53,727 nucleotides of DNA from an uncultured Lachnospiraceae bacterium (lineage in GTDB: Bacteria; Bacillota; Clostridia; Lachnospirales; Lachnospiraceae): assembly GCA_947623805.1 (NCBI GenBank), contig CANQHZ010000012.1, positions 1-53,727 on the forward strand, in the 5' to 3' direction. The position numbers and the translations under genes were made by a program. A model generated the notes under the pieces. It ran no database searches. It worked only from the letters and a program-made list of their open reading frames with translations, and was not told the origin of the DNA. The first letter of the stretch is position 1, and each line of letters opens with the position of its first letter. Of the stretch, positions 1 through 53,727 are shown one piece after another.

Positions 1-123
1 GCCGAGAAACACAATCATGAACACAAAGAAAAAGTAGATAAGCTCGCTGATTACGACAAATCGGTTCGCCCGCTTTATCTGCTCCTTCTTATCCGCATAA
101 ATGTACTTACTTTTCGTTTCCAT
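1..123 (-). CDS. N-terminal fragment of a membrane protein, cut by the window edge
   Basis: Forty-one codons are visible, starting at an ATG at 121-123 and running off the left edge. An AAAAAGGAG ribosome binding site lies upstream. The peptide begins METKSKYIYADKKEQIKRAN, a charged cytoplasmic-looking head. A hydrophobic stretch of about 18 residues follows (VVISELIYFFFVFMIVFLG), which looks like the first membrane segment. An extended -10-like box (TGG followed by TAAAAT, 164-172) sits about 40 nt upstream, so the gene may have its own promoter. Membrane-anchored signalling proteins often begin this way, but the fragment is too short to assign a family. Confidence 0.6.
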   Translation of the reverse strand, partial: METKSKYIYADKKEQIKRANRFVVISELIYFFFVFMIVFLG

Positions 124-201
124 AACAAATGCATCTCCTTTTTAGGAAAATTTTACTGAATTTATTTTACCACAACATTCGTCATAATGCCATATTTTCT
201 A

Positions 202-1569
202 TCAAATAATCTTATTTTTTAACCACTTTCCACTAAGGAAACGGCTTACAAAAATAACCGCCCTTATTGTCCAGTCGGCAAACATTCCAATCCACACAGC
301 CATAGGTCCGAAATGGTACACCCTCACGAGGAAAATGCACAGCGCCACCCTGCACAGCCACATGGTAAGCGTCGATACAATCATTGAAAAGCGCACGTCG
401 CCCGCCGCCCTCAATCCGTAAGCTATCACGAATGAGCCAACCCACACAAGCGGCTTTACCACGGTAATCGCCTTTACCATCTCAAAGCACATAGCCGCGG
501 ATTCGCTCTCCATTCCCGCAAGCCACGTCACAGGCTTGGTTATCGCAAGCACAAAAAGGCACGACGCAAGTATTCCTACCCATGCCACACCCGTAAGCTT
601 CACAATATAATACTTTGCCTCCTCGCGGCGGTCCGCGCCGATGCACTGTCCCACCACGGTCATAAGCCCTATGCCTACGCCGATGCCGAAAATCCCGTTC
701 ACATTCTCAAAAATATTAGTCATAGCCTGCGCCGCTATCGCAGTAGTCCCCATAGTGGAAACCGTTGACTGTATCGCAAGCTTTCCAAACTGAAACATAG
801 AATTTTCCACGCCCGCGGGAATGCCTATCGCCATTATCTTCACTATCAGCGGCATATCGGGGCGGATTTTGAGATAATCCCTTATGACAATCACCTGACG
901 GGGCTTCCTCAGACAGTAAAAAATCACAGCCATGCAGAAAATCCTTGATATAAGCGTAGAAAGCGCCGCCCCCGCCACGCCCCATTTAAAGACGTATATA
1001 AACACAGCGTTTCCCATAATGTTAAGCACATTTGACACCACGGAAACCTTCATAGGGAATTTTGAATTGCCGCCCGCGCGGTAAAACGCCGCACCAGCGT
1101 TAAACAGCGCAAGGAAAGGATATGAAATCACTGTTATAAGGAAATAAATAAGCGAATTCTGCATAACCGCTGGCTCGACCTTGCCGAAAATAAAGCTTAG
1201 CAAATGCTCCCTGCCCGCCAGACAAATCACCATCAAAGCCAGAGAAATGACAGACACGGCAAGCACCACCTGACGCGCCGCGTTGTTGCTGTCCTTTTTG
1301 TTGCCGCTGCCAAGATACTGCGAGCAGACGATAGACGCGCCCGCCGCCATCGCCGAAAACATCTGGATAACAAGATTGTTAAACGAATCGACGAGCGACA
1401 CGGCTGATATCGCCTCACTCCCCACAGTAGACACCATCATCGTGTCCACCATGCCCATAAATGAATTTAAAAGCTGCTCCACTATAATCGGCGCAAGCAA
1501 AAGGAACAGCGCCCTGTTATCAAAAAGAACGTTGTCCCAGTCAATTTTTTTCCTGTCGTAAAGCTTCAT
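202..1569 (-). CDS. MATE family multidrug/cation efflux transporter
   Basis: A 455-residue integral membrane protein with about twelve hydrophobic segments, the normal size and layout of the MATE (MatE, NorM/DinF-like) family. These transporters expel cationic drugs or metabolites using a Na+ or H+ gradient. The first repeat opens with LLLAPIIVEQLLNSFMGMVD, a typical MATE TM1 with the conserved MVDTMMVS stretch. The second repeat begins near residue 240 (KIMAIGIPAGVENSMFQ), the expected internal duplication. It lies 15 nt downstream of the sensor/GGDEF gene, so the two are probably co-transcribed. The substrate cannot be predicted. The upstream ribosome binding site is weak, which fits translational coupling. 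Confidence 0.9.
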   Translation of the reverse strand: MKLYDRKKIDWDNVLFDNRALFLLLAPIIVEQLLNSFMGMVDTMMVSTVGSEAISAVSLVDSFNNLVIQMFSAMAAGASIVCSQYLGSGNKKDSNNAARQVVLAVSVISLALMVICLAGREHLLSFIFGKVEPAVMQNSLIYFLITVISYPFLALFNAGAAFYRAGGNSKFPMKVSVVSNVLNIMGNAVFIYVFKWGVAGAALSTLISRIFCMAVIFYCLRKPRQVIVIRDYLKIRPDMPLIVKIMAIGIPAGVENSMFQFGKLAIQSTVSTMGTTAIAAQAMTNIFENVNGIFGIGVGIGLMTVVGQCIGADRREEAKYYIVKLTGVAWVGILASCLFVLAITKPVTWLAGMESESAAMCFEMVKAITVVKPLVWVGSFVIAYGLRAAGDVRFSMIVSTLTMWLCRVALCIFLVRVYHFGPMAVWIGMFADWTIRAVIFVSRFLSGKWLKNKII

Positions 1570-1584
1570 AATCCACGCGCCCCG

Positions 1585-3513
1585 CTATTCTGTCCTGTTT
1601 GCCTTTTTTTCCTGTTTTTCTGCATACATAATTTCATCTGCCATGCTGATGTACTCATCAAGCGTCTTGTCTGTAGACATATCCGTGACCACAGCGCCCG
1701 CACTGAATGACAGCTCAAACGGGAAATGCTTTTCCTTTGCCACATCTTCTATCTCTTTTCGCATTCTGCCGACAAGCGCCTTATACTCGCTGTCACTCAT
1801 CATGTCACAGATAATGACAAACTCATCACCGCCCGTTCTTATAGGCAGCGAACTTTTTTTGCAATTGTGCAGTATCGCCGACGCAATCGCGCGTATCGCA
1901 TAATCCCCGTACTCATGTCCGAAATTGTCATTTATATACTTTAATCTGTCCATATCGACGAACATAATCAACAGATTTTCGCCCTTGTCTTTCTTGTCAG
2001 CAAAGAGCTTGCACGCAATCTGCTGATAGCCCATACGATTGTAAAGCCCTGTCATTGAATCTTTGACGTTCATATCGGCAAGCTTTTTATTCATATATTC
2101 AAGCTTTTCCTTTTCGTGGAGGTTTTCCATCGCCGAAGTCAACACATTCAATACCTTAAAAAGATATTGCTTTTCCATGAGATATATTGCGTTTCGTATA
2201 ACCAGATACCCCACAGTATGATTTCTGAAATGAATAGGCATAAACAAAAAGTCCGTGCCTTTCTTGTCAGAATCAAACATCGGGAAAAGGCCCGTTACCG
2301 TATGTTTTCCCTCTGAAAAACCTTGATTTGATTCATATGCAAACTCGACAATCATCTTGTCGGGATAACCTTTTACGCAAAATCTGTTGTCGTCAATTAT
2401 ACTGCTGTTGTAAAAATCAAATTCCTTTTTATAATCATTTATATGGTCGTCAAGCACAAGATACATGGCGTCACATTTAAACGCAGGCAGACATTCCACC
2501 AGACACATTGAGATATCCTTTATGGATTTGCAGTTCAAAAGCTCATAATCGAGCGCAAGCACCTGCTCCTCAAAGTTTGTGGTCTCAATCTCGTACATTA
2601 TCTGCCCTTTTGAGTGTCCGGTCTGGTCAACGTCCACACCACCCGAACATCCGCAGCTATCCCAATATATATATGTGGACTCGGTATAATTAAAACGCTC
2701 AACCTTTTCGCCGTTCCATATCCTGATGAGCAAATCGGCGCTAAGATACCCCACATCTTCGCGAATATGCCCCACAGTCGATATCCTGGGCTGATAATAG
2801 CTTGCCTTGTCAAAGTTATCAAAACCGGTAACGCGAAAATCTTCGGGCACCTTATAACCCCTATCGCTTGCCGCCTCCAGCACTCCTACGGCAATATTAT
2901 CATTTGCGCAGATTACGGCATCGGGCAGACTCTCTCCCCTGTCAAGCCGCTCCAGCATATGCGTCAGGCCCTTGTATCCGCAGGCAAATTCATACGAATC
3001 AAAGAAAAAATCATCTTCGCTATGAGAAAGTCCATGTTTATCAAGAAAATCAACGAGTGCGCGCACTCTAACCGAATTTTCATAATTTTCGCGCGGTCCC
3101 ATGATAAACCAAAAACGCCTGCAATTGTGCATCGTATAGAGATGCTCTATCACATTAGTCATTGCCGTGTAATTGTCAATACCGACATAGTAAAAATCAG
3201 GCAACTCACTCGATATCGAAATCGCCGGTTTGCCCGTCGCCCTCACCATCTGCGCAAGCTCTCCGACCACTTCCGGATAACGTATGTTATTCAAATCCAC
3301 GATAATTCCGTCAAAATCATTGAAATCGGGAAGACGGTAAATATTGTATTCTCCAATATTGTAATCCGTATCCAGGCTCCAATCCCCTGAGCTGCTAAAA
3401 ATATAGAGATTTATATCCTCGTTGCTTTCCTTTATTCTTTGAAGTATCCCTGACGGCCACGCGTATGTAAAAAAGCGTTTCCAGCCATCCATTACCAAAG
3501 CTATCTTCTTCAT
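1585..3513 (-). CDS. LacI-type sugar-sensor domain fused to a GGDEF diguanylate cyclase
   Basis: A cytoplasmic protein of about 642 residues. Residues 1-295 resemble the ligand-binding domain of LacI/GalR regulators (opening KKIALVMDGWKRFFTYAWPSG; later DAVICANDNIAVGVLEAASDRGY and FRVTGFDNFD). There is no helix-turn-helix before it and no signal peptide. A GAF-like middle (about 320-470) and a short coiled coil near EKEKLEYMNKKLADMN lead to a GGDEF domain. The DSMTGLYNRMGY start and the intact RTGGDEF active site at about 561 predict c-di-GMP synthesis. The RxxD inhibitory site is absent (K and S at those positions). The ATG at 3513 is preferred because AGGAG lies 8 nt upstream; a GTG two codons earlier is too close. 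Its own promoter is visible and the MATE gene follows. The ligand is unknown. Confidence 0.88.
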   Translation of the reverse strand: MKKIALVMDGWKRFFTYAWPSGILQRIKESNEDINLYIFSSSGDWSLDTDYNIGEYNIYRLPDFNDFDGIIVDLNNIRYPEVVGELAQMVRATGKPAISISSELPDFYYVGIDNYTAMTNVIEHLYTMHNCRRFWFIMGPRENYENSVRVRALVDFLDKHGLSHSEDDFFFDSYEFACGYKGLTHMLERLDRGESLPDAVICANDNIAVGVLEAASDRGYKVPEDFRVTGFDNFDKASYYQPRISTVGHIREDVGYLSADLLIRIWNGEKVERFNYTESTYIYWDSCGCSGGVDVDQTGHSKGQIMYEIETTNFEEQVLALDYELLNCKSIKDISMCLVECLPAFKCDAMYLVLDDHINDYKKEFDFYNSSIIDDNRFCVKGYPDKMIVEFAYESNQGFSEGKHTVTGLFPMFDSDKKGTDFLFMPIHFRNHTVGYLVIRNAIYLMEKQYLFKVLNVLTSAMENLHEKEKLEYMNKKLADMNVKDSMTGLYNRMGYQQIACKLFADKKDKGENLLIMFVDMDRLKYINDNFGHEYGDYAIRAIASAILHNCKKSSLPIRTGGDEFVIICDMMSDSEYKALVGRMRKEIEDVAKEKHFPFELSFSAGAVVTDMSTDKTLDEYISMADEIMYAEKQEKKANRTE

Positions 3514-3542
3514 CAGCACAACTCCTGACTAATTTTCAATGC

Positions 3543-3572
3543 ATTATCTCAATTACCGGATTATATTGTCAA
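3543..3572 (-). promoter_or_regulatory. Candidate sigma-A promoter for the sensor/GGDEF-MATE pair
   Basis: On the minus strand a perfect -35 TTGACA (3567-3572) is followed after 18 nt by GATAAT (3543-3548), about 30 nt before the start codon. It lies in the gap after the HAD gene, so the sensor/GGDEF and MATE genes can be transcribed independently of it. Seen in sequence only. Confidence 0.6.
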
Positions 3573-3601
3573 AACAAAACACCAGATTAATTGTAGCATT
3601 T

Positions 3602-4258
3602 TCATGGCAAATTATCAACTATGTTAATTATATCGGACGGCTTTTGGGCAAAAATTTTCGCCCCATGATTTATCAAAAACTCCTTATCCCTAAAGCCCCA
3701 CAACACGCTGATGCACAAAAGCCCTGAGTTTTTCGCCGTCATCAAGTCTACGTCCGAATCCCCCACATACACGGCGCGCTCCCGTGAACTGCCAAGCGTC
3801 TCAAGCGCAAGAAGTACACTGTCAGCCTCCGGCTTTCTTCTTATACCCTCGCGGTCGCCGACCGCCACGCCTACCGCACTGAAATATTTTTCCTTTAACT
3901 CCTGCACTGCGCTATCCACCTTATTTGATACAATAGCAAGCAAATAGCCTTTCGCCTTTAGCGCCTCCAAAAGCTCGCATACACCGTCATACGCTCTTGT
4001 CTTGTCATTGCAATGTACGGCATAATGCTCCTTAAATGCCGAAAATGCCTCCTCAAACCGCGGGTTCTTTTCACCCTCCGGCACTGCCCTTGTCATCAGC
4101 ACTTTGATACCGTTGCCTACAAAGCCTTTTATCTCTGATATCGTGCGTGTCGGCATCTGGTAGCGTTCAAGCGCATAATTAACCGAATTGGTTAAATCCT
4201 CCAATGTGTCGAGCAGCGTTCCGTCCAAATCAAATATTATCGTGTCGATTTTTCCCAT
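3602..4258 (-). CDS. HAD-superfamily phosphatase, phosphoglycolate phosphatase/pyrophosphatase-like
   Basis: A 218-residue cytosolic HAD hydrolase of subfamily IA. Motif I is IIFDLDGTLLDTLEDLTN near residue 9, with the nucleophile and acid/base aspartates of DxDGT. Motif II is the serine of LLAIVSNK. Motif III is the lysine of REGIRRKPEAD. Motif IV is VYVGDSDVDLMTAKNSG, holding the Mg-binding aspartates. The cap helices lie between motifs I and II. The family includes Gph and the pyrophosphatase PpaX, and motifs alone cannot separate them. An AGGGGG ribosome binding site precedes the ATG. A hairpin separates it from the response regulator gene upstream. Confidence 0.87.
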   Translation of the reverse strand: MGKIDTIIFDLDGTLLDTLEDLTNSVNYALERYQMPTRTISEIKGFVGNGIKVLMTRAVPEGEKNPRFEEAFSAFKEHYAVHCNDKTRAYDGVCELLEALKAKGYLLAIVSNKVDSAVQELKEKYFSAVGVAVGDREGIRRKPEADSVLLALETLGSSRERAVYVGDSDVDLMTAKNSGLLCISVLWGFRDKEFLINHGAKIFAQKPSDIINIVDNLP

Positions 4259-4277
4259 TTATTTTCCCCCTACAACA

Positions 4278-4312
4278 ACAGCCGAAAAAGCCAATCAAAC
4301 TTTTTCGGCTGT
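4278..4312 (-). terminator. Strong hairpin between the response regulator and HAD genes
   Basis: A perfect 13-bp stem (4278-4290 with 4300-4312, core ACAGCCGAAAAAG) around a 9-nt loop lies just after the response regulator stop codon. No clear U-tract follows on either strand. It may be a weak terminator, an mRNA 3'-end stabiliser, or both. Confidence 0.45.
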
Positions 4313-4346
4313 AAGCTTTATCGTAACGATAGTTATTTAATGACTG

Positions 4347-6410
4347 TCACTTATATTCACTTACATCGTTAAACGTAGCCATCATTATCATGACATCCGA
4401 CCGCCTGCCTACGAGTTTCACGGTTATGCGGTACCAGACGTCATCGCTTACTTCATATTCCATCGGCTCACAGAAGTCGCCCGCCGCAATCTTGGCAAAA
4501 GCCTCTTTCAGCATATCGTGTTCCGCCGCCATGCGGCGATTATGTTCCATTTCTCCGATATCTTTCTCAAAGGCAATTTCATTTTCATATTTACTGTTTG
4601 CCCTGAGCAGCTCAAGCTTATCCTTTCTGTACTCGTATATCGCGATGGGCACTTCAAGCATATCAAAGAAAATGCTGACATTCGAGCGCGTATTCCACAG
4701 CTCGCCGACTATCACGGCATTGTCGTCTTTGACATTCTTTGCCTCCATCTCCTCCTCGCGCGCGATAAACGCCTCGTAGTCCTCCACGGGCATAGGTCTC
4801 GCGTAATAAAAGCCCTGCGCGTACTCACAGCCGATACATTTGAGGAAATCAACCTGCTCGATTGTCTCCACGCCCTCCACTATTGACGGCAAATGCAGCC
4901 ACTTAGCCATGCGGATTACGGAAGTAAGCACTTTCTCGCCCTTGCCGTTAAACTCCGTATCCTGCTGGAGAAACTTCATATCGACTTTCAGGTAATCAAT
5001 CTCCATATCTTTCAGGACATTCAACGAAGAATAACCGCTGCCGAAATCGTCCATCATTATCTTGAAACCCAGTTTGTGGAGCTTGCTCATGCTGCGCATT
5101 ACCAGGTCCTGGTCTTCCATAAACGCGCTTTCCGTGAGCTCCAGATTGAGCAAATGCGTCGGTATCCTAAATTCAGTCACAAGATTTTTGAGTATATCCA
5201 CAAGATGCGGATTGTAAATATTTACCCGCGACACGTTCACTGAAATAGGATTTGGATTTTTGCCCTCGTCAAGCCATTTGCGCAGCAGCATACACACATG
5301 GCGCCACATATACTGGTCCAGCCTGCCTATAATGCCGTTGCGCTCATAAATAGGAATAAACTCGCCCGGCGAAATCATGCCACGCTCAGGGTGTTTCCAC
5401 CGCACAAGCGCCTCCGCACCATACGAGCGGTCGGTCACGAGGTTAATCTTTGGCTGCAGATATACCTGAAACTGCTCCTCCTCCAACGCCTTGTTCACTT
5501 CGTTGATTATATACTGCTCCTGGCGCATATTCTCAATGAGGCTATCGTCATAATACGCTACATTTTCATCAAATTTACCCTTGCAGTTTTTCGCCGCAAG
5601 ATTGGCCCTGTCGTACATCTCCGAGACATCTATGCTATAGTCATTTATGATGTAAACGCCGCATGAAACCTTTATGTTGTAGTCCTTATTCAATTTGCGC
5701 ACGTTAATCTGCAGCGCCTTGGCAAGCAGCTCGATATTTTCCTCCTTGTAAGGCATACATACCGCAAAGATGTCGTTTTCAATCCTACCGTAAAGAAAAT
5801 TGTCAAACGCCTTAGATATGCGGTCAAGCTCTCTTGCTATGCTGATAAGCACCTTGTCGCCTTCCCTGATGCCGTAAAAGTTGTTAATCATCTTGAAACG
5901 GTCTATATCAAAGCGCACAAAGGCAAACTTCTGGCTCTCTCCCAATTCGTCAAGCATCTGCCGCACTTCATTGTAAAATTTAAACTTTGTGTAAAGTCCT
6001 GTTACGACATCGCGCTCTGCTATAATCATGCGGCTTTTTTCGAGCGCGTTTTTAATTCTGAACTGCAAAAGGACAGGATTATAGGGTTTCATGACAAAAT
6101 CCCACACTCCCGCCTCCAGGCATCTCTTTTCAGAGTATTCGTCCTCATTCGACGTAGCCACGATTACGGGAATATTGGCATACTCCTGATGCGTCCTAAA
6201 CTCCTCCATAAACGAAAAACCGTCCATCACAGGCATAATCAGGTCAAGCACGATGAGCGCTATATCCTTTTTGCGGTCCGCCAAAAGCTCAAGCGCCTCC
6301 TTACCGTTTGAGGCCGAAACCACGTCAAATTCTACGGACAGTACATCTCTGAGCCTTGCTTTTATCATTTCCTCGTCATCGACTATCATTATAGTATTTT
6401 TTCTATCCAT
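4347..6410 (-). CDS. Response regulator with REC, degenerate GGDEF, EAL and PAS-like domains (c-di-GMP phosphodiesterase)
   Basis: About 687 residues. An N-terminal receiver domain has the DD acidic pair and phospho-acceptor aspartate (LIVLDLIMPVMDG, D56). The GGDEF-type domain (about 125-290) has the active-site motif replaced by IENDIF, so cyclase activity is unlikely. The EAL domain (about 305-555) keeps EALVRWKHPERG, LTESAFMED, MDDFGSGYSSL, LKVDMKFL and VEGVET, the metal and catalytic residues of an active c-di-GMP phosphodiesterase. The last 100 residues look like a PAS domain (VPIAIYEYRKDKLELL, ending NDVSEYK). The ATG at 6410 is chosen because AAAGGAG lies 11 nt upstream and falls inside the longer ORF. 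No partner histidine kinase is adjacent. Confidence 0.9.
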   Translation of the reverse strand: MDRKNTIMIVDDEEMIKARLRDVLSVEFDVVSASNGKEALELLADRKKDIALIVLDLIMPVMDGFSFMEEFRTHQEYANIPVIVATSNEDEYSEKRCLEAGVWDFVMKPYNPVLLQFRIKNALEKSRMIIAERDVVTGLYTKFKFYNEVRQMLDELGESQKFAFVRFDIDRFKMINNFYGIREGDKVLISIARELDRISKAFDNFLYGRIENDIFAVCMPYKEENIELLAKALQINVRKLNKDYNIKVSCGVYIINDYSIDVSEMYDRANLAAKNCKGKFDENVAYYDDSLIENMRQEQYIINEVNKALEEEQFQVYLQPKINLVTDRSYGAEALVRWKHPERGMISPGEFIPIYERNGIIGRLDQYMWRHVCMLLRKWLDEGKNPNPISVNVSRVNIYNPHLVDILKNLVTEFRIPTHLLNLELTESAFMEDQDLVMRSMSKLHKLGFKIMMDDFGSGYSSLNVLKDMEIDYLKVDMKFLQQDTEFNGKGEKVLTSVIRMAKWLHLPSIVEGVETIEQVDFLKCIGCEYAQGFYYARPMPVEDYEAFIAREEEMEAKNVKDDNAVIVGELWNTRSNVSIFFDMLEVPIAIYEYRKDKLELLRANSKYENEIAFEKDIGEMEHNRRMAAEHDMLKEAFAKIAAGDFCEPMEYEVSDDVWYRITVKLVGRRSDVMIMMATFNDVSEYK

Positions 6411-6467
6411 TGTCTTCACAGCTCCTTTGCACAAAACTGTTAAACCATACTGATTGATAATACTATA

Positions 6468-6497
6468 ATTTTACATTCGTCTATAGGTAATTGTCAA
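6468..6497 (-). promoter_or_regulatory. Candidate promoter of the REC-EAL gene
   Basis: On the minus strand TTGACA (6492-6497) is followed after 18 nt by TAAAAT (6468-6473), about 60 nt upstream of the chosen start codon. The -35 is perfect and the -10 is a one-mismatch match. Confidence 0.5.
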
Positions 6498-6680
6498 TAT
6501 TATCTAATTTTTTTCTTGCTATTTTGTAATTTTCAGATTTTTTCACAAATATGCATGTTTAATAATTACTATACCGCCGTCATGTATCATTTTACGTGAC
6601 ATATTTCGCTACAGTTAACACTCTGTTAAATTCGCCAGGTGTTAAATTCGCCATATTTAAAAATTCCTACTTCTGTATAA

Positions 6681-6715
6681 TAAAAAGAAGTTAGAGACTA
6701 ACTCATCTAACTTCT
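6681..6715 (-). terminator. Intrinsic terminator downstream of the Rpn-like gene
   Basis: A 10-bp perfect stem (AGAAGTTAGA at 6686-6695 with TCTAACTTCT at 6706-6715) is followed on the minus strand by TTTTTA. It lies about 110 nt past the Rpn-like stop codon. Confidence 0.65.
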
Positions 6716-6728
6716 ATATATATACTTT

Positions 6729-6767
6729 GTTTTATTTTTTTGTTTTATTTATTTGTTTTATTTATTT
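6729..6767. repeat. Three tandem copies of a 13-bp AT-rich unit
   Basis: The unit GTTTTATTTATTT occurs three times head to tail (6729-6741 with one mismatch, 6742-6754, 6755-6767), followed by a partial degenerate copy. It is non-coding and lies between the Rpn-like gene and its terminator. Confidence 0.6.
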
Positions 6768-6822
6768 GTTCATTTTGTTTCTATATTCTTATATATCTAC
6801 TATAATAGTACATATTTAGAAT

Positions 6823-7680
6823 TCATCTCAACTGTAAAACTTCTTCTTCCAGTTCCTTTATATCTTCTTGTGATAACTCGGGAAAGAATTCAGCTAATTC
6901 GTCAATACTCAATTTTCCTTTCTTTAACATAAGAGCAGCTTTTCCCCTAGCAGTCTCTATTGCAGCTTCCCTTGCCATATCCTGAGCATATATCTCCATT
7001 ATGTGTTCATCATCAAATAAACTCGTCATAATCGTCACAACCTCCTTCTCCCTGCTTATAAGATACTCCCGTAAGACATTTCTATCCTTGCATATCCTGA
7101 TTGTTTCTTTTATCATAAACTCTGTCAGCCCATGAAGTTTTCTCTGCTCATTAAAGACCTTGCAGAATATTATGTACTGGTTGATAATGTCCTCGCTGTC
7201 ACTTTCATATATAACTTTTGCCTTTACCTCAATGTCTATATCCATTCCATTGAAAAATTCCTTAGAAAGTGAAACTACGTCAGGTTTGTTTCCTCTTTCA
7301 CCTATATAAATAATGTATAACTCCGGCTTTGGCATCCTGACTGGTTTGCTCTTATATAAGCTCTGCCTTGTCCTGTCAAAATATTCGCGATAGCTCTGAG
7401 TTATATACTCCAGCATTCTGATTATGACATTTATTGTCCACGTTGCTTGGGCCTCCGCCAATATGAGCATTTTGTCCCCTCTCACCGTCAAACCTAAGTC
7501 ATTGTACAGGTTTTCGGTCAGAACATTGTCTAGTGTCACAATATCCAATTCGTCCTCTGTTATGTCCTTGTCCTCCGGATGCAAAGCTTGATACAACCTT
7601 AGTAAATTTTTCTTGTCTTGAAACAAATCGACAAATACACTGTCTTTTGTATTGCGCTTTACTTTGATTTCTTCTGTCAT
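6823..7680 (-). CDS. Rpn/YhgA-family putative PD-(D/E)XK nuclease (transposase-like)
   Basis: A 285-residue protein of the Rpn (recombination-promoting nuclease)/PD-(D/E)XK nuclease-family transposase group. It starts with a domain about the residue DSVFVDLFQDKKNLLRLYQA, then LTENLYNDLGLTVRGDKMLI followed by LAEAQ. This has the D...ExQ pattern of the nuclease core, with the aspartate in NDLG and glutamate in AEAQ as likely metal ligands. The C-terminal third contains charged helices and the IKETIRICKDRNVLREYLIS region common in these proteins. It stands alone, with its own promoter and terminator, in DNA visibly richer in AT than its neighbours. Such genes are often multicopy and mobile, but I see no inverted repeats or second transposase. 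An AGGGAG site precedes the ATG. Confidence 0.82.
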   Translation of the reverse strand: MTEEIKVKRNTKDSVFVDLFQDKKNLLRLYQALHPEDKDITEDELDIVTLDNVLTENLYNDLGLTVRGDKMLILAEAQATWTINVIIRMLEYITQSYREYFDRTRQSLYKSKPVRMPKPELYIIYIGERGNKPDVVSLSKEFFNGMDIDIEVKAKVIYESDSEDIINQYIIFCKVFNEQRKLHGLTEFMIKETIRICKDRNVLREYLISREKEVVTIMTSLFDDEHIMEIYAQDMAREAAIETARGKAALMLKKGKLSIDELAEFFPELSQEDIKELEEEVLQLR

Positions 7681-7717
7681 TTAGTTCTCCCTTAGTATGC
7701 CTTACTTCGATAAATTT

Positions 7718-7746
7718 ATTATATGCTCATTAAAGGACACTGTAAA
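7718..7746 (-). promoter_or_regulatory. Candidate sigma-A promoter of the Rpn-like gene
   Basis: On the minus strand TTTACA (7741-7746) is spaced exactly 17 nt from a perfect TATAAT (7718-7723), about 40 nt upstream of the start codon. Confidence 0.65.
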
Positions 7747-7967
7747 GGGCTAATTTCTCTTTTTTATAGCTATGTATATCAACATTTTCATATACACAAT
7801 ATCCCCATAACTACAGCCTACCTTACAAATGGAAACATAAATACGTTCAACCCCAATTACCACCTTTCCCGCATCCACATTATAAAAAGAAATCAGCCGT
7901 GCAGGTACTGACCTCTTTCCAAATAATTTTTTTCATTTATATATGCATATCAGACAGTCTTTCATGC
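7747..7967. other. Intergenic region between copA-copZ and the Rpn-like gene
   Basis: No gene is supported here. The only open frame, about 60 codons on the plus strand near 7723-7911, lacks a ribosome binding site and any recognisable composition. The copper-operon hairpin lies just to the right, at 7968-7999. Confidence 0.5.
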
Positions 7968-7999
7968 TCAGCAGCAGGCACAATATCTGCCGCTGCTGA
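7968..7999 (-). terminator. Hairpin at the end of the copper operon
   Basis: The stem TCAGCAGC/GCTGCTGA continues, after a bulged A, with GGCA/TGCC, about 25 nt past the copA-copZ stop codon. There is no run of U immediately after it on the minus strand, so termination strength is uncertain. Confidence 0.5.
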
Positions 8000-8023
8000 T
8001 GCACTAAACTCACTTCTATTCCT

Positions 8024-8233
8024 CTATTCCACAGAAACCACCTTATAATCCTGCTCCTCCACAGCTTTCGTAAGCTCCTCGTCCGAAATGTCTGAGCTGA
8101 GTGTCACCACAGCCGTACCTTTCTCATGACTTACCTCCGCAGACGAAACCTGCGCAAGCGCCTCCAAGCTCTTTTTCACCCTTGCCTCGCAGTGTCCGCA
8201 CATCATTCCCTCGATTTTCATTGTCTTTGTCAT
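8024..8233 (-). CDS. copZ: CopZ-like copper chaperone, probable internal translation product of the copA gene
   Basis: An ATG at 8231-8233, in frame with copA, opens a 69-residue peptide that is exactly a stand-alone CopZ. It begins [20 protein letters not shown], with the CxxC Cu(I) ligands near residues 12-15, then the beta-alpha-beta-beta-alpha-beta pattern of the HMA fold. A strong AAAAGGAGGA site sits 8 nt upstream, as good as that of any gene in the window, yet it lies inside the copA reading frame. CopZ delivers Cu(I) to CopA and to CsoR-type sensors. I infer that two products arise, full-length CopA-CopZ and free CopZ. The fusion could also be the only physiological form, or a sequencing change could have removed a stop codon in the linker. 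Confidence 0.65.
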
Positions 8234-10597
8234 TGTTTTTTCCTCCTTTTCCAGACCTGTCTCAATGGCCTGATTACTCATTATATTAATATTTTGTTTG
8301 CCAAAATCCGATTTTGACCCTTGTCTTGAATTTTTGCGCTTTTTATCCTTTGACGGATTGTGTATGTCCGTCAGATTAAGCCTCAACGCATTTGTCACGA
8401 CGCAAAAGCTTGAAAGGCTCATAGCCGCCGCCGCAATCATAGGATTTAGCGCGCCGAACGCCGCAAGCGGTATTCCTATAGAATTGTAGAAAAACGCCCA
8501 AAACAGGTTCTGGTGTATATTTCTAAGCGTAGCCCTGCCAAGCCTTACTGCCGCTGGCACATCCGAAAGTCTGCTTTTCATAAGCACTATATCGGCGGCA
8601 TCTATCGCAATGTCCGTCCCCGCGCCTATCGCTATGCCTATGTCCGCGCTTGTAAGGGCCGGTGCATCGTTTATACCGTCGCCGACCATCGCCGTGCTTT
8701 TGTTCTCTTTCAGTGAACGTATCACCTGCTCCTTGCCGTCAGGCAGCACTCCTGCAATGACCTCGTCAACGCCCGCCTGAGCGCCTATCGCCTTTGCCGT
8801 GCGCTCGTTATCGCCCGTGAGCATAGTCACATAAATTCCCATGTTCTGCAGTTGGCCTACCGCCTCACGACTGTCGTCCTTTATTGTGTCCGCTACCGCT
8901 ATGATACCTGCAATTTTACCGCCCCTTGCAAAGAAAAGTGGTGTTTTTCCTTCATCTGCAAGTTCCTCTGCCCTTTTTTTGAGCGTTTCAGGAATTTTTT
9001 CCGTCATTTTTTCTATAAATGCAGCGTTTCCGCCATACAGTGCGTCGCCGCCGCACACAGCCGACAGTCCATTGCCTGCAAGCGCTTTGAAATCAGTCAC
9101 TTCAAATGTATTTACCTCGTTTTCTCTTGCATAATCGGTCACAGCCTTCGCAAGCGGATGCTCGCTTTTTTGCTCAAGAGATGCCGCAAGTTCCAAAAGC
9201 CCACTTGCCGAAATTGCGTCCGTTTGTATAACATCTGTTATTTTTGGCTCGCCGCTGGTTATCGTGCCCGTCTTGTCAAGAGCTACCGCTCCCACCTTTC
9301 CTGCCATTTCAAGCGACACGGCCGTTTTGAACATAATGCCGTTTTTTGCGCCTATACCGCTGCCTACCATAATCGCTACAGGAGTGGCAAGCCCCAGCGC
9401 ACATGGGCAGCTTATCACCAGCACAGATATACCCCTTGCAAGCGCATACCCTACGCTCTGCCCCGCCACAAGCCAAGCTATGACAGTGATAACCGCAATA
9501 GTGATAACCGTCGGCACAAATACGCCTGAAACCTTATCCGCTATCTTTGCTATCGGCGCTTTCGTCGCCGCGGCATCGCTTACAAGCTTGATAATCTGCG
9601 AAAGCGTGGTGTCTTCTCCTACTCTCGTCGCCTCGCACCTGATAAAGCCTGACTGGTTTACAGTAGCAGCCGAAACCTTGTCGCCCGCCGCCTTATCTAC
9701 AGGAATGCTCTCGCCTGTCAGTGCCGCCTCGTCCACAGCGCTTGCGCCCTCAAGCACTATCCCGTCCACAGGAATACTCTCACCCGGTCTCACCACGAAA
9801 ATATCGCCCTTGGCAACCTCCTCGATACCGACCGAAACCTCCTCGCCGTTCCTTATGACATTCGCCGTCTTTGGCGATATTTTCATAAGTCCCTTTAAAG
9901 CGTCCGTAGTCTTACCTTTTGAGCGCGCTTCAAGCATTTTGCCAACGGTTATCAGCGTCAGTATCATCGCCGCCGACTCAAAATAGAACTCATGCATATA
10001 GCTCATGACCGCCATTGCATCGCCCTTTAGCTGCGCATCCGTCATGGCAAAAAGCGCATACGTGCTGTACACAAACGCTGCGGACGAGCCAAGCGCCACA
10101 AGTGTATCCATATTTGGGGCTTTATGCCACAGGCTCTTAAACCCGCTGATGAAAAACTTTTGGTTTATCACCATTATAGCAATAGTGAGCAAAAGCTGTA
10201 TCAACCCCATCGCAATATGGTTTTCCGCGATTGCCGTCGGGACAGGAAATCCCCACATCATATGCCCCATCGACAAATACATGAGCGCAGCCAGAAACAC
10301 CAGCGAACAGCAAAGCCGTCGTCTCAATGCAGGCGTTTCCTTATCGGCAAGCATATCCTCCTGCGCCGCGCGCAATTCTTTTGCCTGCCCTTTTGGCGCT
10401 GTTTTTAAGCTTGCGCCGTAGCCCGCCTCCTCCACTGCTCTTATGACATCTAAGGGACTTGCCGTACCCTCGACGCCCATTGAATTTGTGAGAAGACTGA
10501 CTGCGCATGAGCTCACGCCGTCAACCTTTGATACGGCTTTTTCTACCCGCGCGCTGCACGCCGCACAGCTCATGCCAGTAACATTATATTGCTCCAT
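8024..10597 (-). CDS. copA: Copper-exporting P1B-type ATPase with an in-frame C-terminal CopZ-like domain
   Basis: An 857-residue membrane pump that exports Cu(I). An N-terminal heavy-metal-binding domain has GMSCAAC (C11, C14). The membrane core has the Cu(I)-site CPC in ISCPCALGL (397-399), actuator TGES (294-297), phosphorylation site DKTGT (441-445), the SEHPLAKA nucleotide-domain HP motif and the [10 protein letters not shown] hinge. The usual CopA end is followed, without a stop, by a charged linker of about 40 residues and then a second metal-binding domain with GMMCGHC (residues 789-857). That segment matches a complete free CopZ chaperone and has its own Shine-Dalgarno and ATG, listed separately. 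Third gene of a CsoR-controlled operon. A C-terminal metal-binding domain is unusual for CopA. Confidence 0.93.
8234..8250 (-). promoter_or_regulatory. Internal Shine-Dalgarno for the CopZ-like domain
   Basis: On the minus strand AAAAGGAGGA (8250-8241) is followed after a short A-rich spacer by ATG at 8233-8231. A perfect GGAGG at ideal spacing inside a coding region suggests internal initiation rather than chance. Confidence 0.65.
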
Positions 10598-10634
10598 TTT
10601 TCCGTCACCTTTTTTCTATGCATTTTACACAACA

Positions 10635-10997
10635 TTAACCCTGCTTAATGTCAAGAACCTTATAATCAAGCCTCTCCACTGCAAGCCTGATCGCATCGTC
10701 GGAAATCTCCCTGTCCATAAGCACCTCGCAATTCTTCTTTTTAAGATTTACTTTCGCGGCGGCGCCATCAATTCTGTTGATTGAACGCTCTATGCTGTTT
10801 TTGCAATTTTCACAGCGCATGCCCTCTATAGTAAGGACTTTTTTCGCCACGATTTCGCCTTCAAGCGTCTTTTCCTCCACTGCCACGCATCCGCCGCCAC
10901 TGCAGCAGCCTCCCTCGCCTTTTGCATGCTTTACCGCGCCCCTTACGGCAAAAAATACAATTACCGCAAGTATCGCTATAATTATAATATTTCCCAT
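10635..10997 (-). CDS. Small Cys-rich membrane protein with a heavy-metal-binding domain
   Basis: A 120-residue protein. Residues 2-22 form one membrane helix (NIIIIAILAVIVFFAVRGAV). A cysteine cluster follows (GGCCSGGGC, about 30-38), as in the FeoB-associated Cys-rich membrane protein family. The C-terminal 70 residues form an HMA-like domain with GMRCENC as metal-binding loop and a final CopZ-like strand (ERLDYKVLDI). It sits between csoR and copA, so its likely job is binding Cu(I) at the membrane face and passing it to CopA. Function is inferred from context. It may replace or supplement CopZ as a membrane-tethered chaperone. Confidence 0.82.
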   Translation of the reverse strand: MGNIIIIAILAVIVFFAVRGAVKHAKGEGGCCSGGGCVAVEEKTLEGEIVAKKVLTIEGMRCENCKNSIERSINRIDGAAAKVNLKKKNCEVLMDREISDDAIRLAVERLDYKVLDIKQG

Positions 10998-11032
10998 TTC
11001 AAACCATCCATTCCCCTGCGCCTGCCTTTATG

Positions 11033-11380
11033 TTATTTCATAAGCTTCTGCAATGTGGCAAGCAGCTCGTCAACAGTTTCCTCTCTGCCCGCAATTATGT
11101 CCTGCGTGACACAGGTCTTTATGTGGTTTGACAAAAGTACGCGGTTAAAGCTGTTCAACGCGGCATTCGCCGCCGCCACCTGCACAAGAATGTCAATGCA
11201 GTACGCGTCATTCTCCACCATGCGCTTAATGCCTCGTATCTGCCCCTCAATGCGGCTCAGACGGTTAATCAAATCTCTGTACTCCTTTGGGTCGCGTTCC
11301 TTTGTCTTACCTGAACAGCAGCACTCCTCCTTTTCCGACGTGTCAGCTGCTCCACCAATCATATCCTTATTTTCCTCCAT
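11033..11380 (-). CDS. csoR: CsoR-type copper-sensing transcriptional repressor
   Basis: A 115-residue all-helical regulator of the CsoR/RcnR family. The three Cu(I) ligands are present in the right order: C61 (DAYCIDIL), then H86 and C90 (NHIKTC), the Cys-His-xxx-Cys pattern of true CsoR. The basic DNA-contacting face starts at RLSRIEGQIRGIKRM. Without copper it represses; Cu(I) binding releases DNA. An N-terminal extension with three consecutive cysteines (20-22) is not part of the canonical site. An AAAGGAG site precedes the ATG. It is first gene of the copper operon and lies directly downstream of a promoter overlapped by a CsoR-like operator, indicating autoregulation. Confidence 0.92.
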   Translation of the reverse strand: MEENKDMIGGAADTSEKEECCCSGKTKERDPKEYRDLINRLSRIEGQIRGIKRMVENDAYCIDILVQVAAANAALNSFNRVLLSNHIKTCVTQDIIAGREETVDELLATLQKLMK

Positions 11381-11502
11381 AGAATATCTCCTTTCCTTGC
11401 GACGTCACGCAGGAATCTACAGAGCTTCCCTTGCATCACAAAATTAAGACATTCCCAAGGTACTCTGCCGCCTGCACTTGCCGCCGCTATATTGTAATAG
11501 CA

Positions 11503-11531
11503 AGTATATACCCCTTATAGGTATTTGTCAA
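11503..11531 (-). promoter_or_regulatory. Copper-operon promoter with CsoR-like operator in the spacer
   Basis: On the minus strand a perfect TTGACA (11526-11531) is followed by 17 nt and TATACT (11503-11508). The spacer contains the inverted repeat ATACC-N7-GGTAT (11508-11524), whose arms match the outer part of known CsoR operators. Repressor bound there would cover the promoter. It drives csoR, the Cys-rich HMA gene and copA. Confidence 0.8.
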
Positions 11532-11577
11532 TAGGGTAATGAAACTTTTTGTTATTTATATTTTAACAAATGACAGC

Positions 11578-11631
11578 AAAAAAAACATCAGCCATTCATA
11601 ACACATGTTATCGTATGCTTTGGCTGATGCT
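11578..11631 (-). terminator. Intrinsic terminator of the flavodiiron protein gene
   Basis: On the minus strand an 8-bp stem (CATCAGCC/GGCTGATG, arms 11586-11593 and 11622-11629) with an internally structured loop is followed by a run of eight U. It lies about 25 nt past the fprA stop codon and insulates the copper promoter. Confidence 0.75.
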
Positions 11632-11654
11632 TTTCTGCCTTAATTTAATTTATT

Positions 11655-12812
11655 TTATTTCAACAAACTGTCCGCAAGCGCCTCCATCTGCTCCACATTC
11701 TCAGCTTTCATAGCGGATTTTATCGTCACCATAGGCTCAACGATATTCAACTCTTTCAAGCCCTCCAGCATAGCTTTCATTGTCCTGCCCGCTGACGGCG
11801 CCCAAGTGCCGTTTTCAATAATGCCGATTGTGCGTTTCTGATAATTCTTCGCCTTTAGTTTATTCAAAAAGCTCTCCATCGCAGGAAATACCCCCGCATC
11901 ATATGACGCCGACGCAAGCACCAGATGACTATATCGAAAAGCGTCCTCCACAGCCTCATGAATATCATCGCGGCAAAGGTCCGTAATCGCTACCTTTTTC
12001 GCGCCCTTTGCCTCCAGTATCTCTTTCATCTTCTCAGCCGCCTGCGCCGTATGTCCATGGATTGACGCATACGCGACAAGCACACCCTCGTCTTCCGGCT
12101 CATAGCTGCTCCAAACCTGATACTTACCTATATAAAAATCAAGATTTTCACTCAACACAGGCCCATGAAGCGGGCAGATAACATCAATCGCAAGCCCCGC
12201 CGCTTTCTTCAAAAGCATCTGAACCTGCATACCGTACTTCCCGCATATATTCATGTAGTATCTTCTCGCCTCGCACGTCCAGTCCTCATCAGCATCACGT
12301 GTACCAAATTTACCAAAACCATCAGCACTGAAAAGCACCCTGTCCTTCTGGTCATATGTCACCATAACCTCAGGCCAGTGAACCATAGGCGCCATAAAAA
12401 ACTGCAGCGTATGCACCCCCAAAGAAAGCGTATCGCCCTCATTTACAGTCAATGACCTCCCCTCAATATCCACCTCATAAAACTGCTTTAACATAGTAAA
12501 TGTCTTAGCATTACCCACAAGCGTCATCTCAGGGAAAAGCCCCATAAGCTCCATAATACTACCGCCATGGTCCGGCTCCATATGCTGTATGACAAGATAA
12601 TCCACAACCCTGCCATTCAATGCCTCTTTCAAATTCTTAAGCCATTCATCTGTCACCCTCTTGTCCACAGTATCCATAACAACCGTTTTCTCATCAAGTA
12701 TCACATACGAATTGTACGCCATACCCTTTTCCACCCGATACTGCCCCTCAAACAAAGTTATCTCCCTGTCATTCACACCCACATTAAAAATATCATTCGT
12801 CACTTTTTCCAT
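11655..12812 (-). CDS. fprA: FprA-type flavodiiron protein (oxygen/NO reductase)
   Basis: About 385 residues in two domains. The N-terminal metallo-beta-lactamase-like half carries the diiron ligands (HMEPDHGG, the HxExDH motif; MVHWPEVM; DGFGKFG; PLHGPVL). The C-terminal flavodoxin half begins VAYASIHGHTAQAAEKM, the FMN phosphate loop. These cytosolic enzymes reduce O2 to water or NO to N2O and protect anaerobes. The ATG at 12812 is chosen over an upstream in-frame start because the predicted -10 box (12868-12873) lies between them, so the earlier codon would not be transcribed. Rubredoxin or a flavin reductase must supply electrons from elsewhere. It is single-gene, with its own promoter and terminator. 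Confidence 0.9.
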   Translation of the reverse strand: MEKVTNDIFNVGVNDREITLFEGQYRVEKGMAYNSYVILDEKTVVMDTVDKRVTDEWLKNLKEALNGRVVDYLVIQHMEPDHGGSIMELMGLFPEMTLVGNAKTFTMLKQFYEVDIEGRSLTVNEGDTLSLGVHTLQFFMAPMVHWPEVMVTYDQKDRVLFSADGFGKFGTRDADEDWTCEARRYYMNICGKYGMQVQMLLKKAAGLAIDVICPLHGPVLSENLDFYIGKYQVWSSYEPEDEGVLVAYASIHGHTAQAAEKMKEILEAKGAKKVAITDLCRDDIHEAVEDAFRYSHLVLASASYDAGVFPAMESFLNKLKAKNYQKRTIGIIENGTWAPSAGRTMKAMLEGLKELNIVEPMVTIKSAMKAENVEQMEALADSLLK

Positions 12813-12867
12813 ATTACCATTACCCCTTTTCCTATACATTTTGTACATAAAACACTTACGCACTACC

Positions 12868-12896
12868 ATTATACCAGCAAACCCCAAAAGCTACAA
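12868..12896 (-). promoter_or_regulatory. Extended -10 promoter of fprA
   Basis: On the minus strand TTGTAG (12891-12896) precedes, by 17 nt, a perfect TATAAT (12868-12873) with an upstream TG, an extended -10. The predicted transcription start near 12861 supports the ATG at 12812 as the fprA start. Confidence 0.65.
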
Positions 12897-12926
12897 CCCA
12901 AATATCACCAATAAAATCAAATTCCC

Positions 12927-12973
12927 GCGCAAGCGGGTCTGAATGGGGTGCATGACCCTGCTCGGACGCCCCC
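12927..12973 (+). repeat. Copy A of a 47-nt bipartite dispersed element, upstream of asnA
   Basis: Block 1 (12927-12945, GCGCAAGCGGGTCTGAATG) is identical over 19 nt to a copy on the opposite strand at 53632-53650. Block 2 (12956-12973) matches 53604-53621 at 15 of 18 positions, and all differences are transitions. The spacer is 10 nt in both. Block 2 leads into a C-rich tract and then the asnA promoter 35 nt on. In this copy CCCGC-GCAA-GCGGG (12924-12937) can form a tetraloop hairpin. Function unknown. Confidence 0.8.
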
Positions 12974-13007
12974 TGCCGCTTTCCCATCCCCCCTCTCACA
13001 TTCCCTA

Positions 13008-13036
13008 TTGCTTTTCTCCCCAAAAAGTGCCATAAT
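13008..13036 (+). promoter_or_regulatory. Candidate asnA promoter
   Basis: TTGCTT (13008-13013) is spaced 17 nt from CATAAT (13031-13036). It lies about 50 nt upstream of the asnA start, just after the C-rich tail of the dispersed element. Confidence 0.55.
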
Positions 13037-13084
13037 CAAATTGATAATCACATCAAACAAATAAAACAGGAGAACCAAACCACT

Positions 13085-14095
13085 ATGAAAAACTTAATCA
13101 TTCCCAACAATTACCACTCTGCGCTAAACCTTCACGACACGCAGATAGCAATTAAAACAGTCAAAGACTTCTTTCAAAACCAACTCGCACAACACCTACA
13201 CCTCGAGCGCGTATCCGCCCCGCTCTTTGTAGACCCCCTCTCAGGCCTAAACGACAACCTAAACGGCGTAGAGCGCCCCGTTTCTTTTGACATCAAAGAG
13301 CAAAACGGCAGACAGGCGGAAGTCGTCCAATCACTTGCCAAATGGAAACGCTACGCACTCAAAAAATACGGATTCACTCTCGGCGAGGGCATCTACACAG
13401 ATATGAACGCCATACGCCGCGACGAGGAAACCGATAATATCCACTCAATATTCGTAGACCAATGGGATTGGGAAAAAATCATCGCCAAAGAAGCGCGCAC
13501 TCTCGACACCCTAAAATCAACAGTAAAAGACGTATACAAATGCCTCAAAAACACTGAAAAATTTATGGCTATCCAATACGATTACATAGACGAACTGCTG
13601 CCCGACGATATCTTTTTCATAACCACTACAGAATTAGAGGAAATCTTCCCCGACTACACTCCAAAGGAGCGTGAATACTTTATCGCAAAAGCAAAAGGCG
13701 CGGCGTGTATTATGCAGATAGGCGATAAGCTCTCAGACGGCAAGCCTCACGACGGACGCGCCCCCGACTATGACGACTGGACGCTCAATTGTGATATAGT
13801 CGTGTACTATCCCGTACTGGACATCGCACTCGAGCTGTCCTCAATGGGAATACGCGTCGACAGAGAATCACTCATATCACAGCTTGAAAAATCAGGCTGC
13901 CCCGAGCGTGCCAAACTCCCCTACCAAAAAGCAATAATAGACGAGCAACTCCCCTACACCATAGGCGGTGGTATCGGACAATCACGCATATGCATGTTTT
14001 TCCTCAGAAAAGCGCATATCGGCGAAGTCCAGTCCTCAATATGGACCGAAGAAGATGCTGCTGAATGTGAGAGAAAAGGCATACAATTGCTGTAA
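13085..14095 (+). CDS. asnA: Aspartate-ammonia ligase (asparagine synthetase A)
   Basis: A 336-residue cytosolic enzyme that makes asparagine from aspartate, ammonia and ATP via an aspartyl-adenylate. Full length matches the AsnA family, which is related to class II aminoacyl-tRNA synthetases. Recognisable stretches are the early RVSAPLFVDPLSGLNDNLNG, the VQSLAKWKRYALKKYGF segment, GIYTDMNAIRRDE, SIFVDQWDWEK and the C-terminal GGGIGQSRICMFFL, which corresponds to the ATP-binding motif 3. It is the only protein-coding gene on the plus strand. An AGGAGA site lies about 12 nt before the ATG. It is single-gene, divergent from fprA, and ends at a bidirectional terminator shared with tsf. Confidence 0.96.
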   Translation: MKNLIIPNNYHSALNLHDTQIAIKTVKDFFQNQLAQHLHLERVSAPLFVDPLSGLNDNLNGVERPVSFDIKEQNGRQAEVVQSLAKWKRYALKKYGFTLGEGIYTDMNAIRRDEETDNIHSIFVDQWDWEKIIAKEARTLDTLKSTVKDVYKCLKNTEKFMAIQYDYIDELLPDDIFFITTTELEEIFPDYTPKEREYFIAKAKGAACIMQIGDKLSDGKPHDGRAPDYDDWTLNCDIVVYYPVLDIALELSSMGIRVDRESLISQLEKSGCPERAKLPYQKAIIDEQLPYTIGGGIGQSRICMFFLRKAHIGEVQSSIWTEEDAAECERKGIQLL

Positions 14096-14190
14096 AGCCC
14101 TCCTCCGCTGTCAGTCAAATACTCGCAGCATTTGCTAAATACCCGTGCGTGTACATCAGGGACTTAGCTCATTAAATTCTGAAATAAAAT

Positions 14191-14235
14191 AAAACCCTTG
14201 CATACAACGTATAACCGTTATCTGCAAGGGTTTTT
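14191..14235. terminator. Bidirectional terminator between asnA and tsf
   Basis: The stem CCCTTGCA/TGCAAGGG (arms 14195-14202 and 14223-14230), extended by flanking A/T pairs, encloses a 20-nt loop. It is followed by TTTTT on the plus strand and a T-rich tract on the minus strand. It serves convergent asnA and rpsB-tsf. Confidence 0.8.
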
Positions 14236-14261
14236 AATTTTTAATCACGAAAAAGCTTTTA

Positions 14262-15191
14262 CTATTTCATCTGCGCCGCAACTTCCTCAGCAAAATTCTC
14301 CTGCTTCTTCTCAATGCCTTCGCCTGTCTCAAAACGTACAAATCTCTTGACAGAAAGTTTCGCAGAGTTATCTTTTGCTACCTTGTCAATATACTGCTTA
14401 ACAGTCTGCTTGCCATCCTCAGCCTTGACATATACCTGCTCAACAAGACAAATCTCTTTAAGCTCTTTGTTAAGACGACCGTTTACAGCGCCATCTATAA
14501 CCTTATCGGGCTTGCCCGCCATCTTAGGGTCATTCTTAATCTGCTCAGCGATAATCTCTCTCTCATGAGCCTTGTATTCCTCTGAAATCTCGTCAGGCGA
14601 AACATACTTCGGGCTTAACGCCGCAACCTGCATAGCAAGATTTACAAGCGCTTCCTTGATGTTGTCATTCACTACATCAGTATCAGCCTCTACGATAACA
14701 CCGATTCTGCCGCCGCCATGCGTATATGAAACCACACAACCATTAGCAGCCGTAACCTTCTCAAATCTTCTGATAGTAAGGTTCTCGCCGATAACCGCAA
14801 TCTTCTCAATCAAAGCTTCTTTTACAGTCTTAGATGTATCCTCATTCCACTGCTCCGCAAGGAATGCATCTATATCTGATGAAGATGTAGCAAGTGCCTG
14901 TTTAGCCACTGACGTAACAAACTTCTGAAACTCCTCGTTCTTTGCGACAAAGTCCGTCTCAGAGTTTACCTCTACTACCGCCGCCGTATTACCCTCTACA
15001 AGCACCTTGCAAAGACCCTCGGCCGCAATCCTGCCAGCTTTCTTCTCTGCCTTTGCCTGCCCGTTCTTTCTAAGGAACTCAACAGCCTCCTCCATATTGC
15101 CGTTTGTCTCGTTAAGAGCCTTCTTGCAGTCCATCATGCCTGCACCGGTCATCTCTCTCAGCTCTTTTACCATTGCTGCTGTGATAGCCAT
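14262..15191 (-). CDS. tsf: Elongation factor Ts
   Basis: A 309-residue guanine-nucleotide exchange factor for EF-Tu. The N-terminal UBA-like module has the signature VKELREMTGAGMMDCKKALN. The second signature is VVEVNSETDFVAKNEEF, which contains the TDFV motif that disrupts Mg binding in EF-Tu. Two core subdomains and the C-terminal module follow, giving the full bacterial length. It lies 37 nt downstream of rpsB and is co-transcribed with it. rpsB-tsf directly after a flagellar operon is the arrangement known in Bacillus subtilis. Confidence 0.97.
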   Translation of the reverse strand: MAITAAMVKELREMTGAGMMDCKKALNETNGNMEEAVEFLRKNGQAKAEKKAGRIAAEGLCKVLVEGNTAAVVEVNSETDFVAKNEEFQKFVTSVAKQALATSSSDIDAFLAEQWNEDTSKTVKEALIEKIAVIGENLTIRRFEKVTAANGCVVSYTHGGGRIGVIVEADTDVVNDNIKEALVNLAMQVAALSPKYVSPDEISEEYKAHEREIIAEQIKNDPKMAGKPDKVIDGAVNGRLNKELKEICLVEQVYVKAEDGKQTVKQYIDKVAKDNSAKLSVKRFVRFETGEGIEKKQENFAEEVAAQMK

Positions 15192-15228
15192 TATATTAAA
15201 CCTCCTAATAATCCATATTTATAAAAAA

Positions 15229-15972
15229 TTACTCTGCGATTTCCTCTGTTTCCTGCTCCATGTCCGCATCTTCTTCATCAGCCATAATCTCGCCCTGCTT
15301 AGCCTCAACTACAGCGTCAGCCATAGCGGAAACAATAAGCTTAACCGCTCTGATGGCATCGTCATTGCCAGGAATAACATAATCAAGTTCTTCGGGGTCG
15401 CAGTTTGTATCAGCGATGCCGATAAGAGGAATACCCAGCGTATGAGCTTCCTGTACGCATATTCTCTCTTTCTTGGGGTCTACTACAAATATAACATCGG
15501 GAATCTTTGTCATATTCTTGATACCGCCAAGGTTCTTTTCAAGCTTATCCCACTCTTTCTTAAGCTGGATAACCTCTTTCTTGGGAAGTACATCAAATGT
15601 ACCGTCCTCTGACATTCTCTCAATCTCTCTAAGTCTTGCGATTCTGCTTCTGATAGTCTTGAAGTTGGTAAGCATACCGCCAAGCCATCTCTCGTTTACA
15701 TAGAACATGCCGCAGCGCTCAGCCTCTGTGCGGACAGCATCCTGCGCCTGCTTCTTCGTACCTACGAAAAGAATCGTACCGCCGTTGGCTATAATGTCCG
15801 AAACTGCCCTGTAAGCCTCATCAACCTTTACTACAGACTTCTGCAGGTCAATAATGTAGATGCCGTTTCTCTCTGTGAAGATGTAAGGCGCCATCTTAGG
15901 GTTCCATCTTCTTGTCTGGTGTCCGAAATGAACACCTGCTTCCAATAACTGCTTCATTGAAATAACGCTCAT
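15229..15972 (-). CDS. rpsB: 30S ribosomal protein S2
   Basis: A 247-residue small-subunit protein with both S2 signatures: the start [20 protein letters not shown] and the later [19 protein letters not shown]. The coiled-coil region (about 100-155) and a final acidic tail of about 20 residues ([15 protein letters not shown]) are also typical. It assembles late on the 30S subunit and is needed for S1 binding. A GGAGG site precedes the ATG. The 5' leader can fold into a long interrupted stem, listed separately. It is followed by tsf. Confidence 0.98.
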
Positions 15973-15990
15973 ATTTTACCTCCATTTTCC

Positions 15991-16059
15991 GCGGTCATGC
16001 CGCACTTCCGCCTGCTTCCTCCCTGCGGACTACCCGAGCGTAAAATGGGCATGGACCGC
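15991..16059 (-). promoter_or_regulatory. Structured 5' leader of rpsB, possible S2 autoregulatory element
   Basis: In the minus-strand transcript GCGGTC-C-ATGCC (16059-16048) can pair with GGCAT-GACCGC (16001-15991). This gives 11 bp interrupted by one bulged C, closing a G-rich arm just before the Shine-Dalgarno. S2 leaders that bind S2 and repress rpsB-tsf are known in several bacterial groups. Whether this is one is inference. Confidence 0.5.
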
Positions 16060-16133
16060 AAATCGACAAGCGTGAATTTTATTGTTACTGTTGCCAAATG
16101 CTGTAAACACACCGCAACATATGGATTTTAACA

Positions 16134-16166
16134 CAAAAAAACCTATTTTTCAATAGGTTTTTTTTA
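16134..16166. terminator. Bidirectional terminator at the end of the flagellar/chemotaxis locus
   Basis: CCTAT/ATAGG (16142-16146 and 16153-16157) is extended by a run of at least seven A on one side and eight T on the other, giving a hairpin with U-tracts on both strands. It lies directly after the last flagellar-locus gene and before the rpsB leader. Confidence 0.75.
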
Positions 16167-16170
16167 AAAT

Positions 16171-16866
16171 TTATTCCATTGCCGTCAACTTCTCCGCAAT
16201 CTCCTGCCAGCTGTCATCCTCATATATCACCTTGGTCCCCTTATTTATCCGTTTATCATACCCATGCTGCATAAGATACGCGTCAAACTCCGACGCGCTG
16301 TCCACTATTCCGGCATTATAAAGCTTTCTCGACACTGTCCCCGAATCATCGCCTGCAGCTACCACTATCTCTATACTGTCTTTGTCATCCTCAGAGCCTA
16401 CTATCACTACAGCCTCATCCTGCTCGTCACCAGCGGCATCTGCATCATTCACTTCCCCTAAGTCGTCATTGTCTACATCTTTTGCACTATCAGTATTATC
16501 TTTCCCGCTATTCGTATCCTGCACGTCATTTTCACTATCATTGTCATTTACTTCTAAGTCAATATTCTCATCATCATTTGCGCTTTGACTTTCCTCTGTT
16601 GATGTCTCATCACCTTCATTTTCTCTTACTATGACAGGCTCCTGCGACAAGCTTTCCGGCAAGGATGCTTCGTCTGACAAGCTCTCCGTCTCGGCGTCCG
16701 TCGAGGTCTCGTCACCTGCAAAAACCCAGTCTACCTCCTGCCGTTCGTAAGCCGCCCTGACCTGCTCTTTTACCGCCTCCACCTTATTGTGGTTGACGAC
16801 GCTCATGATAACCCAAGTCACAAGAATGCCTATGCCCAGCCCGCGCAAATAAAATTTAAGCTTCAT
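16171..16866 (-). CDS. Membrane-anchored protein with an acidic linker and a YceG/MltG LysM-like end
   Basis: A 231-residue protein of unknown function, last in the flagellar locus. Residues 5-23 form one membrane segment (FYLRGLGIGILVTWVIMSVV), so most of it probably lies outside the membrane. Residues 50-170 are a low-complexity linker extremely rich in D, E, N and S. The last 55 residues (GTVSRKLYNAGIVDSASEFD, then INKGTKVIYEDDSWQEIAEKL) resemble the LysM-like region found before the catalytic domain of the endolytic transglycosylase MltG/YceG. The catalytic domain itself is absent. I infer a role at the cell wall, perhaps related to flagellar assembly. It starts 6 nt after the preceding gene, so it is translationally linked. 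Confidence 0.75.
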   Translation of the reverse strand: MKLKFYLRGLGIGILVTWVIMSVVNHNKVEAVKEQVRAAYERQEVDWVFAGDETSTDAETESLSDEASLPESLSQEPVIVRENEGDETSTEESQSANDDENIDLEVNDNDSENDVQDTNSGKDNTDSAKDVDNDDLGEVNDADAAGDEQDEAVVIVGSEDDKDSIEIVVAAGDDSGTVSRKLYNAGIVDSASEFDAYLMQHGYDKRINKGTKVIYEDDSWQEIAEKLTAME

Positions 16867-16872
16867 AATAAA

Positions 16873-17994
16873 TCAGACTGCCCCCTTAAACAAATTGATG
16901 ACAAGCTTAACCTCACCCACTCCAAGTCCAAGCTCCTTGGCTATGTCAACATTTGACATGCCCTCCTTGTGCAATCTAAGTATTCTGTCATTATTGTTTT
17001 CATTGCCATTGTCCGCACCTGTCGTATCTAAGCCTATGATACCGCCTGTATTAATACCGGTCTGCGGCTGCGTCTCTTTTTTTACAGGTCGTTCTACTCT
17101 CGGCGCCTGTTCTGCAAACGAATATACCTCCACCTGCCTCAAATCAGCGGGCTTTGCATCCACTACCTTTAGATTTTCGGGGCGGGTGCCAAGTGTCTGC
17201 AAATCTGCCGCACTCACGCGACCTGTATTGGAAACGCCTGAAGCAGACCTAATATCCGCCGACGGAATCACATCCGATGAAAGCACCTCCACGCTCTTTA
17301 CCACAAGCGGTCTAAGCTCTCCCTGATTGTCTTTAAAGCTGTCCTGAATCTGCCTGTGCTGGTTTAGCAAAAGCGCCTGCCTGTCAAGCCTCGCGTCATT
17401 TGAATGATACATGGGAAGTTCCTGCTGCATAGGCAGGATAAGTCTTGCCATCTGCCTGCGGGCAAGCTCCTTTTCTCGTGCCGCCTTGTCCTGCGCCGCG
17501 CGCTCAAGCGCTATATCTCTTTGCTCTTTTTCCTTTGCCTCGGCATCTTCCTTTGCCTTGGCTGCCAGAGCAATCGCCGCTGCGTCTGCCGCCTCCTGTG
17601 CCTCCTTTGCAGTCTTATCGACGTGCTTTATCGTCTCCTTTAGATTGTTATGCTTGTCATTCAGCATATCATACAAAAACATAACCTCCTGATGCGCCTT
17701 ATTTACATCAGAAAGCACCGTTTCAGAGTATTCACTTATAGCCATTATTTTTTCGTTTGAAATGCGCTCGCTGGCGCGTTCTGTCTTTTCCACGGCGTAT
17801 TCAAGCGTCTCATCTATTACCTCTGAGACGCGCTCCTTTGCGTCCGAGAGCTCTTTGTCTATAATATCCTTTATAATATCCTCATCTATCTGTCTTGCTT
17901 CCTTATCTTCCTGAGATTTGCCTGAAATAAGAAAGCTCACGACAAAAGCGCCCGCTCCCAATATGAGCAGCACAATTTCAATCCAATTCATCAA
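16873..17994 (-). CDS. SwrB-like (DUF6115) membrane-anchored flagellar regulator
   Basis: A 373-residue protein with one N-terminal membrane helix (about 5-24, VLLILGAGAFVVSFLISG). A long charged coiled coil follows (about 30-190, rich in A, K, E and R), then a variable middle. The C-terminal helix-turn-helix-like tail contains HKEGMSNVDIAKELGLGVGE and VKLVINLF. This layout, and the tail in particular, matches SwrB/YlxL of Bacillus subtilis, which lies after sigD and promotes completion of the hook-basal body and export. Here too it follows fliA and precedes rpsB. The protein is about twice the length of B. subtilis SwrB because of the coiled coil and middle region. Assignment rests on architecture and position. 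Confidence 0.7.
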   Translation of the reverse strand: MMNWIEIVLLILGAGAFVVSFLISGKSQEDKEARQIDEDIIKDIIDKELSDAKERVSEVIDETLEYAVEKTERASERISNEKIMAISEYSETVLSDVNKAHQEVMFLYDMLNDKHNNLKETIKHVDKTAKEAQEAADAAAIALAAKAKEDAEAKEKEQRDIALERAAQDKAAREKELARRQMARLILPMQQELPMYHSNDARLDRQALLLNQHRQIQDSFKDNQGELRPLVVKSVEVLSSDVIPSADIRSASGVSNTGRVSAADLQTLGTRPENLKVVDAKPADLRQVEVYSFAEQAPRVERPVKKETQPQTGINTGGIIGLDTTGADNGNENNNDRILRLHKEGMSNVDIAKELGLGVGEVKLVINLFKGAV

Positions 17995-18020
17995 ATACCA
18001 TATCCTTCCGATATTATGCC

Positions 18021-18332
18021 TTATATTTTCATATCAAAGCCACCCTCAGCCTTATTTACAACCTTGCCGTCGCTCTTTGCGTTTTTGCGCCGCCTGCCGC
18101 CGTCGCCGTAATAGCCGTTGTGCCCTTTTTCTTTTGCGTCAAAGCGCTCCTCCATGAGCTTCGACTGCTCTGACTGTATGACAGTCCTTGCTTTCTCCTG
18201 CTCTTTTTTTACTTCCTGGACATGGATGTTACCTTGGTCTACTACGCCCTTTTCCATCATTTTTGTCTGATTGTGCAGAATATTATCTGTCTGCTGAATA
18301 GAGCCATTTAACAATACCGGACTGATTGCCAT
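18021..18332 (-). CDS. Conserved-looking small hydrophilic protein of the flagellar locus
   Basis: I do not recognise this 103-residue protein. It has no membrane segment. Residues 1-20 (MAISPVLLNGSIQQTDNILH) resemble a short export-type leader of flagellar proteins. The middle is a charged amphipathic helix (VQEVKKEQEKARTVIQSEQS), and residues 70-95 are basic and glycine-rich (GGRRRKNAKSDGK). It is placed between fapA and the SwrB-like gene, with a hairpin immediately upstream. An AGGGAGGTG site precedes the ATG, so it is a real gene. A chaperone or structural accessory role is possible but not shown. Confidence 0.65.
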   Translation of the reverse strand: MAISPVLLNGSIQQTDNILHNQTKMMEKGVVDQGNIHVQEVKKEQEKARTVIQSEQSKLMEERFDAKEKGHNGYYGDGGRRRKNAKSDGKVVNKAEGGFDMKI

Positions 18333-18379
18333 ACAGACACCTCCCTTTATTTTCTGTTATATGATAATATATTTTTTCC

Positions 18380-18413
18380 AAAAAGGCAATAGCCCCTACA
18401 AATTTGTAGAGGC
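18380..18413 (-). terminator. Hairpin over the fapA stop codon, possible attenuator
   Basis: A 14-bp palindrome (CTACAAATTTGTAG) flanked by GCC/GGC with one mismatch (18392-18413) is followed on the minus strand by TTTTT (18384-18380). It contains the fapA stop codon and could reduce transcription into the last three genes. Confidence 0.5.
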
Positions 18414-19985
18414 TACATCCGCTCCTTTTTTAACCAGTCTACAATATGTATATTCGTTCTTTACTGTCATAACCGCTCCCGATATGCTTACATTCACGCC
18501 CTGGTACATCGTGCCCCTTACATCTATGTGCGCGTGGTCGTCGCCTTTCAAAAGGTTGTCAAGCTTTTCGATTTCCTTTAGCTCCTCCTGTATCTGTTTT
18601 TGTGACTCAGCAAGCGTCACCTGAAGCATTCTAGCGTTTTTTAGCTGCTCCTGCGAGAGTACCACTCCCGCTTTAAGCTTTCTGGCAGTTTCCTCAATTA
18701 CCTTTCTCATCTGTGGTATTGCCTTTGATTTCTCGCCGACACTCTTTTGAAGCTCGGCAAACCTTTTTTTTGCTTCAGGGTCGCACCCCACTTCAATTAT
18801 TGTGGATGCACCCATCGGAGAACCTGCGTTCTTGACGTTTACCGCCTTTTTGGCTACTACCTTGCCGCCCGTGATAAGACCTTTGCCCGCCTCAGCGTTT
18901 ACATATGTGCCTGCCGTCACCTTGGCATTCAAAATCTGCTCCGCCTCGACAAAACCATCCGCTTCAACCTGCGCAGCGGATATAAACTTGGCTATAATAT
19001 TGCCGCCTGCTTTCAGGCTGCCCTTATTTTGTCCATGCATGCCGCGCGCTATTATGATATTGCCGCCTGCTTCGATAACAGCGCCTTCGACAACACCGTT
19101 TACATATACATTGCCGTCCGTCTTTACGCTGAAATTCTCGCAGACATTTCCTTTTACGTCCACATCTCCGTGGTACTCGATATTTCCCGTCGCCGTGCTT
19201 ACATTTTCAACATTGTATACATCTGAAACAAATATCGTACCGTCTACCAGCATTGCATGACCGTCTACCATGCTTATATATTTAAGCCCGTCCTCCGACA
19301 GCTCTATATTCCTGCCATGAGGAATTTTTATTGATTTTACCTCTCTTGCAGGCATAACCGTACCGAATACATCAATGCCGTTCTCGCCCTTTTCTTCAGG
19401 TATTATCTCCGCAAGCACCTGACCTTTCGTGCATTGATGAAGATTATTCAGCTTAAAAAAGTCTACGCTGCCATCCTCCCTTAACTCCGGACGCGCTGAA
19501 TTGTCCGTGTCAAAATAATATGATATAAGCGCATCTCTGCCCGCCGTCGGGAGCTTGCCCCTCGCCACGACGACATCGGTACAGTAAACCTTGTTTTCAA
19601 GCAGCTTCTTAATCGCAGCCTCATCTATGCCCGCCCTGACTTTCGCCTTCTGAAGCATCTCCATTATATGTGCTTTGGTAATAGGCGCGCCGCCCGCGCT
19701 TGGTGGAAACAGCCGTAGTATTACCGACATTTTATCATACGAAATATCTACCGTACACTTCTCGTCAACCGGCGCAAGCTTCATAGGAGTTAAAAAAAGA
19801 GCAATCTCCTCCTCGCCTAAATCATGAAGTGCGGAGTTAATTGCCTTCGTGTCATAAGGAACGCCTATTCTGTCTAAGTATTCCTTCAATTCGCTTGCAC
19901 GTATTTTTTCTCCCTCTCCAATCGGAGGGGACAGCAATACACTTACGCCCTTTTGATTAATCTGAATTTGAAAATACCCGTTCAT
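18396..19985 (-). CDS. fapA: FapA/DUF342 flagellar assembly protein A
   Basis: A 529-residue cytosolic protein of the FapA (DUF342) family. The N-terminal 150 residues form a mixed alpha/beta domain. The central part (about 170-400) is a repetitive right-handed beta-helix visible as recurring short turns, for example NIEYHGDVDVKGNVCENFSV, GNVYVNGVVEGAVIEAGGN and GSLKAGGNIIAKFIS. A coiled coil (about 405-475, FAELQKSVGEKSKAIPQMRK onward) precedes a short C-terminal domain. Family members occur in flagellar operons and have been linked to envelope stress signalling and polar assembly; the molecular role is unsettled. It is placed directly after fliA. Its stop codon lies inside a hairpin. Confidence 0.9.
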   Translation of the reverse strand: MNGYFQIQINQKGVSVLLSPPIGEGEKIRASELKEYLDRIGVPYDTKAINSALHDLGEEEIALFLTPMKLAPVDEKCTVDISYDKMSVILRLFPPSAGGAPITKAHIMEMLQKAKVRAGIDEAAIKKLLENKVYCTDVVVARGKLPTAGRDALISYYFDTDNSARPELREDGSVDFFKLNNLHQCTKGQVLAEIIPEEKGENGIDVFGTVMPAREVKSIKIPHGRNIELSEDGLKYISMVDGHAMLVDGTIFVSDVYNVENVSTATGNIEYHGDVDVKGNVCENFSVKTDGNVYVNGVVEGAVIEAGGNIIIARGMHGQNKGSLKAGGNIIAKFISAAQVEADGFVEAEQILNAKVTAGTYVNAEAGKGLITGGKVVAKKAVNVKNAGSPMGASTIIEVGCDPEAKKRFAELQKSVGEKSKAIPQMRKVIEETARKLKAGVVLSQEQLKNARMLQVTLAESQKQIQEELKEIEKLDNLLKGDDHAHIDVRGTMYQGVNVSISGAVMTVKNEYTYCRLVKKGADVASTNL

Positions 19986-20035
19986 TCAGAAATCCCCCTA
20001 TTTTACTATATGTCTGTATTGGACTTGTTTCCCAT

Positions 20036-20806
20036 CTATTGATGCAAAAGTCCCATATAACCGCCCATCTTAGTTTTCATCTTTTGAAGCGCCTTGGTAT
20101 GCAGCTGCGACACGCGCGACTCTGTCACCTCAAGCACCTGACTTATCTCCTTTAATGTAAGCTCCTCGTAGTAATATAAAAGAATCACCTTTTTTTCTTT
20201 TTCGGTCAAAAGTTCAAGAGCCTCACCAAGCACCTGTTTAAGCTCACTTATCTCAACAACCCTTTCAGGCGCCTCGTAAGCTGCGCTCGTGCCGGAAGAC
20301 TTATCCAATGAAATATCGTTTCCCTGCTCTATATACTCATTAAGAGAAATGACGTTTTCCGCTTTCGCCTGATTTTGCCACTCAAGGAACTCGTCATCAG
20401 TAATGCCTATATGCCTTGCGATTTCTTCATCAGTAGCTGGTCTGCCGTATTTTTGCTCCAGCTCTTTCATGGCGTTTTCAATCTGTCTCTGGCGCTGTCT
20501 TATGGTACGCGGAATCCAGTCCATTTTTCTTATCTGGTCGAGTATCGCTCCGCGTATACGCAAACTTGCATAAGTTTCAAATTTGACCTCCTTATTTATG
20601 TCAAACTTATCAATCGCGTCTATAAGCCCAAAAACGCCGGAACTCACCAAGTCCTCGTATTCAACATTATAGCCCAGATACATGCTGAGCCGCCCTGCAA
20701 CTACCTTTACTAATGGTGCGTATTCAAGAATGAGCTTTTCCCTAAGCTCTGTCGTCTTCAGTCGGGCATAGTCCTCCCAAAGCCTTTTGCGCTCTGTATC
20801 GTTCAT
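20036..20806 (-). CDS. fliA: Flagellar sigma factor, sigma-28/SigD family
   Basis: A 256-residue group 3 sigma factor of the FliA/WhiG type. Region 2 (about 20-95) contains VEYEDLVSSGVFGLIDAIDK and the DNA-melting segment ending IRKMDWIPRTIRQRQRQ. Region 3 (about 110-165) has ATDEEIARHIGITDDEF. Region 4 has the helix-turn-helix LTLKEISQVLEVTESRVSQL. It directs late motility genes (flagellin, cap, some chemoreceptors), which are not in this window. Placement at the distal end of the early operon matches B. subtilis, where position makes sigD level depend on read-through of the whole operon. An anti-sigma factor FlgM is not present here. Confidence 0.95.
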   Translation of the reverse strand: MNDTERKRLWEDYARLKTTELREKLILEYAPLVKVVAGRLSMYLGYNVEYEDLVSSGVFGLIDAIDKFDINKEVKFETYASLRIRGAILDQIRKMDWIPRTIRQRQRQIENAMKELEQKYGRPATDEEIARHIGITDDEFLEWQNQAKAENVISLNEYIEQGNDISLDKSSGTSAAYEAPERVVEISELKQVLGEALELLTEKEKKVILLYYYEELTLKEISQVLEVTESRVSQLHTKALQKMKTKMGGYMGLLHQ

Positions 20807-20839
20807 CTTGTTCCCCCATTTGAGTTATTGTGCAAAACC

Positions 20840-21265
20840 TTATTCGCTTTCATCGGAGTATTCATCGCCGTATTCCTGCAAATCCTCCTCCGAATATCCC
20901 TCGTCGCTATTGTTCTCCTTTGCTGCCATGCTCGCCTCAAAGCCCGCCGCAACAAACGCTCCCGCGTCAACCTCCTCGCCTTCTTCTTCGCCCTCGAGGG
21001 TCCTGACCTTTCCCGTCTCCTCATCATTAAATATTGACAAAGGAATAAAGTCACTGTAATCAATATCCTGAGTTATGATTCTCGGTCTTATGGCAGCATA
21101 TATGTATCTGATGATATCTCCTATCACATAAAACACCAGAAGCACTATCAACAGTATCCAAAGCATATCCACAAGCTCAAAATTCCTTATATACATAATA
21201 ATTGAAGCCACCGCTCCAGCAAACAGCATCAAAAACGGTGTTATAAGCTTTACCTTATTGCCCAT
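20840..21265 (-). CDS. Two-helix membrane protein with a strongly acidic C-terminal tail
   Basis: I do not recognise this 141-residue protein. Residues 5-26 and 32-56 form two membrane helices (LITPFLMLFAGAVASIIMYI and LVDMLWILLIVLLVFYVIGD). The C-terminal half is hydrophilic and very acidic, ending in repeated E/D/S residues (GYSEEDLQEYGDEYSDESE), and would face the cytoplasm if the N-terminus does. It lies between cheD and fliA with short gaps and is clearly part of the operon. B. subtilis has no gene at this site. It could anchor or localise a flagellar or chemotaxis component. No function is shown. Confidence 0.7.
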   Translation of the reverse strand: MGNKVKLITPFLMLFAGAVASIIMYIRNFELVDMLWILLIVLLVFYVIGDIIRYIYAAIRPRIITQDIDYSDFIPLSIFNDEETGKVRTLEGEEEGEEVDAGAFVAAGFEASMAAKENNSDEGYSEEDLQEYGDEYSDESE

Positions 21266-21278
21266 TTTTAATTTCCCC

Positions 21279-21764
21279 TCAAATCGTCTTTTCAGGCTTT
21301 CCTGCGGAGCGAATAACCAGAGCCCCCGTCTCAGGATAAAAAATAATCGTGCGACCGTAATTGAGCCCCGTGTCTTCGGCCTTTAGAGGTATGCCAAGCT
21401 CTTTTAGTTTCTTTTTGCTTGCCTCTACATTCCTGTCTCCGACTCTAACCATATCCGATTTGTTCTGAAAAGCAAACATCTGCGCTCCTCCCGCTATTTT
21501 AGCCTCAAAGCGCGCCTTTTTGCCCCCCATCGCAATCATTTTCTTAACTAAATCATCTATACCCGTATCGGCAAACTTGGCTCTGTTTGTGTTGTTGGCT
21601 ATCTGCGTGCTGTCAGGAAGCATTGCGTGCGCCATGCCGCCTATTTTTGTCACGGGGTCCCTTATACATATGCCAACGCAAGAACCAAGCCCCAAGGTAG
21701 TAAGCCCGTCGGGACTCTTGCAGACGTTAAGGTCTGCCATCCCTACTTTTACAATATTTGCCAT
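21279..21764 (-). CDS. cheD: Chemoreceptor glutamine deamidase CheD
   Basis: About 161 residues. CheD deamidates glutamines on chemoreceptors and, in Gram-positive-type systems, is bound by CheC and activates its CheY-P phosphatase. The catalytic cysteine lies in LGLGSCVGICIRDP and the histidine in GGMAHAMLPDS, spaced as in the family. The C-terminal half contains KIAGGAQMF and VRVGDRNVEASKKKL. The ATG at 21764 is preferred over an upstream ATG because GGAAGGAAAG precedes it, whereas the earlier one has no ribosome binding site. It directly follows cheC in the operon. Confidence 0.94.
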   Translation of the reverse strand: MANIVKVGMADLNVCKSPDGLTTLGLGSCVGICIRDPVTKIGGMAHAMLPDSTQIANNTNRAKFADTGIDDLVKKMIAMGGKKARFEAKIAGGAQMFAFQNKSDMVRVGDRNVEASKKKLKELGIPLKAEDTGLNYGRTIIFYPETGALVIRSAGKPEKTI

Positions 21765-21794
21765 ACATTTCTTTCCTTCCATACAGATATACAG

Positions 21795-22418
21795 CTATAT
21801 TGTCAATCCCAGCGCTCCCAGCATCTTCGCATATGATTCCAAATCCGGCATCAATATAAAATATCCATTCAAATCAACATCATCCGTGAACACTGTCTGG
21901 ATTAACAAAATTTGGTCGCCCATAATGCCAAATTCAATCGCCGGCACGCTAAGAATGGCATTCAGCATGTCAACATTCAAATCAGGAATAGAAGGAAGCA
22001 TTTTAAGGTTTGTAAGCTGCGCCAGAGAATTGAGATAAGCGCCCGTGATGATATTTCCTATCTCCTTTAAAGCGGAAATCTCCATCTCGGTAAAATCTCC
22101 TTCTGTAGCCGGCATACCCATAAGCTTTGACACAAGCGCCTTACCCGCGCTGCGTTCGAGCACAAACATAATGCTGCCGGTAATATCGCCCTCTACAGCC
22201 AGGTAAATGCCTATGACTATCTGCTCCTCGCCGCCCATAGCCTCTCCGACATCTTTAAAGTCGAGAAGCCTTACCTGCGGCACCTTCATATCCACCTTGC
22301 ACTGAAGCATCTGGGCAAGCGCCGTCGTAGCGTTGCCTGCCCCGATGTTTCCAAGTTCTTTTAATACGTCATAATATTCTTTCGTCACTTTTTCAAAGCT
22401 AACATTTTCAGCCATCAA
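21795..22418 (-). CDS. cheC: CheY-P phosphatase CheC
   Basis: A 207-residue cytosolic protein of the CheC/FliY/CheX phosphatase family. Both copies of the active-site motif are present: LKELGNIGAGNATTALAQML (about residue 17) and ALKEIGNIITGAYLNSLAQL (about 118), each with the E...N pair that dephosphorylates CheY-P. CheD, encoded next, binds CheC and boosts this activity. With FliY also in the operon, the cell has at least two CheY-P phosphatases, as in B. subtilis. The start may be at the first or second ATG (MM). Confidence 0.95.
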   Translation of the reverse strand: MMAENVSFEKVTKEYYDVLKELGNIGAGNATTALAQMLQCKVDMKVPQVRLLDFKDVGEAMGGEEQIVIGIYLAVEGDITGSIMFVLERSAGKALVSKLMGMPATEGDFTEMEISALKEIGNIITGAYLNSLAQLTNLKMLPSIPDLNVDMLNAILSVPAIEFGIMGDQILLIQTVFTDDVDLNGYFILMPDLESYAKMLGALGLTI

Positions 22419-22442
22419 TCAACCTAAACCTTTCTCTTGGCT

Positions 22443-22940
22443 TTAAGCATCCACGACATCAGACAATACTGCAGTAATGTCAAGCAACGATATAAGCTTG
22501 CCATCATATTTACCTACGCCGCTCAAAAACTTTGCCTTATCATCCTTATCATAGGATACCCTCTCAACATGTTCGTCATCAAGGGTGACAACTTCTTTAA
22601 CCTCATCAACAAGCACGCCTATTGACTCATGCTGTTCGAGTTTTAAGATGATTATTCTTGTCTTTTTGGTTATCTCGTCTTCGGGAAGTCCCATTTTCAG
22701 CCTGAGACTTATAGTCGGAATTACCTCGCCGCGAAGATTGATAACACCCTTGATATATCCATATACCTTTGGTACACGCGTAATCTTCTGCATTCTTACG
22801 ATATTAGAGATATATTTAATGTCAATACCGTACTGTTCATTGCCAAGCTGAGTAACTATATACTGGGTCGTATCCCTTTCTACAGGACGATTTAGGCTTT
22901 CATTGCGCTTTTGCTCGTCCATTACCTTTACTTCATCCAT
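22443..22940 (-). CDS. cheW: Chemotaxis coupling protein CheW
   Basis: A 165-residue adaptor that links chemoreceptors to CheA in the polar signalling array. It is a single CheW (SH3-like) domain starting at about residue 25 (TQYIVTQLGNEQYGIDIKYI) with the conserved INLRGEVIPTISLRLKMGLP stretch. The N-terminal 24 residues are a charged extension. It lies 30 nt downstream of cheA. An AGGCAGGT site precedes the ATG. Confidence 0.96.
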   Translation of the reverse strand: MDEVKVMDEQKRNESLNRPVERDTTQYIVTQLGNEQYGIDIKYISNIVRMQKITRVPKVYGYIKGVINLRGEVIPTISLRLKMGLPEDEITKKTRIIILKLEQHESIGVLVDEVKEVVTLDDEHVERVSYDKDDKAKFLSGVGKYDGKLISLLDITAVLSDVVDA

Positions 22941-22971
22941 GTTTTATACCTGCCTTTCCATACAAATCAGA

Positions 22972-25098
22972 TTAAATCAATGCGTTGGCATCTAAGATAA
23001 GAGCCACATCACCGTTACCTAAAATAGTAGCGCCGCTAATAATCTTCGGAACCTTAATATATTTGCCCATGGACTTAATTACGACCTCCTGCTGTCCGAT
23101 AAGCTCATCCACTACCAAGCCCGCCTGCTTGTCGCCTTTCTTTACAATGATAACCGTAAGATTTTTGCTCTCATCAGCCGTTGACTCAATATCAAGCACC
23201 TTGTTAAGTCTGATAATAGGAATAACAGTGCCACGTATATGTATAACTTCTTTTGCCTGTACAAGCTTGATGTCGCTTGGTGAAACATCCTCTATAGTCT
23301 GAATAGAGCCAAGCGCTATAGCGTACTTCTCATCGCCGACAACTACCATCAATGCCTGTATAATGGCAAGCGTAAGCGGAAGTCTGATAATCCAAGATGA
23401 ACCCTCGCCAAACTTATTCTTTACCTCTACCTCGCCGCTGAGCGACTCAATCTTTGACTTAACGACGTCAAGACCTACGCCTCGTCCTGATACGTCCGAC
23501 ACTTTCTTTGCGGTAGAGAAACTCGGCAGGAACAGAAGGTCAATGACTTCTTTTTCCGTCATGTTCTCCGCCTGCTCGGGAGTAATCGTGCCGCGCTCGA
23601 TAGCTTTGTTCTTTACGGCCTCAATATTAACTCCGCCGCCGTCGTCCCTTACGGAAATCACGACATTGTTGCCGTCCTGATATGCATCAAGGAAAATAGA
23701 ACCAACCTCTGGCTTGCCATTTGCAACTCTGACGTCATTCGGCTCTAGGCCATGGTCTGCTGAGTTTCTAAGCATATGCATAAGAGGGTCGCCAATCTCA
23801 TCAACAACGGTACGGTCAAGCTCTGTGTCCTCACCTGTCATGTAGAGCTCCATCTTCTTGTCAAGCTTCTTTGACAGGTCTCTTATCATACGCGGGAACT
23901 TGGCAACTACGCTCTCGATAGGCACCATTCGCACTTTCATAACCGACTCGTGGAGGTTTGTGGTAACGCTCTCAAGATATTCAATCTGCTCATTTACTGC
24001 GCTGTTGTTGTCCTTGCCCTCCGCCGCCGTAGCCGCTACGAGTGAGTTTTTAGCTATGATAAGCTCGCTCACGAGATTCATAAGGTTGTCAAGCTTCTCT
24101 ATATCCACTCTGACCGTCCTGTTTACTACCGGCTTAGCTGCGGGCTTGTTTCCGCCGCCCGATGCAGGCTTTGCACTTGCTGCGGAAGTAGCTGCCGGCT
24201 TGGGTGACGGCGCTGCTGCGGGTTTAGATTCTGATGCTTTTTCTGCCGCCTTTTCCTGTTCGGGAGCCGCTGCCTGTGCGGGAGCTTCCGTCTTATACTC
24301 CTCGCAAAGCGCCTCCTCAATCTCAGATACGCTCTTAATTGCCGCAATTACTTCATCTCTGGTGTTGCCCGAAATAAATATCAGGCTGAATGAAAGTTCA
24401 AACCTTTCATCTTCAATATCCTGCGCTGTGGGAGACGATACAATAATTTCACCGAGCTTTTCAAGAGCCTTAAATACAAGGAACGCTCTCGCTGCTTTTA
24501 ATACGCATGCTTCCTCTACATATACAGACACGCCATATACCTTGAGACCCTCGCTGTTAGCTTTTTCAATAAGCATCTTTTCAGTGTCGCCGATTTTGAT
24601 TTCATGCCATTTTTCGCGGCTTGCACCCGATGCATCTCCTGACGGCGCCTCTGCGGGCTGTTCTGCCTTCTTTTCTTCGGTCGCCGGTGAATCAGATGAC
24701 GGTTTCACTTCACCGTTGTTCTTTAAAATATCATTCAAAATTTTAATCAGTTCATCATTGTCGTTTGTGCCTTCCTCTGTCGTCTGCTGAATATTCGCCA
24801 GATATTCCTCTAGCGCATCCAAGCATTTAAAAAGCACGTCAATCATATCGGGCTGCACTTTAAATGTACCGTTTCTTACCTCTGAGAATACATTCTCCAT
24901 ATCATGGGTAAGATTCTGCATTCTCTTGTAACCCATCGTGCCCGCCATACCTTTAAGCGAGTGAGCCGCCCTGAATATTTCATTGATAGTATCCATGTTT
25001 TCAGGATTCTGCTCCAGCTCCATAATCTGGGTGTTCAGATTTTGTAAGTGTTCTTTTGTTTCATCGAGGAAAATCTCAAGATATTGACTTGTATCCAT
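22972..25098 (-). CDS. cheA: Chemotaxis histidine kinase CheA
   Basis: About 708 residues with the full CheA layout. The P1 HPt domain has the phosphorylated histidine in FRAAHSLKGMAGTMGY (H46). An Ala/Glu-rich linker and a P2-like domain (about 165-260) follow, then a long Ala/Pro/Lys linker (about 265-325). P3 dimerisation helices begin VNRTVRVDIEKLDNLMNLVS. The P4 ATPase has the N box (RNSADHG), G1 (VRDDGGG) and G2 (GRGVGLD). P5 is a CheW-like domain at the C-terminus. It phosphorylates CheY and CheB. The ATG at 25098 is chosen because GGGGG lies 9 nt upstream; an earlier ATG would overlap cheB and has no such site. Confidence 0.96.
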   Translation of the reverse strand: MDTSQYLEIFLDETKEHLQNLNTQIMELEQNPENMDTINEIFRAAHSLKGMAGTMGYKRMQNLTHDMENVFSEVRNGTFKVQPDMIDVLFKCLDALEEYLANIQQTTEEGTNDNDELIKILNDILKNNGEVKPSSDSPATEEKKAEQPAEAPSGDASGASREKWHEIKIGDTEKMLIEKANSEGLKVYGVSVYVEEACVLKAARAFLVFKALEKLGEIIVSSPTAQDIEDERFELSFSLIFISGNTRDEVIAAIKSVSEIEEALCEEYKTEAPAQAAAPEQEKAAEKASESKPAAAPSPKPAATSAASAKPASGGGNKPAAKPVVNRTVRVDIEKLDNLMNLVSELIIAKNSLVAATAAEGKDNNSAVNEQIEYLESVTTNLHESVMKVRMVPIESVVAKFPRMIRDLSKKLDKKMELYMTGEDTELDRTVVDEIGDPLMHMLRNSADHGLEPNDVRVANGKPEVGSIFLDAYQDGNNVVISVRDDGGGVNIEAVKNKAIERGTITPEQAENMTEKEVIDLLFLPSFSTAKKVSDVSGRGVGLDVVKSKIESLSGEVEVKNKFGEGSSWIIRLPLTLAIIQALMVVVGDEKYAIALGSIQTIEDVSPSDIKLVQAKEVIHIRGTVIPIIRLNKVLDIESTADESKNLTVIIVKKGDKQAGLVVDELIGQQEVVIKSMGKYIKVPKIISGATILGNGDVALILDANALI

Positions 25099-25099
25099 T

Positions 25100-26188
25100 C
25101 TACTTAACCCCCACATTCATTATAATTTCCTGTGCCACGTCATCAAGCGCAACGACTTGATTTACAAGCCCTGTAGCGGCAATGCTCTTTGGCATGCCAT
25201 ATACGGTTGAAGTAGCTTCGTCCTGTGCAATGACGTGTATTTTTTTTGCTGTTTCCAAATTCACGATTCCTTTGGTGCCGTCCGCCCCCATGCCCGTCAT
25301 CACTACGCATACAATCTGAGAATAGCTGCTGCTCTTTAGAGATTCATACATGTAGTTTGCGCACGGTTTTACGCCTTCTCTGGGAGGCTCATCAGTATAT
25401 GTAATTACCGCTTTGCCGCCCTTTGTAACAACCTGCATATGCTTGCCGCCCATAGCTATGTACACTTTGCCGTTTTCAAGCACATCGCCTTCTGCCGCCT
25501 CTTTAACGCTTATCTTACTCATAGAGTCAAGACGCTCCGCAAGCGATTGTGTAAACCCCTTAGGCATATGCTGCACAATAAGTACAGGAGCCGCGAGCTC
25601 GGCAGGAAGTCTTGGCACTACGCTCTGAAGTGCTTTCGGACCTCCTGTAGAACATGCAATCGCAACAAGCTTCTGTCCTCCGACTGACGGCTGACTTTTC
25701 CTGACTATAGATACAAGTTTCTGCGTGCTCTCCTCCTGCTTCTGCCTCGGAACTGCGACACTTGTGGAGATATTGGTCTGTCTGCTTGTAACTACCGCCT
25801 GAAGCTTTTCGAGGAAACGGCTCTTGAACTCATCGCCCTTTAAATAGAGAATATTTGCAGGTTTCTCTATGAAGTCTATCGCGCCTAAATCCAGCGCCTC
25901 CATAGTAACTGCTGCTCCTTCTCTCGTGTCTGTACTCGCCATCATGATACGTGTGCGTATTTTGTCTTTCTGCAACATGCGCATAAGCTGTATGCCGTTT
26001 ATTTTTGGCATATTAACATCAAGCACCACGCCGTCATACTGGTTTTCCTTAAGCAGCTTATAGGCTGCTTCCCCGTCGAATGCCTGCTCTACGACCTGAA
26101 ATCGCTCATCTGAGTTTATTATATCACACATAACCCTTCTCATAAGTGCAGAGTCATCAACCACTAATATTTTTTTCTGAATTGTCAT
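25100..26188 (-). CDS. cheB: Chemoreceptor methylesterase/glutaminase CheB
   Basis: A 362-residue two-domain protein. The receiver domain has the acidic pair in VVDDSALMRR and phospho-acceptor D57 (VVLDVNMPKING). A linker of about 40 residues leads to the esterase, with the catalytic serine in IACSTGGPKAL, histidine in IVQHMPKGFT and aspartate in TGMGADGTKG. It removes methyl groups from chemoreceptors for adaptation and is activated by CheA. The partner methyltransferase CheR is not in this window. It lies between the PilZ gene and cheA, one nucleotide from the latter. Confidence 0.96.
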   Translation of the reverse strand: MTIQKKILVVDDSALMRRVMCDIINSDERFQVVEQAFDGEAAYKLLKENQYDGVVLDVNMPKINGIQLMRMLQKDKIRTRIMMASTDTREGAAVTMEALDLGAIDFIEKPANILYLKGDEFKSRFLEKLQAVVTSRQTNISTSVAVPRQKQEESTQKLVSIVRKSQPSVGGQKLVAIACSTGGPKALQSVVPRLPAELAAPVLIVQHMPKGFTQSLAERLDSMSKISVKEAAEGDVLENGKVYIAMGGKHMQVVTKGGKAVITYTDEPPREGVKPCANYMYESLKSSSYSQIVCVVMTGMGADGTKGIVNLETAKKIHVIAQDEATSTVYGMPKSIAATGLVNQVVALDDVAQEIIMNVGVK

Positions 26189-26193
26189 AATAC

Positions 26194-26958
26194 TCAGCTA
26201 CCTTTCCCGTTTTTTCTGTTTTTTCGTTCCTCATCAAATATATATTTGATAATTTCCTCTCTTGTCTGATTATTTATGTAAACAAATTTCACGCGATTTT
26301 CATATTCATCCTTGCGATTTTCTATCTCCTTTGACAAAATCACCCGCGCCGCCAGAGTAAACGGTTTTTGCTTATGCTTTATCGGAAGCTTAAAGTTTAA
26401 AAGAATAGTGCTGTCGCATTCGTACTGCGTACGTGATACAAATCTAAGTCCGCCACCGCTTATATCTACTATGACACCCCGCTGCATTTCTTTTTCTTCT
26501 ATCACATTGTCCGCATTGTCCGCCTCGTCCTCGGATTGGACAGCGCCGCTGAAAATATCTACTTCATGTTGTGAAAGTTCCCTTGCCTCCATCTCAATTA
26601 TGCAGTTAAATCTGTAATATTCCCTGCGCTGATACTTGTGCAAATTGGTAAGCATTTCTGCCAGAAGTATATATGTGCCGTTTATTTTCTGTCTGTCTAC
26701 AATCCTCACATCAGCCTTGTACATGCCCCCATGTGAGAAGAAACACATATCATACTCTCCTCCCACGGGCAGCAGTACAAGCCTAGACTTCTCCATAGGC
26801 ATCACTATCTCAAGCTTTCCGTCGTCGAGCACATCATATATGCTCGTTTTATATAATCTTATTCCTTTTGTGCCGTCCGGAAGCACCACGTCCACTGTGG
26901 ACTTCATCTCGACCTTATCTCCCGCTGAAATGAATTTTTCTATCATTATCCCTCTCAT
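26194..26958 (-). CDS. ycgR: YcgR-type PilZ c-di-GMP receptor (flagellar brake)
   Basis: About 254 residues. An N-terminal YcgR/PilZN beta-barrel domain (about 10-95) is followed by a PilZ domain. The c-di-GMP-binding residues are present: the arginine motif YQRREYYRFN (RxxxR) near residue 110 and VDISGGGLRF (D/NxSxxG) near 170. An acidic insert (about 140-155, SEDEADNADN) lies between the two motifs. When c-di-GMP is high, such proteins bind the motor (FliG, FliM or MotA in different species) and slow it. Location inside the operon links it to the two c-di-GMP enzymes near the left end. The start may be 4 codons downstream; the ribosome binding sites do not decide. Confidence 0.88.
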   Translation of the reverse strand: MRGIMIEKFISAGDKVEMKSTVDVVLPDGTKGIRLYKTSIYDVLDDGKLEIVMPMEKSRLVLLPVGGEYDMCFFSHGGMYKADVRIVDRQKINGTYILLAEMLTNLHKYQRREYYRFNCIIEMEARELSQHEVDIFSGAVQSEDEADNADNVIEEKEMQRGVIVDISGGGLRFVSRTQYECDSTILLNFKLPIKHKQKPFTLAARVILSKEIENRKDEYENRVKFVYINNQTREEIIKYIFDEERKNRKNGKGS

Positions 26959-26990
26959 TCCGCTGATTCAACGACTATCATAAGCTATCC

Positions 26991-27875
26991 TCAGCCCATC
27001 TTTTTATTTCCGGCCATAATATGCGAAAAGAATGCCGCCATTCCACGTTTGACTACAGACCTGTCATACTCCTTATCCATAAGAGCGTATGCCATTTTTT
27101 CAAATGCTATTGCCGATTTTGAATTGGGACTTTGCATACTTACAGGCATCTGCTGCATGACGGCCTCCTCCAAACGGCGGTCCTGCGGTATAGCGCCAAG
27201 ATACGATATAGGCATGTTCAGATATCTGTTTACTACGCTGTTGAGCTTATTAAAAAGCGCCTCGCCTTCTGCCTCGTCCGCCACCTTGTTTGCGACTACC
27301 TTTATCCTCAGCTCGTCCCGTGAATATCCGGGATGCTGATTTAATGCCTTTAGCAGAGAATACGAATCCGTAATCGATGTCGGCTCCGGCGTGGCTACCA
27401 CCAGTATCTCACCGCTTGCCACCAAAAAATCAAGCACGGCATCCGAAATGCCCGCACCGGTATCTATAATGATAATATCCGCCGCCGCATCAAGCCTTGA
27501 AAGGCTTTGGACTATATAATTGAGATAATCACGGCTCAAATTTGAAAGACCGGATATGCCTGAGCCTCCCGAAATAAATCCTATGTCCATAGGTCCCCAT
27601 GTTATGATATCCATAATGCTTTTTCCCTGATAAATTAAATCAGACAGGTTGTATTTGGGAACAGCTCCAAACATAATCTCTATATTTGCGAGCCCAAAAT
27701 CGGCGTCAAGAATGATAACCCTCTGCCCCAGCCTTTTAAACTGGCATGCAAGGTTGATTGATGTGTTTGATTTGCCAACGCCGCCCTTGCCGCTCGTCAC
27801 AGTAATGACTCTCGCTAAGGGTCTCGGCGCAGGATTAAGCTTTATTATGTTTCTTAATTGTTCCGCCTGGTCCAT
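26991..27875 (-). CDS. flhG: MinD-like ATPase FlhG (YlxH)
   Basis: A 294-residue ParA/MinD-type ATPase. The deviant Walker A loop is SGKGGVGKSNTSINLA (about 28). The switch motifs are VIILDADFGLANIE and IIIIDTGAGISD. A C-terminal amphipathic helix like that used by FlhG/MinD to touch the membrane may be at the end (VVKRGMAAFFSHIMAG). The N-terminal segment MDQAEQLRNII holds the conserved DQAxxLR motif that stimulates FlhF GTPase activity. It sets flagellar number and position and works with FlhF encoded immediately upstream. Confidence 0.93.
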   Translation of the reverse strand: MDQAEQLRNIIKLNPAPRPLARVITVTSGKGGVGKSNTSINLACQFKRLGQRVIILDADFGLANIEIMFGAVPKYNLSDLIYQGKSIMDIITWGPMDIGFISGGSGISGLSNLSRDYLNYIVQSLSRLDAAADIIIIDTGAGISDAVLDFLVASGEILVVATPEPTSITDSYSLLKALNQHPGYSRDELRIKVVANKVADEAEGEALFNKLNSVVNRYLNMPISYLGAIPQDRRLEEAVMQQMPVSMQSPNSKSAIAFEKMAYALMDKEYDRSVVKRGMAAFFSHIMAGNKKMG

Positions 27876-27934
27876 AAAAATCTCCCCTAAGTCGTACCTT
27901 CAAATCCGTTTGCTTTTTCGGTCAGTTCCCTTTC

Positions 27935-29338
27935 TCAATGTTTTTTGCCGCCAAGCAACTGTTTCACTGTAGCCTGTGGATTAAAGTATTCAATGTCGTC
28001 AGGAACGTTCTGTCCGCAAGTAACATAGGAAAGCATAGCTCCTGTATAGAGCTTTAAATTGTATATATTTCCCAATGTAGAAGTTTCGTCCAGTTTTGTA
28101 AATATAAGCTTGTACTCTGCTATCTCCTTGTAGATATCCGCTATTTTCATCAAATCCTTATACTTTGTGGAAGCAGACAATACCAGAAATACCTCTTTAT
28201 CCGCCTTTTCACTGACCGAACTAATCAAATCGCTCATATTCTCGCACTGCGCTTCATTGCTCGGAGAGTGTCCTGTCGTATCTACCAATATATAATCGTA
28301 TTCTCTAAAATCTTCTATCGCGGCCTCAATCTCCTTGACCGTGTATACAACTCTAAACGGCACTTCCAAAATATTCGCATATGTGCGAAGTTGCTCCGCC
28401 GCCGCTATTCTGTACGTATCCGCAGTCAAAAGCGCTACCTTTTTTTTGTGCTCTACCCTGTATGACGATGCAATCTTTGCTATCGTAGTAGTTTTGCCCA
28501 CACCTGTAGGTCCCACAAAAAATACAACTTTCGGACCGTTGCCTGTCTTTTCGTCCATCACAAACGGCTTGCCCAGTTTCAAAATCATTCTCTGATATAT
28601 CTCCGAAAGCATATAATCAAGCGTCACATCCGGCTTGCAGATTTTATCAATGTCTTCAATAATCTCTTTAGCATACTTTTCACTTATCTCATTATCCGTC
28701 ATCTTGTTGTATAAGAGCCGCAGGAAGTTCACTCTGTCCTTGTTTTCTTCTTTCTTCTCCTCCTCGTCCTGTTTGACGTCGTCCGGCGCGGTCTTGGAAT
28801 CCTGCTGCTGCGAAATCTGCTTTTCCAAGAGATTTTGCAGATTATCAAGCTTTTCCTCTATATTATTGGCACCGCTCCTTGCACTCTCGGCATTGCTCTC
28901 GGCTATCATTGCCTCTGATGTCACATTTTTTACATCGTTTTTGGTCTCACTCTTTACTGCCGTCCTTGGTTTTGGTTCGTTTTGTGGTGGGAACGCGGCA
29001 AGCACCTCGGCCACAGCCTGTCCTACCGATTTTGCGTCAGGCATAGGCTCAGGTTTTTTTAATGGCGTGGCATTAGCGCTGTTCTGGCTTAGGCTCACCT
29101 TTACACCTTCATATTGTGTTTCTTTTCTTATGTCATTGCCGCCCGAAGCTATGCCGTACTTATCGTTGTCGTCTTCCTTTGCGACAGTGACCTCTACTTT
29201 GGAGCTTTTAAAAACACTAAAAATTCCCTTTGGCTTAACCATCTTGACATTCATCTCAACAATGTCGTCGCCAAGCTCCTTTTTGGCCGCCTCAAGCGCA
29301 TCCTCTTTTGTCTTTCCCTGAAATTTTTTAATTATCAT
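27935..29338 (-). CDS. flhF: SRP-type GTPase FlhF
   Basis: A 467-residue protein of the Ffh/FtsY/FlhF GTPase family. The N-terminal basic region (MIIKKFQGKTKEDALEAAKK) is typical of FlhF. A long low-complexity, charged B domain (about 60-225) follows, then a short N domain. The G domain has the P-loop in FVGPTGVGKTTTIAKIASSY, the switch VDTTGHSPSNEA and the LIFTKLDETSTLGN guanine-recognition motif. It recruits the first flagellar structures to their site. It overlaps the flhA stop by 4 nt (ATGA), so translation is coupled. Confidence 0.94.
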   Translation of the reverse strand: MIIKKFQGKTKEDALEAAKKELGDDIVEMNVKMVKPKGIFSVFKSSKVEVTVAKEDDNDKYGIASGGNDIRKETQYEGVKVSLSQNSANATPLKKPEPMPDAKSVGQAVAEVLAAFPPQNEPKPRTAVKSETKNDVKNVTSEAMIAESNAESARSGANNIEEKLDNLQNLLEKQISQQQDSKTAPDDVKQDEEEKKEENKDRVNFLRLLYNKMTDNEISEKYAKEIIEDIDKICKPDVTLDYMLSEIYQRMILKLGKPFVMDEKTGNGPKVVFFVGPTGVGKTTTIAKIASSYRVEHKKKVALLTADTYRIAAAEQLRTYANILEVPFRVVYTVKEIEAAIEDFREYDYILVDTTGHSPSNEAQCENMSDLISSVSEKADKEVFLVLSASTKYKDLMKIADIYKEIAEYKLIFTKLDETSTLGNIYNLKLYTGAMLSYVTCGQNVPDDIEYFNPQATVKQLLGGKKH

Positions 29339-31368
29339 GCTGTCACCATTCCTACTGATTGTAATTCAACATTCGAGTCTATCTCATTATACGAAACAAC
29401 CACTAAATCCTTAAAATAATCCTCCGTCAGACGCTTAAAATACATCCTGACAATGGGTGAGGTTATTATTATCGGATTTTTGCCGAGTTTTTCAAGCTTA
29501 GCAATCTCCGTCTCCACAGATGACATAATCTGCTTGGTCTTATCCGGATCCAGCGTAAGATATGCCCCCTGCTCCGTCTGCTTAACACTACCCATAATCT
29601 CCTGCTCAAGATTCGGGTCAAGCGTCACCACGCTCGTAGTCTCGTTCATCGGGAAATATTTGTTGGAAATAGCGCGTTTTAGGCTCTGACGCACATACTC
29701 TGTCAAAATATCCGTATCCCTTGTAGTCGCCGCATGGTCTGCAAGCGTCTCAAATATTGTTACCAAATCTCTCACGGAAATGCCTTCCCTTAAGAGATTC
29801 TGCAGCACTTTTTGTATATCGCCAAGTCCCAACAGCTTTGGCACAAGCTCCTCAACAAGCGACGGATTTGTTTCTTTCACGTTGTTGACAAGATTTTGTA
29901 TATCCTGTCTGGTAAGAAGATCTGCCAGATACTGTCTGATTATCTCAGTCAAATGTGTGGCTATGATAGATGGAGGGTCTACTACCGTATATCCCACACT
30001 TTCCGCGCGCTCTCTCTGGTTCTCCGTTATCCATATGGCAGGCAGATGAAAAGACGGCTCAAACGTAGGTATGCCCGATATTTCCTCCTCAACAAAACCC
30101 GGATTCATCGCCATATAGTGATCAAACAAAATCTCGCCCTCACTCACCTGTATGCCTTTTATCTTGATTATGTACTGATTAGGATTAAGCTGTATGTTGT
30201 CCCTCAAACGTATTATCGGCACCACAGTACCAAGTTCAAGCGCTATCTGACGCCTAATCATTACCACTCGGTCAAGCAAGTCGCCTCCCTGATTGACATC
30301 TGCAAGCGGTATGATACCGTATCCAAATTCAAGTTCTATCGGGTCAACCTGCAAAAGCGAATTGACATTTTCGGGACGCCGTATCTCATCCGCGCTCTCC
30401 TCTCCCGCTTCAGCCTCCGCCTCGATGTTGGCAACCTCGATAGTATTTGCCATTATACGCCCGCCAAATATAAATACCGCGCCCAGCGCCAGGAAAATAA
30501 TCGGATTAAGAGGCGTGACAATTCCCAGAAATATCAGCACAGCGCCAACCATGTACATAACCTTGGGCATACCAAAAAGCTGATTTACAAGGACAGAACC
30601 GAAATCGGCCTCTTTTGACCCCTTCGTAACCAAAATACCTGTAGACAGCGAGATAAGAAGTGATGGTATCTGGCTCACAAGACCGTCGCCAATGGTAAGT
30701 ATGGTATACTTGTCCATAGCGGCTCCGATATCCATTCCCTGTCTGACTACGCCCATTATGATGCCGCCAATAATATTTATACCCGTAATAAGAAGACCTG
30801 CCGCGGCATCTCCCTTTACATACTTTACAGCACCGTCCATAGAACCGAAAAAGCTTGCTTCCTGCTGAAGCTTTTCTCTCTGTACCTTAGCCTCCGCGTC
30901 AGTAATGGCGCCCGTATTTAAATCGGCGTCAATCGCCATCTGTTTACCGGGCATGGCATCCAAGGTAAATCTCGCTGTAACCTCAGCAACTCGCTCAGAA
31001 CCTTTGTTGATTACCACAAACTGCACGATAATCAAAATAATAAATACCACTATGCCGACAACCAAATCACCGCCACCGACAAAATTACCAAATGTTGCTA
31101 CGACGTTGCCGGGATCGCCCGTGGTGAGAATAAGCCTTGTCGATGATACGTTTAGAGAAATCCTGAAAATCGTACTGAACAGCAAAATCGTCGGGAAAAA
31201 TGACAAATCCAGAACCTCTTTTGCAAACATCGTCGTAAAAAGTATTGTAAAAGCAATCGAAATATTAAGCGCAAGCATCACGTCAAGCAAAACACTGCTA
31301 ATCGGTATAATCAACATGATAAAAGCACCGAGCAAATACAATGCAACGCCTATATCCGCCTTTTTCAC
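29335..31368 (-). CDS. flhA: Flagellar type III export gate protein FlhA
   Basis: About 677 residues. The N-terminal third has eight membrane helices and contains the cytoplasmic FHIPEP-type loop (AMPGKQMAIDADLNTGAITD). The C-terminal cytoplasmic domain forms the nonameric ring that receives cargo and chaperones. The GTG at 31366-31368 is chosen as start because AAGGGAGGT lies just upstream. An earlier in-frame GTG (31396-31398) has no ribosome binding site and would place that Shine-Dalgarno inside the gene. The 190-bp gap from flhB is AT-rich, with a tandem 9-bp repeat (ACAAATTAT) and only a weak promoter-like match. Confidence 0.95.
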   Translation of the reverse strand: MKKADIGVALYLLGAFIMLIIPISSVLLDVMLALNISIAFTILFTTMFAKEVLDLSFFPTILLFSTIFRISLNVSSTRLILTTGDPGNVVATFGNFVGGGDLVVGIVVFIILIIVQFVVINKGSERVAEVTARFTLDAMPGKQMAIDADLNTGAITDAEAKVQREKLQQEASFFGSMDGAVKYVKGDAAAGLLITGINIIGGIIMGVVRQGMDIGAAMDKYTILTIGDGLVSQIPSLLISLSTGILVTKGSKEADFGSVLVNQLFGMPKVMYMVGAVLIFLGIVTPLNPIIFLALGAVFIFGGRIMANTIEVANIEAEAEAGEESADEIRRPENVNSLLQVDPIELEFGYGIIPLADVNQGGDLLDRVVMIRRQIALELGTVVPIIRLRDNIQLNPNQYIIKIKGIQVSEGEILFDHYMAMNPGFVEEEISGIPTFEPSFHLPAIWITENQRERAESVGYTVVDPPSIIATHLTEIIRQYLADLLTRQDIQNLVNNVKETNPSLVEELVPKLLGLGDIQKVLQNLLREGISVRDLVTIFETLADHAATTRDTDILTEYVRQSLKRAISNKYFPMNETTSVVTLDPNLEQEIMGSVKQTEQGAYLTLDPDKTKQIMSSVETEIAKLEKLGKNPIIITSPIVRMYFKRLTEDYFKDLVVVSYNEIDSNVELQSVGMVTA

Positions 31369-31562
31369 GCTCTTATTACCTCCCTTGAAGAAAAACACCT
31401 TTGTATCTGCGTTTTATCCGCGGCAAAATTTATTGCACGCAAAAATACGCATATAAAATACGCTCTTATAAATTATCGCATAATTTGTATAATTTGTACA
31501 TAAAAAATTTAAAAAATATAACCGAAATTTTTATACCACGAATACTTTATAGCCTGAATATT

Positions 31563-32672
31563 CTATATTCTTCCCTGTAGCTTGTAAACCATAGCCAGCA
31601 CCTCCGCCACTGCCTGATAAAGCTCTGGCGGCACCTCCTGCCCTATGTCAACATTCGCATAAAGCATCCTGGCAAGCGGCTTGTTCTCTACTATCTCGAC
31701 ATTGTTTTCCTTAGCTATTTCCTTAATCTTTTGCGCTACATAATCGGCTCCCTTGGCAAGCACCACAGGCGCAGGCGCCTCGGTCGGGTCATACCTAATC
31801 GCCACAGCGTAATGCGTCGGGTTTGTGATTACCACGTCCGCCTTTGGAACATCCTGCATCATGCGGCGCTGCGAAGCCTCACGCATCTTGCTGCGGATTT
31901 TGCCCTTAATCTGCGGGTCTCCTTCTGCGTTCTTGTACTCGTCCTTAACTTCCTGCTTTGTCATCTTGATGTCTTTGTTAAACTTGCGTCTCTGATAAAT
32001 AAGGTCAATAAACGCTACTATAAGATAAACAAACGAAATTCTAAGCCCTGTATTTACAATAACGCTGTAAATCACAGACAGCGCCTGATTAAACGGCATC
32101 GAATAAAACTGAAACAAATAACGCCAGTCATCCTTTATCGTCGCATAAACCACATAACCGATAATTATAATCTTTACAATAGATTTCAGAAGTTCTACCA
32201 GCTTATCGACAGAAAAGATACGCTTAAAACCTGACAACGGATTAAGCTTACTAAACTTTGGCTGCAGCGGCTTAGTTGAAATCTGAAACTTAAACTGAAG
32301 CATGTTGATAAGAATTGCTATTATTATGCCGACAATAAAAAACGGCAGCAGCAAAATCAGCATGTCAACAAATACACCCTTAAAAAGCACATCATAATCT
32401 TTGATATTTATATTTCCGCCCCAAAGCAGCGTATAATCCGAAAATTTACCATATATATTTTCAAAAATCACCATCATACGGCTGCCCATATTACCAAGCC
32501 AAAAGCGCAATATCAAAAACAGGGCGATAAGATCCACAGCATTTGAAAGCTCTTTGCTCTTTGGAACTTTACCCTCTTTTCTGGTGTCCGACTTCTTTTT
32601 GGCTGTAGGCTCCTCTGTTTTTTCGCCGCCCGGACCATCTGCGAAAAACTGCAGGTTTAACTTCAAAATCAC
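31563..32672 (-). CDS. flhB: Flagellar export switch protein FlhB
   Basis: A 369-residue membrane protein of the export gate. Four membrane helices occupy about residues 35-220. The cytoplasmic domain has the self-cleaving NPTH motif (VITNPTHYAVAIRY, N284), which switches export from rod/hook to filament proteins. The N-terminal AEKTEEPTAKK-like stretch is present (GGEKTEEPTAKKKSDTRKEG). It overlaps the fliR stop by 4 nt (ATGA). It is followed by a gap of about 190 bp before flhA. Confidence 0.96.
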   Translation of the reverse strand: MILKLNLQFFADGPGGEKTEEPTAKKKSDTRKEGKVPKSKELSNAVDLIALFLILRFWLGNMGSRMMVIFENIYGKFSDYTLLWGGNINIKDYDVLFKGVFVDMLILLLPFFIVGIIIAILINMLQFKFQISTKPLQPKFSKLNPLSGFKRIFSVDKLVELLKSIVKIIIIGYVVYATIKDDWRYLFQFYSMPFNQALSVIYSVIVNTGLRISFVYLIVAFIDLIYQRRKFNKDIKMTKQEVKDEYKNAEGDPQIKGKIRSKMREASQRRMMQDVPKADVVITNPTHYAVAIRYDPTEAPAPVVLAKGADYVAQKIKEIAKENNVEIVENKPLARMLYANVDIGQEVPPELYQAVAEVLAMVYKLQGRI

Positions 32673-33451
32673 ATCATTCCCTCCACTACAGACACCACCA
32701 TATGCCTCATCTGATTGGAAATGTAATCAGCGACCATCGGCAGCATAGTAATCGCAAGCAGCAGCACGCCAAGCCCTGCCAAGAGTTTTAGCTGTATGCC
32801 GACGGAAAACATATTCATCTGCGGCGCAAGCTTGGCAAGCAGTCCAAGCACCACATTCATAAGCGTGATAGCCGCAAACACAGGCAGGCATATTCTAAAA
32901 CCGATAGTGATATAATCACCCAAAAAGGCAATGAGCGACGTAAGCAGCTTATCCATATTGAACCTGACACCGGCTATCGGAATAAGCGTATAAGTTTCCA
33001 TCAAAGCCTGCAAAAAAAAGCGGTGAAGTCCTGTTATATAGAAGATAAGCAGCGTACCATACTGTAAAATCATGCCTGTTATTGACGCCTGTTCATTCGT
33101 CGTAGGGTCAAATACGCTCGCCATAGACAGACCTATCTCCATATCAATAATTCTTCCCGCAAATAAAACAATGGAAGTACACAATTGTGAAACCAGACCT
33201 ATCATAAGTCCCACTGACACTTCCTTTATCACTATTATAGCATAACCCCATACCGTACCATACTCCGGGAGCTCATGCGGCACCCCGAAATTGTACATTA
33301 TATATGCCACAAAAATACTCGTTGCAATTTTAACAATATTCGGCACTCCTCTTGTACTGAAAAAAGGAGCCACAAATACAAAGCTTGCTATTCTCACAAA
33401 GACCAAAAGAAACAACTCAAGCTCTGACATAGAAAAAGACATATCAATCAT
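32669..33451 (-). CDS. fliR: Flagellar export gate protein FliR
   Basis: A 260-residue integral membrane protein that with FliP and FliQ forms the helical export channel in the basal body. The N-terminal half has LELFLLVFVRIASFVFVAPF and the RGVPNIVKI segment typical of FliR. A conserved LVSQLCTSIVLFAGRIIDME stretch follows, and there are about six hydrophobic segments. Order fliP-fliQ-fliR-flhB is the standard one. It is translationally coupled to flhB. Confidence 0.94.
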   Translation of the reverse strand: MIDMSFSMSELELFLLVFVRIASFVFVAPFFSTRGVPNIVKIATSIFVAYIMYNFGVPHELPEYGTVWGYAIIVIKEVSVGLMIGLVSQLCTSIVLFAGRIIDMEIGLSMASVFDPTTNEQASITGMILQYGTLLIFYITGLHRFFLQALMETYTLIPIAGVRFNMDKLLTSLIAFLGDYITIGFRICLPVFAAITLMNVVLGLLAKLAPQMNMFSVGIQLKLLAGLGVLLLAITMLPMVADYISNQMRHMVVSVVEGMM

Positions 33452-33468
33452 CTATGCAAACTGCCCCT

Positions 33469-33738
33469 TTACCTGATATAAAGTGAAAAATTGCCCCACA
33501 GCTCAGTCATATAAGTAACCAGGCTGTTTAATATCCAATGCCCTAAAAGCATAAGTGTCAAAAATATACCCACAACCTTTGGCACAAAGGTGAGCGTCTG
33601 TTCCTGTATAGATGTCACAGTCTGAAAGATACTCACTATCAGACCTATGACAAGCGATACCAAAAGCGGAGGCGCAGCAGTCTTTAGTACCAGAAACAGC
33701 GCGTCTCGCATCATGTCGGAAACTACTTCTACAGTCAT
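33469..33738 (-). CDS. fliQ: Flagellar export gate protein FliQ
   Basis: An 89-residue protein with two membrane helices, the usual FliQ size. Recognisable features are DALFLVLKTAAPPLLVSLVI, then GLIVSIFQTVTSIQEQTLTF and PKVVGIFLTLMLLGHWIL. Four copies form part of the FliPQR channel. It lies 17 nt upstream of fliR and 23 nt downstream of fliP. An overlapping frame on the same strand (33503-33742) is a shadow. Confidence 0.95.
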   Translation of the reverse strand: MTVEVVSDMMRDALFLVLKTAAPPLLVSLVIGLIVSIFQTVTSIQEQTLTFVPKVVGIFLTLMLLGHWILNSLVTYMTELWGNFSLYIR

Positions 33739-33761
33739 TCAAGCACTCCTCCTCTGCTTGG

Positions 33762-34673
33762 TCAAAGAAACGTCTTTATCAGCTCCACAATCACAAGATT
33801 CCAGCCGTCCGCAAGGACAAACAGCAAAATTTTAAACGGCATTGAGATAGTCGTAGGCGGCAGCATCATCATACCCATACTCATAAGCACAGAAGCGACC
33901 ACCATATCAAGCACAATAAACGGAATATATATTATAAAGCCTATGATAAATGCCTGCCTGAGCTCGCCAACGATAAACGCCGGAATAAGCACAGTAGTAG
34001 GTACCAAGTCCATATCCTCTCCGTCCCACGGAGTATCAGAAAGCTGCATAAATACATCTATATCCCTGATAAGCGCCTCACCAAGCATAAACTCTCTCAT
34101 AGGCTTGATCGCCGCATCCAATGCCTCGCTCGTAGTGATTTCTCCCGCATCATAAGGCACTATGGCATTGGTATAAATCTCCCCAAATACCGGCTGCATT
34201 ATATAAAAAGTAAGAAACAGCGCAATAGCAATCAAGACCTGGTTAGGCGGCGCTGACTGCGTATTCAAAGCCTGCCGCGTAAAATGAAGAACTATCAATA
34301 TTCTGGTAAACGAGGTAAGCGTGACAAGCAAAATAGGCAATATCGCAATTGCCGTCAGGATTATCAAAATCCTGAGCATGCCGTTTAGCTCTCCGTTGCC
34401 GCCGTCGTAAGTAATAGTCAGACTATTGGCTATATTTAATTCCTTTAAATCTTCCCCCGTCTCGGCAGTGCCGGGCTCGTTGATATTGGTCCTGTTTTCC
34501 TCAGTATTATCCCTGTCAAGATAATGCTGCGCCTCTGCACCGTCATCATCAGAAGCGGCAAATACTACCGCGGCATCAGCCAACAGAATAATAAATACTA
34601 TAATAAGCATATAGACAAGCTTTTTCAGCTCATGCTTAATATCGTATTTTTTGTCTTTAATATTCATATGCAA
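33762..34673 (-). CDS. fliP: Flagellar export gate protein FliP
   Basis: A 303-residue membrane protein. An N-terminal helix (about 18-38, VYMLIIVFIILLADAAVVFA) looks like a cleavable signal, which is usual for FliP. It is followed by an acidic spacer and four membrane helices. Family landmarks include LTSFTRILIVLHFTRQALNT, the PPNQVLIAIALFLTFYIMQP segment and the C-terminal GMMMLPPTTISMPFKILLFV. Five copies form the core of the export gate. The start may be the first or third codon (MHM). Confidence 0.95.
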   Translation of the reverse strand: MHMNIKDKKYDIKHELKKLVYMLIIVFIILLADAAVVFAASDDDGAEAQHYLDRDNTEENRTNINEPGTAETGEDLKELNIANSLTITYDGGNGELNGMLRILIILTAIAILPILLVTLTSFTRILIVLHFTRQALNTQSAPPNQVLIAIALFLTFYIMQPVFGEIYTNAIVPYDAGEITTSEALDAAIKPMREFMLGEALIRDIDVFMQLSDTPWDGEDMDLVPTTVLIPAFIVGELRQAFIIGFIIYIPFIVLDMVVASVLMSMGMMMLPPTTISMPFKILLFVLADGWNLVIVELIKTFL

Positions 34674-34727
34674 ATCATAACCTTTTTAATATCTGCCTTG
34701 TTCACTGCAGCAACCCCCTCTAACAAT

Positions 34728-34768
34728 AAAAGCAGCTCAAACTACTAAAAAATAGCTCTACTGCTTTT
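34728..34768 (-). terminator. Hairpin between fliO and fliP, possible attenuator
   Basis: AAAAGCAG/CTGCTTTT (34728-34735 and 34761-34768) pairs around the fliO stop codon, with U-rich sequence on the 3' side of the minus-strand transcript. This is a weak intrinsic-terminator-like structure inside the operon, and the case is uncertain. Confidence 0.35.
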
Positions 34769-35099
34769 TGAGTTTTTCCAAAATATCCTTGAAACTTGTA
34801 TTGCTTGCTGCATTGCTGTCTTTTTTAGGCACAGAAATATCCTCCGCTGACAACTCTCCAAGCATAGTGACCGTATCCTTGCATACCACATAAGAAAAAT
34901 ATCTCCCCCCTATGCGTACAATCTGAATATACTTGGTTGGCGCTATCTTCATAGTCTCCAAAATCTCCACGCTTGCTCCCGTCATCTTGCTTTTCTGAAT
35001 ACTCGCGGTAAACTTCGTTGCAAAATAAGTAAGCACCAACACAAATATAAATATCAGAAACACAGTTATAAGCTGTACAGCGGACTCTGTCCTGTTCAT
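34758..35099 (-). CDS. fliO: Flagellar export accessory protein FliO
   Basis: A 113-residue protein with one N-terminal membrane helix (about 8-27, LITVFLIFIFVLVLTYFATK) and a small cytoplasmic beta domain (ILETMKIAPTKYIQIVRIGG, then RYFSYVVCKDTVTMLGEL). This is the FliO/FliZ layout. FliO helps FliP assemble. Its ATG overlaps the cheY stop codon by one base (TAATG), so translation is coupled. Its position between cheY and fliP matches B. subtilis fliZ. Confidence 0.88.
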   Translation of the reverse strand: MNRTESAVQLITVFLIFIFVLVLTYFATKFTASIQKSKMTGASVEILETMKIAPTKYIQIVRIGGRYFSYVVCKDTVTMLGELSAEDISVPKKDSNAASNTSFKDILEKLKKQ

Positions 35100-35461
35100 T
35101 AACCTACTACCTTCTTGACCGCCTCTAAAACGCGCTCCGCCTGGAATGGCTTAACGATAAAATCCTTTGCTCCCGACTGGATAGCCTCAATAACCATCGC
35201 CTGCTGTCCCATAGCCGAACACATGATGACATTTGCGCCCGGATCTACCGCCTTTATAGCTTTTAATGCCTGAATACCATCCATCTCAGGCATGGTAATA
35301 TCAAGAAGCGTAAGGTCAGGCGCGGCTTCTTTATATTTGTCAACCGCAATCTTGCCATTTTCTGCTTCTGCTGCGATTTCATATCCATTCTTTGTAAGAA
35401 TGTCCTTAATCATCATTCGCATAAAAGCCGCATCATCAACAATAAGTATCCTCTTTGCCAT
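35099..35461 (-). CDS. cheY: Chemotaxis response regulator CheY
   Basis: A 120-residue single receiver domain. The acidic pair is in RILIVDDAAFMR, the phospho-acceptor is D54 (LTLLDITMPEMDG), the switch threonine/serine is in VIMCSAMGQQ and the conserved lysine is in DFIVKPFQ. Phosphorylated CheY binds FliM/FliY and changes rotation. Gene order fliY-cheY-fliO is as in B. subtilis. The stop codon overlaps the fliO start. Confidence 0.96.
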   Translation of the reverse strand: MAKRILIVDDAAFMRMMIKDILTKNGYEIAAEAENGKIAVDKYKEAAPDLTLLDITMPEMDGIQALKAIKAVDPGANVIMCSAMGQQAMVIEAIQSGAKDFIVKPFQAERVLEAVKKVVG

Positions 35462-35500
35462 GTTTACTCTTTCCTTTCTACAAACAAGATTTATAATTCT

Positions 35501-36721
35501 TTATTTTATAATCTCCATAATCCTTACACCAAAACTCTCCTCAATAACTACTACCTCGCCCTTAGCGACAAACTTACCGTTTACAAGTACGTCTATGGGC
35601 TCACCTGCTATCTTGTCAAGCTCTATGATTGTACCCGGAGCAAATTCGAGAATATCCGAAATAGATTTACTTGTCCTGCCCAGCTCTACAGTTACCTCCA
35701 ACGGAACATCCTTGATAAGCCCGATGCTCTCGGCACTCACCATCTCACCCTGCGGCGCTGAGAAATTCTGGAACTGCGCAGGCTGTATACTCATATTCGG
35801 CATACCGTAACCCATCGGCATTCCCATCTGCGGCTGCATACCGTAACCCATCGGCATCCCCATTTGAGGCATTCCCATCTGCGGCTGCATACCGCTCATG
35901 TCCATTGCCGGAGCTGCCTGAGCCGGTGCAGGCGCGGGTGCTGGTGTCGGCGTTGGAGCCGGTGCGGGTGCAGGTGTCGGTGCTGGTGCGGGCGCTGATT
36001 CGGCCGGCGCCGTCCCCAACTGATTTTGCATAAACACATCATATATAGATTTAGCAAAATCATACGGATAAAGCTGCATCAGCTTTGAATCTACCAACTC
36101 ATCAATCTGCATTCGGAAAGTAACCTTTACAAATCTGTCCTCCAGGAAAGGAGAAAGCTCTCTTGGCTCTTTTGTCTGCAAATCCACAAGACTCGCCTCT
36201 GGCGGGCTTATATCTATAGTCTTGCCAAGCATTGACGATAATGATGTCGAAGCCGAACCCATCATCTGATTCATGGCCTCTGAGATAGCGCTCAGGTGAA
36301 GCTCACTAAGTTCACCGTCTACGTTTGTACCATCGCCACCCATCATCAAATCGGTAATGACCTTTACGTCATGCTCTTTCAGAACTAAAATATTCGTACC
36401 ATTCAATCCAACTGTATACTTTATTTGGATAAATACGCAGGGCTTTTCGTAGTCCTGCATTACATCACCCCAAGTACACATTTCCACAACGGGTGTTGTA
36501 ATATTAACCTTTCTGTTTACCAGTGAGTATAGCGTCGTAGCTGAGGTACCCATACTTATATTGGCTACCTCTCCAATCGCATCTTTCTCCACGTCGGTAA
36601 GGTCTTCTTCTGCGCCGCTGTCTGTAGATGCAGCAGCCGTATCTGCCCCGCCATCACCTGCGGATAAGTCAACGCCATTTAGCAGCGCATTTATTTCATC
36701 TTGCGACAACATACCGTCCAT
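35501..36721 (-). CDS. fliY: Flagellar switch protein FliY (FliN-type C-ring protein with CheC-like phosphatase domain)
   Basis: A 406-residue switch component. The N-terminal MLSQDEINALLNG is the CheY-P-binding motif shared with FliM. The middle CheC-like domain has two phosphatase motifs (EKDAIGEVANISMGTSATTL and AISEAMNQMMGSASTSLSS), each with E...N. A Pro/Ala/Thr-rich linker and a Met/Gly/Pro/Gln repeat (about 230-310) follow. The C-terminal 85 residues are the FliN/SpoA domain (VPLEVTVELGRTSKSISDIL). It both forms the C-ring and removes phosphate from CheY-P at the motor. The linker DNA holds a 36-bp tandem repeat, so its length may vary between strains. Confidence 0.95.
   Translation of the reverse strand: MDGMLSQDEINALLNGVDLSAGDGGADTAAASTDSGAEEDLTDVEKDAIGEVANISMGTSATTLYSLVNRKVNITTPVVEMCTWGDVMQDYEKPCVFIQIKYTVGLNGTNILVLKEHDVKVITDLMMGGDGTNVDGELSELHLSAISEAMNQMMGSASTSLSSMLGKTIDISPPEASLVDLQTKEPRELSPFLEDRFVKVTFRMQIDELVDSKLMQLYPYDFAKSIYDVFMQNQLGTAPAESAPAPAPTPAPAPAPTPTPAPAPAPAQAAPAMDMSGMQPQMGMPQMGMPMGYGMQPQMGMPMGYGMPNMSIQPAQFQNFSAPQGEMVSAESIGLIKDVPLEVTVELGRTSKSISDILEFAPGTIIELDKIAGEPIDVLVNGKFVAKGEVVVIEESFGVRIMEIIK
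35801..35898 (-). repeat. Imperfect 36-bp tandem repeat within fliY
   Basis: A 36-bp unit (35801-35836) is repeated at 35837-35872, with a partial third copy to about 35898. It encodes Met-Gly-Pro-Gln-Tyr repeats in the linker before the FliN domain. Immediately upstream (about 35920-36000) the gene encodes a Pro-Ala/Pro-Thr repeat. Confidence 0.75.
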
Positions 36722-36725
36722 TGTC

Positions 36726-37706
36726 TTACTCCTCCTCCCTGTTCACTGATGTTATTCTTACAGCATACGATTCTTTGCTCGCACCCGGAACAGCAGTAAA
36801 TTTCTTAATGTTTCCGACGTAGACGTCAAGCTCGTCTTCAACGTGCGAATCAAGCCTTATAATGTCACCTACTTGTATGTTTACAAAATCATTGACCGTT
36901 ATGACACTCTTGCCAAGTACAGCCTTGACAGGCACATCAACTCTGCGCACCATTGTTTCAATAAACTGCTCGTAATCCTCATCATCCACTTTCTGCAAGC
37001 TTGAATACCAAAACTTGGTATTCAGTCTGTCCATAACGTTTTCAAGTGTAAAGAATGGCAGACATACGTTCATAAGTCCTTCCACATCGCCTATTCTGAT
37101 GTTCATAGTAACAAGCGCAACCATGTCGCTTGGTGAAATAATCTGCGCAAACTGCGGATTTGTCTCTATTCTTTCCAGGTAGGGGTTGACATCCGCAACG
37201 TTTTTCCAGGGTTCTCTAAGCAGCTGCATACAGATAACCATTATTCGCTCTATAATGCCCATCTCTATCTCCGAAAAGTCCCTTGGCTTCTCCAGGGCTT
37301 CCCCTCTGCCACCCAGCATCCTATCTATAATAGCGTATCCCAGCCCGCTCGTCAACTCCATTATGATAGAGCCGGGCATCGGTGAAAAATTAACTACAGT
37401 AAGCAATACAGGATTTGACAACGCATTTGAAAACTCCGCAAATGTAACTGTCTCCGAGCTTGCCACGTTTACCTGCACATTTTTTCGCAAATATACGGGC
37501 AGGTTTGTAGACAAAAGTCTTCCATAATGGTCAAATATCATATTCAATGTTCTTAAATGCTCTTTTGAGAACTTCGCCGGACGGCTAAAGTCATAATTTT
37601 TAACCTGCCGTTCGTCTTTCTCCTGCATATCCTGCACATCAAGCTCGCCGCTGCTAAGCGCTGCGAGCAAACTGTCTATCTCGCTTTGAGAAAGCACGTC
37701 ACCCAT
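36726..37706 (-). CDS. fliM: Flagellar motor switch protein FliM
   Basis: About 326 residues. The N-terminal MGDVLSQSEIDSLLAALSSG contains the CheY-P-binding EIDSLL motif. The middle CheC-like domain (about 50-235) lacks the phosphatase E...N pairs and holds the GGRGEALEKPRDFSEIEMG stretch that binds FliG. The C-terminal SpoA domain binds FliN/FliY. FliM forms the C-ring that sets rotation direction. The ATG at 37706 is chosen over an upstream GTG because GGGGGTGG is then 8 nt away. It lies 4 nt before fliY. Confidence 0.95.
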   Translation of the reverse strand: MGDVLSQSEIDSLLAALSSGELDVQDMQEKDERQVKNYDFSRPAKFSKEHLRTLNMIFDHYGRLLSTNLPVYLRKNVQVNVASSETVTFAEFSNALSNPVLLTVVNFSPMPGSIIMELTSGLGYAIIDRMLGGRGEALEKPRDFSEIEMGIIERIMVICMQLLREPWKNVADVNPYLERIETNPQFAQIISPSDMVALVTMNIRIGDVEGLMNVCLPFFTLENVMDRLNTKFWYSSLQKVDDEDYEQFIETMVRRVDVPVKAVLGKSVITVNDFVNIQVGDIIRLDSHVEDELDVYVGNIKKFTAVPGASKESYAVRITSVNREEE

Positions 37707-37787
37707 TTCGCTAACCACCCCCTGCGGTCTGTTTTTTAATGTTTCGCTTCTCGCAAGAATTTTCTCCGCGACAATATGATGCCGCCT

Positions 37788-38318
37788 TTATGAGAACAAA
37801 AAGCTGTATGATACACTGTAAATAAAATCCGAATTAAACAGTTTCTGAATCTCTGAGAGTATCTCCTGTTTAACAGTAGCCGCATCAGCCTGCATTTCTT
37901 CCTTTGTGTATTTGCCGATTACACTGTATACTATGTCGCTCATAAGACCTACACGCGAATCCATAGTCTCGGTACTGCCATATTTTGCATAATCCTCATG
38001 AGTAGTATCCATCGAAAGCGATACCTTGCCAACGGCATAATGAGTATTGCCGTCCTCGCCGACCTTAAGCGGAATGTTCAAATCCGCGCCTTCTGTACCC
38101 GATATAGTATAAACCGCCGTGTTTTCCATGGAAACTCCGCCTGCCTGCTCTGATGCCGGCACACCGTTTATCTCCAAATCAAGTGTTGTCAAAATACTTT
38201 CCGCAAGCTCTGATGTCTTTCTTGATGCGCTCGACACGCTTACCATCATAATAGCTGTCAGCACAACATTAACTACCAGCAGCGCCAAAATAATAATTGA
38301 CAGTAAATTACGTTTCAT
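37788..38318 (-). CDS. fliL: Flagellar basal body-associated protein FliL
   Basis: A 176-residue protein with one N-terminal membrane helix (about 5-26, LLSIIILALLVVNVVLTAIM) and an extracytoplasmic stomatin-like domain. The conserved FliL pattern is visible: KVSLSMDTTHEDYAK, MSDIVYSVIGKYTKEEMQ and the C-terminal KQEILSEIQKLFNSDFIYSV. FliL rings surround the stator and stabilise it, which fits its position after motA-motB. An AAAGGAG site precedes the ATG. Confidence 0.9.
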   Translation of the reverse strand: MKRNLLSIIILALLVVNVVLTAIMMVSVSSASRKTSELAESILTTLDLEINGVPASEQAGGVSMENTAVYTISGTEGADLNIPLKVGEDGNTHYAVGKVSLSMDTTHEDYAKYGSTETMDSRVGLMSDIVYSVIGKYTKEEMQADAATVKQEILSEIQKLFNSDFIYSVSYSFLFS

Positions 38319-38373
38319 ATTTTTTCTCCTTTGCCGTCTCTGCGGCTTTTATTTTAAGAATCAGTGCACGTCC

Positions 38374-39276
38374 CTAATACGCGCTCAATGAGTTATATAT
38401 CTTTATCTCCACACGTCTGTTTTTGGCTCTGCCCTCCGGGGTAGAATTATCTGCTATCGGCACATATTCGCCTCTGCCCGAATGTTTTACCACACTTGGG
38501 TCAATCGCCGAATGTTCAACAAGGTAATCAAACACTGCCAAAGCTCTGTAGCTGCTGAGCACGTCATTGTTTTCGTAGCGTCCGCCGTTCAACGGTACAG
38601 AATCCGTATGCCCCTCTATCTCAATATTTGAATCGGCATATTTGGTAAGCAGCACGCCAATTTTATCAAGCACGGGAATGGCATCATCTTTTAATGTCGC
38701 CTTACCTGAGTCAAACAGGAACGCACCATCAAGTGTAAGCAGCACATAATCACCCGTAAACTCTACATCGACTATGTCGCTCATCATGCTCTCCGAAAGC
38801 GACTCCTCCACATTCTCCGCAAGCTCCTCAGATAGCGCAAGCTTCTCTGCTTCAAGCTGTGTCAGGGATTCCTCAAGCTGTTCTATTTCTTCTTTTGTCA
38901 TGCCAAGCGCTTCCGCCGCTTCTTTCATCTGCTCGCTCATGGCGGTCTTGGCTGTACTTTCTTTCATCTCGTTGGTCGTGACATTTGAGTCCGCTGTCCG
39001 CCCTGTGGAATTTATGTATTCGTCAAGCTGGTTTAACTGGCTTACGCCCGCGCTTACAAGTATACCATCACCTATTGCCTGTGCACCGCCCTGGAAAATG
39101 CTAAAAGTCGACTGAAAGCTCTTTGCCACTTCCTTAAACTTTTCCGCATCGACAGTTGACATTGAAAACAAAAGCACGAAGAAACACATAAGCAAGGTCA
39201 TCATATCCGAGAAAGTGCTCATCCACGGAGCCGGGGTACCGGGTGGAAGCTTGAATTCCTCTTTCTTCTTTGCCAT
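38374..39276 (-). CDS. motB: Flagellar stator protein MotB, PomB-like membrane segment
   Basis: A 300-residue stator subunit. The single membrane helix follows PPGTPAPWMSTFSDMMTLLM, with the ion-binding aspartate at D24. The surrounding FFVLLFSMSTVDAEKFKEVA resembles the Na+-type PomB more than the H+-type MotB. A long Glu/Leu-rich coiled-coil insert (about 110-170) is unusual. The C-terminal OmpA-like domain (IEIEGHTDSVPLNGGRYEN, then AKNRRVEIKIY) binds peptidoglycan. Its ATG overlaps the motA stop by one base (TAATG). Confidence 0.95.
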   Translation of the reverse strand: MAKKKEEFKLPPGTPAPWMSTFSDMMTLLMCFFVLLFSMSTVDAEKFKEVAKSFQSTFSIFQGGAQAIGDGILVSAGVSQLNQLDEYINSTGRTADSNVTTNEMKESTAKTAMSEQMKEAAEALGMTKEEIEQLEESLTQLEAEKLALSEELAENVEESLSESMMSDIVDVEFTGDYVLLTLDGAFLFDSGKATLKDDAIPVLDKIGVLLTKYADSNIEIEGHTDSVPLNGGRYENNDVLSSYRALAVFDYLVEHSAIDPSVVKHSGRGEYVPIADNSTPEGRAKNRRVEIKIYNSLSAY

Positions 39277-40079
39277 TAAGCCTCACCTCCGCCGGCTGCG
39301 CCTTCCTCAGAGCTTGTTCGCTCACTGGGTGCAAGGAATGATTTAAGTTTTTCCTCTATAACTCTCGGGTTCTCTCCTGCCTGTATTGAAAGAAGACCCT
39401 CTATCATAATCGACTTTGCCTGTATCTCTACCGCGTTGTTTGCCTGAAGTTTGTTGGATGCCGGCGTACATACCCAGTTTGCAAGCATTGAACCGTAGAA
39501 TGTCGTAATCAGCGCAACACCCATCTTAGGACCGATAGTTGTAGGGTCAGACATGTTGTTAAGCATACAGATAAGTCCAACAAGCGTACCAATCATACCC
39601 CATGCAGGACCCATCGCTCCGAGTGTGTCCCAAAAACCTGACCTTATTTTATGGCGCTCCTCTATACTGTTTAGGTCTGTCTCCATAATCGCCCTTACAA
39701 GCTCCGGGTCAGTACCGTCTACAATAAGCATTATGCCTTTTTTCATAAAATCATCTTCAAGGCTGCCTGCCGCTTCCTCAAGTGAGAGAAGGCCTTCCTT
39801 TCGGGCTACGTTTGAAAGTTCGATAATCTTTTTAATCATCTCGGGAACATTTTCATTCTGAGCCTTAAACATCAAGCCTATGCTCTTTAGGCCGCCTACG
39901 AAATTCGCCATGCTGACTGATGCCATTGTCGCAAAAGCTGCGCCGCCGAATGTAATCAGCGCCGAAGGCAAGCTTAAGAAATAGAACAAACCGCTCATAC
40001 TTCCGCCTGCGGAGTCGAACATGCCATACAGAACCAGCACAAAGCACAAAATCAGTCCAACTAAAGACGCTATATCCAT
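39276..40079 (-). CDS. motA: Flagellar stator protein MotA
   Basis: A 267-residue protein with four membrane helices (about 4-22, 30-50, 150-172, 180-203). The cytoplasmic loop carries the charged residues that contact FliG (for example ARKEGLLSLEEAAGSLEDDF). GMIGTLVGLICMLNNMSDPT is the conserved MotA helix 3. The C-terminus is a charged tail. Five copies surround a MotB dimer. It lies downstream of a 128-bp gap containing a candidate promoter and is preceded by the swrD-type gene. An AAAGGGG site is 10-12 nt before the ATG. Confidence 0.95.
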   Translation of the reverse strand: MDIASLVGLILCFVLVLYGMFDSAGGSMSGLFYFLSLPSALITFGGAAFATMASVSMANFVGGLKSIGLMFKAQNENVPEMIKKIIELSNVARKEGLLSLEEAAGSLEDDFMKKGIMLIVDGTDPELVRAIMETDLNSIEERHKIRSGFWDTLGAMGPAWGMIGTLVGLICMLNNMSDPTTIGPKMGVALITTFYGSMLANWVCTPASNKLQANNAVEIQAKSIMIEGLLSIQAGENPRVIEEKLKSFLAPSERTSSEEGAAGGGEA

Positions 40080-40144
40080 TTTTCAAACACACCCCTTTGA
40101 ATTTTGAACATACTTCTGCCTATGCCCATTTTATCTATAAATAT

Positions 40145-40173
40145 ATAATACTTTAAGGACACATAAATTGCAA
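40145..40173 (-). promoter_or_regulatory. Candidate internal promoter upstream of motA
   Basis: On the minus strand TTGCAA (40168-40173) is spaced 17 nt from TATTAT (40145-40150), in the gap between flbD and motA. It would allow stator, switch, export and chemotaxis genes to be expressed despite the terminator at 40499-40531. Confidence 0.5.
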
Positions 40174-40207
40174 CAATTTTCTGAATAATTTCTATAATTT
40201 TATCAAC

Positions 40208-40459
40208 TTATGGGGCTTTTGGGGGCTGCTCGTCAGGACTTTTTTCGCTGTAGGGAAGCAACTCACCATCAAAAACCCTTCTGAAATATTCCTGTCTAGT
40301 TAATTTTACAAGATTTTTTATCTCTTGTCTACTTTCTTTTGCAATTATTATTTTTCCAGTAGTTAAATTTATGACTGTATCGGGTGTTTCCTCTACTGTT
40401 TCTATAAGATTTGAGTTTACCAATATTTTTACGCCGTTGATTTTTGTGAGCTCTATCAT
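40208..40459 (-). CDS. flbD: FlbD/SwrD family flagellar protein
   Basis: An 83-residue cytosolic protein of the FlbD family, known in B. subtilis as SwrD (YlzI). The family core is intact: MIELTKINGVKILVNSNLIE, then VEETPDTVINLTTGKIIIAK. A Pro/Glu tail (EKSPDEQPPKAP) ends it. In B. subtilis SwrD raises motor torque, apparently through the stators, which suits its position directly before motA-motB. A GGGAGG site precedes the ATG. It begins 40 nt after a strong terminator, so it depends on read-through or a promoter inside flgE. Confidence 0.88.
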   Translation of the reverse strand: MIELTKINGVKILVNSNLIETVEETPDTVINLTTGKIIIAKESRQEIKNLVKLTRQEYFRRVFDGELLPYSEKSPDEQPPKAP

Positions 40460-40498
40460 TTATTGCGCCTCCCGCCTGAGTGATGTCCTGTATTCCGT

Positions 40499-40531
40499 AA
40501 AAAGCCCACACTTTTGATGTGTGGGCTTTTT
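40499..40531. terminator. Strong intrinsic terminator between flgE and flbD
   Basis: A perfect 13-bp stem (AAAAAGCCCACAC at 40499-40511 with its complement at 40519-40531) around a 7-nt loop ends in five U on either strand. It lies 14 nt past the flgE stop codon, inside the fla/che gene series, and is among the best terminators in the window. Confidence 0.85.
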
Positions 40532-40545
40532 AGTTATTGCTTATA

Positions 40546-42672
40546 TTATCTCTTAAGGTTTACAAGTTCTTCAAGAAGTGAATCTGAAGTGGTAATTATA
40601 CGGCTGTTTGCCTGGAAACCTCTCTGTGTGGTAATCATCTCTGTGAACTCCTGTGAAAGGTCTACATTACTCATCTCGAGCACGCCGCTTGTCATGTAAC
40701 CTGTACCGCTTGCCGCGATATCCACTATGCTTGCTTCGCCTGAGCTTTGGCTTTCTTTGTAAAGGTTGTCGCCTGCGTTTTCAAGTCCCATCGCATTGCC
40801 AAAAGTTGCTACCGCTATCTGAGCGACATCCCTCGTCATACCATTGCTATAGTTGACTGTAACAGTACCGTCCGTGCTGATTGACACGCCGGTCCACTTG
40901 CCATCTTTGCGTCCGTCACTCCTGAGACCTTCAAGTGTACACTTACCTTCGTTGTCTACGTTTTTGGTGTCTGACATGTCGATTGTCAGGTCGGAGAAGT
41001 TGCCATCACCAAGTGTGCTCAAATTAAGTGTAAATGAATCATTTCCTTCAGAACCAACATACGAGAATAATCCATTATCCGGATTATATCGTAAGTTATA
41101 CACAACCTCTCCTAAATCTGACGTATCAACTGTTACGCCTGTTGAATCTGTCATTCCTAAAAGAGTCAAAGTATACTCGCCAGGCATAAAACCTGTCGGG
41201 TCAACTTGCTCTGTTGTAGTTACTGCAGGCATCGTTGTTGGAATAACTGCCTTAAGTAATTGGCTCAAATCTGAGTAATTTATTTCTCCAGTAATATCTT
41301 CATAAGTTCCTCCACCCTGATCTACTTCTATTGTGTAAATCTTTTGATCTACTCCCATCTCGTCAACATATGACTTAGAAGTAATTCGAAGGCTCGGAAG
41401 ATCTACGGAAGTAGCAGGGTCAGTCACTCCTGGCAATGCTGTTAAAGTAGAATCCTTGCCATGCATAATAGCAAGAAGAGTTTCCGCTGGTATATCCACA
41501 ATATCGTTACCAGCTGCATCTAATGCAAATCCTGGACTGCCATCAAAGTTCACATTTATCCTAGTTGTTAATTGGCTTAAATTTGCACTAGCACCACCTG
41601 CTGCAAAAGCAGCATTATTTGTCCATTCTGAAAAATCATATTTTTTCCCAGTCGCATCTGTAGATATGTCTATTTCTTTTTTTATCGGATTATTAGTAGC
41701 ATCCGTCGCAACACTTCCGTCTGGCTTCAGACAAATTATTGTCATTTTACTGTTGCTTACCGTGGTAGTTACAATTATGCTTTCACTTGCACCTACCGTA
41801 TGAGCTTTTTTAGCAAGTTCCTCAACCGTTTCATCAAATTTAGGAATAACGCTAGACTTATATTCCATCGTAGTACCATCAGCCGTTTGTTTTTGATATG
41901 TTATTTTTGAATTATCAACTATATAAAGCTTCTTGCTTTCACCCGCAAAATCATAATACTCTTCTTCTGTTGTGACATCCCTTGTACTACCGCCAACTGT
42001 TTGCTTTACAGGTTCAATGCCAAACTTCAAATTAAATTCATATCCCATCTTGTCATAAAACTGCAAATTGACCTGTCTGCCGCCATCAACAAGGAGATTT
42101 TTATCATTTTTGTCAATAATACCTGTGATGTATGCCCCTGTACTTGCACCCGGATTGTATGATGTAAATTGCTTTACATTAATAGGGCTTACCGTAGCAC
42201 CTTGCACTATGGTAGCGGTCTCGTCATTTGCTGCCGCCTCTGGAAGCGTCCACCCCATTACTGTATAACCCGTGTTTGCCATAACAAGATATCCCGCATC
42301 GTCAACATCAAACGAGCCGTCCCTTGTATAGTACGTATTTGTACCATCGCTCACGATAAAGAATGCCTCTCCTGTAAGCTTTAAATCAAAAGGATTGCCT
42401 GTAGACTGGCTTGCGCCTTCTGTCGTGATTGAAGTGTTGATAGCGCCTGTCTTTACGCCAAGACCAATCTGTCTGGGGTTGATACCGCCTCGCATTGACT
42501 CTGTATTTGATGCCGAACCAGCCTGTGTAGTCTGATAAAGCATATCGGCAAAGTTAAGTCTCTTAGCCTTGAAACCTGTGGTATTAACGTTTGCAATGTT
42601 GTTACCTATAACATCCATTCTTGTCTGGTGTGACTTTAAGCCTGATACACCAGAGAAAAGTGCTCTCATCAT
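40546..42672 (-). CDS. flgE: Flagellar hook protein FlgE
   Basis: A 708-residue exported hook subunit, longer than the roughly 400 of E. coli. The N-terminal rod signature is LFSGVSGLKSHQTRMDVIGN, then NIANVNTTGFKAKRLNFADM. The C-terminal D0 helix is SNVDLSQEFTEMITTQRGFQ with ANSRIITTSD. The middle is a large surface domain (about 180-560). Part of it (roughly residues 230-365, DNA 41580-41980) is visibly richer in AT than the gene ends and rich in T, S and N. A GGAGGT site precedes the ATG. A strong terminator follows, so the hook may be the last product of a frequently terminated transcript. Confidence 0.95.
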   Translation of the reverse strand: MMRALFSGVSGLKSHQTRMDVIGNNIANVNTTGFKAKRLNFADMLYQTTQAGSASNTESMRGGINPRQIGLGVKTGAINTSITTEGASQSTGNPFDLKLTGEAFFIVSDGTNTYYTRDGSFDVDDAGYLVMANTGYTVMGWTLPEAAANDETATIVQGATVSPINVKQFTSYNPGASTGAYITGIIDKNDKNLLVDGGRQVNLQFYDKMGYEFNLKFGIEPVKQTVGGSTRDVTTEEEYYDFAGESKKLYIVDNSKITYQKQTADGTTMEYKSSVIPKFDETVEELAKKAHTVGASESIIVTTTVSNSKMTIICLKPDGSVATDATNNPIKKEIDISTDATGKKYDFSEWTNNAAFAAGGASANLSQLTTRINVNFDGSPGFALDAAGNDIVDIPAETLLAIMHGKDSTLTALPGVTDPATSVDLPSLRITSKSYVDEMGVDQKIYTIEVDQGGGTYEDITGEINYSDLSQLLKAVIPTTMPAVTTTEQVDPTGFMPGEYTLTLLGMTDSTGVTVDTSDLGEVVYNLRYNPDNGLFSYVGSEGNDSFTLNLSTLGDGNFSDLTIDMSDTKNVDNEGKCTLEGLRSDGRKDGKWTGVSISTDGTVTVNYSNGMTRDVAQIAVATFGNAMGLENAGDNLYKESQSSGEASIVDIAASGTGYMTSGVLEMSNVDLSQEFTEMITTQRGFQANSRIITTSDSLLEELVNLKR

Positions 42673-42761
42673 AATTAAGTGACCTCCTAAACTCTAACAA
42701 TCATGCCGTGCGCGCTCCCTCTGTCATTCGGGAGCCTTAAGCCTCCTGTAAGGTCCGGCTT

Positions 42762-43160
42762 TTAAATTATCACGGCGCCGTCAATATTGGTGAATATATT
42801 GTCATCCGTCTCTGTCTGGTCCATTGCTGTGATTACCGTGTTGTTCTTTGTATTTACGATAAAGGCAAGCTTATCAACAAGCACCAGCGATTCCTTTATG
42901 CCTTTCGCCTCTGCCTTTCTCGTACCGTCGTTTAGCCTTTCCAACTGCTTTGCGGTCAGCTCTATGTTTCTGTCGCTCAGCCTGTTCGTGGCATGCTTTG
43001 AAAATTTTACCTCGCCCGTCTGCGTCGTCTGATGCCTTTGAAGTATTTCCTCAAAGCTAAGTCCGTCCTGTACGACATTGTTACTATTTTGCTTTTGCTG
43101 CTTAAAATACTGGTCGCGAAGCTGTTCTATGGAAAGGTATTGATTGCCGCTTACATTCAT
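42762..43160 (-). CDS. TIGR02530-type flagellar operon protein
   Basis: A 132-residue protein of the family found between flgD and flgE in Firmicutes flagellar operons. The characteristic core is VKFSKHATNRLSDRNIELTA, followed by KQLERLNDGTRKAEAKGIKE and SLVLVDKLAFIVNTKNNTVI. It has no membrane segment. The role is not established; a hook-assembly or export function is presumed from its position. It lies 11 nt after flgD. A second frame on the same strand (43102-43716) is a shadow. Confidence 0.85.
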   Translation of the reverse strand: MNVSGNQYLSIEQLRDQYFKQQKQNSNNVVQDGLSFEEILQRHQTTQTGEVKFSKHATNRLSDRNIELTAKQLERLNDGTRKAEAKGIKESLVLVDKLAFIVNTKNNTVITAMDQTETDDNIFTNIDGAVII

Positions 43161-43171
43161 AACTCCCCCTC

Positions 43172-44056
43172 CTAAGCTGTACCGCCCGCTTCTTTTGAAT
43201 CCTCTGGGTTTTCAACATCTTCCGTGTCGCCTGTGTCCTCTCCGTCTCCGCCCTCGTCATTTTCAACGTCATCCGTGCTGTCCGTGCCTGTGAGTGAGCC
43301 AAGCTTTTCAAGTATATCGTCCATCTTTTTGTTGAAGCTGTCAAGAATATCGTCAAGTGTGGTTGCCTTGTCAGCCGCGTCCTTGTCAGGTTCTTCAAAT
43401 TCAATGCCGTAAAGCTGCATTTTTGCAAGATACTGCTGGAACAGCGCCAGATCATCGCCTGCGTACTGCTGCATAAATTTCTGCTGATAATCATCCATGG
43501 CATAATAATCATCAAACAGCTCTTTGAGTGCACCCTCGTACTGCTCCGTAACAAACTGTAAGCTTGGAAGTGCGCTGAGTTTTGCCGTCCACTCTCTGTA
43601 TTTGCCGAGAGCCTCTGAATATTCGTCGCTGAGTACACTGTCCAAATCATCAATACTGTACTTCTCGCCGTCAATGACAAGCATCGTCTTGCCATTCTCA
43701 ACAAGTACATATTCAACTACGCCGTCCTTGTAGCTCACCTCGCCGGTAGCCTCATTTGTCACTTTCATGACTACTTCCTTGCCTACCATGCTGTTTGCTC
43801 TAAGCTGATCCATCGCATTACCCATCTCAGACAACTGCTGTACCTGCGTAAATGTCGCATACTGTGATACCCACTCGGTATTGCTCGTCGGCTCCAGGGG
43901 ATCCTGATTCTGCATTTCAGCTACCAATAATGTAAGAAAAGTATCGCTGTCAACTACATTGCCGCCCTTCCCTCTCTTAGTGAGTGAATTGCCTGAATCT
44001 GTTTTTGTGACTATATTACCCTCGTCATCTATAGGTGCTACTAAACCTGATGCCAT
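43172..44056 (-). CDS. flgD: Flagellar hook capping protein FlgD
   Basis: About 294 residues. The conserved FlgD core is near residues 35-95: DSDTFLTLLVAEMQNQDPLE, PTSNTEWVSQYATFTQVQQL, SEMGNAMDQLRANSMVGKEV. It is followed by a short beta domain (GEVSYKDGVVEYVLVENGKT). The C-terminal 150 residues are an Asp/Glu-rich extension with no clear fold, ending in a very acidic tail. FlgD caps the growing hook so FlgE can polymerise. The ATG at 44056 is preferred over one three codons upstream, which would abut the GGAG. Confidence 0.9.
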   Translation of the reverse strand: MASGLVAPIDDEGNIVTKTDSGNSLTKRGKGGNVVDSDTFLTLLVAEMQNQDPLEPTSNTEWVSQYATFTQVQQLSEMGNAMDQLRANSMVGKEVVMKVTNEATGEVSYKDGVVEYVLVENGKTMLVIDGEKYSIDDLDSVLSDEYSEALGKYREWTAKLSALPSLQFVTEQYEGALKELFDDYYAMDDYQQKFMQQYAGDDLALFQQYLAKMQLYGIEFEEPDKDAADKATTLDDILDSFNKKMDDILEKLGSLTGTDSTDDVENDEGGDGEDTGDTEDVENPEDSKEAGGTA

Positions 44057-44116
44057 ATTTTTCATCTCCTTTCTTTAACTCATAATAACTCATAATCTTA
44101 ATTTAAGCCGCACATA

Positions 44117-45664
44117 TCATGCCAGCAAATCCATTGATGCTCCGTTCATAGACATCATTTCCATTGCAATGCGTGTAGCGTCGTCCGCTCCGTCATACTC
44201 GCCTGCAAGCTCCTCTCCGTTTTCAAAGGAATTGAAATTGATGCTGCGTCTGCGTAAGCCCTGTACTCGTTGCGTTTCCTGCTGCTCTGCACTGCGCTGT
44301 TCCTGACCGTTCTGGTCAAGGTTTTTTTCCATCTGGTGGCTCGCTACCGATACCTCAACTGCCTCTACTTTTATGCCCTGCTGCTCCAGATTTTCCCTCA
44401 GTTGTACTGCCTGAGCCTCGATTGCCGCCTTCACTGCCTCATTCTGTGTGATAAACTCCGCCGTAAGCACACCGCCCTTTGTAGTAAGCGATACATTGAC
44501 TGTACCAAGGCTTGCGGGGTGTAGCTGCATTTCCATCTGTGTAAGCTGCTCTGTCCTCAGAATTTTTACAGTGTCCGCCAACTGCCTGATGATATTGTAA
44601 GTATTCTCGGAAACATAACTTTGCGGCTTTATCTCTGTCGCTGCCTCTAGTGTATTGTCAAACTTGTTTTGACTGCTCTGCTCAAATCCGCTTTGATTGT
44701 TCTCAAAATTTTTTGCGTTTGAATGGCTGTCTTTGTTGTCTGTCTGCTTTTTTTCCTCGACTGTAATAGTTTCTGTCCTTTTTTCCTCCGAAAGAGGCTG
44801 CTCGTTTGAGGCTGCATTTGTGTTTGCCTTTAATGTGGTCTTATCCTCCACAATAACCTTAGGTCCCGCATCCTGCGTTTCCTCATTCGACACTTGTTCG
44901 TCAGCATCTGCCGTAGTCTGAATGTCCTTTCCTGCCCCTTGCACATCGGCATCCGTGTCAGACTTTTGGCTGTCATCCGGCAATATCTGTGTCTGAACAT
45001 CAACCAAGGGTTCATCAGCATTTGCCGCAAGTCCCTTTAGCTGTGACAATACCGCGTCAAGCTCGTCATCCGTCAAACCTGTGCTCTGCATAAGCTCCGC
45101 TGCCGTCTCATCCACTGCGCCGATTATCTCATTAAGCGCTGTGTACATGCTTTCATCAGCAACAAGTGTGATAACATCCTCTCCTGTAATCGCCGACATA
45201 AGCTGTGGCATAAGCTCTGAGTTAAGCAAATCAATCGGCTGCATACCCAAGCTTTCTAATGCGCTCATAAGCTCATCATCAGAAATGCCAAGTATTTTTT
45301 TCAGTTTTTCGATTATCTGCTTTACCGCTTCATTAACTTCTTCTGCCAATTCCTCGTCAATCGGCTCCGCCTCCTGTGCTGCGGCTTGTGTCTTGTCTGC
45401 TACATCCGTATTTTCAATGTTTTCAGGTTTTTCTACGTTTTGGGACGCTGCGCTTTCTTTCCCGACTGGCTTTGCTGCCTTGTCAGCATTGACTGTCTGC
45501 TTAGTCTGTGTCTGCTGTGTGTCGGACTGCTGTAGATTTTTACCTGCAGTGTTGAAAACATCGCCAAAATTTTGGTTTATGTCTCCCGACTTCTGCGCTT
45601 TGCCTGTCGTTGCCGCTATCCGAGCCGTCTGAAAAACCGAATTGTTTACGGCTGTACTCGTCAT
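44117..45664 (-). CDS. fliK: Hook-length control protein FliK
   Basis: About 515 residues. The N-terminal 330 are low-complexity, rich in Q, T, D, E and A, as expected for the ruler part. The C-terminal Flg_hook domain (about 360-450) is clear: TEQLTQMEMQLHPASLGTVN, VSLTTKGGVLTAEFITQNEA, LRENLEQQGIKVEAVEV. FliK is exported, measures hook length and triggers FlhB to switch to filament substrates. The ATG at 45664 gives GGAGG an ideal 8-nt spacing; an earlier ATG is too close. Confidence 0.92.
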   Translation of the reverse strand: MTSTAVNNSVFQTARIAATTGKAQKSGDINQNFGDVFNTAGKNLQQSDTQQTQTKQTVNADKAAKPVGKESAASQNVEKPENIENTDVADKTQAAAQEAEPIDEELAEEVNEAVKQIIEKLKKILGISDDELMSALESLGMQPIDLLNSELMPQLMSAITGEDVITLVADESMYTALNEIIGAVDETAAELMQSTGLTDDELDAVLSQLKGLAANADEPLVDVQTQILPDDSQKSDTDADVQGAGKDIQTTADADEQVSNEETQDAGPKVIVEDKTTLKANTNAASNEQPLSEEKRTETITVEEKKQTDNKDSHSNAKNFENNQSGFEQSSQNKFDNTLEAATEIKPQSYVSENTYNIIRQLADTVKILRTEQLTQMEMQLHPASLGTVNVSLTTKGGVLTAEFITQNEAVKAAIEAQAVQLRENLEQQGIKVEAVEVSVASHQMEKNLDQNGQEQRSAEQQETQRVQGLRRRSINFNSFENGEELAGEYDGADDATRIAMEMMSMNGASMDLLA

Positions 45665-45771
45665 TGTCATTCCTCCTCTCTTAAATTTTCAAGGTACATA
45701 CCTTTTATATAGTAATGCAGATTGATTATTCTGCGATTACACTGATTATATCGGCTATTTTCAGCCAAAAG

Positions 45772-46650
45772 TTAAGAGTTAGGGTTCATAATTCTTGTAA
45801 CTCTTGCCGCTATCGCGGGGTCCATCTCCGCCATAATGGCGCCTCGGCTTTCCTTGTCAAGCGCTTTGAGAATATCCGCCACCAATTCAAGGTCGTCCGT
45901 CATGGTATTGAAAATTGCTGCCGCGTCCGCCGCCTCCATATTGCCATATGTATCGGCAAATGACTCCATCGCTTTGTCCGTCTCTGTACTCTGAACTACC
46001 TGTTTATAAAGAGCCTGCGCCGATTCAGGGTCCATCTCCTCGTAATATTTGCGATACTCCTCCGCTCCCGGTCCATTCTCAGCGTAGACTACTTCCTCAT
46101 AGAAATCCTCAAGTATGCGCTGGAACTCTACCTGTTTATCCTCAAAGGTCTTTAATCTCTCTACCTCGGAGCTGAGCGCCTCTATCTGCTCTGAATAAGT
46201 TTTATTTGTATTTTGCGCCTGTTCAAGCTGCGCGTTCAGCCTGTCTATCTCATCTACCGCTTCGCGCAGGCTGCTGTAGCCTCCGTATGCCTCTTGATTA
46301 TGCGTCTCTGTAGCCGATTCTGACGGCAGTATTTTATTCACAACGGGAATATCCTGCAATATCGGTTTCAAGACATTCGAGCCGAATCCGCCCACATCCA
46401 TCTTTATAAGCAGGACTAATATTCCAAGCCATATAAATATTATAAATATAGTCACTATGACAACGGACGCGTTTGTGCCGTCTATCTGCTCATCAAGCTC
46501 TCTTTCCTGATTTTCAAGCTCCTTTGCCCGCTTTCTTGCCTCTTTTTTTTGATTTTTCTGCTCTTTTCTAAACTGCTTTTGGTCCGCCTTTATCTGTTTG
46601 AGCTGTGCCTCTGGTGCGTCAGGGCTAAGATTTTCATTTTTTCGTGCCAT
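45772..46650 (-). CDS. YlxF-like flagellar protein with an MgtE-N/MotE-type domain
   Basis: A 292-residue protein. The N-terminal 58 residues are highly charged (for example KQFRKEQKNQKKEARKRAKE). One membrane helix follows (62-83, SVVIVTIFIIFIWLGILVLL), then a coiled coil (about 120-165, LNAQLEQAQNTNKTYSEQIE). A helical MgtE-N/MotE-like domain ends it (about 185-292, MEAADAAAIFNTMTDDLELV, IMAEMDPAIAARVTRI). It corresponds in position to ylxF between fliJ and fliK in B. subtilis. MotE-type proteins assist the stator; the role here is inferred. An AGGAAT-type site precedes the ATG. Confidence 0.82.
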   Translation of the reverse strand: MARKNENLSPDAPEAQLKQIKADQKQFRKEQKNQKKEARKRAKELENQERELDEQIDGTNASVVIVTIFIIFIWLGILVLLIKMDVGGFGSNVLKPILQDIPVVNKILPSESATETHNQEAYGGYSSLREAVDEIDRLNAQLEQAQNTNKTYSEQIEALSSEVERLKTFEDKQVEFQRILEDFYEEVVYAENGPGAEEYRKYYEEMDPESAQALYKQVVQSTETDKAMESFADTYGNMEAADAAAIFNTMTDDLELVADILKALDKESRGAIMAEMDPAIAARVTRIMNPNS

Positions 46651-46708
46651 AATATTCCTCCATACCGCTTTAGCAGCCCTAATAATGCCGCCTTATTGGC
46701 TCAATTTC

Positions 46709-47167
46709 TCACGTCTTTTCATCCAGCATCTTTTGTCCGTGGGTGTATGTGGTGAGCTCGTCTATTGCTCTGCTTTCTATCGCCATTTCTTCTTTCAAAA
46801 AATCCTGGAAAGCATTTTCTTTAAGCTTTTCATGAGCTTTGCGTTCTTTCATAAGCTCCTCTAAGACTATACGCGCTTTCTCGACCGCCTGCGCCGCCTT
46901 GTTTACTTCTATCATCTGCGCGCGGATATAGTCCTCCACCTTGAGGGTAGCCATTTTGTTTTCGCGGATTTTTCTGATGTCTATAAGCTCCATTCTAAGC
47001 TTTATACCCTCATCCAGATAAAAACGCCTGCGCTTCTGAAGTTCTTCAAGCTTCTGTTTCTCCGCGTCATAGCGCATATTCGCCGCCGCAAAATCCTGCT
47101 TTGCCTTGTCCTCCAGCTTTTCCTTGATATCAAGAATACTCTGCATCTTGTATCTGAAAACCGCCAT
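46709..47167 (-). CDS. fliJ: Flagellar export chaperone FliJ
   Basis: About 152 residues, nearly all one antiparallel coiled coil. It begins MAVFRYKMQSILDIKEKLED, the conserved FliJ start, and continues with repeated K/E/A/Q heptads. FliJ binds the FliI ATPase and escorts export chaperones to FlhA. The ATG at 47167 is chosen over a GTG four codons upstream because AAAGGTGG then has proper spacing. It follows fliI by 14 nt. Confidence 0.92.
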   Translation of the reverse strand: MAVFRYKMQSILDIKEKLEDKAKQDFAAANMRYDAEKQKLEELQKRRRFYLDEGIKLRMELIDIRKIRENKMATLKVEDYIRAQMIEVNKAAQAVEKARIVLEELMKERKAHEKLKENAFQDFLKEEMAIESRAIDELTTYTHGQKMLDEKT

Positions 47168-47181
47168 AAAAATCCCCACCT

Positions 47182-48504
47182 TTAATCAGTGAAAAGTCCT
47201 TCCAGCAGCTCTACTGATTCCTCAAAAGTAAATTTGTCATCCGTTGACTGCAGCAGATATTCATTTACCTCATCTATCTTACTGATGGCCCTGTCGATGC
47301 CGGGGTTGCTGCCTTTTTTGTAGGCGCCGATATTTATCAGGTCTTCCGCCTCATTGTAAGTAGCCATTATATTCTTTAACTTGCCTGCCGCCGCTTTGTG
47401 CTCTTTTGAAACAATCATCGACATACACCTTGATATGCTCTGCAGCACGTCTACCGCGGGATAATGATTTCTATTGGCAAGCTTCCTTGTAAGCATTATA
47501 TGTCCGTCAAGAATGCTTCGTGCCGTGTCGCATATAGGCTCGTTGAAATCCTCGCCCTCCACAAGCACCGTATAAAGTCCCGTGATAGAGCCCTTTTCGG
47601 AACAACCTGCCCTCTCCAAAAGCTTTGGCATCTCCGAGTATACGCTGGGTGGATAACCTCTTGTGACAGGCGGCTCACCGCTGGCAAGCCCTATTTCCCT
47701 CTGTGCCATCGAAAAACGCGTGAGGGAATCCATCATCAAAAGTACGTCTTTGCCCTGGTCTCTAAAATACTCCGCTATCGCGGTCGCGGTCTTCGCCGCC
47801 TTATTGCGTTCCAGCGCAGGCTTATCCGAGGTCGCCACTACCACTATTGACCGGCGCATGCCTTCCTCGCCTAAGTCTCTCTCTATAAACTCTCTGACCT
47901 CTCTGCCGCGCTCTCCTATAAGAGCTATGACATTTATATCCGCCTTGGTATTACGCGCAAACATGCCCATAAGCGTAGATTTACCTACGCCTGAGCCTGC
48001 AAAAATCCCTATTCTCTGTCCCTTGCCTACCGTGATGAGCCCATCAACCGCCTTGACACCCAGCGGCAGCACTTCGCTGATAATAGTCCTGCTCATAGGG
48101 TCCGGTGGGGGCGCTTCGAGGGGATATTTCTTGATTGTGTGCGAATCCGGCACAAAACCATCAATACACCTGCCAAGACCATCCAAAGTCTTGCCAAGCA
48201 GACTGTCACCGACAGATACGCTGAGGGGATAATTCATATTCTCCACCATGCACCCAAGACCGATACCCTCCGTTTCCTCGTAGGGCATAAGAAGTGTTTT
48301 TTTGTCTTTAAAACCCACAACCTCCGCAAGTATGCCGTTTTTCTTTTCATTGTCCGTGTATATCTTGCAAAGGTCGCCCATCTTGGCATCGGGTCCCGCG
48401 GATTCAATCGTAAGTCCAACTACGTTTTCAACCTTGCCAAGTTTTTTGAAATATGATTTATTTAACGCTGTCAAATATTTATCAAAGGATATAGCCGTTT
48501 CCAT
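47182..48504 (-). CDS. fliI: Flagellar export ATPase FliI
   Basis: A 440-residue ATPase related to F1-beta. Walker A is GIFAGSGVGKSTLMG (about 167-180) and Walker B is VLLMMDSLTRFSMAQRE. The arginine-finger region and the AERAGCSEKGSITGLY-like stretch (LLERAGCSEKGSITGLYTVL) are present. It forms a hexamer under the export gate and unfolds cargo with FliH and FliJ. The start uses GGGAG upstream. It is directly after fliH. Confidence 0.97.
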   Translation of the reverse strand: METAISFDKYLTALNKSYFKKLGKVENVVGLTIESAGPDAKMGDLCKIYTDNEKKNGILAEVVGFKDKKTLLMPYEETEGIGLGCMVENMNYPLSVSVGDSLLGKTLDGLGRCIDGFVPDSHTIKKYPLEAPPPDPMSRTIISEVLPLGVKAVDGLITVGKGQRIGIFAGSGVGKSTLMGMFARNTKADINVIALIGERGREVREFIERDLGEEGMRRSIVVVATSDKPALERNKAAKTATAIAEYFRDQGKDVLLMMDSLTRFSMAQREIGLASGEPPVTRGYPPSVYSEMPKLLERAGCSEKGSITGLYTVLVEGEDFNEPICDTARSILDGHIMLTRKLANRNHYPAVDVLQSISRCMSMIVSKEHKAAAGKLKNIMATYNEAEDLINIGAYKKGSNPGIDRAISKIDEVNEYLLQSTDDKFTFEESVELLEGLFTD

Positions 48505-48541
48505 ATAAATCTCCCTTGACGCCTATAGGCGGCTAAAATAA

Positions 48542-49462
48542 TTATGGCTGATAAGACAATAATCTTAACTGCTCGTTTAACGCCTCCAACTGCGTGCCAA
48601 GACTGCAATCAAAGACACCGTTGCCTGTCTCTATCATACATTCGTTTTTGCCCATTGTAGAATCTTCGATAATCTCTATATCATCAACGGAAATATTGGT
48701 ATTTTTAATCAGCTCCCTTTTCTGCATACTCGCAAAGGGATAATCTTCCTTTGAAACATGGATAAGATAATTGTCACTGCCTTCAATATTCCTCATTGTA
48801 TTCTGAATGAGATATACGATGAGCTCCCTTGAATTTTTTAGGCTTACATGAAAAATGTGCTCATAAATCCTTGTGAGAGTATCTATAAATCTCGGTTCAA
48901 GCTCATCAAGCTTTTGCTGATACTCTTTTTCTATCATAGCAATCTTTTGAGCCGCTTCCGCAAATACGCGTTCACGCTCCTGTGAAACACTATCAAGTCC
49001 ATCCTTGTGGCCCTGTTCAAAGCCTTCACTTTTGCCCTGTTCAAGTCCTGCCTGATAACCTTCCGCCTTTGCGTCCTCGTATGCCTGGTTTCTTGCCTGG
49101 TCTATTTCAATCAGAGCCTCTTTTTTCATCGTCTCAATCTGTGACTGTGCTTCAGCGATAAGCTCCTCCGCCTGCTTTGACACTACGGGCTGTTCCGGCT
49201 CTACAGTCTCGTCCTCTGGCGCATCAGGATCCGAGCCGCCAATTATTTTCACATTCTCGTCTTTAATCAGCTCGGATACCTTTACGGCATTTAAACCGCT
49301 CATAAAGCCTTCCATAAACTCTGGTTCTTCACCGTATTCCTTTGCAAGCTTCGCGGACATCTCTTTGAGCTTCTGCTCTGCAAGCGCGTTGGAATCTATA
49401 ATTTTTGTATCACTTGGGTTGACTACCACCCAGCCTGATTTCAATACGCCGTTCCTAGACAA
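48542..49462 (-). CDS. fliH: Flagellar export stator-like protein FliH
   Basis: A 306-residue protein. The N-terminus is variable, followed by a long coiled coil with glycine-containing repeats typical of FliH (ARNQAYEDAKAEGYQAGLEQ, GKSEGFEQGHKDGLDSVSQE; about 130-180). The C-terminal alpha/beta domain (about 200-306) resembles the F-type ATPase delta subunit. FliH dimers hold and restrain FliI. The start codon is TTG (49460-49462), overlapping the fliG stop by 8 nt, with GAGGT just upstream, so translation is coupled to fliG. Confidence 0.9.
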   Translation of the reverse strand: MSRNGVLKSGWVVVNPSDTKIIDSNALAEQKLKEMSAKLAKEYGEEPEFMEGFMSGLNAVKVSELIKDENVKIIGGSDPDAPEDETVEPEQPVVSKQAEELIAEAQSQIETMKKEALIEIDQARNQAYEDAKAEGYQAGLEQGKSEGFEQGHKDGLDSVSQERERVFAEAAQKIAMIEKEYQQKLDELEPRFIDTLTRIYEHIFHVSLKNSRELIVYLIQNTMRNIEGSDNYLIHVSKEDYPFASMQKRELIKNTNISVDDIEIIEDSTMGKNECMIETGNGVFDCSLGTQLEALNEQLRLLSYQP

Positions 49463-50465
49463 TTACCTCGTCACCTCCGCCTCTGGAAATAACAATCTCG
49501 CCAGAGTCCTCAAGTTTCCTGATAATGTTAACTATCTTCTGCTGCGCTTCTTCAACGTCTTTCATTCTGACAGGACCCATAAATTCTATGTCTTCTTTTA
49601 TCATTTCCGCAAGACGTTTTGACATGTTACTAAATATAACATTCTGAACTTCTTCTTTAGAACCTTTGCAGGCGATGGCAAGGTCGTTATTGTCAACATC
49701 CCTGAGCACACGCTGAATAGCTCTGTCGTCGAGAAGCAGGATATCCTCGAATACGAACATCTTCTTTCTGATTTCGTCCGCAAGCTCGGGCTCCTCTACC
49801 TCCAATGTCTCCATGATATGCTTCTCTGTGCCTCGATCCACCGTATTTAATATCTCTACTACCGCATCCACGCCACCGATAACTGTGTAATCCTGATTGA
49901 CAAGTGAAGAAAGCTTGGACTCAAGCACGCGCTCAACCTCCTTGATAACATCAGGGCTAGTCCTATCCATAGTGGCTATACGCCTTGCGACATCAGCCTG
50001 TTTTTCAGGCACCAGCGCACCCAGGATTGACGCCGCCTGCCCTGCCGAAAGATATGACAGTATGAGGGCGATTGTCTGCGGATGTTCGTCCTGTATAAAG
50101 TTTAAAAGCTGCGACGCATCTGTCTTTTTTACAAACTCAAACGGCTTAACCTGCAATGAAGCGGTAAGTTTGCCGATAACATCAAGCGCCTTGTCTGCAC
50201 CGAGAGCTTTCTCCAAAAGCTCTTTTGCGTAGCCGATACCGCCTTCAGCGATATACTGCTGCGCAAGACACACCTCGTAAAACTCGTTTATGACCCTCTC
50301 CTTGACGCTGGGAGTGACACTCTTGGTATTGGCAATCTCAAGGGTTAAATCCTCGATTTCGTCCTCTTTTAAGTGCTTAAATATAAGGGATGACTTTTCA
50401 GGTCCAAGAGCTATCAAAAGTATAGCTGCTTTCTGTATACCTTTTAATTCATCTTTCTCTGCCAT
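49455..50465 (-). CDS. fliG: Flagellar motor switch protein FliG
   Basis: A 336-residue C-ring protein. The N-terminal FliF-binding domain includes KAAILLIALGPEKSSLIFKH. The middle armadillo domain has the EHPQTIALILSYLSAGQAAS motif. The C-terminal torque domain contains FVFEDILLLDDRAIQRVLRD and the charged residues that face MotA. It couples stator force to rotation. It lies 6 nt after fliF and overlaps fliH. Confidence 0.97.
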   Translation of the reverse strand: MAEKDELKGIQKAAILLIALGPEKSSLIFKHLKEDEIEDLTLEIANTKSVTPSVKERVINEFYEVCLAQQYIAEGGIGYAKELLEKALGADKALDVIGKLTASLQVKPFEFVKKTDASQLLNFIQDEHPQTIALILSYLSAGQAASILGALVPEKQADVARRIATMDRTSPDVIKEVERVLESKLSSLVNQDYTVIGGVDAVVEILNTVDRGTEKHIMETLEVEEPELADEIRKKMFVFEDILLLDDRAIQRVLRDVDNNDLAIACKGSKEEVQNVIFSNMSKRLAEMIKEDIEFMGPVRMKDVEEAQQKIVNIIRKLEDSGEIVISRGGGDEVIV

Positions 50466-50471
50466 TAATGT

Positions 50472-52082
50472 TTACCCCCAGTCTTCGTCAAGCCAGTTCC
50501 TCAAAAGCGTAGCAACCGCCTCCGGATTTTCTTCCACGAAGTTCTCTATGAGCTTCCTTGCCTCGGACTTCTGCTCTGTCTCTATGCTTTCAAGCTCCTC
50601 CTTGCTGGTCTGCAGCAAATCTTCGACAGAGAGTTCTTCTTCCTCCTCGACTTCTCTCTTGGTACGCAGGCTCATAAATACTACGAATCCTAAGAGTACA
50701 AGGATGATTATAATGAGTATGATTTGGATTATATCCTTAAACTCGACGCTCTTTTCTACAGCATCTACAAACTGCACTTCTTCAAACGCGATAATGCTTA
50801 CATTGCTGTCCGGCACGCCGACCGCGTTTGCCACAAGGTCTACGAAATCATCATTTACTTCAAGCTGTGTCCTAACGTCATTGGCAAGCTTATACTCCTC
50901 CCAGGTGATGCCGTCAAGGTAGCCCTGCAGTCTGACGTCTTCCTCGCGGATTACTCTGTACTTGATAGCAGCCACTGACACTGTACTGTCATCATATACT
51001 ATCGTACCGACCTGCGGTTTCTCGCTCGTTATCGTCTCATCGGGAAGATAATCGCGCTTTGATTCGTATGTAGATGTATTGGTGCCCGTGGACTCGTCAA
51101 TCAGGACATCTGTCTCGGAATTTGAATCCGTACCCGGTATGCCGCCTATGCCGTCAGTGGCGTTCGACCTGTATTCTTCCGTATGTGAATATAAGCCCTG
51201 GTCCATGCCGTCGGGGGCGGAATACCTGTGCTCTGTAATCTCTCTCTCCGAGAAGTCCATAATTACGTTTGCGGCAACTTTGATTTGATTGTACTCGCCT
51301 GTGCCGAGCAGGACATTCTGGACTTCGTTTTTGATGAGGCTTTCGGCATCCTGTTTGTACATCATCATGGTTTCCGCTTTGTCAAACTGTGATGCCGTTT
51401 CTTCTACAGGAAACCAAATAGTGCCGTTTATATCTGTGATTGTTATATTATCAGTAGTGTCATTACCCAGTCCTGTCGCCGCATGTCTTGCGATTGCCGC
51501 AGCGTTTTCCTGTGTAAAGCTTTCACCTTCGTTCAGCTCCAGCATAATGCCGGCATAGCTCTCGCGGTTTTGCGCTATGAGCGTGCCGTTGTCCTCGGGA
51601 ATGTCAATCGTCACTGTCGCTGATTTAACCGCAGGCATACGCATTATATCATTTGCAAGGTTTGTTTGAAGATAATATATACGTCTTTTCTGTTTATCGG
51701 CTTCCGTAGTGGAAAAGCTTCCTTCAAGTACGTCATCTATCGTATATGTATTTGTAGCTATGAAGTTTGAGCCAAGAAGTAAATTTGCATCGCCTTCCTG
51801 TTTTTTAAGTACGTCAAAGTTCAAGCCGTCGGAGCTCATCTTGTAATCGTAGCCGTTCTCGTCAAACAGGCTCTTAATCATCGCGCCTTCCTGTGCGTTC
51901 TCCGCCGTGGCGATTGGCACATATACTTTTCGGGTGAGCACGAATACCAATATGCCAACGGCAAGCAGTATGGCGACGCCTATCCCTATAATAATAGTCT
52001 TTTGCTTAGGCTGAAATTTGTTCCACCACTCTTTGAATCTCTCCAAAAGCTTCTTGCCAAATTCCAATAACTTGTCAACCAT
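50472..52082 (-). CDS. fliF: Flagellar MS-ring protein FliF
   Basis: A 536-residue membrane protein. Membrane helices flank the periplasmic part: TM1 about 28-49 (TIIIGIGVAILLAVGILVFV) and TM2 about 445-465 (IILIIIILVLLGFVVFMSLR). Between them are the YscJ-like ring-building motifs (VPIATAENAQEGAMIKSLFD; ATVTIDIPEDNGTLI) and a beta-collar. The C-terminal cytoplasmic tail (KLIENFVEENPEAVATLLRN, WLDEDW) is the FliG-binding peptide. About 34 copies form the MS-ring on which the rest assembles. Confidence 0.96.
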   Translation of the reverse strand: MVDKLLEFGKKLLERFKEWWNKFQPKQKTIIIGIGVAILLAVGILVFVLTRKVYVPIATAENAQEGAMIKSLFDENGYDYKMSSDGLNFDVLKKQEGDANLLLGSNFIATNTYTIDDVLEGSFSTTEADKQKRRIYYLQTNLANDIMRMPAVKSATVTIDIPEDNGTLIAQNRESYAGIMLELNEGESFTQENAAAIARHAATGLGNDTTDNITITDINGTIWFPVEETASQFDKAETMMMYKQDAESLIKNEVQNVLLGTGEYNQIKVAANVIMDFSEREITEHRYSAPDGMDQGLYSHTEEYRSNATDGIGGIPGTDSNSETDVLIDESTGTNTSTYESKRDYLPDETITSEKPQVGTIVYDDSTVSVAAIKYRVIREEDVRLQGYLDGITWEEYKLANDVRTQLEVNDDFVDLVANAVGVPDSNVSIIAFEEVQFVDAVEKSVEFKDIIQIILIIIILVLLGFVVFMSLRTKREVEEEEELSVEDLLQTSKEELESIETEQKSEARKLIENFVEENPEAVATLLRNWLDEDWG

Positions 52083-52120
52083 TTGAAGTATCTCCTTCTT
52101 ACGAAATCAAATCGAAGCGA

Positions 52121-52465
52121 TTATATCTGTATTTGCATAATCTCGCGGTATGCTTCAAGAAGCTTATCTCTGAGCGCTGTCGTATAGGCGAAAGCCGTCT
52201 GTGCTTTACCTACTGCAACGGTCAAGTCGTGAGGATTTTCTGTGATGCCCATGGACCATTTCAATTCTTCATTTTCCATATCAGACAATAAAACATTTGT
52301 GTCGTTTATGTTGCTTACCGCCGCATTGAAAATGGAGCCAAAGAGGCTTGAATCGCCTGTGGTCTTGGTTGTATCTGTGTCCGTGGTTTTGTTCAGTGTA
52401 TTTCTGATTGCATCAGAGCTTACGTTATATAAGCTTTTTATATCGTTTGCGGGTGTGATAGTCAT
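52121..52465 (-). CDS. fliE: Flagellar hook-basal body protein FliE
   Basis: A 114-residue export substrate that joins the MS-ring to the rod. The N-terminal third is variable. The C-terminal alpha-helical FliE core is clear: SLFGSIFNAAVSNINDTNVL, then MGITENPHDLTVAVGKAQTA and KLLEAYREIMQIQI. It lies between flgC and fliF, the standard arrangement. A GGAGG site precedes the ATG. Confidence 0.93.
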   Translation of the reverse strand: MTITPANDIKSLYNVSSDAIRNTLNKTTDTDTTKTTGDSSLFGSIFNAAVSNINDTNVLLSDMENEELKWSMGITENPHDLTVAVGKAQTAFAYTTALRDKLLEAYREIMQIQI

Positions 52466-52479
52466 TATGAGCCTCCTGT

Positions 52480-52974
52480 TTATTTATTCATTTCAAGTCC
52501 TTTGAGCATCATTGACTTTGATGCCTCAAAGGCTGCCTGGTTGGCATCATAGCCGCGTGATGCGTCTATCATGTTTGTCATCTCTGTAATGACGTTTACA
52601 TTTGAATAATGTACATATCCGTTTTCGTCAGCGTCAGGATGCTCGGGGTCATATGCCATGGTTTCTTCTGTCCATGTGTCCTCGTACAGTCCGCCTATCT
52701 TTACGCCTTGTCCTGGGCTTGAAAGCTTGGCTGAATTAAGCTGTCCGAGTGGTCTGCCTGAGAGGTTGCTGAACGCTGTATCGAGCATATGAGAGAAATT
52801 TCTGTTTTTTATGTTTGTCTTTTCCTGGAATGTCACTACTTTTCTAACGTAGCCGCCGCCGTCTTCTGTCCTTGTGGTGTTGGCGTTTGCAAGGTTCTGA
52901 GATGATATGTCCATGCGATATCTCTCCGCTGTCATACCTGATGCGCTTATATCAAAGGCTGTAAATAGTCCCAT
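52480..52974 (-). CDS. flgC: Proximal rod protein FlgC
   Basis: A 164-residue rod subunit. The N-terminal rod signature is FDISASGMTAERYRMDISSQ with NLANANTTRT. The C-terminal D0 helix includes NVNVITEMTNMIDASRGYDA and NQAAFEASKSMMLKGLEM. It is exported early and forms the proximal rod with FlgB, FlgF and FliE. It is second gene of the operon, 74 bp after flgB. A GGAGGT site precedes the ATG. Confidence 0.96.
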   Translation of the reverse strand: MGLFTAFDISASGMTAERYRMDISSQNLANANTTRTEDGGGYVRKVVTFQEKTNIKNRNFSHMLDTAFSNLSGRPLGQLNSAKLSSPGQGVKIGGLYEDTWTEETMAYDPEHPDADENGYVHYSNVNVITEMTNMIDASRGYDANQAAFEASKSMMLKGLEMNK

Positions 52975-53048
52975 AATTTACCTCCGTCCTTTTGTTTGTC
53001 TTATTGGGTTATATCGGTATTGCCGCTATTTTTTGATTTATTTTATTT

Positions 53049-53441
53049 TTACTTCATTACTGTCTGGAGCATTGAAAAATTCGTATTTACCAAATCTACA
53101 AGTGCGTTGTACTTGATTTGGTTTTCGGCGGATATTGCGTTTTCTGTGTCTATGTCTACGTTGTTGCCGTCGTATCTGTATGATAGTTCGGAATAGTCTA
53201 TGTAGGTCTTCGGGGTGAGTGATTCAAGCTCGATGTCTTTGACTTTGGCATCTGTGCTGTCGCCGTTTGCGCGGACAAAAGCGTGCTTTAGCTCGGTCTC
53301 GAAGCGTATGTCTTTGCGTTTGTAGTCCGGGGTATTGACGTTGGCAAGGTTATTGTTGATTAGCTCCTGGCGTTTGACTGCGGCATCCATGGTCTTGCTC
53401 ATGACGTTGATATAGTCAAATACATTTGTTGCTCCTAACAT
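53049..53441 (-). CDS. flgB: Proximal rod protein FlgB
   Basis: About 130 residues; first gene of the fla/che series. The N-terminal rod signature is MDAAVKRQELINNNLANVNT with PDYKRKDIRFE. The C-terminal helix includes NAISAENQIKYNALVDLVNT. The ATG at 53441 is preferred over one 18 codons earlier: AGGAGG lies 7-8 nt upstream of it, and the extra N-terminal residues (Asn-rich) are not typical of FlgB. The upstream 80 nt hold a sigma-A-type promoter. Confidence 0.95.
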   Translation of the reverse strand: MLGATNVFDYINVMSKTMDAAVKRQELINNNLANVNTPDYKRKDIRFETELKHAFVRANGDSTDAKVKDIELESLTPKTYIDYSELSYRYDGNNVDIDTENAISAENQIKYNALVDLVNTNFSMLQTVMK

Positions 53442-53519
53442 ATGCAATCCTCCTAATTTTTGTGTAAAATTATTATTGTTTGAATTGTTAAACATAAATA
53501 TACACTTTGTCCTTATTTT

Positions 53520-53547
53520 ATTATAGATTATTTTTGAAATATTTCAA
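53520..53547 (-). promoter_or_regulatory. Promoter of the fla/che locus with an overlapping palindrome
   Basis: On the minus strand TTGAAA (53542-53547) is followed after 16 nt by a perfect TATAAT (53520-53525), about 80 nt upstream of the flgB start. A perfect 14-bp palindrome, TTGAAATATTTCAA (53534-53547), covers the -35 box and could be an operator. The promoter looks sigma-A dependent, as for fla/che in B. subtilis; no sigma-28 consensus is visible. Confidence 0.65.
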
Positions 53548-53727
53548 GTATTATTTTTGTTTTGTTTAGGGGGGAGGGGGATTTGGGGAGAATTTTTTGA
53601 TTTGGGGACGCCCGAACAGGGAAATATATCTCATTCAGACCCGCTTGCGCTCACGGAAGTTTGACAGCCTAATTATCTTTCCATAACAGCCGTACACCCT
53701 TTAACCCTTTATAAAGACTGGATTTTC
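53548..53727. other. Upstream region of the fla/che locus with G-tracts
   Basis: No gene is supported. The plus strand carries four G-tracts of four or more (53569-53574, 53576-53580, 53585-53588, 53604-53607), so the template could fold as a G-quadruplex. The tracts run into the dispersed element at 53604-53650. Confidence 0.5.
53604..53650 (-). repeat. Copy B of the 47-nt bipartite dispersed element, upstream of flgB
   Basis: Read on the minus strand, block 1 (53650-53632) is identical to 12927-12945. After a 10-nt spacer, block 2 (53621-53604) matches 12956-12973 at 15 of 18 positions. A C-rich tract on the same strand follows, then the flgB promoter about 57 nt on. The GCAA hairpin of copy A is not well preserved here. 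Confidence 0.8.

Follow-up and report, generated by a model that had tools for sequence, protein, structure and literature searches.

Replication and transcription are the usual explanations for local strand asymmetry in bacterial DNA. ERIC, YPAL and bcr1 are long palindromic MITE-like repeats, non-coding and foldable, of a length and copy number similar to those of the hairpin element described here, from which they differ in sequence; we know of no strand-biased islands around them. The attC sites of integrons combine a variable sequence with a conserved structure and consist of a folded single DNA strand. TwoAYGGAY (RF01731), annotated as a cis-regulatory RNA, measures about 168 nt and has a long variable outer stem and inner hairpins. 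REPs are described, in the available part of PMC3733652, as having stems of 5-13 bp, a length of 20-40 bp and GTAG/CGTC tags, and that part makes no mention of strand-biased islands.

As a dispersed palindromic repeat, the present element is of an already known kind. Like the REPs, it is a DNA palindrome dispersed over intergenic regions and often arranged in head-to-head pairs. With about 130-170 nt and with CTAG / CGGGCG at its feet, however, it is not a short tagged palindrome in the sense of the available description of REPs and, unlike the REP/RAYT system, it has no link to a Y1 transposase. TwoAYGGAY resembles the element in its architecture, occurs in multiple copies in the same genomes and also has a strand-biased island, but its core is different and its island lies mainly 3'. 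As in recombination hotspots with biased gene conversion, the composition follows a site-centred gradient that fits a fixation bias, here seen from composition alone; the bias, however, is strand-oriented from keto to amino bases and is not a GC bias. A literature search found no description of this element or of strand-oriented codon islands, and as far as it shows the latter are new.

Results and discussion

The window analysed here is a stretch of 53,727 nt of DNA from an uncultured Lachnospiraceae bacterium (genome G000, the own genome below). An earlier note had drawn attention to a two-block repeat upstream of asnA and flgB and had read it as a binding site or RNA under selection, not as a product of chance. 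The repeat itself is as described there: block 1 is identical over 19 nt (12927-12945 on the plus strand, 53632-53650 on the minus strand), block 2 matches at 15 of 18 positions with three transitions, and the 10-nt spacer differs between the two window copies. Both copies point to the gene in question, asnA or flgB, names backed by scores above the NCBIfam cut-offs, and C-rich sequence comes next. Block 1 with up to three mismatches matched twice in the window and not once in 100 dinucleotide shuffles. Over the own genome it gave 26 matches, 13 per strand, against one for a reversed-pattern control.

Alignment of the surroundings gave a full element of about 169 nt with block 1 in its 3' part; the 47-nt repeat is the 3' arm of this hairpin element. 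Block 1 comprises a GNRA-type mini-hairpin and GGTCTGAATG, block 2 sets in with the outermost part of the 3' arm, and between them the variable spacer makes up the arm's covarying middle. The two blocks are the more conserved parts of the arm, and the C-rich tract after both window copies is the inner edge of a strand-biased island. Table 1 gives the features of both sites. At flgB the end of a multicopy repeat stands in place of the 5' half of the window copy, for which covariance model R1 gave a weak match (window 53610-53727, minus strand, 17.2 bits, E 0.13); the copy on contig C133 is whole. The last 50 nt of the repeat match nine other contigs of the own genome, in at least eight of the nine at a contig end. 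The repeat lies between two identical 133-nt stretches (window 53520-53727, L095 on C133), which would be unusually long for a target duplication.

Table 1. Features of the window and copies of the other hairpin families; positions refer to the window unless a locus is given.
Feature	Position	Strand	Remarks
Flavorubredoxin-like gene (below family cut-off)	11655..12887	-	coding-strand GC3 skew +0.60, i.e. element strand A/C-rich
Hairpin remnant upstream of asnA, 5'-truncated	12927..12968	+	mini-hairpin GCGCAAGC, GGTCT, outer 3' arm; mid-contig
asnA	13085..14095	+	A/C-biased third positions on element strand: GC3 skew -0.49, AT3 +0.40
fliE	52121..52465	-	GC3 skew -0.25, AT3 +0.15
flgC	52480..52974	-	GC3 skew -0.24, AT3 +0.34; effect weaker with distance
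flgB	53049..53495	-	element strand GC3 skew -0.45, AT3 +0.29
133 nt identical to C133:72-204	53520..53652	-	apparently a long direct duplication with an inserted repeat between its copies
Element 3' arm upstream of flgB	53609..53652	-	same site intact on contig C133 and in G019
End of multicopy repeat interrupting the flgB element at the contig end	53653..53727	.	last 50 nt, see text
TwoAYGGAY (RF01731) copies	L183:16052-16219, L411-L421, L007:1769-1935
Second hairpin family, about 90 nt	L189:16263-16500, L209:3883-4130, L190 about 14741-14832, L201 about 4379-4469		CGTAGA...TCGGACG

The element forms a dispersed family, folds into a long hairpin and is positioned between genes. Searching the own genome with R1 gave 42 places on the sense strand at E<=7e-15. 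Matches at E<=1 number 88; those beyond the 42 are echoes of the palindrome on the opposite strand, together with a few weaker or incomplete matches. Among 60 genomes, five had a match: G000 (at least 46), G019 (at least 47) and G028 (at least 47), all counts including echoes and lying at about the ceiling of 47 scored candidates per genome, G026 (30) and G002 (one diverged copy). None was found in 31 other genomes of the same genus and 24 of the same order. In the GTDB collection the exact core pattern occurred only in three Lachnospiraceae assemblies named Lapin, a name that suggests rabbit, and in one named RUI455 (G062), where 51 matches reach E<=0.1 and a 132-nt type accounts for many of them. 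A broader model, R2, was applied to 392 genomes sampled from the order and detected diverged relatives in 60 of them, belonging to 30 of 173 genera; its per-genome match numbers, drawn from the best seven candidates per genome, are lower bounds.

Several loci hold elements as divergent pairs or in tandem. Relative to the element, the nearest upstream and downstream genes at 42 own-genome places were oriented +,+ in 17, -,- in 9, +,- in 7 and -,+ in 4 cases, with 5 incomplete (one copy is counted twice here, L032/L036, and the neighbour C66:18458 is left out; later own-genome counts have 41 rows). For 39 places in G028 the numbers were 13, 12, 7 and 6, with 1 incomplete. The element therefore has no strong orientation to genes. 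Many copies at dispersed positions without orientation bias were what the earlier note had named as evidence against its own reading, and the genome-wide search found largely this. Copies do exist elsewhere in the own genome and in relatives, but R1 found none beside asnA or flgB in G028, whose gap equivalent to that at asnA is free of the element. A regulatory element for asnA and flgB was rejected in view of this absence, the dispersal and the missing strong orientation to genes.

Searches for an origin or partner gave little. None of the 8 + 20 loci tested against the Rfam 15 covariance models had an element match, and the only Rfam overlap in the 20-locus search was one sub-gathering match to a miRNA family (E 0.35). 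The exact core pattern had no match in viral_contigs and the L027 copy none in plasmids, which speaks against phage and plasmid origins, and no family recurred more than three times among 67 neighbouring proteins at 29 loci, which gave no support for a partner gene in cis. The flanks carry a conserved A/C-rich motif, CCAAYAAC, and to the eye the flank motifs include no locus-specific duplications. Outside G062 we found no clear terminal repeats or target duplications. In G062 the core hairpin lies inside near-identical units with GTTACTGTTCACA terminal inverted repeats (L282-L301) and was apparently mobilised as a MITE.

Most elements in the clade of G000, G019 and G028 stand in the middle of an island where A and C have taken the place of G and T on the element strand. 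Intact copies are mostly central to a zone that spans a few thousand letters, and the islands are symmetric and fade over 2.5-3 kb in all three species; the flanks have more C than G and more A than T on the element strand. At 20 loci of G028, codon-3 GC skew within 250 bp was -0.54/-0.55 and AT skew +0.36/+0.45; towards 2.5-3 kb the GC skew shrank on either side to values between about -0.03 and -0.14, and at +5-6 kb a residual -0.145 was left. Eleven loci of G019 gave the same pattern, five of G026 only a weak dip. Over 800 bp, the amino skew in G028 and G019 was positive at 29 of 29 loci on the left and 28 of 29 on the right; in the own genome the figures were 37/41 and 35/37, the exceptions including L079. 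At this last locus (G000:C5:57543-57711) the element stands opposite to its own flank motif and skew, as if the interior of the palindrome had been inverted in place.

The mean absolute codon-3 skew was 0.382 up to 0.9 kb from an element (296 windows, 71% above 0.3) and 0.159 from 3 kb onwards (2133 windows, 10% above 0.3). Replication direction was rejected as the cause, since the amplitude was the same for both signs of the distant GC skew (0.179 and 0.176 in G028 and G019). Around 20 near-identical copies in G062 no island was present, as would be expected if islands need time. At 21 single loci from other genera the picture was mixed.

The architecture comprises a long, variable and covarying outer stem, an inner hairpin and the GNRA-type mini-hairpin. 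The outer stem is an inverted repeat of about 25 bp, as in the terminal inverted repeats of MITEs. For 23 copies, RNAalifold gave 65 pairs, 34 of them changed on both sides. In 39 diverged copies, 39 of 41 pairs covaried, with 473 double-changed cells against a mean of 126 in shuffles and 85-105 in slid controls, in an alignment that was fitted to the model and leans towards the structure. The earlier note had proposed a test for covariation with an RNA structure tool. The outer stem does covary strongly, but almost purely by Watson-Crick exchanges: the 1552 pair cells divide into 1411 Watson-Crick, 42 G-T, 21 A-C and 78 other. So few G-U intermediates are unusual for an RNA; this shortage disfavors selection at the RNA level and suggests a DNA hairpin instead. 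By eye, a GNRA-type loop is widely kept on the element strand, as are tandem mismatches of the C(GA)G/C(GA)G type, and DNA folding parameters slightly favor that strand, which was the more stable one in 19 of 23 and in 29 of 39 copies. That the element is a gene for a structured RNA or a cis-regulatory RNA, its strand bias being related to transcription, would fit the strong covariation and the GNRA-type loops, and has a parallel in TwoAYGGAY, which is filed as a cis-regulatory RNA with its island mainly 3'. In view of the scarce G-T cells, the lack of a consistent gene orientation and the symmetry of the element's island, we consider it quite unlikely.

The genes beside the elements tell whether the island goes with the element or with the gene. 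In the flgB operon the bias fades within about 3 kb (Table 1), and the fliF-like gene next after fliE is at -0.03. The skew of flgB was -0.45 and -0.40 in the two species that carry the element at this gene, compared with -0.03 in G028 and -0.07 to +0.47 in 17 other species without it. R1 matches nowhere in 16 of the 17 genomes, and in the last one, G002, its single match lies on a different contig. Among 34 genes within 350 bp of 19 elements in G028, 33 were A/C-biased on the element strand and the remaining one was at -0.01. Fifteen of them are co-oriented with the element and 19 opposed. Coding strands in these genomes tend to be keto-rich, so that the co-oriented genes are the most telling; 14 of these 15 were positive. 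For comparison with relatives, 11 of the 34 gene pieces were picked as recognisable conserved genes, and 10 remained after one was found to have no orthologue. In up to three element-free relatives, the orthologues were lower in 29 of 29 comparisons (mean -0.06 vs 0.515), and R2 found no element in 30 loci of these relatives. The relatives were negative in 21 of 21 comparisons for co-oriented genes and positive in 8 of 8 for opposed ones, and therefore follow the coding strand only. Genes with reversed third-position composition presumably include pfk-, prfB-, ftsH- and gdhA-like genes, judging from protein sequences read by eye.

We conclude that the element likely causes the island. The converse, islands of other origin with an A/C-rich strand into which hairpin elements insert, would explain why several unrelated hairpin families sit in islands, why six peaks have no recognised hairpin (see below) and why the motif CCAAYAAC is itself A/C-rich. 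Such an insertion preference is unlikely, though, because the same genes lack an island in element-free relatives and, in the case of flgB, the bias is confined to the two species whose flgB has the element beside it.

Copies at orthologous sites allowed the history of the element to be followed. Twenty-one own-genome loci could be paired with element loci of G028; divergence was counted for 16 pairs, leaving out those with a long side hairpin and L036-L100. Of 2705 aligned element positions 152 differed (5.6%); for the 90-nt flanks the count was 314 of 2426 (12.9%). The constraint on the element is real, and this part of the reading in the earlier note is supported, most of the rest not: what is kept is a dispersed hairpin element and not an operator or leader of asnA and flgB. 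In the same 16 pairs, 34 stem pairs had switched from Watson-Crick to Watson-Crick on both sides, against 25 one-sided changes. At least four of the 21 orthologous pairs have the mini-hairpin replaced by a hairpin of about 60 nt in one species, and such side-hairpin swaps suggest ectopic conversion between copies.

In eight comparisons the element was missing from G028 or G019, and two of these retained clear remnants. An excess of G>A in the filled genome was seen in four of the eight (74/33, 33/15, 77/18, 36/23) and was not seen in the other four (20/28, 33/38, 18/19, 22/25). Losses and remnants would be expected of an inert or mobile MITE-like repeat with no relation to the islands, as would the near-identical, island-free copies in terminal-repeat units of G062. 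We regard this as highly improbable, since the element, where shared at orthologous sites, has changed less than the sequence on either side of it, and islands match elements in position and sign.

Synonymous changes were polarised by agreeing outgroups and read on the element strand, with flagellar genes as control. Near elements the counts were 80/201 for G>A, 13/188 for C>T, 90/161 for T>C and 9/125 for A>G; the control gave 52/361, 36/171, 57/249 and 45/181, respectively. Transversions shifted as well (G>C 22/201, C>G 3/188). Overall, keto-to-amino changes were raised and the reverse changes were below control. The AIC was 1273.7 for a one-parameter keto-to-amino fixation bias with B about 2.0 (background 1.05), 1288.1 when nothing but G>A and T>C mutation was added, and 1277.7 with all keto-to-amino rates raised; the lowest value, 1267.9, was obtained for mutation plus bias. 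The data favor biased fixation over added transitions alone; because the sites are near saturation, it is favored and not proved, and the model comparison is soft.

These spectra bear directly on pure mutation, where the exposed complementary strand deaminates (C>T, A>G) as in animal mitochondrial DNA, and no biased fixation is needed. The two largest asymmetries, G>A over C>T and T>C over A>G, are those it predicts. We nevertheless find it rather doubtful, given the transversions, the lowered reverse changes and the higher AIC, although multiple hits could explain part of this.

From the hairpin, its orientation, the composition gradient and the association with presence of the element, we infer strand-specific opening and biased repair. 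The element may be an initiation site for strand-specific recombination or repair, the bias of which drives the change from keto to amino bases; of the readings considered we find this the best, if still a tentative one. The element strand would fold as single-stranded or extruded DNA, and a putative nuclease or the host repair would open the folded element strand-specifically, so that to either side the complementary strand would be exposed as a single strand over as much as a few kilobases. On this exposed strand, damage, recombinational gap repair or both would then favor G and T, and hence A and C on the element strand. Stem pairing would persist because each arm is corrected by the other and by further copies of the element. 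RecA favors G/T-rich single strands and, according to one abstract, reportedly prefers TGG repeats. Against this biased repair we count the lack of an enzyme lead, the six peaks without hairpin, the single remnant at element-free peaks beside the matches in control stretches, the three second-family sites without an island (all described below), G062 without islands, the mixed genera, the four of eight comparisons without G>A excess and the soft model comparison, in which mutation plus bias did best.

Candidate enzymes were looked for, and none was supported. A Y1 transposase (PF01797) was missing from G019 and G026, G000 had one with an internal stop and G028 two weak partial matches; G022, with 13 matches, has no element. 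An integron integrase exceeded the TIGR02249 cut-off in none of 38 genomes of the genus, and no cassette arrays were seen, which sets the element apart from attC. Pairing of the outer flanks, as in attC R-boxes, was not locus-specific (longest run 3.35 vs 3.29, sd 0.09, shuffled, in 79 copies). In the TIGR02249 search, the best tyrosine-recombinase matches of G019 and G028 were much weaker (E about 1e-10) than those of the other matching genomes of the genus (1e-18 or better); an Xer-type protein may be missing from the two. Loss of SbcD is not supported either: G000, G019 and G026 have a full match, and G028 only a weak partial one.

Strong peaks of the same bias also occur without this element. 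At two of 12 such peaks we found TwoAYGGAY (L183; L193 via the overlapping L418) and at four a second hairpin family (L189, L190, L201, L209), with hairpins in matching orientation at all six. The other six had no recognised hairpin. One of them is a codon-3 A/C-rich peak in the window at about 33800 (+0.45). Of 16 element-free peaks, about twelve of them being those just described, one had a remnant of the first family (L201:17600); element matches were present in 7 of 60 control stretches, some of them to known diverged copies.

TwoAYGGAY is multicopy in G019 and G028 and is also present in G000. Its 3' flank was A/C-biased up to 1 kb at 15 of 15 copies, some of them orthologous and not independent, and its 5' flank at 13 of 15 within 150 bp and at 6 of 15 at 500-1000 bp; TwoAYGGAY may function at the DNA level. 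The second family occurs mostly as tandem pairs about 150 nt apart and, like REPs, bears the two tags, GTAG at one of its feet and CGTC on the opposite strand. In G028 and G019, five of its eight sites lie in a strand-biased island; those without one are L197, L199 and L213. It is possible, and we propose it with caution, that in some gut Lachnospiraceae dozens of DNA-hairpin sites start strand-specific recombination or repair, the bias of which rewrites synonymous codons in ordinary genes of either direction over up to about 2.5 kb on both sides, several hairpin families including TwoAYGGAY acting alike.

Conclusion

The asymmetry linked to this element is, as far as tested, independent of gene direction and of the distant GC skew, and it is strong enough to reverse the third-position composition of conserved genes. 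If biased repair at the element is true, these genomes would offer mapped sites for direct measurement of strand-biased repair or conversion, and orphan hairpin families filed as RNAs would gain a possible function. Codon-usage islands could then come from neighboring repeats and not from selection or gene transfer. The element would represent a bacterial counterpart of biased-gene-conversion hotspots, strand-oriented and anchored to a maintained element.
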